Shown here: one piece after another, positions 1 through 38,733 of the stretch | Position numbering within the stretch: the first letter of the stretch is position 1 | Layout: the number at the start of each line of letters is the position of its first letter | Source: Deltaproteobacteria bacterium | GTDB lineage: Bacteria; Desulfobacterota; Desulfarculia; Adiutricales; JAFDHD01 | Length of the DNA: 38,733 nt | Direction of reading: 5' to 3' | NCBI GenBank assembly: GCA_019308995.1 | Contig: JAFDHD010000016.1 | Coordinates: 1 to 38,733 of the forward strand | Translations under genes and position numbers: made by a program | The notes under the pieces: generated by a model | What the model saw: the letters and a program-made list of their open reading frames with translations, nothing else | Database searches by the model: none | What the model was told of the DNA's origin: nothing

Positions 1-107
1 CACAGGGTGCCAGGGAAGGCTGGAAATAGCCGGTCCCTTTTATTAAAGCGCATTAAAGGAGTCAAAAGCTATCCATTGCAAAGGCGTCAATTAAGTGAGG
101 AGACAGA

Positions 108-1421
108 ATGAAATTAAGAAATGCGGTCATAGTTGATGGCGTCCGGTCCCCGTTTTCCCGTGGCGGGAGAGGAAAATTGGAGGCAACACGTCTGGATGAA
201 GTCGGCGCCACTATTATTCGTACCCTGCTGGAACGTAATCCCAAGGTCAAACCCTTTATGATCGAGGACTTTGGTATCGGCCTGGGGTCGGGCGCGCCTG
301 AAGCGTCCAATCTGAACATTGTCGCCCGTCTGTCTGGTTTGCCAGCCGAGATGACGAACTTTGCCACGAACCGGGCCTGTGCCGGAAGTATGGAAACCGC
401 TCACCGCATCGCCATGGCAATTATGCTCGATCAATATGATTGCGGGATTGCATTCGGCGTTGAACGTATGGCCCGGCAGATGGGCGGTATGCGCGGTTCC
501 GGTCCTCCGCGGACACGCGTCAACGAGTTTAATCGAAAAATGCTCGAACAGAATGAGCTTCAGCGCAATTTACCGCACGACCATTTTGATTATTTCTCTG
601 TGCCTATCCCGGATTACATTCTGGATTCACCTCCAATAGCCTCCATGGTGCAGACCGCTCAGAATGTGGCAGAGATGTATGACTTGACCCGGGAGGAGAT
701 GGACGCCTTTGCCATGAGAAGCCAGCACAAGCTTTCGGCTGCTTATGATGCCGGACTTTATAAAGACGAAGTGATGTCCTTTGAAATTGAAGATCCGGTC
801 TTTGATGAGAATGGGCAATGGGTGCCGGAAGAAAAGGGGCCGATGATTACATTTGATCGTGATGAGAGCGTTCGACCTGACACTACTATGGAAGGCCTGG
901 CCAAACTGCCGCCCGTTCACGGTATCGTAAGCCATGGGAATCAGGAGTTGAGGATCACGGCTGGAAACTCCTGCCCCACCAACACCGGTGTGACCGCGGT
1001 GCTCATTATGAGTGAGGAGCTGGCCCTTAAGATCGGTCAGGAATTCCTGGCTCGCATCATTGGATGGGGGAACGGCGGTGTGAAGCAGCAGATCATGGGT
1101 ATGGGCCCGGTTGTAGCCACAAAGAAGGCCCTGCGGCACGCCGGCCTTGAGCCTGATCAGATTGATCGCGTTGAATTCAACGAGGCCTTTGCCGCCCAGG
1201 TGATTCCAACACTCAAAGAAATTGGAATCCCTGAGGAGAAAATAAACATAAACGGCGGCTCCATCGGTATCGGCCATCCGATTGGCGCAACCGGCGCCCG
1301 TCTTATCATGACCATTTGCAAGGAAATCAAGCGCAGTAACACGCGCTATGGTCTTTGCACACAGTGTGTCGGAGCGGGCCAGGGCGCTACAACCATTTTT
1401 GAAAATCCAGATGCAGCCTGA
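108..1421 (+). CDS. Thiolase (acetyl-CoA C-acyltransferase)
   Basis: Condenses two acyl-CoAs or cleaves a 3-ketoacyl-CoA, as in the last step of beta-oxidation; soluble. The 437-residue protein carries the full thiolase signature: nucleophilic Cys91 in NRACAGSMETA, the NEAF motif at 358-361, GHPIGATGAR at 389-398 with His390, and the second catalytic Cys420 in CTQCVGAGQGA. Length is slightly above the usual 390-430. The start is supported by a GAGGAG ribosome site 6-9 bases before the ATG. It is followed after about 100 bases by an acyl-CoA synthetase alpha-type gene on the same strand, which fits fatty or organic acid CoA metabolism. The acyl chain preference cannot be read from the sequence. 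Confidence 0.93.
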   Translation: MKLRNAVIVDGVRSPFSRGGRGKLEATRLDEVGATIIRTLLERNPKVKPFMIEDFGIGLGSGAPEASNLNIVARLSGLPAEMTNFATNRACAGSMETAHRIAMAIMLDQYDCGIAFGVERMARQMGGMRGSGPPRTRVNEFNRKMLEQNELQRNLPHDHFDYFSVPIPDYILDSPPIASMVQTAQNVAEMYDLTREEMDAFAMRSQHKLSAAYDAGLYKDEVMSFEIEDPVFDENGQWVPEEKGPMITFDRDESVRPDTTMEGLAKLPPVHGIVSHGNQELRITAGNSCPTNTGVTAVLIMSEELALKIGQEFLARIIGWGNGGVKQQIMGMGPVVATKKALRHAGLEPDQIDRVEFNEAFAAQVIPTLKEIGIPEEKININGGSIGIGHPIGATGARLIMTICKEIKRSNTRYGLCTQCVGAGQGATTIFENPDAA

Positions 1422-1517
1422 ATTTAACTCAGATGAACCATGAGGAGCGTTATTCAAGTTTCTCTTTTAAGGTTCATTTCATCGGTTGTCTCTGTGATTT
1501 ACTGATAGATATATACG

Positions 1518-2993
1518 GTGACGCACTTAATGGCTGGTCAAGCAGGAAAACAAGTTCCACTTGAGGAGATATTTGCCCCTCGAGGAGTAGCCGTGGTTGG
1601 CGCTTCAGCTAGGGAGATATTCACTTTTGCCGGGATGGTTCTTCTATCCCTCAAAGAGGCTGGATTTCCGAATATATATCCAGTCAATCCCAAGTATACC
1701 GAGGTGCTCGGGTTACAGTGCTACCCTGACCTCCTGAGCATTCCTGGCGCGGTGGATCACGTTATAGTTAGTATCCCGGCGGAGTCGGCTCTGACGCTTT
1801 TAGACGAATGCACTGCTAAGGGCGTGAAATCGGTTCATTTTTTTACCGCAGGCTTTGGCGAAAGTGGCAATGCGGAAAGGGTGGATCTCGAAAAAGCGAT
1901 GCTTAGCAAGGCAAAGGCCAGCGGCTTTCGCATCATTGGTCCCAATTGCGTTGGTCTGTTCGTTCCTAAAAGCCGCCTGGTTAACAGCTTGAGAGTTCCT
2001 CTAGAACCAGGTCCTATCGCCTTTATCTCCCAGAGCGGCGGTCATGCCCAGAACCTCCCTTCATATGGCCATCCCAGAGGATTGCGCTTCAGTAAGGTTG
2101 TGAGCTATGGCAACGCACTTGATGTGAACGAGTGTGAACTGCTGGAGTACTTGTCCCTGGACCCGGAAACCGAGATTATCGCGGCCTATATCGAAGGGGT
2201 AAAAGACGGTCGGCGTTTTTCCGAGGCGCTCGAGAAAGCGGTCGACCAAAAGCCTGTAGTAATTTATAAGGGCGGGAAGACCGAAGCAGGCCAGAGAGCG
2301 GCCCACGGACATACGGCCAGTCTGACCAGTTCGGTGGCCGTGTTCAACGGTCTGTGTCACCAGAAGCATACGATCCAGGTTGAAGATGTAGATGAGCTCC
2401 TCGATGTGCTCGTGGCGCTTTATTTCGTCAATCCTCTGCCTCGAGGCACCGGAGTGGCGCTCATAGGCGCTGGAGGCGGCCCCAGTGTTCTGGCTAGCGA
2501 TGAGATGGAAAAGGCCGGTCTTAAATTGCCTTATTTGTCATTGGAGACCCAGGCCGAGCTGAAGCGGCATTTACCATTTGCTGGCAGTATCTTCAGTAAC
2601 CCATTAGATACCCCGAATCTTGTATCTCCGGAAGCGATTTCGGCAGCCATGGGCGTGGTTGGCCAGCTACCGGATATCCATATGCTTTTCTATCATTTAG
2701 GATTCCACCCTATCGGCAGCTGGGGATATGGACGGTTCTCTTCAACGGCTTTTCTGGAATCAATAATCAACTCCTTAAGAGAAGCCCGGGAGGCGACCGG
2801 TAAGCCTGTTCTGCTCGCCCTGCGGCCGCCGCAGGACTTAAACGGGATGCAGGAGTTCCTGACTGCCCAGGAAGCCTTTGTAAAATCCGGTTTCCCTGTC
2901 TTCCATTCCTTGCGTCAGGGGGCCAAGGCCATGGCTCGAGTCATAGCCTGGAACCAGCCCCAAGCAGCGTCTAAAAATCCTGGAGCACCCTAG
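1518..2993 (+). CDS. Acyl-CoA synthetase (ADP-forming) alpha-type, CoA-binding protein
   Basis: Resembles the alpha part of NDP-forming acetate-CoA ligases, which convert acyl-CoA, ADP and phosphate to acid, CoA and ATP through a phosphohistidine. An N-terminal CoA-binding Rossmann domain (GVAVVGAS, residues 23-30; RIIGPNCVGL, 138-147) is followed by succinyl-CoA-ligase-like domains (AFISQSGG, 168-175). GHTAS with His265 is the likely phosphohistidine site. At 491 residues it lacks the ATP-grasp (beta) domain, and no beta partner lies in the window. The start shown is GTG with a poor ribosome site; ATG at 1530 is an alternative. Its stop codon overlaps the stop codon of the convergent MFS gene. 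Confidence 0.82.
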   Translation: MTHLMAGQAGKQVPLEEIFAPRGVAVVGASAREIFTFAGMVLLSLKEAGFPNIYPVNPKYTEVLGLQCYPDLLSIPGAVDHVIVSIPAESALTLLDECTAKGVKSVHFFTAGFGESGNAERVDLEKAMLSKAKASGFRIIGPNCVGLFVPKSRLVNSLRVPLEPGPIAFISQSGGHAQNLPSYGHPRGLRFSKVVSYGNALDVNECELLEYLSLDPETEIIAAYIEGVKDGRRFSEALEKAVDQKPVVIYKGGKTEAGQRAAHGHTASLTSSVAVFNGLCHQKHTIQVEDVDELLDVLVALYFVNPLPRGTGVALIGAGGGPSVLASDEMEKAGLKLPYLSLETQAELKRHLPFAGSIFSNPLDTPNLVSPEAISAAMGVVGQLPDIHMLFYHLGFHPIGSWGYGRFSSTAFLESIINSLREAREATGKPVLLALRPPQDLNGMQEFLTAQEAFVKSGFPVFHSLRQGAKAMARVIAWNQPQAASKNPGAP

Positions 2994-4309
2994 CAGACTT
3001 CAGATGATGACGCCTGCTGGGAAGTGCGCGGTATGAGCAGGAAGAGGACTCCAGAGAGAACAATCATTCCTATGAAGATATAAAAAGCCAGGTTGTAGCT
3101 CTGTGAAACATCATAGAGATATCCGGCAAAAACCGGCGCGGCTACTGTACCTACCATGGCCATGGTCATTGTTATCCCCGCAATGGTAGCATAATTCTTT
3201 CGACCAAACAGGTCCGCGCGCAAGGCAATAGTCAGGGGGATGACCCCTCCGTATCCCAGTCCAAATACGACAACGAATAGGTACAACAATACTATAGTAT
3301 TGGCATTGATAAAGATGAATATCCCCACGCCTTGAAGCATGCAAAGAAGAAACAGGATCATTCTTTTTTCAAATCGGTCACCGAGCCAGCCGAACACAAA
3401 TCTGCCCGGCACACTCATGAGCACCATCAAGCCCAATACCTTAGAGGCCGCCTGATAGGGAATACCGATATCCGTTAAGTGCGGAATTTGATGTACCACG
3501 ATGGCGCTCAGAATGCATGATCTTAACATCATGGAAGCTGAATAGACCCAGAAGGCGCGAGTCCTGATCGCATCCCCTACGGTAAAATTAACTTCTTCAG
3601 GAATGGTGCTGCCGACTGAAACTCCTTTTGCTTTCTGGACAGCCTCATCGAGCGAGTCTGCCTTACTTCCGGGTTCGCCGTCCGGTACCAGCCCCATTTC
3701 CTCCGGGGTGCTCCTGATAATCAAACTCAGAGGCAGAGGAATGGCCAATGTCGCCACTCCAATAATGACCGCAGCTGAGCGCCAGCCATACTGGACAATG
3801 AGCCAGGCTATCAGTGGCACGAATATGGCCCCGCCAATGCCATTGCCCGTATATAAAAAAGAAAAGGCACGCCCCCTTTTTTTCACAAACCATTTAGCCA
3901 CCGCTGCCCCGGTGCCATGGATGTAGCCCAGATTATAGCCTAAGGATAAGGTCAGACCGAAAATCAGATATAGGCTCAATGGACTCCTGACCTGCGATAG
4001 CAGTATGAACCCGACACCGGCTATCAATATACCAGTGAATAAAATCTTCCGGGCTCCAAATTTATCAATGAGCCAGCCGACAATAGGTCCCTCGAGTCCA
4101 CCTTCCAATCGGGACAAAGAATAGACGCCAGACATGAGCGTCCTGGACCACCCAAACTCGACGATCATGGGGTTAAAAAATGTGCTGAATCCGTAAAAAA
4201 AGGTCCCAACGCCAAAGGCATTGATGAAGAAGCTTACCGCTACGATCCGCCAGCCATAAAAAAGCTTATCGCTCCTGGCTTTCACCCGACTGACAATGTT
4301 TATGCTCAA
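2990..4309 (-). CDS. Major facilitator superfamily transporter (oxalate/formate antiporter-like)
   Basis: Twelve-helix inner-membrane secondary transporter, probably for a carboxylate. The opening FYGWRIVAVSFF, the WSR element before helix 2 and the loop GWLIDKFGARKI between helices 2 and 3 are typical of the OFA/monocarboxylate branch. A second GWLGDRFEKR loop marks the second half. The reading frame is open upstream to 4375, but only the TTG at 4309 has a ribosome site (GGGAG, 8 bases upstream), so I place the start there (439 residues). It is divergent from the GntR regulator gene, with a 420-bp AT-rich, palindrome-rich spacer between them, so the regulator may control it. The substrate is unknown. 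Confidence 0.82.
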   Translation of the reverse strand: MSINIVSRVKARSDKLFYGWRIVAVSFFINAFGVGTFFYGFSTFFNPMIVEFGWSRTLMSGVYSLSRLEGGLEGPIVGWLIDKFGARKILFTGILIAGVGFILLSQVRSPLSLYLIFGLTLSLGYNLGYIHGTGAAVAKWFVKKRGRAFSFLYTGNGIGGAIFVPLIAWLIVQYGWRSAAVIIGVATLAIPLPLSLIIRSTPEEMGLVPDGEPGSKADSLDEAVQKAKGVSVGSTIPEEVNFTVGDAIRTRAFWVYSASMMLRSCILSAIVVHQIPHLTDIGIPYQAASKVLGLMVLMSVPGRFVFGWLGDRFEKRMILFLLCMLQGVGIFIFINANTIVLLYLFVVVFGLGYGGVIPLTIALRADLFGRKNYATIAGITMTMAMVGTVAAPVFAGYLYDVSQSYNLAFYIFIGMIVLSGVLFLLIPRTSQQASSSEVC

Positions 4310-4433
4310 AAATTTTTCTCCCAAACAACAGTAGCCCATTAGACAGATCAAGACCTTAATGGGCTGGAAATCCAATTAATCGTCAACAATAGCCAGGCTG
4401 TGGTTTACCTTAGTAAAGCACATCAGAACTAGA

Positions 4434-4453
4434 TAGTTTAGTGAGATAAACTA
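4434..4453. promoter_or_regulatory. Inverted repeat upstream of the MFS gene
   Basis: TAGTTTA (4434-4440) and TAAACTA (4447-4453) form a perfect 7-bp inverted repeat with a 6-base centre. A smaller one, TTTAC/GTAAA, sits at 4404-4417. They lie 95-145 bases before the MFS start and could be operator or leader structure; the sequence alone does not decide. Confidence 0.35.
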
Positions 4454-4533
4454 CCCCTGTCAATAGGTATAGCTGCCTCATCGCGGGGTATTAGAGTCCC
4501 TGGAGGAGGTATAGAAGGGCGGTCATTTCTATA

Positions 4534-4552
4534 ATAATTTTTCAAAAATTAT
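4534..4552. repeat. Perfect 19-base palindrome in the MFS/GntR spacer
   Basis: Two 9-base arms (ATAATTTTT and AAAAATTAT) around a central C form a perfect AT-rich inverted repeat in the divergent spacer. It may be a protein site or a terminator-like stem; it has no uracil tail distinct from its own arms. Confidence 0.4.
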
Positions 4553-4562
4553 GAAAGGTTTC

Positions 4563-4674
4563 ATCATACAAAATAGGATTGATTCAGGTGTTAAAAATAA
4601 CCTGATTTTAGTGCGGCTCATAGGAATTTAAGGGATTATTAATCGAGTTCATTTTTATTTGTATGATAATCATA
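4563..4674. promoter_or_regulatory. Candidate FadR/GntR-type operator boxes
   Basis: The box ATCATACAAA (4563-4572) recurs inverted as TTTGTATGAT (4658-4667). The second copy is immediately part of a 13-base palindrome, TATGAT-A-ATCATA (4662-4674). TTGTAT-type half-sites are common for FCD-domain GntR regulators (family knowledge). The downstream box lies 16 bases before the -35 of the regulator gene, so autoregulation and control of the divergent MFS gene are plausible. The binding assignment is inference. Confidence 0.45.
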
Positions 4675-4690
4675 AATTTATATTTTATGC

Positions 4691-4719
4691 TTGACATATC
4701 TTTAAGGATACACTAATAA
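4691..4719 (+). promoter_or_regulatory. Promoter of the GntR gene
   Basis: A perfect -35 TTGACA (4691-4696) is followed after 17 bases by an AT-rich -10 candidate TAATAA (4714-4719). Transcription would begin about 3 bases before the ATG at 4729, and no Shine-Dalgarno sequence is visible, which suggests a leaderless message. The -10 match is weak (3 of 6). Confidence 0.5.
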
Positions 4720-4728
4720 AAAAATACT

Positions 4729-5478
4729 ATGAATAATGAATTAAGCACACAACCACAGTTCCAACGGGCCCCCAGACTTTCCGAGCAGGTGACCGATTTT
4801 CTGGCCCTGGAGATCAAAAACGGCTCTCTTAAGCCCGGAGAACACCTGCCTTCTGAGGCTGCATTGGCCAAACAGTTCGGGGTCAGCCGGACTGTTATCA
4901 GAGAGGCCTTTGCCCGGCTTAAGCACGACGGCCTTATTGACTCCAAGCATGGAATCGGAGCAATAGTGGCTGAACGCAGCGAGCAGCGGTCATTTCGCTT
5001 GGATGGTATGGAACATGTAAATTCCAAGGAGATCGGTCATCTCTTTGAGCTGCGAGCTATCCTGGAAGGAAATGCGGCGGCGTTAGCGGCCGAACACCGC
5101 AGCGAGGAAGACCTGACGAGATTGGATCGTTGCCTCAAGGCCATGGCCCGCGCCGTGAATGAAGGCAGCGATGGCACAATTCCTGACACTGACTTTCATC
5201 AAATCGTGGCTGAGGCCAGCAGCAACCCTTATCTTCGTGATTTCATGCAATTCTTAAATGGCAAGCTCCGAGACCAGATTAAAAAAGCGCGGGAACGCTC
5301 CAGCCGGCAGCCCGGCTTACCCATGATGGTGCAACAGGAGCATGAGGCCATTTTCAAGGCCATCTTAAAAAAGGAGCCTGATCGCGCCAGAGATGCGGCC
5401 TTAGTTCACATTGAGAATACTAGCAAACGGCTTGATCTTGTCATATCCAGCGCTCTCAGGCGGCTTACGAAGGCTTAG
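4729..5478 (+). CDS. GntR-family regulator, FadR subfamily (FCD domain)
   Basis: DNA-binding repressor or activator that senses a small carboxylate or sugar acid. The winged helix-turn-helix occupies about residues 17-83 (LKPGEHLPSEAALAKQFGVS, then RTVIREAFARL). The C-terminal FCD domain (about 104-240) keeps the metal or ligand residues Asp153, His157, His205 and His227. At 249 residues it is the normal FadR-subfamily size. It stands before the sulfatase-dehydrogenase-ThDP-dehydratase operon and divergent from an MFS transporter, so it is the likely local regulator of one or both. The start has no ribosome site and nearly coincides with the predicted transcription start. Confidence 0.9.
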   Translation: MNNELSTQPQFQRAPRLSEQVTDFLALEIKNGSLKPGEHLPSEAALAKQFGVSRTVIREAFARLKHDGLIDSKHGIGAIVAERSEQRSFRLDGMEHVNSKEIGHLFELRAILEGNAAALAAEHRSEEDLTRLDRCLKAMARAVNEGSDGTIPDTDFHQIVAEASSNPYLRDFMQFLNGKLRDQIKKARERSSRQPGLPMMVQQEHEAIFKAILKKEPDRARDAALVHIENTSKRLDLVISSALRRLTKA

Positions 5479-5489
5479 AAAGGCTTAGA
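5470..5489. repeat. Perfect 10-bp tandem duplication at the gntR stop codon
   Basis: AAGGCTTAGA occurs twice in direct succession (5470-5479 and 5480-5489). The first copy contains the gntR stop codon; the second adds a TAG in the frame of the following coding remnant. It looks like a slippage or repair scar at the edge of the degraded gene. Confidence 0.75.
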
Positions 5490-5761
5490 TTGGAGGTCGG
5501 CGGCGAATATGGTCGCCCTGGAGGCAATGGCTCAACTCACCGGACTGGCGCCTGCCGAAATACGCTCCTGACGAAGAAAATATCCCCTGGCCCAAGGGGG
5601 CCTGGTCACAGGACACCTATGATAAATCAATTGTCGGCCATAACAGACCCGGTCTGATGGGACCTTATCACCCGGTGATCCATTATATGACCAAAAGGGA
5701 ATTTGAGGCGCTCGGCTCAGATATTGATCCACGAAAAATACCGGAATGGAAAAAGGCGTAA
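5489..5761 (+). pseudogene. C-terminal remnant of an unidentified protein
   Basis: The 330-bp gap between the regulator and the sulfatase holds a frame that stays open for 90 codons to a TAA at 5759-5761. It reads like real protein, rich in Trp and Pro, with LPKYAPDEENIPWPK, then GLMGPYHPVIHYMTKREFE, and ends in KIPEWKKA. It has no plausible start codon near its beginning, and an in-frame TAG lies at 5486-5488. I read it as the degraded 3' end of a gene removed by deletion. I do not recognise the family. A short alternative frame (ATG at 5509, 20 codons) is unlikely to be functional. Confidence 0.5.
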
Positions 5762-5807
5762 CTAAACATAGCCTTCTATATTTTAGAATAAAATAGAGGA
5801 GAGTATC

Positions 5808-7433
5808 ATGGAAGAAAAGTCAAATCAGCCGAATATTGTCGTCATCCTCGCGGATGACATGGGATTTTCAGACATCGGATGTTACGGTTCAGAGATTTCA
5901 ACGCCTCATCTGGACAGGCTGGCGGAAAATGGCGTCCGTTTCACCCAGATGTATAACTGCGCCCGATGCTGTCCTTCCCGGGCCTCCCTTCTGACGGGGT
6001 TGTATCCCCACCAGGCCGGTATCGGTCATATGACCAGAAGCCTGGGGTCTCCACCCTACCAGGGCTTTCTCAACGATAACTGCGTCACCATTGCCGAAGC
6101 CCTGAAGCTGGGAGGCTATCAGACCCTTATGTCTGGCAAGTGGCATGTGGGCGGAGAATATGACCCTCAAAAACCTGAGGACCTGCCGCCAGGCGCGGAC
6201 AAGGCCCCCATCCCGATCAATCGGGGATTTGACCGGTTTTACGGAACCATTACCGGCGCGGTCAGTTATTTCAAACCAAGAGCGTTGATGCTTAATGATA
6301 AAGCGATCGAGCCGGAGGGAGAGAATTACTACTTTACCGACGCCATTACCGAACGCGCCGTGGAGATGATCGAAACCGGTGGCAAGAAACCGGAGCCATT
6401 CTTTCTCTACGTCTCCTATACCGCTCCTCACTGGCCCCTGCACGCCTTTCCGGAAGACATTGCTAGGTATGAAGGCAGGTACCGCCGGGGTTGGGACAGG
6501 ATGCGCACCGACCGGCACGAGCGGCTGATCGAGCTGGGAATACTCAGCAGCAAATGGGAGATCTCGCCGCGCACCCAAGGCCTGCCGTCTTTCTCAAAAG
6601 CGCCGAACCAGGACTGGGAAGACCTCAGAATGGCGGTCTACGCCGCACAGATTGACCGCATGGATCAAGGCATCGGACGAATCATGAGCAAGCTCAAGGA
6701 GCTTGAAATCGAAGAAAACACCCTGATCATGTTCATGTCCGATAACGGCGGCTGTGCCGAGTTTCTTGCGGAAAGCGGCTGGACAGAAAATTTTTCCAGC
6801 ACCACCCCGCAGGGTAAACCGGTTATTATCGGAAATCTGCCTGATTTGAAACCCGGACCGGCGGAAACCTTTATGAGCTATGACATGCCCTGGGCCAACG
6901 TCAGCAATACCCCATTCAGGCTGTACAAACACTGGGTTCATGAAGGCGGCATCTCCACACCGCTCATTGTGAAGTGGCCGGCCGTTGTCAAGTCCAGCCG
7001 CATTGTTCATCCGCCGACCCACTTCATTGACATCATGGCGACCTGCCTCGATGCGGCCGGGGTTGATTATCCTGAAGAATTTAACGACCAGCCCATTACC
7101 CCGCTGGAAGGCGAAAGCCTGGTCCCGGCCTTAAAGGGCGAGACCTGGTCGCGTCAAAAACCTCTCATCTGGGAACACGAGGGAAACTGCGCCGTGAGGC
7201 AGGGCCCCTGGAAACTGGTCAGGGAAAACGCCAGGCAGTGGGAGCTTTACGATATCCGGGAAGATCGCACCGAACTGAACGATCTGGCTAAAAAGAACCA
7301 GCCCCGGGTTGAGGAAATGGCGGCACACTATAACGAGTGGGCGGAACGCGTCAAGGTCATGGAATGGAAGGAAGAGTGGACTAAAGGGATCAATGAAAGG
7401 ATACATCCGCTTTTACCGAGGAAACAGGAATAG
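5808..7433 (+). CDS. Type I sulfatase (arylsulfatase family)
   Basis: Hydrolyses a sulfate ester. The 541-residue protein has the sulfatase signature starting at Cys54 (C54-C-P-S-R58-A-S-L-L-T-G64); Cys54 is the residue converted to formylglycine. Metal and catalytic residues are visible: Asp16-Asp17 in ILADDMG, Lys111 and His113 in SGKWH, His208 in APHWP, Asp312-Asn313 in MSDNGG, and Lys374. No signal peptide is seen, so it is probably cytoplasmic and acts on an imported sulfate ester. No maturase (FGE or anaerobic radical-SAM type) lies in the window. GAGGAG precedes the ATG. It opens an operon with a dehydrogenase, a ThDP enzyme and a dehydratase, so it likely removes sulfate from a sugar or cyclitol. 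Confidence 0.93.
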   Translation: MEEKSNQPNIVVILADDMGFSDIGCYGSEISTPHLDRLAENGVRFTQMYNCARCCPSRASLLTGLYPHQAGIGHMTRSLGSPPYQGFLNDNCVTIAEALKLGGYQTLMSGKWHVGGEYDPQKPEDLPPGADKAPIPINRGFDRFYGTITGAVSYFKPRALMLNDKAIEPEGENYYFTDAITERAVEMIETGGKKPEPFFLYVSYTAPHWPLHAFPEDIARYEGRYRRGWDRMRTDRHERLIELGILSSKWEISPRTQGLPSFSKAPNQDWEDLRMAVYAAQIDRMDQGIGRIMSKLKELEIEENTLIMFMSDNGGCAEFLAESGWTENFSSTTPQGKPVIIGNLPDLKPGPAETFMSYDMPWANVSNTPFRLYKHWVHEGGISTPLIVKWPAVVKSSRIVHPPTHFIDIMATCLDAAGVDYPEEFNDQPITPLEGESLVPALKGETWSRQKPLIWEHEGNCAVRQGPWKLVRENARQWELYDIREDRTELNDLAKKNQPRVEEMAAHYNEWAERVKVMEWKEEWTKGINERIHPLLPRKQE

Positions 7434-7492
7434 GTTCATGCTTTTGCTTACCAGACTGGCCTAGAATCATATTTTTTAAGGAGATATGACAC

Positions 7493-8569
7493 ATGAAGAA
7501 GCTGAGAGTGGCATTTATAGGCGCAGGCCGTATCGCTGACCTCCATGTCCTCGGATACAGAAACAACCCGGATGCTGAATTGACCGCGGTGTGCGACCTC
7601 AACCCTGAGAGAGCTCAGCAGCGAGCCGAGGAGTGGGGGCTTGAGCAATGGACGACCGATCCCGAGACCATTTTTACCTCTCCTGATATTGATATTATTG
7701 AGATCTTGACACCACATGACAGCCACGCATCGCTGACTACTGCCGCGCTTGAAGCAGGCAAACATGTTTCGGTACAGAAGCCCATGGCCCTGAATATGGC
7801 CGAAGCCAGGGCCATGATCGAGGCGGCGGAGAGGACAGGCCGCCTTCTTCGAGTCTATGAAAATTTCCGTTTCTATCCGCCTTACCGTAAGGCCAGGGAG
7901 CTTCTTGAGGCCAAAGAGATCGGGGACCCGCTTTCCATCCGTGTGAAATTCATGAGCGGTTACAGCCCTCAAGGGTGGGAAGTGCCCCAGGAAGCCTGGG
8001 CCTGGCGTTTGAACGAGAGCCAATGCGGCGGCGGTCCCATGGTCTTTGATCACGGTTATCATGTTTTTTCCATTGTCATGTACTTTATGGGGCCGGTCTC
8101 CAAGGTTTTCGCCTGGATTGACCACACCAAAGGGGCGCGCGGTTTTGTGGCCGATCTTCCCGCGCTTATCGCCTGGCGGCACAGCAATCAGGGACAGATG
8201 GGTTCCTGGCAGGTAGACAGCTCGAGCCAGTTCCATATCCGCTCCAAATATTACGCTGGAGACGAATGGGTTGAGATCACAGGAACGCGGGGGCTCCTCT
8301 GGATCAACCGCTGCTCAGGCATGATGCTCGAGACGCCTTCGGTGGTCATGTATCGTGACGGGGCCACTACCGCGTTTCACGATATCGAAACCAACTGGGG
8401 ATTAAGTTTTGATCTCTGCACCCGTGAGATGATTACGGCCCTCAACGAAAACCGTCAGCCGGAGGTGAACCCAAAAGAGGGAGCGGAGATTCTTCGGTTC
8501 TCTCTGGCCGTGCACCTCTCGGCCAGCGAGGGCCGTGAAGTAGAAATTGAGGAGGTGCCTGATGGATAA
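7493..8569 (+). CDS. Gfo/Idh/MocA-family oxidoreductase
   Basis: NAD(P)-dependent dehydrogenase of sugars or cyclitols. The Rossmann fold opens with VAFIGAGRIADLH (7-19), and the acidic CD residue pair after strand 2 (34-35) suggests NAD preference. The usual EKP motif reads QKP (95-97, Lys96 kept). The C-terminal substrate domain contains DHGYHVFSI (about 184-192), where the conserved catalytic His is expected. The 358-residue length is normal. An AAGGAGATATG ribosome site precedes the ATG. Its last 8 bases overlap the start of the next gene, indicating translational coupling. Inositol 2-dehydrogenase belongs to this family, which fits the IolD-like neighbour, but the substrate is not determined. 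Confidence 0.88.
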   Translation: MKKLRVAFIGAGRIADLHVLGYRNNPDAELTAVCDLNPERAQQRAEEWGLEQWTTDPETIFTSPDIDIIEILTPHDSHASLTTAALEAGKHVSVQKPMALNMAEARAMIEAAERTGRLLRVYENFRFYPPYRKARELLEAKEIGDPLSIRVKFMSGYSPQGWEVPQEAWAWRLNESQCGGGPMVFDHGYHVFSIVMYFMGPVSKVFAWIDHTKGARGFVADLPALIAWRHSNQGQMGSWQVDSSSQFHIRSKYYAGDEWVEITGTRGLLWINRCSGMMLETPSVVMYRDGATTAFHDIETNWGLSFDLCTREMITALNENRQPEVNPKEGAEILRFSLAVHLSASEGREVEIEEVPDG

Positions 8570-10451
8570 TGAGCCTTTAGCCGAGCCGCGGCTGGCGCGG
8601 GCTAAGGCAATCGCCACAGCCGGGGGTTTTGAATCAGCCCTTGAGTCCGGCGCCTTGCCCGGACAAGCTGATCTAACCCTCTCGGAGGCGATTGTGTTAG
8701 GACTTCTTCGCCAGGGGGTGATCCGTTACATCGGCATTTTTGGGCATGGTTCAACCGAGATCGGGGAAGTATTGCGTATTTACGAGCAGGCCGGTCTGGT
8801 CCACACCTATAATGTCCGCCATGAAACTGAGGCCGCACATGCGGCAACAGCCTTGCGCTGGGTTACAGGCGAAAAGGCCGCGGTGGTGACCTCGATCGGT
8901 CCAGGGGCCCTGCATGCCCTGGCCGGTTCCCTGGTACCGCTCAGCAACGGGCTTGGGGTCTGGTTTCTTTTCGGTGACGAGACCACTGAAGATGAAGGGC
9001 CCAATATGCAGCAGATTCCGAAATATGAACAGCATCCCTTCCTTCGCCTGTGTTCAGCCATGGGCGAGGCTTACTGTTTGCATACACCGGGTGCTGTTGG
9101 CACGGCGCTGCGGCGAGGCTTGAACGTTGTGGATCATCCACACCGAGGCGGTCCATTCTATTTACTGCTCCCCATGAACACACAGTCAAAGATAATCCCA
9201 GAGTTCAACCTGCATGAGCTGCCAGTTGGCGCTCCGCCACGGCTGGGCGCGGCGGCTGATGACGGAGCTTATGCCCGTGCGGCCGATCTTCTGCTTCAGG
9301 CCGAGCGGGTCGTGGTGAAAGTCGGCGGCGGCGCTCGCCAGGCTGGCCCTGAACTCATGGAGTTCCTCGATCTCGTTGACGGCGTCGCCGTGACGAGCCC
9401 TCTTGTTTCCGGCGTAATTCCGTATAAGAATCCGCGCAACATGACCGTCGGCGGGTCGAAAGGCTCGATCAGCGGCAATTACGCCATGAGGCAGGCCGAT
9501 CTGCTTGTGGCCGTGGGAACACGCTTTGTATGTCAGTCAGATTGCTCCCGCACCGGCTACCCGCAAGTCGAGCAGGTGGTGAATATTAACACGGATTTTC
9601 ACGCGGCCATGCATTATAACAGGACGATCGCGCTTATCGGCGACGCTTCCTTGACCTTGCAGCGGCTGAATGAGGAGCTTAAGCGGCGTCAAAAAACCAG
9701 CGCCAAGAATGAGTCAAAATGGTTTTCAGAATGCATGGATAAACGCCGGGAGTGGGAGGCCTTTAAGGCCGAACGTTTTCAGAATCCCTGTTTTTATGAC
9801 AATGGCTGGGGTCAGGAGGTTCTGACCCAACCGGCGGTGATCAAAGCCGCAACCGACTGGGCCCGGGCCAACGATGCCGTGACTTTTTTTGACGCGGGTG
9901 ATGTTCAGGCTAACGGCTTCCAGATCGTTGAGGACGACCGGCTCGGCCGGACCTTTACCGATACGGGAGCCAGCTACATGGGTTTTGCCGTTTCGGCGTT
10001 ACTCGCCACGGCCCTGACCTCAAAACCGTTCTATGGACTGGCTTTAAGCGGCGACGGCTCCTTTACCATGAATCCGCAAATCCTTATTGACGGCGCGGTC
10101 CATGGGGCGCGTGGCTGCATCTTGCTGCTCGACAACCAGCGCATGAGCGCCATATCCGGGTTGCAGCAGGATCAGTATGGCGCAGATTACGCTACCCACG
10201 ATACCCTGAAGCTCGATTATGTAGCCTGGGCCCGCGCCATCGAAGGTCTGTCCGCATTTCACGGCGGGTATTCGGTGGAAACATTTGTCACGGCGCTGAA
10301 TCAGGCTAAGGCTTATGACGGGCTGAGTCTGATCCATGTTCCGGTTTACTCCGGGCCTGATCCTTTGGGCGGAATGGGTGTTTTTGGTCGCTGGAACGTG
10401 GGCAACTGGTGCGAAGAAACCGAGGCGCTTCGTCATAAAATCGGCCTTTAG
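8562..10451 (+). CDS. Thiamine diphosphate enzyme, IolD-like (trihydroxycyclohexanedione hydrolase family)
   Basis: ThDP-dependent enzyme most like IolD, which opens the ring of 3D-trihydroxycyclohexane-1,2-dione in inositol catabolism. The N-terminal pyrimidine domain has the IolD-like GIFGHGSTEIGE, the activating Glu region NVRHETEAAHA, and TSIGPGALHALAG. The central domain has AMRQADLLVAVGTRF and VVNINTD. The ThDP motif GDGSFTMNP, with a downstream LLDN, lies about 90 residues before the C-terminus, which reads GRWNVGNWCEE, close to the IolD terminus. I place the start at ATG 8562 (629 residues) because GAGGAGG precedes it by 7 bases; a TTG in frame at 8547 lacks this support. It is coupled to the MocA-family gene. 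A 2-keto-acid lyase or decarboxylase role is the alternative. Confidence 0.82.
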   Translation: MDNEPLAEPRLARAKAIATAGGFESALESGALPGQADLTLSEAIVLGLLRQGVIRYIGIFGHGSTEIGEVLRIYEQAGLVHTYNVRHETEAAHAATALRWVTGEKAAVVTSIGPGALHALAGSLVPLSNGLGVWFLFGDETTEDEGPNMQQIPKYEQHPFLRLCSAMGEAYCLHTPGAVGTALRRGLNVVDHPHRGGPFYLLLPMNTQSKIIPEFNLHELPVGAPPRLGAAADDGAYARAADLLLQAERVVVKVGGGARQAGPELMEFLDLVDGVAVTSPLVSGVIPYKNPRNMTVGGSKGSISGNYAMRQADLLVAVGTRFVCQSDCSRTGYPQVEQVVNINTDFHAAMHYNRTIALIGDASLTLQRLNEELKRRQKTSAKNESKWFSECMDKRREWEAFKAERFQNPCFYDNGWGQEVLTQPAVIKAATDWARANDAVTFFDAGDVQANGFQIVEDDRLGRTFTDTGASYMGFAVSALLATALTSKPFYGLALSGDGSFTMNPQILIDGAVHGARGCILLLDNQRMSAISGLQQDQYGADYATHDTLKLDYVAWARAIEGLSAFHGGYSVETFVTALNQAKAYDGLSLIHVPVYSGPDPLGGMGVFGRWNVGNWCEETEALRHKIGL

Positions 10452-10512
10452 TGAAAATGGAAAGGTTGGATCAATTAGTATCCAATCATGATTTTAGAGA
10501 GTTTAATTTCCC

Positions 10513-12216
10513 ATGTCGAAAAAAAATAAAGATCACGGTATCTACCGTAGTTTGACCTCCTATGGCGACAGAGAGTTCAGTAAGTTTATACGCCGCGCCT
10601 TTCTGGCAATAGCCGGTTATCACAACATCCATCCGGATAGGCCGATCATTGGGATCGTGGATACGAGTTCCGATTATAATGTCTGTCACCGGTATATGCC
10701 CGAGCTGGTGAACGCGGTCAAGCGCGGCGTACTGGAATCCGGAGGTATCCCCTTCGCCTTTCCCACCATATCCCTTCACGAAATCCTGACCTCGCCCACT
10801 ACGATGCTGTTTCGTAACCTGCAAGCCATGGACACCGAGGAGATGATTCGCGCGCAGCCCATGGACGCGGTGGTTCTCCTGGGCGGGTGCGACAAGACAG
10901 TCGCGGCGCAAATGATGGCGGCGGTTTCGGCCGACCTGCCAGCTATCTCGGTCGTGACAGGCCCGATGCTGACCGGCGACTGGCGAGGCGAACGTCTGGG
11001 CGCCTGCACGGATTGCCGCCGGTTTTGGAGTAAATACCGGGCCGGGGAACTGAACGATCAGGAAATCTCAGAAATTGAGCAATCGCTTTGTTTTACCGGC
11101 GGTTCCTGTATGGTCATGGGAACCGCCTCCACCTTGGCCTGCCTCGTGGAAACTATAGGTTTGATGCTCCCCGGCGGCGCAACGCCACCCGCCCCTTCGG
11201 GGAAACGCTTACAGCACGCGGTTGCCTCAGGCCAGCAGGCTGTCAAGCTGGCTCAGCGCGGACTCTGCCCGAGCGATATTTTAAACCGCGCTTCCTTTAT
11301 AAACGCGGTCACCGTTCTTATGGCCATCGGCGGCTCGACGAACGCCATCATCCATTTGCTCGCTACGGCGCGCCGGGCCGGAATACCCCTCACCCTTGAC
11401 GATTTCGATGAAACGGCCAAACGCGTGCCTTTGCTGGTTGACTGCAAACCGGCAGGCACAGGGTACCTGGAAGATATGGAAAAGGCAGGGGGTGTGCCAG
11501 TGCTTCTGAAGGCGCTTGAACCCCTCCTTGACCTGTCAGCCAAGACGGTTACCGGGGAAACGATCGGAGAACTGATTAAAAATGTCCCGCGGCCCGAAGA
11601 CTGGCAAACCACGATCCGCACCCTGGAGCGTCCCCTCGGGCCCACAGGCTCCTTGGCTATCCTTCATGGTTCTCTCGCCCCCTCCGGGGCTGTGCTCAAG
11701 GTCGCGGCCGCCAGCAAAACGCTGCTGTCTCATAAGGGTCCGGCCGTGGTCTTTGATTCTCCTGAAGATGCTTCTGAGCGCATTGATGATCCGAGCCTGA
11801 ACATCACGCCGGATCACGTCATGGTGCTGCGCTACGCCGGGCCTGTCGCGGCGGGCATGCCTGAGGCCGGATCGCTGCCTATCCCCCGCTACCTAGCCGA
11901 AGCGGGCGTTAAAGATATGGTCCGCGTCTCTGACACGCGAATGAGCGGCACCGCGTTCGGCACGGTGGTGCTGCACTGTTCCCCCGAGGCGGCGGTCGGC
12001 GGTCCGCTTGCCTTGGTACATAATGGAGATATGATTGAGCTCAATGTAAGCGAGCGCCGTATCGAGCTGCTGGTGGACGAAGCGGAACTGAGGCAGCGGC
12101 GCAAAGGGTTCGTTCCTCCGGCCTTACCCAAACGGGGCTGGCAAAGACTGTACGCCCAGCATGTCCTCCAGGCCCACCTCGGCGCGGACCTGGACTTCCT
12201 CGCTCCGGAAGATTAA
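10513..12216 (+). CDS. IlvD/Edd-family dehydratase (dihydroxy-acid or sugar-acid dehydratase)
   Basis: Fe-S dependent dehydratase that turns a 2,3-dihydroxy acid or aldonic acid into a 2-keto-3-deoxy acid. Cluster-binding cysteines of the family are visible: Cys58 (DTSSDYNVCH), Cys126 (GGCDKT, with the Mg-binding DK) and Cys199 (CFTGGSCMVMGTAST). The C-terminal DTRMSGTAFGTVVLH element is the active-site serine region. The length of 567 is normal. It ends the operon begun by the sulfatase. Operon position next to MocA- and IolD-like genes points to sugar-acid or cyclitol breakdown rather than branched-chain amino-acid synthesis. Confidence 0.88.
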   Translation: MSKKNKDHGIYRSLTSYGDREFSKFIRRAFLAIAGYHNIHPDRPIIGIVDTSSDYNVCHRYMPELVNAVKRGVLESGGIPFAFPTISLHEILTSPTTMLFRNLQAMDTEEMIRAQPMDAVVLLGGCDKTVAAQMMAAVSADLPAISVVTGPMLTGDWRGERLGACTDCRRFWSKYRAGELNDQEISEIEQSLCFTGGSCMVMGTASTLACLVETIGLMLPGGATPPAPSGKRLQHAVASGQQAVKLAQRGLCPSDILNRASFINAVTVLMAIGGSTNAIIHLLATARRAGIPLTLDDFDETAKRVPLLVDCKPAGTGYLEDMEKAGGVPVLLKALEPLLDLSAKTVTGETIGELIKNVPRPEDWQTTIRTLERPLGPTGSLAILHGSLAPSGAVLKVAAASKTLLSHKGPAVVFDSPEDASERIDDPSLNITPDHVMVLRYAGPVAAGMPEAGSLPIPRYLAEAGVKDMVRVSDTRMSGTAFGTVVLHCSPEAAVGGPLALVHNGDMIELNVSERRIELLVDEAELRQRRKGFVPPALPKRGWQRLYAQHVLQAHLGADLDFLAPED

Positions 12217-12514
12217 AGCGAATAGCAGTTAAATAATGTATTCCTATCAAGCATATATTCTTTGTTAAGCCTTTATTTTCTAGAAAAACTTCTGTTATTT
12301 TTTTTCTTGACAAAGGTTTTGAATTGATGACAATGAGACATCGTTTTGTCTTAACTTCAATTACAAAACGTCAGGCTATAAGGAGTTGTAATAGTTTTCA
12401 GGGTGACTTATTATTCTAACTGCTTCATCAACGTGTTTATCTAAATTGTTTTTCTCATCTTTACTTCAAGTCATTTTACTTGTTTTTTAACAAATTGAGG
12501 CAAGGAGGTTTACA
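12217..12514. other. Intergenic leader of the solute-binding protein gene
   Basis: The AT-rich 298-bp spacer has no credible gene. It contains a 12-base palindrome TTTTCTAGAAAA (about 12273-12284) soon after the operon end, followed by a T-rich stretch that may help terminate the operon, then a promoter and a long leader before the solute-binding protein gene. Confidence 0.5.
12307..12334 (+). promoter_or_regulatory. Promoter candidate for the solute-binding protein gene
   Basis: Perfect -35 TTGACA (12307-12312), a 16-base spacer, and a -10 GACAAT (12329-12334, 4 of 6). This leaves a leader of about 170 bases before the ATG at 12515. Confidence 0.45.
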
Positions 12515-14143
12515 ATGAAATCTTTATGGAAATCAAAAAGTGTTTTCGTTCTTTTTATTGCTTTAATCCTTTTTTGTTTAGCGATTTGTGTTCCCCATTC
12601 GGTTCAGGCAGCGAAACAAGGCGGAATCGTAGAGATTGCCTTTGGTATGAACCCGAACCGCATGGATCCTCCGAACAGTTACGGCGGATCTGATATGATG
12701 ATCGGATGTCATATCTTTGAAAGACTGATCTACTTTCATTACGATGAAAACACGAAAAAAACGACTCCAAAACCTTCTCTCGCCAAAAGGTGGGAGCTAT
12801 CCGGGGACGGGAAGGTCTGGACCTTTTACTTGAGAAAGGGGATAAAATTCCACGATGGAACCTTGTTCAACGCTGAGGCCGTCAAGTTCAATATTGAGAG
12901 AACTGCGAGCGACAAACCGAGAACACGCTACGGAGCAGCTTTAAGAGAGGCCATTGACAGGGTTGAAGTCGTGGACGACTCTACGATTAAGATCTATTGC
13001 AAGAGTGTCAACCCGACTCTTATCCATCACATCGCACAGCCGTGCCTGGGGATTATGAGCCCGGCTTCGGTTGAGAAATACGGGACTAAAATAGGGCGCC
13101 ATCCCACGGGAACAGGCCCGTTTAAGTTTGTAAAATGGGTTCCTGGTGAACGGGTTGAACTGGAAGTAAACAAGGAATACTGGAAAGGCAGAGCTAATCT
13201 CGATGGAGTCGTCTTCCGGTTTGTACCTGATGATAACGCCAGAATTAACATGGTTCAGACCGGCGAGATAGACATTGCTTACAACGTCCCTGTCCAGGAT
13301 CATGAAAGATTGAGGAAAAATAAGAACCTGGACGTCATAACCTGGCCCACGGCCACGATTCTGCGCATTTACATGAATTGCCAGAAGCCCCCGACCAATG
13401 AGCTTAAGGTGCGGCAGGCCATCAAACTGGCCATTGACCGCCCCGGGATCGTGCGTGATCTCCATCTCGGAAATGCGAAGATATCCAAATCCGGAGTAGC
13501 CCCTTATTCCTGGGGTTATTATGCGGCGGCGGAAGTCGTCTATGATCCGGAGAGGGCCAAAAAGCTTCTCGCAGAAGCGGGTTGGGTGGATACGAACAAA
13601 GACGGTATCCGTGAAAAAAATGGTAAAAATCTAGCCCTGACGATCCGAGCGCCTCAGGCCGGACGCTATCCCATGGATCGAGTCTCCTTATTGGCTATCC
13701 AGGAAAACCTTCGTAACGTCGGGTTTGACTGCAAGATCAAATTCATGGAATTCGCGGCCTTTCTGAACGCCATCTGGGTGCCGGCCGAAAGGAGCACCGG
13801 GGACGCTGTTTTTGTGTCCTGGTCTTCGAGAACCCATGCCATGTTCGTCCTGTCTAAGCAATTACATTCTGCCTACTGGCTTCCAAAGGGGCAGAATATC
13901 TCTTATTATAAAAATCCCGAGATGGACAGGCTGTTAGAGGCGGCTGAAGTCGAACTCGATGAGAAGAAAAACTTCGAGCTCTATAAAAAGATGCAGGTCC
14001 TGGCCGAGGAAGAAGTGCCCATCATCCCTCTCTGGCTCATGAATTACTCAATCGCCAAGAGGAAATATGTGCACAACGTGACTGTTCTCCCCATTCCCAT
14101 TATTGATACCTTTCATGTCAGGGATGCGTGGATGGATAAGTAA
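12515..14143 (+). CDS. ABC transporter solute-binding protein, family 5 (peptide/nickel/opine type)
   Basis: Secreted or periplasmic receptor delivering a solute to a Dpp/Opp-type importer. A clear signal peptide has a basic start (MKSLWKSK), a hydrophobic core (VFVLFIALILFCLAICV) and a cleavage site near VQA-AK (residue 32/33). The mature protein has family-5 landmarks such as LAKRWELSGDGKVWTFYLRK (a few residues after 90) and GTGPFKFVKWVPGE. Length of 542 is typical. The ribosome site AAGGAGG is near-perfect. The gene is alone on the + strand, with strong terminators behind it. A permease and ATPase set that lacks its own receptor lies convergently at 14602-18337, and this may be one of its receptors. 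Confidence 0.92.
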   Translation: MKSLWKSKSVFVLFIALILFCLAICVPHSVQAAKQGGIVEIAFGMNPNRMDPPNSYGGSDMMIGCHIFERLIYFHYDENTKKTTPKPSLAKRWELSGDGKVWTFYLRKGIKFHDGTLFNAEAVKFNIERTASDKPRTRYGAALREAIDRVEVVDDSTIKIYCKSVNPTLIHHIAQPCLGIMSPASVEKYGTKIGRHPTGTGPFKFVKWVPGERVELEVNKEYWKGRANLDGVVFRFVPDDNARINMVQTGEIDIAYNVPVQDHERLRKNKNLDVITWPTATILRIYMNCQKPPTNELKVRQAIKLAIDRPGIVRDLHLGNAKISKSGVAPYSWGYYAAAEVVYDPERAKKLLAEAGWVDTNKDGIREKNGKNLALTIRAPQAGRYPMDRVSLLAIQENLRNVGFDCKIKFMEFAAFLNAIWVPAERSTGDAVFVSWSSRTHAMFVLSKQLHSAYWLPKGQNISYYKNPEMDRLLEAAEVELDEKKNFELYKKMQVLAEEEVPIIPLWLMNYSIAKRKYVHNVTVLPIPIIDTFHVRDAWMDK

Positions 14144-14150
14144 AAAAACA

Positions 14151-14190
14151 GGGCTGGAGGATTTTTTCGTGTCTAGCCTCCAGCCCCTTT
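14151..14190. terminator. Terminator hairpin after the solute-binding protein gene
   Basis: GGGCTGGAGG (14151-14160) pairs perfectly with CCTCCAGCCC (14177-14186) around a 16-base loop, and a short T run follows. It starts 8 bases after the stop codon. Confidence 0.75.
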
Positions 14191-14223
14191 CAAAGCCAAA
14201 CTTTCTTACCAAGCTAAGGGATA

Positions 14224-14267
14224 GAACGGGGCGCCAGCCAGTCGGGCTGGCCCCCCGTTCTTTTTTT
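14224..14267 (+). terminator. Strong intrinsic terminator
   Basis: An 8-bp outer stem (GAACGGGG with CCCCGTTC), one mismatch, a 7-bp inner stem (GCCAGCC with GGCTGGC) and a 5-base loop are followed by seven T residues (14261-14267). This is the clearest rho-independent terminator in the window. It backs up the preceding hairpin. Confidence 0.88.
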
Positions 14268-14429
14268 CTTGTTCGGATGCTGATGACAAGCTGTTTTGCT
14301 GTCTTTCGAGTGTGGTGTCTCGTAAATAATGATTATAATTCATACTAAGCTGCATTCATATATATATAAAATTCATTTTCCTGTCATTGCGAGCGAAGCC
14401 TTTATTGACATGAAAGACCGGAAATATAC

Positions 14430-14450
14430 GGGCGGGGATAAACCCCGCCC
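14430..14450. repeat. GC-rich REP-like hairpin
   Basis: GGGCGGGG and CCCCGCCC form a perfect 8-bp stem around ATAAA. It lies within a stretch (about 14381-14460) that resembles the short interspersed repeats with a GTCATTGCGAGCGAAGC start known from many bacterial genomes. Its loop resembles that of the terminator in the 123-bp repeats near 29.6 and 31.5 kb. Confidence 0.6.
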
Positions 14451-14481
14451 CTACAATACCGATTTAGAGATAGTTAATATT

Positions 14482-14514
14482 GTCAGGGAGACCCGCTTTA
14501 CGGGCCACCCTGAC
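14482..14514. terminator. Imperfect 14-bp hairpin before the convergent oppF stop
   Basis: GTCAGGGAGACCCG (14482-14495) pairs with CGGGCCACCCTGAC (14501-14514) with two mismatches and loop CTTTA. Placed 90 bases beyond the stop of the - strand ABC gene, it could terminate that operon, though it lacks a good T run on either strand. Confidence 0.45.
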
Positions 14515-14601
14515 CTACTCAAGGGGAGAGGAGGAAGCGAGTCCCAATTCTCACTAATCGGAACATTATTCTGACAATTACTATAATCAGGCTGCAAGGA
14601 G

Positions 14602-15573
14602 CTAGGCTTCTTCGGCAAGATGACAGGCCACGAAATGATCTGCTTCCACTTCTATTAGTTGCGGTTGTTTTACATCGCATATGTCGGACCTTTGAAAACA
14701 CCGTGGATGGAAACGGCAGCCTGATGGAGGATTTGATGGACTCGGAACCTCGCCTTTCAGGATAATTCTCTTCTCCTTCTTCTTTCTTCCAATCTCAGGA
14801 ATAGCCGAGAGAAGGGTTATGGTATAAGGATGGATGGGGGACCTGAAAAGCTTGTCTCGATCTGCCAGCTCTAAAATCTGTCCGGCGTACATAATCGCAA
14901 TGCGGTCGCAAATATGATCAATCACGCTCAAATCATGAGAGATGAAGAGATAGGTCAGTTTCAGGTCCTGTTGTAAATTTTTCAACAGGTTCAGAATCTG
15001 CGCCTGTACGGAGACATCGAGAGCGGAAGTAGGCTCATCGAGGACGATGAAATCAGGCTCCACGGCCAAAGCTCTGGCAATGCCGACCCTTTGCTGTTGG
15101 CCGCCGGACAATTCGTGAGGATAACGGTTATAGAGTTCGGACAGAAGTCCAATCTTTTCCATCAAGGACATGACCCTGTCTTCTATCTCGCGGTCTTTGT
15201 AAGGGGTGTTGATCTTCATGGCCCGCCCGATGGCCGTTCCGACGCGCATCCTTGGATTCAGCGAGGCTTGAGGGTCTTGAAAGATAATCTGCATCTCGGT
15301 TCTTAATTTTTTAAGTGATTCCTTATTCAGGCTGACGATATCTCTGCCTTTGAAGATGATCTGGCCGGCGGTCGGTTCCCATAGCCTTTGGATCGTCCTT
15401 CCCACTGTGGACTTACCGCTGCCGCTTTCACCCACCAGACCCAGCACCTGGGATTCTGAGATGGAAAAACTCAGATCATCAACGGCTCTAATGAAACCCG
15501 TCTGCCTTTTAAACAAACCGCTCTTGATGGGAAAGTATTTTTTTAGATGTTCAATCCGTAAAATTTCTCTCAT
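14602..15573 (-). CDS. Dipeptide/oligopeptide ABC transporter ATP-binding protein (OppF/DppF type)
   Basis: Cytoplasmic ATPase that powers a peptide/nickel-type importer. Walker A is GESGSGKST (48-56), the ABC signature LSGGQQQRVGIARAL, and Walker B FIVLDEP. The C-terminal oligopeptide-transporter extension has the cysteine-rich GCRFHPRCFQRSDIC. At 323 residues it is the usual size. Its start lies 3 bases past the stop of the OppD-type gene, with a ribosome site (AGGA) overlapping that stop, so the two are co-translated. It is the last gene of the - strand unit. Confidence 0.93.
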   Translation of the reverse strand: MREILRIEHLKKYFPIKSGLFKRQTGFIRAVDDLSFSISESQVLGLVGESGSGKSTVGRTIQRLWEPTAGQIIFKGRDIVSLNKESLKKLRTEMQIIFQDPQASLNPRMRVGTAIGRAMKINTPYKDREIEDRVMSLMEKIGLLSELYNRYPHELSGGQQQRVGIARALAVEPDFIVLDEPTSALDVSVQAQILNLLKNLQQDLKLTYLFISHDLSVIDHICDRIAIMYAGQILELADRDKLFRSPIHPYTITLLSAIPEIGRKKKEKRIILKGEVPSPSNPPSGCRFHPRCFQRSDICDVKQPQLIEVEADHFVACHLAEEA

Positions 15574-15576
15574 GAA

Positions 15577-16548
15577 CTATCCTGTGACCTTGAAGCATGC
15601 GACCTTGTGCCCGGAGGCGATTTCCTGAAGGGCAGGCTTTTCACTCTGGCATTTATCCATGGCATAAGGGCATCTTGGATGAAAACGGCAGCCCGCCGGG
15701 GGCGCGATCAGGTTCGGTACATTTCCGCTAATAACGCTGAGCATCTCCTTTCTCTCGCCCATGACGGGAATGGACGCCAGAAGTCCCTCAGAGTAAGGAT
15801 GTTGATGATGGGCAAAAAAGACCTCCAGCTCGGCGATTTCCACGATGGTCCCCGCATACATGGTGGCCACCTCATCGCACATTTCTGAGATGATGCCCAG
15901 ATCGTGCGAAATGAGGAGGACAGCCGTGCCGGTTTTTCGATTCAAATCAGACATCAATTCAAGAATTTGCGCCTGGATGGTTACATCGAGTGCTGTGGTG
16001 GGTTCATCGGCGATGAGCAGTTCCGGGTTGCATGAAAGGGCCATGGCAATCATGACCCGCTGCCGCATGCCGCCGGAAAATTGGTGAGGATAATCCTTCA
16101 AACGAGCCTCGGCCTCTGGGATGCCGACTATTTGCATGATCTCCGCGGCCCGCTGCAAGGCCTCTTTGCCTGAAGCCTCCTGATGAAGCTCGATAGCCTC
16201 TGAGATCTGGTTCCCAACGGTATAGACAGGATTTAATGACGTGAAGGGATCCTGAAAGATCATCGAAATCCTTCCACCCCTTATTTTTCTCAATTCTGAC
16301 CTGGGGGTCTTAAGAAGGTTTTTTCCGTTGAACAGGACCTGCCCGTCTATTATTTTGGCCGGCGGTTCAGGTAGCAGGCGTAAGATGCTATTGCCTGTCA
16401 CGGATTTTCCACAACCGGTTTCCCCCACCAGGCCCAGGATCTTTCTTTTTTTGATTTCGAGGCTGACGCCATCCAGGGCCCTTACAATCCCCTCGTCAGT
16501 ATGAAACTCGACTTTCAGATTCTCGACGCTTAGCAGTGTGTCACTCAT
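15577..16548 (-). CDS. Dipeptide/oligopeptide ABC transporter ATP-binding protein (OppD/DppD type)
   Basis: Second ATPase of the importer, expected to pair with the OppF-type protein. Walker A is GETGCGKSV (42-50), the signature FSGGMRQRVMIAMAL, and Walker B LLIADEPTTALD. The C-terminal GCRFHPRCPYAMDKC extension marks the oligopeptide branch. 323 residues. The ATG is preceded by AAAAGG, and it starts 15 bases after the stop of the DppC-type permease gene. Confidence 0.93.
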   Translation of the reverse strand: MSDTLLSVENLKVEFHTDEGIVRALDGVSLEIKKRKILGLVGETGCGKSVTGNSILRLLPEPPAKIIDGQVLFNGKNLLKTPRSELRKIRGGRISMIFQDPFTSLNPVYTVGNQISEAIELHQEASGKEALQRAAEIMQIVGIPEAEARLKDYPHQFSGGMRQRVMIAMALSCNPELLIADEPTTALDVTIQAQILELMSDLNRKTGTAVLLISHDLGIISEMCDEVATMYAGTIVEIAELEVFFAHHQHPYSEGLLASIPVMGERKEMLSVISGNVPNLIAPPAGCRFHPRCPYAMDKCQSEKPALQEIASGHKVACFKVTG

Positions 16549-16563
16549 TTCAAACCTTTTTAC

Positions 16564-17424
16564 TTATATCCTCATCCTCGGGTCGAGCGCGTCTCTGAGT
16601 CCATCCCCGAACAGATTAAAGGCCAGCACAACAATCATGATGGCCAGACCAGGGAAAATAGAGATATGCGGCGCTGTTTGTAAATATCCCCGCCCCTCGT
16701 TTAGCATGGCGCCCCATTCCGGCGACGGCGGCTGGACACCAAGGCCAAGGAAACTTAAGCCCGCGGCAATCAGGATAACGGCAGCCATCCTCAAGGTCAA
16801 TAAGACCACAAGCGGAGCCACACAGTTGGGCAGGATGTACCGCAGCATGATGATATTGTTATTCTCTCCAATGGCCCGAGCGGCCAGCACATAATCCTTC
16901 TCCTTCTCCGAAAGGACAACACCCCTGATTATGCGAATGAATTGAGGGATCGAAGAAGAACCACTGGCCACAATGACACCGGTAACCCCGGGACCGATGG
17001 CGGCAATCACGGCGATAGCCAGGAGAAGGCCGGGGAAAGCCAGAAGGACATCTGTTAGATACACCACCAGGACATCTATCTTCCCGCCGTAGAAACCTCC
17101 AAGCATCCCGATCAACGTCCCGATAAAAAGCCCCATCAGCACGGCGATACTGGAAATGATAAGGGTAATTCTGGCTCCCACCAGGATGCGCGAAAAGATG
17201 TCCCGGCCGACATCGTCACTACCGAACCAATGTTTGAGACTCATGGCTTTCCGTATCTCTTTGAAGTCCTGCTTCAAAGGATCGTAAGGTGTGGCATAGG
17301 GGCCTAATATCGCCATTAAGGCCACGATTACAATGATGACCATACCCACCAGGGCCAGTTTATTTCGCCTCAAGCGCCGCCAGGTCCCGAGAATCTGGCT
17401 TTGTTTTATATCCCCTTTATTCAT
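16564..17424 (-). CDS. ABC transporter permease (DppC type)
   Basis: Inner-membrane permease with about six helices and the N-terminal OppC-type cytoplasmic segment (TWRRLRRNKLALVGMVII). The EAA-type loop is visible around AARAIGENNNIIMLRYILPN. I place the start at ATG 17424 (286 residues, MNKGDIKQ) because AAGGA precedes it by 6 bases. A frame open upstream to 17496 would run deep into the DppB gene. It overlaps the DppB stop by 8 bases, which indicates coupling. Confidence 0.9.
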   Translation of the reverse strand: MNKGDIKQSQILGTWRRLRRNKLALVGMVIIVIVALMAILGPYATPYDPLKQDFKEIRKAMSLKHWFGSDDVGRDIFSRILVGARITLIISSIAVLMGLFIGTLIGMLGGFYGGKIDVLVVYLTDVLLAFPGLLLAIAVIAAIGPGVTGVIVASGSSSIPQFIRIIRGVVLSEKEKDYVLAARAIGENNNIIMLRYILPNCVAPLVVLLTLRMAAVILIAAGLSFLGLGVQPPSPEWGAMLNEGRGYLQTAPHISIFPGLAIMIVVLAFNLFGDGLRDALDPRMRI

Positions 17425-18337
17425 AGGAGATCCTTGGATCCAAGTAGATATACAGGATATCCACCACCAGATTGGCCAGCACAAAACCAAAGGCAAAGAG
17501 TATCACCCCGCCCTGCACCACCGGATAATCTCTGGTGTAGATAGAATCAACAATCAGCCGTCCCAGCCCAGGCCATGTGAAAACCGTCTCCACCAGAACC
17601 GCCCCACCCATGAGATAGCCAAACTGAAGCCCCACAATGGTGGTGGTGGGGATAAGAGCGTTTTTAAGCGCGTGCTTGTAAATGACCTTTGATTCTTTCT
17701 GCCCTTTGGCCCTGGCGGTCCTGATATAATCCTGCCGAAAGACTTCGAGCATGCTGGACCGCGTCATGCGCGCCGTCACGGCTGCCGACGGCGCGGCCAG
17801 CGTTATGGCCGGCAGGACAAGGCTGATCAACCCCTCGGAGCCGCCTGAGGGAAACCAACCCAAAAAGACCGAAAAGACAAGAATGATGAGCAGTCCTGAC
17901 CAGAAGGTCGGGGTGGAAATGCCAAGAAGAACAAAGACCATGGACGTGTAATCAACAATGGTGTTCTGACGGATGGCGGCGACCGATCCGATGATCAGGC
18001 CGATGAAGAGGGAAATAAGGATGCTTGCTAACGCGAGCTTGAGGGTATTGATGAATCTCGGCCAGATTTCAGCCACGACATCGTTCTGCGTCCTGATGGA
18101 TTGACCGAATTCTCCCTTGGTCACGTTTTTAAGAAAGATGCCGTATTGAACGATAATCGGTTTATCAAGGCCCAGTTGATGGCGGATAGCCTCGATGTCT
18201 TCCTCCTCGGCTTCCAAGCCGGCTATGGTCCTGGCGGGATCGCCAGGCACTAGCTGGAGAATAAGAAAGGAAACGAGGGTGATGCCGATGAGGGTTGGAA
18301 CCAGCATCAAAATTCGCCGAATGACATAACTGATCAT
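17417..18337 (-). CDS. ABC transporter permease (DppB type)
   Basis: Inner-membrane permease, 306 residues. It opens with the DppB hallmark MISYVIRRILMLVPTLIGIT and VPGDPA (30-35). Further hydrophobic segments follow, including WSGLLIILVFSVFLGWFPSGG. The EAA-type loop reads YIRTARAKGQKESKVIYKHALKN. It is followed by overlapping DppC- and then OppD- and OppF-type genes. The set has no solute-binding protein gene next to it. A 111-bp gap separates it from the CoA-transferase beta gene upstream on the same strand. Confidence 0.92.
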   Translation of the reverse strand: MISYVIRRILMLVPTLIGITLVSFLILQLVPGDPARTIAGLEAEEEDIEAIRHQLGLDKPIIVQYGIFLKNVTKGEFGQSIRTQNDVVAEIWPRFINTLKLALASILISLFIGLIIGSVAAIRQNTIVDYTSMVFVLLGISTPTFWSGLLIILVFSVFLGWFPSGGSEGLISLVLPAITLAAPSAAVTARMTRSSMLEVFRQDYIRTARAKGQKESKVIYKHALKNALIPTTTIVGLQFGYLMGGAVLVETVFTWPGLGRLIVDSIYTRDYPVVQGGVILFAFGFVLANLVVDILYIYLDPRISYE

Positions 18338-18448
18338 AACACTCTATCCTAAGAGTTTCTTTCTGTCTTCCCCTCCGCCTGTGTGGGGGAACGTATAAAA
18401 CTCACCCTTGTAGTTGGTGGGGGAGTGGAGACGACGAAAGGATATTGT

Positions 18449-19252
18449 TTATTTTCGTAAAAGCCCTTTAGGGTCAATACGATTTCGGAGGATATCCAGC
18501 TCATCGTCTTCCGGTTCCGGCGTCGTTTCCACCCCTTCCGGAACGACCAGGTCGAAGCCTGTGTTTTGAAGGACGTTATCCACGGTGACCCCAGGATGGA
18601 CCGATTTTAACCGCATGTGCTTGGTCTCTTCATCGAAATCCATAATACAAAGGGGTGTAATGCAGTATTTGGGACCGCCTCCAGGTATCCCGAGCTCCTT
18701 TCTCGCATCCTTGCCTCCCTGGTTCCATCCGACACAGGAGACGAAATCGCAACGATCCACCAGAAGCCGCTTGGTATGTGAATTAAGGAAGATGTAGTAT
18801 CTGTCCATATAAGTGGTGAGACTGGCGGTGCCAATGGCGCCCGGACCGCGAAAGGTCAGTTTTTTAAAATCAGTTCCCACGCCGATCATGTTGGAGTTGC
18901 CATACTTGTCTATCTGGATGCCGCCTATAAAAAAGATGGATTTGCTTGCCTGCTTTAAGGAAATCATGCTCCTGTCTTCCGAGCGAAAGGATTCTGCCCA
19001 TCTCAGCGCGGTCCACCAATCCATCTGGCTAATATCAACTACCGGTTGATCATAGACATTGGTTCTCGTATGATCGAAACCGATCTTGATATTCGGGCCA
19101 TGATGCATGTGGGCCAGAAGCGCGCCGGCCATGGGCACGATGAGGTTCCGGCCCACACCGACAGGCTCCCCGTCCTCGATCTCCCTTGAAATAAAAACCG
19201 CCAGCTGTTCATTCAGGCTATAAGGCCGATTCGCTTGACTTATCATGTTCAT
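18449..19252 (-). CDS. Class I CoA-transferase-like protein, beta subunit (GctB/IpdB-like)
   Basis: Beta half of a glutaconate/3-oxoadipate CoA-transferase-like pair. Family landmarks are FFIGGIQIDKYGNSN (107-121), RGPGAIGTASL (135-145), CDFVSCVGWNQGG (168-180) and VLQNTGFDLVVPEGV near the end. In glutaconate CoA-transferase the active-site Glu of this subunit sits in an IIVESG strand. Here the matching place reads IKIGFD (55-60), so the Glu appears to be missing (alignment from memory). That resembles IpdAB-type ring-opening hydrolases rather than true transferases. Two starts are possible: ATG 19252, or ATG 19246 with better ribosome-site spacing. 27 bases separate it from the alpha gene. 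Confidence 0.83.
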   Translation of the reverse strand: MNMISQANRPYSLNEQLAVFISREIEDGEPVGVGRNLIVPMAGALLAHMHHGPNIKIGFDHTRTNVYDQPVVDISQMDWWTALRWAESFRSEDRSMISLKQASKSIFFIGGIQIDKYGNSNMIGVGTDFKKLTFRGPGAIGTASLTTYMDRYYIFLNSHTKRLLVDRCDFVSCVGWNQGGKDARKELGIPGGGPKYCITPLCIMDFDEETKHMRLKSVHPGVTVDNVLQNTGFDLVVPEGVETTPEPEDDELDILRNRIDPKGLLRK

Positions 19253-19279
19253 ACCCTTTCTGATTTACGGGAAAGTGCT

Positions 19280-20164
19280 TTATCTAAAAAGACTGAAAAG
19301 CTGTTTGGCGCCTATTCTATCCAAATAATCCAGGTGGGTTTCCGGTTCATACACATATTTTTTCAGGTAATCCTCAAATAGTTTTCTGTTCCCGTTTTTG
19401 ACGCACTCCCGGGCAACCTGCCGGTACTCCGTTAGATGAGCCACATCTTCGATGTAATACCCGGCGCTTTTAAATGGGTGAGACCCAAAAGGGGCCATGA
19501 CCACAGCCTCAGCCTCCATAATGGAGGTGTTGGCCGGATTCTTCCTTATCTCCTCATTAGGAACGATCTTCTCCACCTGAACGATTGTCTTATCGGCCGC
19601 CCGGTAATGGGCTGTATCGGAAAAACCGGCGTCAACGAACTGAGCGTTTCCATAAGGATCGGCAAAGGAGGCCCGCAAAAAGGCAATCTCCGGCTTGATG
19701 GGTGGTATGGCCAGCAGCGTCTCTCCATTGAGTGGGTCTTTAAAAACCTTGATATCAGGATTGATCTCCGGATAACAGGTCCCGACTCCGCCGCGCCATG
19801 GCATAAAGGGAAGCATCTGCGCCGCAGCCATCAGCCCCGCGAGATACATTCCTTCGTCAAACTCCCAAACCTCAATATCGCCGTTTTCCGCGGCTGCGCG
19901 AAAAAATGGTCCGATGACCTCCAGACCCGCTCCGAAATAATATCCTACCACCTTCTTGACGCAGCCGGCGCCTATCATTAAATCCACATCCCATCCACCG
20001 GCGTTGGCGATCACCGTCAGGTTCTTCAACCCTTTACGGATAATCTGCCGCGTAACGGCCAGGGGATAATTAGAGCCAAGCGAGATGGTCATCCCATCCT
20101 CGACCATATCGGCGGCCTCCTTTTCGCTGATCACGACTTCCCGACGAACATCTGGGCCATTCAT
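19280..20164 (-). CDS. Class I CoA-transferase-like protein, alpha subunit (GctA/IpdA-like)
   Basis: Alpha half of the pair, 294 residues. The N-terminus has the CoA-transferase pattern EAADMVEDGMTISLG, then a Rossmann-like IRKGLKNLTVIANAGG. The segment VWEFDEGMYLAGLMAAAQMLPFMP holds Glu101 and Glu104, candidate acidic residues for a hydrolase-type mechanism (inference by analogy with IpdA). FLRASFADPYGNAQF is the conserved family strand. The ribosome site AGGTGAGG precedes the ATG. It lies 23 bases after a CaiB/BaiF gene, and the beta gene follows, so the three form one unit. Confidence 0.83.
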   Translation of the reverse strand: MNGPDVRREVVISEKEAADMVEDGMTISLGSNYPLAVTRQIIRKGLKNLTVIANAGGWDVDLMIGAGCVKKVVGYYFGAGLEVIGPFFRAAAENGDIEVWEFDEGMYLAGLMAAAQMLPFMPWRGGVGTCYPEINPDIKVFKDPLNGETLLAIPPIKPEIAFLRASFADPYGNAQFVDAGFSDTAHYRAADKTIVQVEKIVPNEEIRKNPANTSIMEAEAVVMAPFGSHPFKSAGYYIEDVAHLTEYRQVARECVKNGNRKLFEDYLKKYVYEPETHLDYLDRIGAKQLFSLFR

Positions 20165-20187
20165 ATCCTCACCTCACTTCTTCCTTC

Positions 20188-21375
20188 TCATGGCTTTTTA
20201 TAAATAACACCCTCTTTTTCCAGTTCACCAATCATCTCTTTGGAATACCCTAAATATTCTGAGAGAACCTCTTGGTTGTGCTGGCCAAGTTCAGGAGGCA
20301 GCCCCTTAAGACCAGCGCTTCTGTTTTTAAGACGAAAGGGGCTGTTGATCACCGGCACCCGACCCAGGACGGGATGGTCAATCTCCTTCATCATCTGGCG
20401 CGCCTTGATCTGCGGATGCTCCAGGGCCTCTGGAATAGATAGAATCGGGGCGCTGGGTATGCCCGCCTCTTCCAATTTTTCCAGGGCGTCACTGATATGC
20501 TCAAACGTATTCAGCCATTCATTTAACACCTCATCCACCAGCGCCCGATTCCTGACCCGGTTCTCCAGAGGATGAAATCTGGGGTCCTTATACAAATCCG
20601 GTCTGTCCATGGCTTTAGTGAGCCCCTGCCACATGCTGTCTCTAGCGCCGAGAGCGATAGTCGCCCATCCATCCCGTCCTCTGTAAATCGGACTGAGCAT
20701 GGCGTGCGAATCCCGGCCTTCACTGAGTACATGAATTTCTACGGCCGAGTCCAGTTGATCGAACAGGCAGTCTAGAAGGGAGACATCTATGTATTCCCCT
20801 TCGCCGGTCCTGTCCCGGGCAAACAGCGCGGCACAGATAGCCGTGGCGGCATGTAAGGACGCCCCGGTATCACCAAAAGCAGCGCCGGGCGCCATGGGAG
20901 GATGATCGGGGTCTTCATTCTTTCCCGTGACCCACATCAGACCGCTCAAGGCGTGAGCCGTGGCAGCGTATCCGGGCCGATCGGCCCAGGGGCCGTACTG
21001 GCCGAACCCGGAAATGGAGCACATGATAATTTTGGGGTTGATTTCTTTAAGGTCTTCGTAGCCGAGCCCCAGGCGATCCATGGTCTTGGGCCGGAAGTTC
21101 TCGACAACCACGTCACACAACTTTACAAGCTCTTCAGCTATCCTTACACCTTCCGGATGTTTAAGATTCAGGGAGAGACTCTTCTTCCCGCAATTGTTCT
21201 GCATAAAGTAGCCGCTGTAACCCTTCTTGACGAAAGGAGCGTAACGCGCACCGTCTCCAAGGCCAGGGGCTTCAACTTTAATGACCTCTGCCCCAAGATC
21301 ATGTAAAAGCCTGGTGCAAAACGGACCAGCCAGGGCTTGCGTAAAATCCAGCACCTTAACGCCGGTTAAAAGCAT
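20188..21375 (-). CDS. CaiB/BaiF family (class III) CoA-transferase, copy 1
   Basis: Transfers CoA between carboxylic acids. Landmarks are VKVLDFTQALAGPFCTRLLHDLGAEVIKVE near the N-terminus, NCGKKSLSLNLK, VVENFRPKTMDRLGLGYEDL and SISGFGQYGP. The catalytic Asp is present (Asp169 in GAAFGDTGAS). I choose ATG 21375 (395 residues) because AGGAAAA lies just before it; the frame is open 11 codons further without a ribosome site. A good promoter lies about 150 bases upstream, so this gene probably begins the transcript that continues through the CoA-transferase pair and perhaps the ABC transporter. Confidence 0.9.
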   Translation of the reverse strand: MLLTGVKVLDFTQALAGPFCTRLLHDLGAEVIKVEAPGLGDGARYAPFVKKGYSGYFMQNNCGKKSLSLNLKHPEGVRIAEELVKLCDVVVENFRPKTMDRLGLGYEDLKEINPKIIMCSISGFGQYGPWADRPGYAATAHALSGLMWVTGKNEDPDHPPMAPGAAFGDTGASLHAATAICAALFARDRTGEGEYIDVSLLDCLFDQLDSAVEIHVLSEGRDSHAMLSPIYRGRDGWATIALGARDSMWQGLTKAMDRPDLYKDPRFHPLENRVRNRALVDEVLNEWLNTFEHISDALEKLEEAGIPSAPILSIPEALEHPQIKARQMMKEIDHPVLGRVPVINSPFRLKNRSAGLKGLPPELGQHNQEVLSEYLGYSKEMIGELEKEGVIYKKP

Positions 21376-21724
21376 TTTTTCCTGCCTTTCTTTCATCATC
21401 AATAACAAAGCCTGAAACGAAACTGCGTCTCTTTAAAATTATTATTAATGAATTGACCTTTAATCCATACATCCATTCAAGTAATCAAGCGCTTAAAAAA
21501 ATGAGAAAGGCTTTCATGGCATTGCCAACATAGGTTAACGGCCTTTACGTGTCAAGGGAAAAGCGCCTCCAGGCCGGTCAGCTTTATGTGATACCACCAT
21601 AGACAGATGCTATAATATCATCGGGTTTATTATTGAGGGGGGAAAGCGGCGCCTCAGCCGCGGCTCAGGCATGAGAGCTGCTTTGCTGTATATTGAAAAA
21701 CAGTTTCGTGAGTGTAAAGACTGC
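21376..21724. other. Intergenic region between CaiB/BaiF copies 1 and 2
   Basis: No credible gene. It holds the - strand promoter described separately and a GC-rich palindrome AGCCGCGGCT (21657-21666) next to GCGGC/GCCGC arms, which may be a hairpin ending the upstream - strand unit. Confidence 0.5.
21527..21555 (-). promoter_or_regulatory. Promoter for CaiB/BaiF copy 1 and downstream genes
   Basis: On the - strand, TTGACA (21555-21550), a 17-base spacer and TATGTT (21532-21527, 4 of 6) form a good housekeeping-type promoter. The leader before the ATG at 21375 would be about 145 bases. Confidence 0.6.
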
Positions 21725-22963
21725 TCAGGTGCGAAACTGAGGCTCAACGCCAGTGACGCTGGCCTCACTCAATGCCGCTATTTCATCATCAGTCAGTCCC
21801 AGAAGCTCCTTAAAGACATATTCATTATGCTGGCCGAGTAAAGGAGCGGGAAACCTGATGCGGCAAACAGTTTCGGACATTTTGGCAATCATCCCGGGCA
21901 CGAGCTTCTTACCGCCACAAGGATGCTCGGACTCCTCAAAGAAGCCCCGCGCCACAAAGTGCGGGTCTTTAAGCAGTTCGCCCGGGTAGAGCACCGGCGC
22001 AGCAGCCAGCCCGCGTTTCTGAAGCTTCTCCATGATTTCATAACGATCAAGAGAAATCGTCCAGGCCGCGATATATTTATCCAGCTCATCGCGATGCTCC
22101 TGACGGCTGGCAAAAGAAGCAAAGCGGGGCCCCTGAGACCACTCGGGATGGCCCAGAATCTCGCAAAATATGTTCCATTCCTCATCAGAGACAATGCTGA
22201 TCGCCACCCACTGGTCGTCCCCCTTGCATGGGTAGCAGCCCTGGGGGGCGGCATAATCGTCCGTGTTGCCCATACGCGTCCTGACCCGTGCATTGAGGGC
22301 GTAATCGAGAAGCCAGTCCATATGCCTGGTCGAAGCCTCAAAATGGGAAACATCCACAAACTGACCCTTGCCCGTTCTAAAGCGATAATGCAGGGCCGAC
22401 AGGACGGCCAGGGCCGCGGCAAAACCGCCGGTCGGGTCGCCATAAGCGATACCCGGCCTCAAGGGAGGGCCATTTTCGTAACCGGTTATTTCATCTAAGC
22501 CGCAGAAGGCGTTGATGCAGTCACCAAAGGCCGGGGCGTTTGTATAGGGGCCGGTGCAGCCGTAGCCTGGCATGGACACCATAATGATATCAGGCTTGAC
22601 CTCTCGCAGGCGCTCGTAATCCAGGCCCAGGTTGGGCATAACCCTAGGGGTGAAGTTGTTGATAACCACATCGCTGATTTTGATCAGCCTGAGGTACAGT
22701 TCCTTTCCCTTTTCCTGGCTCAAGTCCAGGGTGACGCCGAGTTTATTGTGATTTACCTGGATAAACCAGGGTGAATGCTCCCAGAACTTCTCCTTTTGTT
22801 TAGCGTACCTGAGGCCAAAGTACCTGAGGGCGTCAAACCTGAACAGCGCTTCGACCTTGATCACCTCGGCCCCCATGTCGGCCAGCACCACGGTGCCTTG
22901 AGGCCCGGCCCAGGCGATGGTGTGATCCAAGATTCTAATGCCTTCCAGCGGTAAACCTGCCAT
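21725..22963 (-). CDS. CaiB/BaiF family (class III) CoA-transferase, copy 2
   Basis: 412-residue CoA-transferase. Landmarks are IRILDHTIAWAGPQGTVVLADMGAEVIKVE, VVINNFTPRVMPNLGLDYERL and SMPGYGCTGPY. The catalytic Asp is present (Asp176 in GIAYGDPTGG). AGGA precedes the ATG. It lies 59 bases after copy 3 on the same strand. It is divergent in sequence from the other two copies, so the three are not recent tandem duplicates. Confidence 0.9.
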   Translation of the reverse strand: MAGLPLEGIRILDHTIAWAGPQGTVVLADMGAEVIKVEALFRFDALRYFGLRYAKQKEKFWEHSPWFIQVNHNKLGVTLDLSQEKGKELYLRLIKISDVVINNFTPRVMPNLGLDYERLREVKPDIIMVSMPGYGCTGPYTNAPAFGDCINAFCGLDEITGYENGPPLRPGIAYGDPTGGFAAALAVLSALHYRFRTGKGQFVDVSHFEASTRHMDWLLDYALNARVRTRMGNTDDYAAPQGCYPCKGDDQWVAISIVSDEEWNIFCEILGHPEWSQGPRFASFASRQEHRDELDKYIAAWTISLDRYEIMEKLQKRGLAAAPVLYPGELLKDPHFVARGFFEESEHPCGGKKLVPGMIAKMSETVCRIRFPAPLLGQHNEYVFKELLGLTDDEIAALSEASVTGVEPQFRT

Positions 22964-23022
22964 AATCCTGCTCTCCCATAATTTGTTCTTCAGTTAGCGC
23001 GGGCTGCGGTCAAAAGATTGGC

Positions 23023-24276
23023 TTAAGCCTCTGTGACGAATGTCATGGCCTTCAGGTCGTCCTCTGAATAACCCAAACGCTCAATCAAGATTTCACTGTT
23101 ATGCTCACCCAGCATCGGGGCGCGGCTCACTTGCCACGGTGTTTCGGACATAAGAAAAATATGCCCCGGAAACTCCATCTTACCTAATAATGGATGGTCT
23201 ATCTTAGTAAAAAAACCTCTGTCCCGATGCTGCGGATCGTGAAAAAGCCGATCCATATCGTTCAAGATACCGATGGGGACGCGCCACTCGGTGGCCTCCT
23301 CAAAGACCTCTTTCTGGGTTTTTGTCTTGAGGTAATCCTTGAGCACGGCGTCCAGCTCGTCAGCGTGGAGAGACCTTTGTTCCACGTCGCTAAATCGAGG
23401 GTCATCCAGCAGTTCCGGCCGCCCCATCATCTCAACAAGCATCCTGTATTGTTCCTCCATCTCGGTATCAACGCAGACATAGCCGTCTTTGCATGGCAGG
23501 ATGGCAATAGGATACAGGCCCGGGATACGCGGGTCAGACTGAGGCATATCTGACATGGGGCGTGCCCCGTTCCTTATGCGGTTATGTCCGTTAAACTGGA
23601 AATTCATGGTCGGACAGCCTTTTAAGGTCGCCGCGATTTCTACGATGGCCAGGTCAATATGCTGGCCGCTTCCCCTTAAATCTCGATAACAGACAGCGCC
23701 CATGGTGGCGAGCGCACCGGTCAATCCGGCCTGGAACTGTAAATGCTGACCCCCAAGCTTGATCGGCTCCCTGCCTTGTTCCCCGATCTCAGCCTGGACT
23801 CCGCCCAGAGCGCTCAAGGTTATTTCAAGGCCCTTGTAGTCGCGATACGGCCCGGTTTGCCCGTAGTTTGAGATGGAGGTCATGATCAGAGCGGGATTGA
23901 TCTCTTTAAGGGCGTCGTACTTCAGGCCCAGGGAAGGCATAACGCGCGGCGCAAAGTTTTCAATGAGCACGTCGGCCTCAGCCACCAGCTTTTTAAAGGC
24001 TTCTGCGCCCGCCCTGGACTTCAGGTTCAGGGTGATGCTTTTTTTCCCCAGATTCAGGTAGTGAAAAAGCCCGCTTTTCTCCAGGTGCGGCTCATCTTTT
24101 GGGAAAGGCCCCATCTGCCTCGCCGGGTCTCCGGCTTGCGGCCGTTCCACCTTGATAACCTCTGCTCCCAAACCCGCCAGCAGCGAGGTACAATAGGGGC
24201 CGGCGATGTAGTGGCCGAGGTCAATTACTTTCAGGTCAGAGAGCGCTCCCTCTTTATTCATATTTGTTCTGCTCAT
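23023..24276 (-). CDS. CaiB/BaiF family protein, copy 3, catalytic Asp not conserved
   Basis: 417-residue CaiB/BaiF fold protein: LKVIDLGHYIAGPYCTSLLAGLGAEVIKVE, NLGKKSITLNLK, VLIENFAPRVMPSLGLKYDAL and SISNYGQTGPY. At the place of the catalytic Asp, copies 1 and 2 read GAAFGD and GIAYGD, while this copy reads GGQHLQ, so Gln180 occupies the Asp position. It may be a non-catalytic partner, or belong to a branch using a different residue. It lies 29 bases after the amidohydrolase-like gene and 59 before copy 2. Start ATG 24276 is preferred over ATG 24261, which has no ribosome site. Confidence 0.85.
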   Translation of the reverse strand: MSRTNMNKEGALSDLKVIDLGHYIAGPYCTSLLAGLGAEVIKVERPQAGDPARQMGPFPKDEPHLEKSGLFHYLNLGKKSITLNLKSRAGAEAFKKLVAEADVLIENFAPRVMPSLGLKYDALKEINPALIMTSISNYGQTGPYRDYKGLEITLSALGGVQAEIGEQGREPIKLGGQHLQFQAGLTGALATMGAVCYRDLRGSGQHIDLAIVEIAATLKGCPTMNFQFNGHNRIRNGARPMSDMPQSDPRIPGLYPIAILPCKDGYVCVDTEMEEQYRMLVEMMGRPELLDDPRFSDVEQRSLHADELDAVLKDYLKTKTQKEVFEEATEWRVPIGILNDMDRLFHDPQHRDRGFFTKIDHPLLGKMEFPGHIFLMSETPWQVSRAPMLGEHNSEILIERLGYSEDDLKAMTFVTEA

Positions 24277-24305
24277 ATTTGGATTCCATATCTAAAACAA
24301 GTAGG

Positions 24306-25253
24306 TTACTTAAGTCCGAGAAGTTCAACCGCGTTCTGATAAAGCCACTTTTCCATGACTTCCTTTTTCAGGGGAAGCGCCTTCGTCTCCATGACTATCT
24401 CATTGATGGGCATGCCCAGGTCCGTTGAACCCGAGGCAAAAACGATCCTATCCTGAAGCAGGGTGTTGCCAAACTGGAGCAGCATCTCCCAGCCTGACCC
24501 CGGAGTGGCCAGGTGCTTGGGCCGGTGAGACGAGGTGTCAATATAAACGTTGTTGTGTCTGCGGGCGAGCCCGATCATCTCAGGGACCCAGGGCCAGCCG
24601 CCGCAGCTGGCCACTATCTTCATTTCAGGAAAATCCATAGCTACCTTGTCAAGATAAAGAGGCCGGCCGACGTCCATGGGGAAGTCTTTGCGATAATTCA
24701 TGGAAGTATAAACAAAAACGGGTATGTCAAGCTCCACGGCCTTGGCATAGATTGGATAGAACCGCTGATCGCTGGCCCTGATCCCCCATCTGTATGGAGA
24801 GGCGTAAACAGCTTTGAACCCGAGCTCCCTGACCGACCTCTCCAGTTCCTTGACCGCGCGCATGCCTTCAAAGGGGTTCACAAAGGCCCGGCCCATGAGG
24901 CGATCGGGCAGTTGAGAAACCATCTCCGCGGTCTTATCATTATCATGGAGATCCAACATGCCGCGCACGATGCCGGCTTCATCAAGTTGTTTGGCAAACT
25001 CGGATAAGGGCACCACAACCTTCTCCGCTCTTTCGCGGACCAGGGCTTCAAACTCATCAGGAGCAAGCTCCTCACTCAGCCGCTCCATCTCCTCAAGGGT
25101 GAATCCCAGATTGGCCGCTCTTCTCGGCCCGAAGATGCGGCGGTAATTGGCTACCCCTCCGGCTTCCTTGTTTAAAATGAAGAATTTCATGGTTCCCACG
25201 ATATCATCCACGGTTTCAGGCACATCGAGCCTCAAATCTATTACTTGTGACAT
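24306..25253 (-). CDS. Amidohydrolase-2 fold protein lacking metal ligands
   Basis: 315-residue TIM-barrel protein of the ACMSD-like amidohydrolase group, recognisable by DFPEMKIVASCGGWPWVPEMIGLARRHNNVYIDTSSHRPK and the closing YQNAVELLGL. The metal-binding residues of the family are replaced. The first-strand HxH reads RLD (8-10 in VIDLRLD). The strand-5 His is Tyr in VFVYTSMN. The strand-6 His is Cys in ASCGGWPW. The final Asp region reads FASGSTDLG. It may be a non-metal hydrolase or decarboxylase, a binding protein, or an inactive partner. A GGGAG ribosome site precedes the ATG. It sits between a solute-binding protein gene and CaiB/BaiF copy 3. Confidence 0.82.
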   Translation of the reverse strand: MSQVIDLRLDVPETVDDIVGTMKFFILNKEAGGVANYRRIFGPRRAANLGFTLEEMERLSEELAPDEFEALVRERAEKVVVPLSEFAKQLDEAGIVRGMLDLHDNDKTAEMVSQLPDRLMGRAFVNPFEGMRAVKELERSVRELGFKAVYASPYRWGIRASDQRFYPIYAKAVELDIPVFVYTSMNYRKDFPMDVGRPLYLDKVAMDFPEMKIVASCGGWPWVPEMIGLARRHNNVYIDTSSHRPKHLATPGSGWEMLLQFGNTLLQDRIVFASGSTDLGMPINEIVMETKALPLKKEVMEKWLYQNAVELLGLK

Positions 25254-25348
25254 CTGTCTTCTCCCTGGTTTGATAAATAATAAACAATCAGGCCGAATAT
25301 TAATAACCTTCGAGCACAGTCAAATTATTTTGTCTTCACTGTAAAAAT

Positions 25349-26959
25349 TTAATGCTTATCCATCCAGTAGGTCTCGCAAATCATATTCTGATATGGGTTG
25401 TTGTAGATTTTGGAGTGCACATAGGGTCTTTCGACCAAGAACCGGTACTGTGTATACAGGAATATTTGAGGCGCATCATCTAAGACCAGATGCTGAATCT
25501 TGTGAACCAAGGCTATGCGTTTTTTTAAATCCATTTCATGGGATTGTTCATCAATTAACCTCCAAATTTCACGATTGCTCCATTTGAAATAAGTAGAGTG
25601 CCTCCCATAATAAGCCGTCAGAATATCTGACGGGTCAGCTGAGTAGTCGGTCACATGTAAGGCCAAATCATACTCGAATCTATAAGCCCGGTTGAAGTAT
25701 TGTGCCATCTCCAATGTCTTCAAAGTCACGTTGATGCCGACTTCTTTGAGCATACTCTGGATTACCTGGGCCGGTTTGGTCATATAATCTTGGTTCCAGG
25801 TAAGAAGTTCTGTGGAAAAGCCGTTGGGATATCCAGCCTCAGCCAGGTACTTCTTTGCTTTTTCGGGATTATATTCTACCTGATCGCTCTCTGGTAATGA
25901 AAAAAGAGGGTGGTTTGGCACCGGTCCGACCTGCACGGTGCCATAACCGCCCCAGGCCAGGTTGAGCAGCTTCTGCTTGTCAATGGCCATGGCAATGGCC
26001 TGCCGGACCTTCTTTTTGTCAAAGGGCGGCTTAAGGGGTTTTTTACCCTCAATCCATGCCGGACATCTGAGGGTCCATACCTGAATACCTTTGTTCTTAA
26101 TAATTTTAGCGTCTGGGGCTTCTTTTTTAATCGTGGGAAGCTGGAAAAAAGAAACGCCGGTGGCGTCAATTCTATGGGCCAGAAACGCACTCAGAATGGA
26201 GGCCGGATCGCGCATTATCTTGATGTGGATCTTGTCCAGGTAAGGCAGGCCTTTTTTAAAGTAATTCGGATTCTTATCAAGGGTAATGTGAGAACCGCGC
26301 ACGAACTCCTTGAGAATGAACGGGCCGGTCCCGATAGCCTTCTTCTTCAGGTCTCTATACTCCTCTACAGCCTCCCTGGCCACGATGGATGACCATGGAG
26401 AGGCAATATAGTACATAAAAGGCCCGTAAGGCTCCTTGGTCTTAACGATGACGGTATATCTGTCAGGCGTTTCAATAGAAGCCAGCTTGTCCTCAAAGTA
26501 ATAGCGGCGTTTGAACTTGGCCTTTTTGCCGTATATTCCCATGATGCGCTCAATGCTGTATTTAACGTCTGCTGAGGTTAGTTCGCGGCCGTTAACCGGG
26601 GGTATGTTGTGAAAACGCACACCCTTGTGAATCGTAAATTCATAGGTGAGATTATCTAATTGTCTGTAACTTTTCAATAGATCAAGTTCAAAGCCTTTCA
26701 GGTCCGGGGTGTAGCGAAGCAGGGTATTGTAAGTATTGTTGGTGATTATAGTCGTCGCTGGATAGGTCTCTATGTGCGGGTCCAGCGACCTGGGAGGGCC
26801 GGAACTGGTGCGATAAACGTCTCCGTGACGTGGTTCGGCAGCCAGAGTCGTTGCCGCCGATCCAATGAACGAGACGCTCATGCATAAAGTAAGCATCCAT
26901 AAATAGGTAACCGATCGAGAGGCAAACAATCGCTTAAAAGGTTGTCTTAATTTTTTCAT
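25349..26959 (-). CDS. ABC transporter solute-binding protein, family 5
   Basis: Second peptide/nickel/opine-type receptor in the window, 536 residues. The signal peptide spans about residues 1-41, with a basic start, hydrophobic core WMLTLCMSVSFIGSAATTLA and cleavage near LAA-EP. Mature landmarks include GDVYRTSSGPPRSLDPHIET, GVRFHNIPPVNGRELTSADV, IGTGPFILKEFVRG and VRQAIAMAIDKQKLL. The ribosome site GGAGGTG is near-perfect. It lies on the same strand as the receptor-less Dpp/Opp genes 7 kb downstream and upstream of the CoA-transferase genes, making it the more likely receptor for that transporter. Confidence 0.92.
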   Translation of the reverse strand: MKKLRQPFKRLFASRSVTYLWMLTLCMSVSFIGSAATTLAAEPRHGDVYRTSSGPPRSLDPHIETYPATTIITNNTYNTLLRYTPDLKGFELDLLKSYRQLDNLTYEFTIHKGVRFHNIPPVNGRELTSADVKYSIERIMGIYGKKAKFKRRYYFEDKLASIETPDRYTVIVKTKEPYGPFMYYIASPWSSIVAREAVEEYRDLKKKAIGTGPFILKEFVRGSHITLDKNPNYFKKGLPYLDKIHIKIMRDPASILSAFLAHRIDATGVSFFQLPTIKKEAPDAKIIKNKGIQVWTLRCPAWIEGKKPLKPPFDKKKVRQAIAMAIDKQKLLNLAWGGYGTVQVGPVPNHPLFSLPESDQVEYNPEKAKKYLAEAGYPNGFSTELLTWNQDYMTKPAQVIQSMLKEVGINVTLKTLEMAQYFNRAYRFEYDLALHVTDYSADPSDILTAYYGRHSTYFKWSNREIWRLIDEQSHEMDLKKRIALVHKIQHLVLDDAPQIFLYTQYRFLVERPYVHSKIYNNPYQNMICETYWMDKH

Positions 26960-27271
26960 TTTTTCACCTCCATCAAAAGGTTAGGGTTATTAATCAAGGC
27001 CATGCGGCCATGACATAAAAAAACCAACCGCAAAACCATTTCCCATGCCTTGAACCCGTTTTACATCTCCAAGGCAGCCGACTATGTCCCGTTAACGGTA
27101 ATTTTAAAAAACGAGCCCTGGAAACCGCCCTCTCCAACGCCCACCCTATCCTCAAAAACTGGATAGTTAAGTTGAAGCCAAATTGTAACCACGCTAACAA
27201 AAAACACCCTGAAAAGCCATGAAAAAAATCGTAGCTCCCACTTTCTTTAGGGATGTCAAAACAGCTTTGAA
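26960..27271. other. Intergenic region before the - strand solute-binding protein gene
   Basis: I see no credible gene; a 68-codon - strand frame here (26994-27200) has no ribosome site or recognisable motif. It contains a 10-base palindrome CCGTTAACGG (27089-27098) and a short direct repeat GGCCATG twice (26998-27012). A - strand TTGACA at 27260-27255 has no convincing -10 at normal spacing. Confidence 0.45.
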
Positions 27272-28813
27272 TCAGGGCTTCCAGGGTTCATTTTGGGCCG
27301 CATGTCTCGCGGCGGTCCACCCACCGATATAGCATTCAGCCAGATTTCCACCGGCCAGGTAAAGGAATCCAAATATACCGCCCAATTCACCGGCTTCATA
27401 GAGGCCCGGTATCGGTTCGCCGAAAGCATCCAGAACCTGCCAGTGCTCATTATGCACCGGACCGCCATGGGTATTTGAGACGACCGGCCAGACTTGCGCA
27501 TAGTAGTAGGGCGGGATTTGGATGGGGACCATGGTTTCTGAAGGCCTGCCAAAGTCATTATCAGAACCCTGCTGGCAAAAGCCATTCCATTGCTCGATCG
27601 TTTCTCTCAGAATCCGTGGCTCCACCTTCATGTCCAGCGCCATTTCTTTCATGGACTCAGCTTTCTTCAAAATACCGAGATCAACCTCAGCCAGATTATC
27701 CTCGCTCCATTCAAAGAAGACTTCCGAATCGTTAAAAGTGGGCATGACCACGGGATAGAGCTTTCGGCCTTCCTCATCAAAGATAATAAAAGAAGGAATG
27801 CGCGGATAAGACTGGATTTCGGTATCATAGTACTGCATGGGACGATGGCCGACATCATGCGCATAAGGCGGATACTCGTTCATGTACCTCCGGCCGTGCC
27901 GATCAATGACTATCCAGGCCATTTCTGACCTGGAAGGGATTGGATGCCCCGGCACCCAGTCAGGCAGACGCCTTAACCGGAGGCCGAATGGGTAATGAGG
28001 ATCGGTGTGACGAAGACCGTAGGACCCATGGAAATTCCCCATGTGCCAGAGTGAGGCGCCGACCTCCTGGGCCATTCGAATGCCGTCTCCGGTATTTCCG
28101 CGATAGGCGGCCGAAACGATCACTGATCCCTGGAAAAACTGGCGCTTGAGTTCCTCGTCGGCCTCAAAGCCGCCGCAGGTTAAGATAACGCCTCGTCTGG
28201 CCTTAATATACAGAAGACGGTCATTCTTCTGAGCAAGCACACCGACCACTCTTTTGTCTGGAGTACGGAGGAGCCGCTTTACAGGGGCGCCAAGTAAGAT
28301 CTTAATTCCCCGCCGGTCTACATTGTCTTCCACCACTTTGAAGTTGCGCGCCCCGCCGCGCAAGCCTCGCACGTGAGGATAGTAGGTCAAGGGATCAAAC
28401 CCGGGAATGCGGCCGTAAATGCAAAAGCCAAGGTCTTCATACCCTGGAAAGGGATAGTTGCCTTTGCTGGGAATAGCTTTGATCTCTGCCTCATTGATTT
28501 TAGCCAGTTCCTCCATATAGGCCGGTAACTCGGTCATGCCTTGAGCCATGGCCCGCAGCACGGCGTCGGGAGTCATTCCGCCGCAGGTCTCCTTTAGGTA
28601 GGAAAAGGCGCTCTCGGCATCAAAAGCCGTCCGGAGTCCTCCGCCGGAGCAGATGGAGATTCCTCCCGGCTTGGACATCTTTTCCAATAACAGAACATCA
28701 GCGCCATGATCTTTGGCCTCAATCGAGGCAATGCCGCCGGCATACCCATAACCGACCACCACGATATCTGTCTCAAAATCCCATGAAGAAGGGAGACCTT
28801 TTGCCCAAATCAT
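27272..28813 (-). CDS. FAD-binding oxidoreductase (fumarate reductase/3-ketosteroid dehydrogenase-like flavoprotein)
   Basis: 513-residue FAD_binding_2 protein. The dinucleotide motif is IVVVGYGYAGGIASIEAKDHGADVLLLEK (18-46), followed by GGISICSGGGLR. A second FAD contact is VILTCGGFEADEEL. The active-site segment is SNTHGGPV, and the C-terminal FAD motif is GLYEAGELGGIFGFLYLAGGNLAE. It probably introduces or reduces a carbon-carbon double bond next to a carbonyl. No signal peptide and no heme domain are present, so it needs another electron partner. It begins the - strand catabolic block, with a 312-bp gap before the solute-binding protein gene. The substrate is unknown. Confidence 0.87.
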   Translation of the reverse strand: MIWAKGLPSSWDFETDIVVVGYGYAGGIASIEAKDHGADVLLLEKMSKPGGISICSGGGLRTAFDAESAFSYLKETCGGMTPDAVLRAMAQGMTELPAYMEELAKINEAEIKAIPSKGNYPFPGYEDLGFCIYGRIPGFDPLTYYPHVRGLRGGARNFKVVEDNVDRRGIKILLGAPVKRLLRTPDKRVVGVLAQKNDRLLYIKARRGVILTCGGFEADEELKRQFFQGSVIVSAAYRGNTGDGIRMAQEVGASLWHMGNFHGSYGLRHTDPHYPFGLRLRRLPDWVPGHPIPSRSEMAWIVIDRHGRRYMNEYPPYAHDVGHRPMQYYDTEIQSYPRIPSFIIFDEEGRKLYPVVMPTFNDSEVFFEWSEDNLAEVDLGILKKAESMKEMALDMKVEPRILRETIEQWNGFCQQGSDNDFGRPSETMVPIQIPPYYYAQVWPVVSNTHGGPVHNEHWQVLDAFGEPIPGLYEAGELGGIFGFLYLAGGNLAECYIGGWTAARHAAQNEPWKP

Positions 28814-28971
28814 GTTATAACCTGCTTGATCTCAATGAATCTGTTGCCTTACCCTGAAGCTGTAAGCCGATGATGCAGTCACGGCTGTCACGGCCACGTA
28901 AGAATCAGATTATGGTTGTGTCTTAAATACCAAAGCGATCATCAAATATTTCAACTTGTTTTATCCTCACC

Positions 28972-29000
28972 TTGTTTACCCTGGGATTTCCATTTATAAT
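28972..29000 (+). promoter_or_regulatory. Promoter of the rubrerythrin-like gene
   Basis: A perfect -10 TATAAT (28995-29000) lies 17 bases after TTGTTT (28972-28977, TTG only conserved). The leader to the ATG at 29068 is about 60 bases. Confidence 0.55.
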
Positions 29001-29067
29001 ATCAATAATTGGTCTGGCGACAAGGATAAAGTTTTTTACCACATAAACAATTTCAAGAGGAAAGATT

Positions 29068-29592
29068 ATGACCGGGAAAAAACGTTTGAACTCTCTGGAG
29101 GCCGCCTTGAATAATGAAATGAAGGAGCGTGAGTTTTATCTCAAGAATGCCGAAAGGACCGGGAATCCGGTGGGCAAGGCCATGTTTCAGCAGATCGCTC
29201 ACGAAGAGCTGGAACACTACGAGAGGCTCAAGGAACTCCATGAAACATGGGCCGGGGCCGGGAAATGGCCTGAAACGGTGCCGCTGGTGGTTAATGACAC
29301 CGCTGTCAAGGACCTTTTAAAGAACGTGATTAAGGAGGCCGAAAAAATATCCGAAGGCGATGAAGATGACCTGGAGGCGATCCGGGTAGCCATTGATTTC
29401 GAGTCAAAGGGTGTTGCCTTTTATGAAAAATTAAGGGACGAGGTCGCTGACAAGAAAGAAAAGGCCTTCTTCGATCTTCTTTCCAGGATCGAACGTGAGC
29501 ATTACCTTTCTCTCAAGGAGGCGGAAGAATTCCTGGTTGACCCTGAATCATGGTACACCAGAGCGGAGCATCCCAGTCTGGACGGCGCCTAG
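29068..29592 (+). CDS. Rubrerythrin/ferritin-like di-iron protein
   Basis: 174-residue four-helix di-iron protein, probably a peroxide-scavenging or iron-handling factor in the cytoplasm. The two helix pairs align with each other: NNEMKEREFYL with DFESKGVAFYE, and AHEELEHYERL with RIEREHYLSL. This gives likely ligands Glu17, Glu47, His50, Glu112, Glu142 and His145. There is no C-terminal rubredoxin domain with CxxC motifs, so it is the erythrin or ferritin-like form. AGAGGAAAG precedes the ATG. The gene has its own promoter and ends at the first 123-bp repeat, which supplies its terminator. Confidence 0.88.
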   Translation: MTGKKRLNSLEAALNNEMKEREFYLKNAERTGNPVGKAMFQQIAHEELEHYERLKELHETWAGAGKWPETVPLVVNDTAVKDLLKNVIKEAEKISEGDEDDLEAIRVAIDFESKGVAFYEKLRDEVADKKEKAFFDLLSRIEREHYLSLKEAEEFLVDPESWYTRAEHPSLDGA

Positions 29593-29714
29593 TATCATTT
29601 TCGTATGATCCTTTCACGCATTTCGCGGTTTAAAACCAAGATGAAAGACAAGGGGGGTGTAGGAGGCCGTGATAAACCTCGTGGCCTTCCTGCTTTTTTC
29701 TCAAAAGTTATCTT
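29592..29714. repeat. 123-bp direct repeat, copy A
   Basis: Matches 31465-31587 with four mismatches over 123 bases. It begins exactly at the last base of the rubrerythrin-like stop codon and carries a terminator. The two copies bound the 1.75-kb islet holding the NYN gene, tRNA-like gene and IS1 remnant. Confidence 0.92.
29661..29699 (+). terminator. Terminator inside repeat copy A
   Basis: AGGAGGCC (29661-29668) pairs with GGCCTTCCT (29683-29691) with one bulge, followed by six T residues (29694-29699). It serves the rubrerythrin-like gene. Confidence 0.65.
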
Positions 29715-29759
29715 TCGGTAGTGGGTCAGTTTGAATTAATCGGGACGTATATTTATTTA

Positions 29760-30266
29760 TTAAGTGAAATAATTGTCGTCGATATAATGAAAGACATCAC
29801 AAGTTCGTAATAGGTGGTCAGACTTTTTTCCTTTAAATGCATAATTTTCAACAATTTTTCCTATTTCCTGTACCCTGTTAATAACCTCAGAAAAATCTCC
29901 GTCACCACTAATCAAGGCCGCTACGTCATATGTGTCATTTTGAGCCAATAACAACATGTCTAGTGCTAAAAAAATATCAGCACCTTTTTCTCTCTGATTT
30001 CCCTTTGGTCCAGCCAAGCGTCCCAATCTGAGTTTAAAATAAGGTTTTCTTTCAAGGCGATCAAGGAAAGAAAGTTGTTGATTATAGCTCTTTATGCTTG
30101 AATCGGTTGGCCTCACGGTGTAATAATAAATTCTCATTAATTCTCTATTAGCTACTATTTTCTCTATGAATTTATCTATATCGACTTTATAAAAATCCTG
30201 TTTAAGACCACCTGTAACACCATGGAAGAAATTGCTACCGTCAATAAAAATCATAACTCTTTGCAT
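29760..30266 (-). CDS. NYN-domain (PIN-like) putative ribonuclease, LabA/DUF88 family
   Basis: 168-residue protein with the NYN/PIN-like nuclease fold. Acidic active-site residues are visible: Asp9 and Asn12 in MIFIDGSNFF, Asp97 and Asp103 in EKGADIFLALDMLL, and Asp122/Asp124 in ISGDGDFSEVI. Family members are metal-dependent RNases or DNA-binding regulators. The gene is visibly AT-rich compared with its neighbours and sits in a repeat-bounded islet, which suggests acquisition. A G-rich ribosome site lies a few bases before the ATG. Directly upstream is a terminator-like hairpin and a structured leader with its own promoter, an arrangement seen in type III toxin-antitoxin loci. A toxin role is inference. 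Confidence 0.85.
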   Translation of the reverse strand: MQRVMIFIDGSNFFHGVTGGLKQDFYKVDIDKFIEKIVANRELMRIYYYTVRPTDSSIKSYNQQLSFLDRLERKPYFKLRLGRLAGPKGNQREKGADIFLALDMLLLAQNDTYDVAALISGDGDFSEVINRVQEIGKIVENYAFKGKKSDHLLRTCDVFHYIDDNYFT

Positions 30267-30281
30267 TGTGACCCCCCCTTT

Positions 30282-30313
30282 AAAAAAATAGGGAACCTGC
30301 GTGGGTTCCCTAT
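30282..30313 (-). terminator. Intrinsic terminator/attenuator before the NYN gene
   Basis: ATAGGGAACC (30288-30297) and GGTTCCCTAT (30304-30313) form a perfect 10-bp stem with a 6-base loop. On the - strand a run of seven T residues follows (30288-30282). It lies between the leader promoter and the NYN ribosome site, so it would end a short RNA or attenuate the gene. Confidence 0.75.
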
Positions 30314-30325
30314 GCGTCTTTCAGT

Positions 30326-30351
30326 CCTACATACTTACATGAGTATGTAGG
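30326..30351 (-). repeat. Perfect hairpin in the NYN leader
   Basis: CCTACATACT and AGTATGTAGG form a perfect 10-bp inverted repeat around TACATG. It is the first of two tandem hairpins in the leader. Confidence 0.8.
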
Positions 30352-30403
30352 GCCTCTTTAATGCTGACTACTATCATGAGTAACCAGGGTGGCTTCATTA
30401 ATA

Positions 30404-30431
30404 ATTATCGGCATTATTTTAAAAAAGTCAA
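30404..30431 (-). promoter_or_regulatory. Promoter of the NYN leader
   Basis: On the - strand, TTGACT (30431-30426), a 16-base AT-rich spacer and GATAAT (30409-30404) give 5 of 6 matches in each box. The predicted start is near 30397, about 130 bases before the NYN ATG. Confidence 0.65.
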
Positions 30432-30532
30432 GTTTTTTTATTTTTATTTTTTTCAATAATTTAAGATCGCTCCCGTGAAGCCGGATATCCCCGATTTGCA
30501 CTAAAGAAACAATCCTTCAAATTGACTTCTTT

Positions 30533-30556
30533 GTAATTTTAGGCTGCTAAAATTAC
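30533..30556. repeat. Perfect hairpin downstream of the tRNA-like gene
   Basis: GTAATTTTAG (30533-30542) and CTAAAATTAC (30547-30556) pair perfectly around GCTG. It lies 35 bases beyond the 3' end of the tRNA-like gene on the - strand. There is no T run, so it is not a classic terminator; an RNA-processing or protein site is possible. Confidence 0.6.
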
Positions 30557-30590
30557 GAGAAACCCCGGAAATTGATCCCGTACCGAAAAG

Positions 30591-30664
30591 TGCCCCCCAT
30601 CGAGATTCGAACTCGGACCACCAATTTAGCAGATTGGAACTCTATCCAGTTGAGTTACGGGGGC
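30591..30664 (-). tRNA. tRNA-like gene, anticodon GCT (serine codons AGC/AGT), aberrant
   Basis: On the - strand the sequence folds as a tRNA: D stem ACTC/GAGT, loop with G18 G19, anticodon arm CCAAT-CTGCTAA-ATTGG, and T loop TTCGAAT. Anticodon GCT reads serine AGC/AGT, but the variable loop is only 4-5 bases, whereas bacterial tRNA-Ser has a long variable arm. The body (GGATAGAG D arm, A20, A73) is arginine-like. The 3' acceptor strand has six G residues against five C, and the T stem has a C-A mismatch, so one base is extra. It may be a degenerate gene, a chimera or a sequencing slip. No CCA is encoded. A hairpin with a T run ends just before its 5' end. Confidence 0.6.
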
Positions 30665-30718
30665 ACAAAAAAGGCGGGGGAGGTATCTTGCCCTTATAAA
30701 ACACCTTCTCCCCCGCCT
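30665..30718 (-). terminator. Intrinsic terminator directly upstream of the tRNA-like gene
   Basis: AGGCGGGGGA (30672-30681) pairs with TCCCCCGCCT (30709-30718), and on the - strand a six-base T run follows (30672-30667). It would stop transcription arriving from the IS1 remnant and leaves no room for a promoter before the tRNA-like gene. Confidence 0.7.
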
Positions 30719-30770
30719 CAATCGGTGGTTCAGTTCGAAAAACTCAAACCAAGTACCAATCTGCTAACAG
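30718..30770 (+). repeat. Partial echoes of the tRNA-like sequence
   Basis: On the + strand, GGTGGTTCAGTTCGAA (30724-30739) is close to the T-arm region of the tRNA-like gene (GGTGGTCCGAGTTCGAA). CCAATCTGCTAA (30756-30767) is identical to its anticodon-arm segment. The order is reversed relative to a tRNA (T arm first). It looks like rearranged tRNA-derived sequence, perhaps an attachment or insertion scar. Confidence 0.5.
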
Positions 30771-30796
30771 AAATGATACTCGCAATAATTAAAATG

Positions 30797-31461
30797 TCAT
30801 TGACAGGATTCATTAACAAGAGAAGTGATTTCTTCTAATGTCCAAACATGATCAGACACTTTGGCTTCCATGGCTGGCGTGACTCTGAGTGTCCGATGAA
30901 TCCTGCTAAAATTATAATACATAAAGTGAAGGCTCACAGCATGGGCCAGATTTTCGACCTTTTTTGAAAAAGCATTTGTTAGGCGCGTGAAGCGTCTCAT
31001 GCTCATGCGGTTGTAAGGTTTTGTCTCTCCACATAGCTTGTTGAGATATGTTTCGCTTCGGGGTTGCCCTCAATGGCTTTACTGTCAGCCCCTATACATT
31101 GTGAGGGGCTATATCTTTTTTGACCTTCACTGTCGTTTCCATATATCTTAATTAGCATCGAATAATCTATGTCCGCCCCAAAAGCTTCTTCAATAGCCTC
31201 TAAATAGGGCTTGTGTCTGTCTGTGGTCAATTGAACCCTATAGGCAAGACGCGAAGCCAAGTCTTTAATGAATATGCTGGCTGTTGCAAAATCCCGCCCA
31301 CCAACAAGCCAAGAGGGGACAAGTTTTGTGCCAGCACAAATAGCTGTCCAGGTCCATATGTCACCATATCCAAATTGACCCTGCTTCTCTTGAGGAACAT
31401 TTTTTGCCTTGGAATAACAGAAAGACCAGATTTCATTGCATTGGATACGCTTGCACGACAA
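30797..31461 (-). pseudogene. IS1-type transposase, 5'-truncated and frameshifted
   Basis: DDE transposase of the IS1-like group: KRIQCNEIWSFCYSKAKNVP, then DIWTWTAICAGTKLVPSWLVGGRD, QLTTDRHKPYLEA, STSYVERQNLT, and in another frame MSMRRFTRLTNAFSKKVENL through TPAMEAKVSDHVW. The frame changes at 31003-31006, right after the catalytic Glu segment YVERQNLT, where about one base is missing compared with the family. The N-terminal helix-turn-helix part (some 70-90 residues) is absent; the gene breaks off 3 bases from repeat copy B. Canonical terminal inverted repeats were not identified. It is a dead insertion-sequence fragment. Confidence 0.85.
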
Positions 31462-31464
31462 GTT

Positions 31465-31587
31465 GTATCATTTTCGTATGATCCTTTCACGCATTTCGTG
31501 GCTTAAAACCAAGATGAAAGACAAGGGGGGTATAGGAGGTCGTGATAAACCTCGTGGCCTTCCTGCTTTTTTCTCAAAAGTTATCTT
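31465..31587. repeat. 123-bp direct repeat, copy B
   Basis: Second copy of 29592-29714 (four mismatches). It starts at the truncated end of the IS1-type transposase and ends about 80 bases before the first MaoC gene. Its terminator hairpin (31534-31572) has no + strand gene to serve, so copy B looks like the duplicated one or the downstream edge of an insertion. Confidence 0.92.
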
Positions 31588-31595
31588 CCCAAATG

Positions 31596-31625
31596 TTGGC
31601 ATTTTTCTTTAGATTGTGAAATAAT
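31596..31625 (+). promoter_or_regulatory. Weak promoter candidate for the MaoC genes
   Basis: TTGGCA (31596-31601), an 18-base spacer and AATAAT (31620-31625) lie between repeat copy B and the first MaoC gene. Confidence 0.35.
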
Positions 31626-31668
31626 GGCCTCGCTTCTTTTCAGATAGGGAATCCAAGGAGGTAAAGGG

Positions 31669-32133
31669 ATGACAAAAGATTCAGTGATTACAGAAGAGAT
31701 GAGGCAGATGATAGGCGTTGAATCGGAGCCTTCCGTGTTTGAGATTGAGAAGGAGCCGATTAGAAGATGGGCCGAGGCAATCGGTGACCCCAATCCACTT
31801 TACCACGATGAGGAATACGCTAAAAAATGCGGATACGACAGCATCATCGCGCCGCCCGGTTTTGTGGCCCAATACGCCTATCCCGTCAAGAAGGGTGGAT
31901 CCTCTCCGCAGATCAAAAACCCCTTTACCAGGCACCTCAATGGCGGAAACGAGTATGAGTTCTTCAAGCCGGTACAGGCAGGCGACGTCTTGACAGCGAC
32001 CAGCAAACTATCCAACCTCTTCGAACGTGAAGGCAGGCTCGGAAAGATGCTGTTTCAGATCGCTGAAACCACCTTCAAGAACCAGAAGGGGGAGGTGGTA
32101 GCCAAGGCCCGTTACACCGGCATCAGCTATTAA
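31669..32133 (+). CDS. MaoC-like (FAS1-type) dehydratase, small subunit 1
   Basis: 154-residue single hot-dog protein of the MaoC N-terminal/FAS1-like type. The hydratase motif reads AIGDPNPLYHDEEYAKKCG, with the Asp and His of the (R)-hydratase catalytic pair, followed by IIAPPGFVAQY. It adds water to a 2-enoyl-CoA or removes it from an (R)-3-hydroxyacyl-CoA. An AGGAGG ribosome site precedes the ATG. The second MaoC gene starts 29 bases downstream, so the two probably form a heteromeric hydratase. The gene is close to repeat copy B, with a new or rearranged promoter region. Confidence 0.87.
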   Translation: MTKDSVITEEMRQMIGVESEPSVFEIEKEPIRRWAEAIGDPNPLYHDEEYAKKCGYDSIIAPPGFVAQYAYPVKKGGSSPQIKNPFTRHLNGGNEYEFFKPVQAGDVLTATSKLSNLFEREGRLGKMLFQIAETTFKNQKGEVVAKARYTGISY

Positions 32134-32162
32134 AAGCCCGCAAGGCAGAAAGGAGAATGAAG

Positions 32163-32594
32163 ATGGCCGAACAAATCTTCTGGGAAGATGTCGAAACAAA
32201 CGCTGAGATCCCTTCGCTGATTAAGAAACCAACTCCCCAACAGCTCGTGCAATGGGCCGGAGCTTCCGGAGACTTCTACCAGATTCATTATGATAAGGAT
32301 TTTGCGCTCGATAATAACTTGCCAGGTATCATCGTCCATGGCGCTTTCAAAAGCGCCTGGCTCGGACAGCTGCTGGGCGACTGGGTAGGATTAAAGGGAA
32401 AAATAAAAATCTTCAGCTGCGGTTACCGGGGAATGGACGTTCCCGGGGATACTCTCACCTGCAAAGGTACGATCACGAATAAATATATTGAAGGCGGCGA
32501 GCATCTCGTGGAGCTTGATATCTGGCTCGAAAACGGGAAAGGTGAAAAGACAACCCCGGGCAAAGCAATTGTGGCGCTCCCCTCTAGAAATTAG
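32163..32594 (+). CDS. MaoC-like dehydratase, small subunit 2
   Basis: 143-residue hot-dog protein with the hydratase-2 motif WAGASGDFYQIHYDKDFA (Asp and His kept) and IIVHGAFKSAWLGQLL. Together with the preceding gene it matches the two-subunit MaoC arrangement in which two small hot-dog proteins make one double hot-dog enzyme. ATG 32163 is preferred: AGGAG lies 7-8 bases before it, whereas ATG 32157 is only one base from the same site. It converges with the acyl-CoA synthetase pseudogene. An 8-bp inverted repeat (32642-32649 with 32672-32679) lies in the 160-bp gap and may end one of the two units. Confidence 0.87.
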   Translation: MAEQIFWEDVETNAEIPSLIKKPTPQQLVQWAGASGDFYQIHYDKDFALDNNLPGIIVHGAFKSAWLGQLLGDWVGLKGKIKIFSCGYRGMDVPGDTLTCKGTITNKYIEGGEHLVELDIWLENGKGEKTTPGKAIVALPSRN

Positions 32595-32757
32595 ATGAAA
32601 TAACCTGGCGCCGGCTGATCAGGTTTCGCACTTTTACGCCGGAAAGGATAACGATCTGTTTTAATGCAGACATCCTTTCTTGATCCCCTCGGAACCCCGA
32701 TCGTTTTATTGGAAGAGGCAGATGCGTTGAACTTGATTTCTTACGCTGCCAGCGCGT

Positions 32758-34151
32758 TCAATGAAGTTGAGAGTACCGATACAAACCATACATAGCCCGT
32801 GAAGCTTCCTCTGGAAACTCATAAAAGGGAATCCCTCGCTCCTTCATCAGCTCAAAGGCGATTCCATTCATATTTCCGCGCATGGCCGTGGCGATGAGAG
32901 GCTTGCCATATTTTTTAGGTATTTCTGACAGAATCTCTGCCGCTGTAAGCACTTCCCGAATATAGGCCGGATTCGTGGACCGAATTGACACCGGGGCCAT
33001 GGTGATGATGGCGTTGATGCGTGGATTCTGAGCCAGCAATTCAACGATATTGGCGACGTCATGGGACGGGGATCAGCCGCCAGGTCAATGGGATTCGTGG
33101 GAGGAGGAGCGTGTGGCAGAAGATATTTTTCAAGTGTTTGAACGGTCTCCTTGTCGAGTTCCGGAACCTCGAGGCCGAGTGCGCCGCAGGCGTCGGTGGT
33201 AACGACACAATGTCCACCGCCCGAGGAGACCACGGCCACCCGATTCCCTTTTGGGAGGGGTTGCTTTGACAACGCCTCGGCTAAATCAAAGGCATGACTC
33301 ACATCATAGGTCCTGATAATGCCTGTCTGGCGGCAGATTGCCTCAAAGACTTCGTCCGACCCGGCGATAGAGGCCGTATGACTCATGGTGGCCCTTGATC
33401 CGTGCCTGGTACGTCCCGCCTTGAAGACGATGATGGGCTTTTTTCTGATGACCTCCCTGGCCTTTTTGAAAAAACGGGCGCCGTCTCTGAGGCCCTCGAT
33501 GTAGAGCACGATCACGTTCGTGCCTTCATCTTCACCCAGATATTCCACATAATCTGCCATGGAGAGGTCGGCCTGATTGCCCACGCTCAAAAATGTGTTA
33601 AAGCCATATCCTTTATTAATGGCCGTTTCCAGAAGGTAGGCGCCCATGGTGCCGCTTTGTGAAACAAAGAAGATACCACCTGGTTTCGGAGTGAACCAGA
33701 AGGCGGTATTCAATCGCACCGCTGAACTCCAGATCCCCATGCCATTGGGCCCCATAACCCTGACGCCTCCTTCCGCGGCGATTTGAACAACCTCGTCCTG
33801 AAGAGCTTTCCCCTGCGGACCGGTCTCGGCAAACCCGGCAGAGATAAGAACCACGGCCCCGATACCCTTGCTCACACATTCCCTCATCGCATTCGGAACC
33901 ATGGACGCTGGAATAGTGATGATGGCGAGATCAATAGGCTCTGGCACTTCCAGGACGCTGGGAAAAGCCTTGAGTCCGAAAATCTCCTTCTCTTTAGGAT
34001 TGATCGGGTAGATTCGACCCCGGTAACCGCTCGCTATGGGCCTCGTAATCATCCAGTTTCCCCATTTAGCAGGAGAATTTGAGGCGCCGATCACCGCGAT
34101 TGACTCGGGTTCAAAAAGGGCCTTAAGCCCCTCCATGACTCGCTTGGACAT
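32758..34151 (-). pseudogene. Acyl-CoA synthetase (ADP-forming) alpha-type, frameshifted
   Basis: Second copy of the alpha-type family: SIAVIGASNSPAKWGNW, YPINPKEKEIFGLKAFPSV, GVRVMGPNGMGIW, FFVSQSGTMGAYLLE and SHTASIAGSDEVF with the phosphohistidine candidate. The frame runs normally from ATG 34151 (AAAGGAG before it) to about 33058, reading NPIDLAADPRPM, then shifts. The family sequence continues in another frame as DVANIVELLAQNPRINAIITMAPV to the stop at 32758-32760. A one-base deletion near 33055-33062 explains it; a sequencing error is equally possible. Intact it would be about 464 residues, again without an ATP-grasp domain. Confidence 0.85.
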
Positions 34152-34539
34152 GGCTTTCTCCTTTAAAATAATCTTTAGATGAAAAACCCGGATACAAGTA
34201 TATCCAGTTTATCAAATTAAATTTTGGAAATACATCTTTTTCCTTTCCCGCCAGCGCTTTGACCTAGGAAATCCATATGAATTCAATCAGATGTGAGTTA
34301 AGCTTGGGCAAACAGGTTTGAATTCCTGACCACGCTTCCCAGGCCCAAGGGCCTATGCCCGCCTGCCATGTTGTGTTTCAATATCTACACGAAATCTGGT
34401 CCAAAATTAGCTTGACAATAGCCTGAGATTAATCATATTGATCTTTCACTGCTACCTGGTTTGCAACTCAAGGCTAAAGAGATCCGGTCCCAGGGGCGAG
34501 AAAAGGAAAAAAGTTAAAACATCGTTCAGGGTGAGGTCA
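34152..34539. other. Divergent spacer between the acyl-CoA synthetase pseudogene and the MgtE gene
   Basis: No gene. It has a small stem AGGCCC-AA-GGGCCT (34341-34354), a + strand promoter, and about 100 bases of leader before the MgtE start. I see no M-box magnesium riboswitch that I can support. Confidence 0.45.
34412..34439 (+). promoter_or_regulatory. Promoter of the MgtE gene
   Basis: Perfect -35 TTGACA (34412-34417), a 16-base spacer and CATATT (34434-34439, 4 of 6). Confidence 0.5.
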
Positions 34540-35913
34540 ATGTCGGTCGGCAGAGAAGATGAGTATATCCAGGATTTGATCCGCTTCCTTGAAAAAGGAC
34601 GGGAGGAAGAGTTCGCCCGGTTGATCAAAGGGCTGCATCCGGCCGACGTGGCTGAACTTATGGAATTTCTTGAAGGCCATGACAAGGTTCGCTTCTATTT
34701 CCTTCTTGATCCAAAACTAGCCGCTGAGGTTCTTCTTTCGCTTCCTGAGCACTCCCGGGAACATCTCCTCTCCATCCTGCCTGTTAAGCTCCTGTCCCGG
34801 GCCGTGGACGAGATGGATTCGGATGATGGCACAGACATCGTGGCTTCTCTCAGCGATGAAGACGCCTCTTCGATCCTGGCCACTATTGACGTGGAAGACT
34901 CCGATGAAATCAGCCGCCTGCTTAAATATAGGGAGGACACGGCCGGCGGGCTGATGCAGCTTGAGCTGGTTGTGGCCGGGGAAAACGAGACCGTGGCCGA
35001 GGCGATCGAGCATATCCGGGCCAAACAGCATGAGGTCCAGGACCTCAATTACGTCTTTGTGGTGGATGAAAATCACAAACTGCTGGGACAGGTGGATCTG
35101 CAGACCCTGGTTTTATCCAGCCCTGATACAAGGCTGAGGGAAGTCGTTTCGCCAGTTGAGCTGATCATCAATGTGGATGAGGATCAGGAAGAGGTGGCTC
35201 GTAAGTTCATGAAGTATGACACTCGCGCCGCCCCGGTGGTCAGCGACAAAGGTATTCTCCTGGGGCGGATCACCGTGGATGATGTCATTGACGTGGTCCA
35301 GGAAGAGGCGTCCGAGGACTTCTACCGCGTGGCCGGTACACACGAGGACGAGGAGCTTTATCAGAGTCATGTTTTCAAGATAGTCAAACTTCGTCTGCCT
35401 TGGCTCCTGGTCAACCTTCTCGGCGGATTCCTCAGCGGCAATCTTATTTGGCTCTTTAAGGTCACGTTAAAGGATGTCCTGGTATTGGTTGCCTTTATCC
35501 CCATCATCACGGCCCTGGGCGGTTCGGTCGGGATTCAGTCCTCGACCATCGTCATCCGCGGCCTGGCCTTGGGCCGGTTCGGTCGCGGGCAGGTGCTGCG
35601 CATCCTGGCCAGGGATCTCCGGGTGGCCCTGGCCCTGGGCCTGGTCTGCGGGAGCGGGGCGGCCCTGGCGGCCGGGCTCTGGCAAAGCACGGCGATTCTC
35701 GGTCTTGTGGTGGGCTTATCCATGTTTCTTGCCATAACTCTGGCCGGCACCCTCGGCTCTCTGACTCCGCTGATCTTGAAGCGCCTCAACATTGACCCCG
35801 CCCTGGCTTCCGGGCCGTTCACCACCGCCATGAATGATATCACCGGGCTGACCATTTACATGATCATTGCCACAGCCTTTTTGCGCATTTTTGGTTTAAG
35901 CGGCATGCGTTGA
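34540..35913 (+). CDS. mgtE: Magnesium transporter MgtE
   Basis: Mg2+ channel/transporter of the inner membrane. The N-terminal superhelical domain (LHPADVAELMEFLEGHDKVRFYFLL) is followed by YREDTAGGLM, a pair of CBS domains (about residues 150-280; VFVVDENHKLLGQVDL and APVVSDKGILLGRITVDDVIDVV), then a membrane domain with about five helices (from LPWLLVNLLGGFLSG to the end), including the pore segment SVGIQSSTIVIRGLALG. I take ATG 34540 (457 residues, the usual length), since GTGAGG precedes it; the frame is open 34 codons further upstream but there it reads through unrelated leader sequence. Confidence 0.93.
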   Translation: MSVGREDEYIQDLIRFLEKGREEEFARLIKGLHPADVAELMEFLEGHDKVRFYFLLDPKLAAEVLLSLPEHSREHLLSILPVKLLSRAVDEMDSDDGTDIVASLSDEDASSILATIDVEDSDEISRLLKYREDTAGGLMQLELVVAGENETVAEAIEHIRAKQHEVQDLNYVFVVDENHKLLGQVDLQTLVLSSPDTRLREVVSPVELIINVDEDQEEVARKFMKYDTRAAPVVSDKGILLGRITVDDVIDVVQEEASEDFYRVAGTHEDEELYQSHVFKIVKLRLPWLLVNLLGGFLSGNLIWLFKVTLKDVLVLVAFIPIITALGGSVGIQSSTIVIRGLALGRFGRGQVLRILARDLRVALALGLVCGSGAALAAGLWQSTAILGLVVGLSMFLAITLAGTLGSLTPLILKRLNIDPALASGPFTTAMNDITGLTIYMIIATAFLRIFGLSGMR

Positions 35914-35926
35914 GCAGGCGGTTTTT

Positions 35927-35954
35927 AAGTTTGAAAGAATAAGTTTGAAAGAAT
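35927..35954. repeat. 14-bp perfect tandem repeat before the M20 fragment
   Basis: AAGTTTGAAAGAAT occurs twice head to tail (35927-35940 and 35941-35954), followed by the ribosome site of the truncated peptidase gene. Confidence 0.85.
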
Positions 35955-35967
35955 AAGAGGATCGAAA

Positions 35968-36195
35968 ATGGCTTCTAGTAAATCAAAGATAGAACGATTC
36001 ATGGCGGAATATGAAAAAAGAGAAGATACACTTCTTGAAGACTATTTTGATTTCCTCCGCATTCCCAGCGTTAGTTCCGAACCCGATCACCGGAAAGACA
36101 TGCTCAGGTGCGCTTCCTGGCTGAAACAGTATCCATCTGACCAAATCAGCTCACGCTATGATCCTAATATTGAGGATACCAGGCCTTTATGCTAG
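35968..36195 (+). pseudogene. N-terminal fragment of an M20-family peptidase
   Basis: The first 53 or so residues match M20 dipeptidases (YEKREDTLLEDYFDFLRIP followed by SVSSEPDHRKDMLRCASWL). The reading then changes to unrelated sequence and stops at 36193-36195 after 75 codons. A full enzyme would have about 450 residues and the metal-binding His and Asp, all missing here. The ribosome site and start are intact, so a deletion removed most of the gene and placed its stub 6 bases before the LysE-type gene. Confidence 0.8.
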
Positions 36196-36201
36196 AGATG
36201 C

Positions 36202-36924
36202 ATGACGATGCTCAATGAAATTTCAGGTTTTATCTCTATCTATTGGCTGATTTTTTCTTTCTCCTTCCTGGTGGCCTTAACCGGGGCCATGGCGCCCGGC
36301 CCTCTGCTGACTTACACCATTATTAAATCCGCTCAAACAACCAGACGCGGATATTTAACCGGTCTCTGGGTCGTCACCGGTCACGCCATGCTTGAAACCC
36401 TGATCATCGTATTTCTGCTTTTAGGGTTTTCGTTCGTGGTGAAGAACATCTTCTTTATGCGCGTAATCGGGGTCCTTGGCGGCCTTTTACTGGGCTACTT
36501 TGGCTTTTCCATCATCCGAGATTTATACCGGGGCCGTATTTCAACAAGCTTTTTGACTTCTACAGATGATCTAAACGAGGATTCAGATCTATCTGAAAAG
36601 ACCGCTCTGAAAAATCCGGTTTTAGGCGGTTTCGTGGTCTCCATGTCCAACCCCTACTGGTGGATCTGGTGGGCGACCATCGGTTTCGCTTTTATGCTTC
36701 AGTTCGATATTTCTTTTAAGCACTGGCCCAGGCTTTTATCATTTTTTCTAGGACATGAGGCTGGAGACCTGGCCTGGTACCTGCTTGTTTCCACTCTGGC
36801 TTACTTTGGCCTGCGTTACCTGAACAAAAAAGCCTACTACGCTATCCTTGCCTGCTGCGCCGTTTTCATGATTCTGTTCGGCTTATACCTGGGGGTCTCT
36901 CCATTTTTTAAGGAGGGTGTCTAG
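36202..36924 (+). CDS. LysE/RhtB-family exporter
   Basis: 240-residue inner-membrane protein with about six helices. The N-terminal GAMAPGPLLTYTIIKSAQTTRRGYLTGL and the central NPYWWIWWATIGFAF are the family signatures. It exports amino acids or related small metabolites. A hydrophilic loop of about 35 residues (TSTDDLNEDSDLSEKTALKN) is longer and more acidic than usual. No strong ribosome site precedes ATG 36202; ATG 36208 is possible. It lies directly after the truncated peptidase, and may have lost its original upstream region. Confidence 0.87.
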   Translation: MTMLNEISGFISIYWLIFSFSFLVALTGAMAPGPLLTYTIIKSAQTTRRGYLTGLWVVTGHAMLETLIIVFLLLGFSFVVKNIFFMRVIGVLGGLLLGYFGFSIIRDLYRGRISTSFLTSTDDLNEDSDLSEKTALKNPVLGGFVVSMSNPYWWIWWATIGFAFMLQFDISFKHWPRLLSFFLGHEAGDLAWYLLVSTLAYFGLRYLNKKAYYAILACCAVFMILFGLYLGVSPFFKEGV

Positions 36925-36998
36925 CTGATTCACAGGATTGAAGCGGTTATCGGAACATATTCTTTCCATTTGCTTTATAAAAGGGGAACCCACACCTC

Positions 36999-37015
36999 CC
37001 GAAATATTATTTCGG
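36999..37015. repeat. Small inverted repeat at the carboxylesterase 3' end
   Basis: CCGAAAT and ATTTCGG form a 7-bp stem around ATT, overlapping the last codons of the - strand carboxylesterase. No T run follows on either strand. Confidence 0.4.
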
Positions 37016-38614
37016 ACGATTTTCTTTGACTCTCAGCCGTAGAAGCTCCTCAAAGATGTCGCACGCTTCCCTGTATAAACCCTCTCCAACTTTTATTTCA
37101 GCGCCAAGTTCGAGGTGCTGGTCCTTGTCGGTTTCGTAGGCGGGCCAGTGTGGAAGACCTTCACCGTTGGGGTCGCCGGTCTTGGCAAAATTCGTCCAAA
37201 AGGCCATCATTTTATCCGAGAGGTTGCGGTCTGGATCGCTTTGCCTGATCACCGGGCCGATGTTTCCAAAGGCATAAAAAATCTCCGCGGCATGAAATGC
37301 GCCCAGATGCTTTAAGCTCCCCATCGGAGGCACACGCGTAAAATGATACAGATAGACCCTGGGCTGTCTTTCTGACGCGGCGCGGGCCATGGTACGGGCA
37401 TTCGACACAAAGGCCGAAACCCCGATGAGCTTGTTCAGGGCCGGTTTTACATCTTCTTCTGTATTCACCGGAAATAACTTTAAAAGTTTAGAGGCATATT
37501 TTCTTCCAACAATTTTAACCATATTTTTATAAGCTTCAGGGGTTTTGATGGTTATTTGTTTAAGAAATATGGTGCCTTCATCAGCGTTTGAGCCCACCAT
37601 AAAGGGAACGTTCGCCATCCTGCCTTCCAGGAACAGGAAGCCTGGATCGTCAGGCAGGGCCCAACCATCCACAATCGGGCCGAACTTAATACCCCGGCCG
37701 AACAGCCCCTGAGCCGGCTTGGCATCCTCAATAATTTTTTCAGCGCTCTTGGCGCGCATGGCGGCCAGAACGTCATCAGCCTGATCACAGCCAAGTAGCT
37801 GCGCGACCTTTTCTCCAGTAGCTTCACCGGATTTCATATTATACTTTCTCTCGCGCAGATGCCTGTTTCGACCGAATGGCCCGCCGCTCTGAGCGATAGC
37901 GCGATGAAAGAGTCCCCTGGCCAGGGGGGAGATCATGAGCCTGGTTACGGCGACCGCGCCGGCGGACTCCCCGAAGATGGTTACATTATCCGGGTCGCCG
38001 CCAAAGGCCGAGATGTTTCTCTGAACCCACTTGAGCGCGGCAATCTGATCGAGGAATCCATAATTGCCTGACACGCCCTTGTCAGACTCATGAGAAAGTA
38101 AGGGGTGAGCTAAATAACCCAGGGGACCCAGGCGGTAATTGATGGTCACAACCACCACGCCCAGACGCGCCAGCCGCCCGCCGCTATAAAACAATGCTCC
38201 TCCCGAACCGGTGGTGGAGCCGCCGCCGTGAATCCAGACCATGACCGGCCTTTTCTCATCCGTATCCTTGGCCATGGTCCAGACGTTCAGATAAAGGCAG
38301 TCTTCGCTTTGCAGCCCGGTTCGTCTGGCAAAGGCGACAGACGCAGGCTGAGGGCACCATGCACAGGGCTTTCTGGTTATCTTGACACCCCCCCAGGTTA
38401 CCGGGGGCTGCGGCGGCTTCCAGCGCAGCTCGCCCACCGGCGGAGCGGCATAAGGGACGCCCTTGAAAACAAGCAGGTCCTTTTTTTCACCGGCCCTGAA
38501 CCCGGAAATTAAACCAGATTCAATCCTGAGAGGATCTTCTAGAGGCCTGGCTGCGGCGCTGCTGACACCGATAATAAAAATAAGGCATGATAATAAAGCA
38601 AGTATTCTTCTCAT
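37007..38614 (-). CDS. Type B carboxylesterase, secreted
   Basis: 535-residue alpha/beta hydrolase that cleaves carboxylic esters, outside the cytoplasm. The signal peptide (MRRILALLSCLIFIIGVSSAAA) would be cut near residue 22. The type B signatures are EDCLYLNVW (105-113), oxyanion HGGG (129-132) and FGESAGAVAV with the nucleophile Ser217; Glu346 (SNADEGT) and His441 (GAFHAAE) complete the triad. Two extra cysteines (Cys84, Cys87 in KPCAWCPQP) with Cys106 may form the conserved disulfide. An AGGAGG ribosome site lies 7 bases before the ATG. Substrate unknown. Confidence 0.92.
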   Translation of the reverse strand: MRRILALLSCLIFIIGVSSAAARPLEDPLRIESGLISGFRAGEKKDLLVFKGVPYAAPPVGELRWKPPQPPVTWGGVKITRKPCAWCPQPASVAFARRTGLQSEDCLYLNVWTMAKDTDEKRPVMVWIHGGGSTTGSGGALFYSGGRLARLGVVVVTINYRLGPLGYLAHPLLSHESDKGVSGNYGFLDQIAALKWVQRNISAFGGDPDNVTIFGESAGAVAVTRLMISPLARGLFHRAIAQSGGPFGRNRHLRERKYNMKSGEATGEKVAQLLGCDQADDVLAAMRAKSAEKIIEDAKPAQGLFGRGIKFGPIVDGWALPDDPGFLFLEGRMANVPFMVGSNADEGTIFLKQITIKTPEAYKNMVKIVGRKYASKLLKLFPVNTEEDVKPALNKLIGVSAFVSNARTMARAASERQPRVYLYHFTRVPPMGSLKHLGAFHAAEIFYAFGNIGPVIRQSDPDRNLSDKMMAFWTNFAKTGDPNGEGLPHWPAYETDKDQHLELGAEIKVGEGLYREACDIFEELLRLRVKENRPK

Positions 38615-38733
38615 TCATGCTCCTCCTATGATGGTTTGTCTACTCCAAACTTTTTGTGTAATTTAGTAAGTATCTGTTTTTAAAGGAATCGTGTTCAAGT
38701 ATCCCTTTCCGTCGGAGCCACCCGTCGCTCACC

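Follow-up and report, generated by a model that had tools for sequence, protein, structure and literature searches.

In the window, that is, the whole 38,733-nucleotide stretch of DNA analysed here, a gene for an NYN-domain nuclease stands behind a predicted structured RNA built of repeated hairpins, and we are confident that protein and RNA represent a genuine two-component module. The first-pass annotation had raised the idea of a new pairing of a nuclease with an RNA. This idea is supported in part: the pair recurs on prophage contigs as well as in bacteria and DPANN archaea. Rfam holds no family for the RNA; at gathering threshold, neither the window leader nor the RNAs of 15 relatives gave an Rfam match.

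The locus in the window

Promoter, repeat units, hairpin, terminator, ribosome site and NYN reading frame were all recovered on the - strand where the first-pass annotation had placed them. The sigma-70-type promoter TTGACT-16-GATAAT (30404–30431; 10/12 matches) is followed by a predicted structured RNA of about 116 nt with three hairpins (30282–30397), whose transcription start was deduced from the -10 box. Two repeat units had been described before. Both are present and share TACTCATG, which forms their apical parts, but the first is itself a hairpin of 9 bp (30364–30387, loop CAUGAU; fold and sequence), and the terminator constitutes a third unit at the regular spacing of ca. 37 nt kept by all three hairpins. 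Hairpin 2 (30326–30351) consists of 10 bp with the loop CAUGUA according to the fold, and hairpin 3, the intrinsic terminator, occupies 30282–30313 (hairpin 30313–30288) with 10 bp and seven T residues; they align with hairpins 1 and 2, respectively, of the two-hairpin covariance model R2 (see below). A G-rich ribosome-binding region (GGGGGGG, 30267–30281) then leads to the nuclease gene (29760–30266). Between the window terminator and this gene a promoter scan found no second promoter, and NYN would therefore be expressed there by terminator read-through.

Promoters and terminators are by themselves at chance level in the window (six promoters found versus 4.3 expected from shuffles, three terminators versus 2.5), as would suit a nuclease gene that just happens to be preceded by an ordinary promoter, accidental hairpins and a terminator. 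However, the whole leader folds with -38.1 kcal/mol (z -3.94; 0/200 shuffles as good) and contains a match to R2 at 30279–30366, and for the family such a coincidence is contradicted by cross-phylum conservation with covariation. We consider an accidental arrangement hardly credible.

The NYN protein

The product of 168 residues matches NYN (PF01936, E 1.2e-27) as its sole Pfam family. The acidic residues D9, D97, D122 and D124 are invariant across 17 relatives, and Foldseek with the AlphaFold2 model (pLDDT 94.6) retrieved 2qip (VPA0982) and, as second-best, the NYN domain of MARF1 (5yaa). Profile, fold and acidic active-site residues thus identify the protein as an NYN nuclease. The PADLOC candidate-defence model HEC-09 also matches it (E 7.5e-19). 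Profile match and fold are hence shared with HEC-09 and the LabA-like NYN nucleases (2qip, VPA0982), for neither of which we found an RNA partner described; the only paper found to name HEC-09 assigns it no function (PMC12447246). Regnase/MCPIP1 and MARF1 have the NYN fold in common with the window protein but differ from the module as eukaryotic RNases with no linked RNA gene.

When the single window protein served as query, no matches were obtained in genome or viral contigs; an alignment query instead recovered NYN relatives from GTDB and viral contigs, and plasmid and phage records yielded distant NYNs only. The relatives, drawn from the window's phylum, GTDB contigs, viral contigs and DPANN archaea, were inspected both visually and with a script.

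The RNA family and its covariation

The suggestion that NYN homologues might share a conserved leader, detectable with a covariance model, was confirmed, as a covarying repeated RNA with a terminator is found in the window's clade. Its consensus comprises one to three units of the form AAUUAACUCC-CCC..UUG-loop-CAA..GGG, the terminator usually being the last. The RNA alignments were produced by MAFFT without use of structure. Among single hairpins (27–28 distinct units), 90.9% of the cells are paired, a percentage biased upward because the hairpins were chosen beforehand for folding, and 62 changes on both sides of a pair were counted, which none of 500 shuffles matched; slid controls of this alignment gave at most 14. 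The two-hairpin RNAs of 16 loci, with the same bias in the paired fraction, are paired in 92.3% of the cells, 16 of their 22 pairs vary on both sides, and 84 cells carry both-sided changes (0/500 shuffles). One U-A pair per hairpin is invariant in all 16. The repeat pitch is 38 nt in L156, and L109 contains two near-identical units of 35 nt; units inside the same RNA often show little sequence similarity to one another. A Coatesbacteria genome (G431:C1) carries two module copies (L109 and L252, at 2088635 and 2519129, about 430 kb apart) with apparently identical leaders.

Conservation in the RNA covers the hairpin and the AU-rich sequence flanking it. This pattern bears on the strongest rival to a restraining role of the RNA, namely that it is a working partner, either matured by NYN or serving within a ribonucleoprotein for defence as its guide, scaffold or activator. 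Linkage and conservation would fit such a partner equally well, a CRISPR-associated NYN protein has been proposed to trim crRNAs (PMC11346440), and the HEC-09 match likewise points to candidate defence. Against it, no variable guide-like segment was seen in the aligned RNAs, and their variation is mostly compensatory. We regard a working partner as a real, if minor, possibility.

Linkage of the RNA to NYN genes

Genome-wide linkage is independent of the choice of hairpins for folding. R1, a single-hairpin model, gave 33 matches in 99 loci, 31 of which lie in loci outside its training set; 27 of these 31 are at most 200 nt from an NYN ORF, where 8% would be expected (p 6e-26, with relatedness left out of account). 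All matches with E<0.05 in 18 whole genomes adjoin an NYN gene, many of these being training loci, and in 237 DPANN genomes the same applies to 7/7 matches with E<=0.01. Among 41 genomes closely related to that of the window, the best match, taken as background, reached 29.2 bits, and the genome scans with the hairpin model gave no match of at least 29.3 bits away from an NYN gene. A crude hairpin scan was positive for 33/135 NYN upstream regions versus 8/151 control genes (p 3e-6). The R1 or R2 matches away from NYN that were fetched proved to be single terminators or sequence of an unrelated kind, and no NYN ORF lies in their vicinity; an apparent orphan RNA in L112 is actually located where a second NYN gene begins.

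The window RNA is a divergent one and was not recognised by R1. R2, constructed from 16 loci with the window excluded, loses it under default filters; in an unfiltered search of the whole window the leader is the only significant match (30279–30366, 21.7 bits, E 7.2e-5, correct strand), aligned across hairpin 2, the linker and the terminator, and the next best place scores 9 bits (E 1.9). As chance matches of R2 in whole genomes reach up to 28.8 bits, the 21.7 bits would not suffice alone. Together with the adjoining NYN gene, the shared plan and the 5' flank UUAAUGAAGCC of hairpin 1, which is identical in the Syntrophaceae RNA L020, they make membership of the window RNA convincing. The tree places the window NYN closest to the viral-contig NYNs L153, L127 and L157, all with co-directional RNA (45% identity to L157), on a long branch whose placement is not firmly supported.

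Distribution and orientation of the RNA

The tree comprises 128 NYN proteins, for 62 of which a hairpin RNA adjoining the gene was scored, partly by eye. No RNA accompanies the genes of large branches from Chloroflexota and Aquificota, close relatives included. The RNA therefore follows part of the NYN tree and not every NYN gene, and an NYN enzyme of this type need not be accompanied by it. In archaea, the majority of copies contain just one hairpin.

Several individual loci are worth recording. L002, which belongs to the same genus as the window, has a more distantly related NYN gene that is broken by TAA yet retains the leader with promoter, hairpin and terminator; repeated CCCCGCACCCGCGGGG hairpins lie beside the interrupted gene. 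L019, on a contig of a metagenome-assembled genome (MAG) of the phylum Desulfobacterota (G051:C152), and the DPANN archaeon L200 have the same 30-nt hairpin and sister NYN genes, which reflects either cross-domain transfer or MAG contamination. A DPANN subgroup (L205, L206, L208, L209, L210, L243 and L120) carries an extra, longer conserved RNA element (ccttaagtcttcggacatnccgcaa) 5' of the hairpin, and in the archaeal L090 hairpin RNAs apparently flank the NYN gene on both sides (2917–2951, + strand, and 3536–3584, - strand).

Relative to the gene, the RNA of these 62 loci is co-directional in 50, convergent downstream in nine (L021, L048, L080, L106, L108, L156, L204, L242 and L250) and divergent upstream in three (L043, L118 and L214). 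A TTGAC promoter precedes the first hairpin in many bacterial relatives, and the RNA has its own in all six of the bacterial convergent or divergent loci read in detail (L021, L043, L048, L108, L118 and L156). These data are pertinent to an autoregulatory leader, in which the NYN level would be set by NYN binding or cutting hairpins of the 5' UTR of its own gene, or by attenuation of transcription there. Such a leader is compatible with the window and with most relatives, where a co-directional RNA and its terminator precede NYN, and Regnase/MCPIP1-type NYN nucleases act on stem-loops in mRNAs (PMC4958271). Yet an RNA that is convergent or divergent, as in 12/62 loci, and has its own promoter, as in the six, is not part of an NYN leader there. 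The simple attenuator that the first-pass annotation had named as the alternative is thereby contradicted and, in its pure form, excluded for the family; autoregulation in the wider sense appears unlikely. The convergent and divergent copies rather require an RNA that acts in trans.

Some convergent copies touch or overlap the NYN 3' end, and the conserved CUCC could pair with G-rich ribosome sites, as might be expected if the RNA blocked translation by pairing with the NYN mRNA in the manner of type I antitoxins. Cognate duplexes in 18 loci are, however, no stronger than swapped ones (p 0.41 for the start region, p 0.27 for the ORF). Without an excess of cognate pairing in these loci the module does not qualify as a type I toxin-antitoxin system, and we judge an antisense mechanism very unlikely.

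Mobile and prophage setting

The viral copies reside in lysogeny or integration regions, with Cro/CI-type repressors at L127, L153, L156 and L157; further neighbours are a BRO/KilAC antirepressor (L156), a tyrosine integrase (L126), a serine recombinase (L157) and a HigBA-like pair (L153). The window module is placed between a tRNA gene directly upstream (30592–30664, - strand) and a rubrerythrin-like gene, close to transposase remains; at 30797–31461 (- strand), two adjoining ORFs resemble the parts of a disrupted transposase, and the larger one has no Pfam match. A tRNA gene was also found near the module L027 and, by eye, near L033 and L126, which suggests an integration hot spot. In L020, an integrative element is marked by an int-alpA RNA (RF02996, 188–259) that lies about 1.2 kb before the module on its upstream side.

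Discussion

The first-pass annotation compared the locus to a type III toxin-antitoxin system. The comparison holds for the order of parts but does not extend to the components, as a ToxN-like nuclease is absent and the repeats are predicted to fold as plain hairpins. In ToxIN, CptIN, TenpIN and AbiQ, as in the window, a promoter is followed by short repeats arranged in tandem (about 35 nt each), then by an intrinsic terminator and the gene of an RNase, and these systems share with the NYN modules a mobile and prophage setting. The succession of repeat RNA, terminator and nuclease gene applies to the window and most relatives, some others being single-unit or otherwise oriented. In contrast to type III systems, the nuclease has an NYN/PIN-like fold and does not belong to the ToxN/AbiQ family, the RNA may be convergent or divergent, and DPANN archaea are included. 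To our knowledge, all type III systems described so far contain a ToxN-type nuclease.

Covariation supports hairpins in the present RNAs; the type III RNA repeats fold as pseudoknots, with a repeat length of 34–36 nt in ToxIN (PMC5086642). With a nuclease that is not ToxN-like and no demonstrated pseudoknot, the module is by definition not type III; by analogy, it may nevertheless work like one. The CRISPR-associated NYN protein of Bacteroides fragilis, for which crRNA trimming has been proposed (PMC11346440), resembles the module in that an NYN ribonuclease is linked to a non-coding RNA in the context of defence, but its target is crRNA, its locus is type III CRISPR and it lacks a hairpin-repeat RNA gene. 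A search of the literature found no NYN system with a type III or RNA antitoxin or a non-coding RNA leader, which is weak evidence since it covered open-licence papers only.

By analogy to type III systems, whose toxins are harmful on their own, process the antitoxin RNA and are neutralised by it, we lean slightly towards a role of the RNA in restraining the NYN nuclease, and propose the following scenario, in which transcription, binding, inhibition, toxicity and a role in defence are all inferred. A constitutive-looking promoter would produce a short repeated-hairpin RNA ended by the intrinsic terminator, and occasional read-through would give the mRNA of the NYN ribonuclease, so that the RNA would be in excess over the protein. 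NYN would then bind its own hairpin units, consisting of an AU-rich single strand, CUCC and the hairpin with the conserved U-A pair, possibly cut the precursor between units, and be held inactive by the bound units. If the supply of RNA failed, for example upon phage infection or loss of the element, free NYN might cut cellular or phage RNA. More broadly, and with somewhat less than even confidence, we tentatively consider the modules a cross-domain class in which an NYN nuclease is combined with a hairpin-repeat RNA. They would have spread through bacteria and DPANN archaea by way of prophages and mobile elements and would act as an RNA-neutralised toxin or in phage defence, using a nuclease fold that type III systems are not known to contain.

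The consensus of the RNA allows others to find and test further members. If the proposal is true, a second, unrelated nuclease is paired with a conserved RNA, which would point to more than one origin of RNA-controlled nucleases. It would also offer a candidate mechanism for the unexplained PADLOC HEC-09 and phage NYN genes, and would place an RNA-controlled nuclease system in DPANN archaea.
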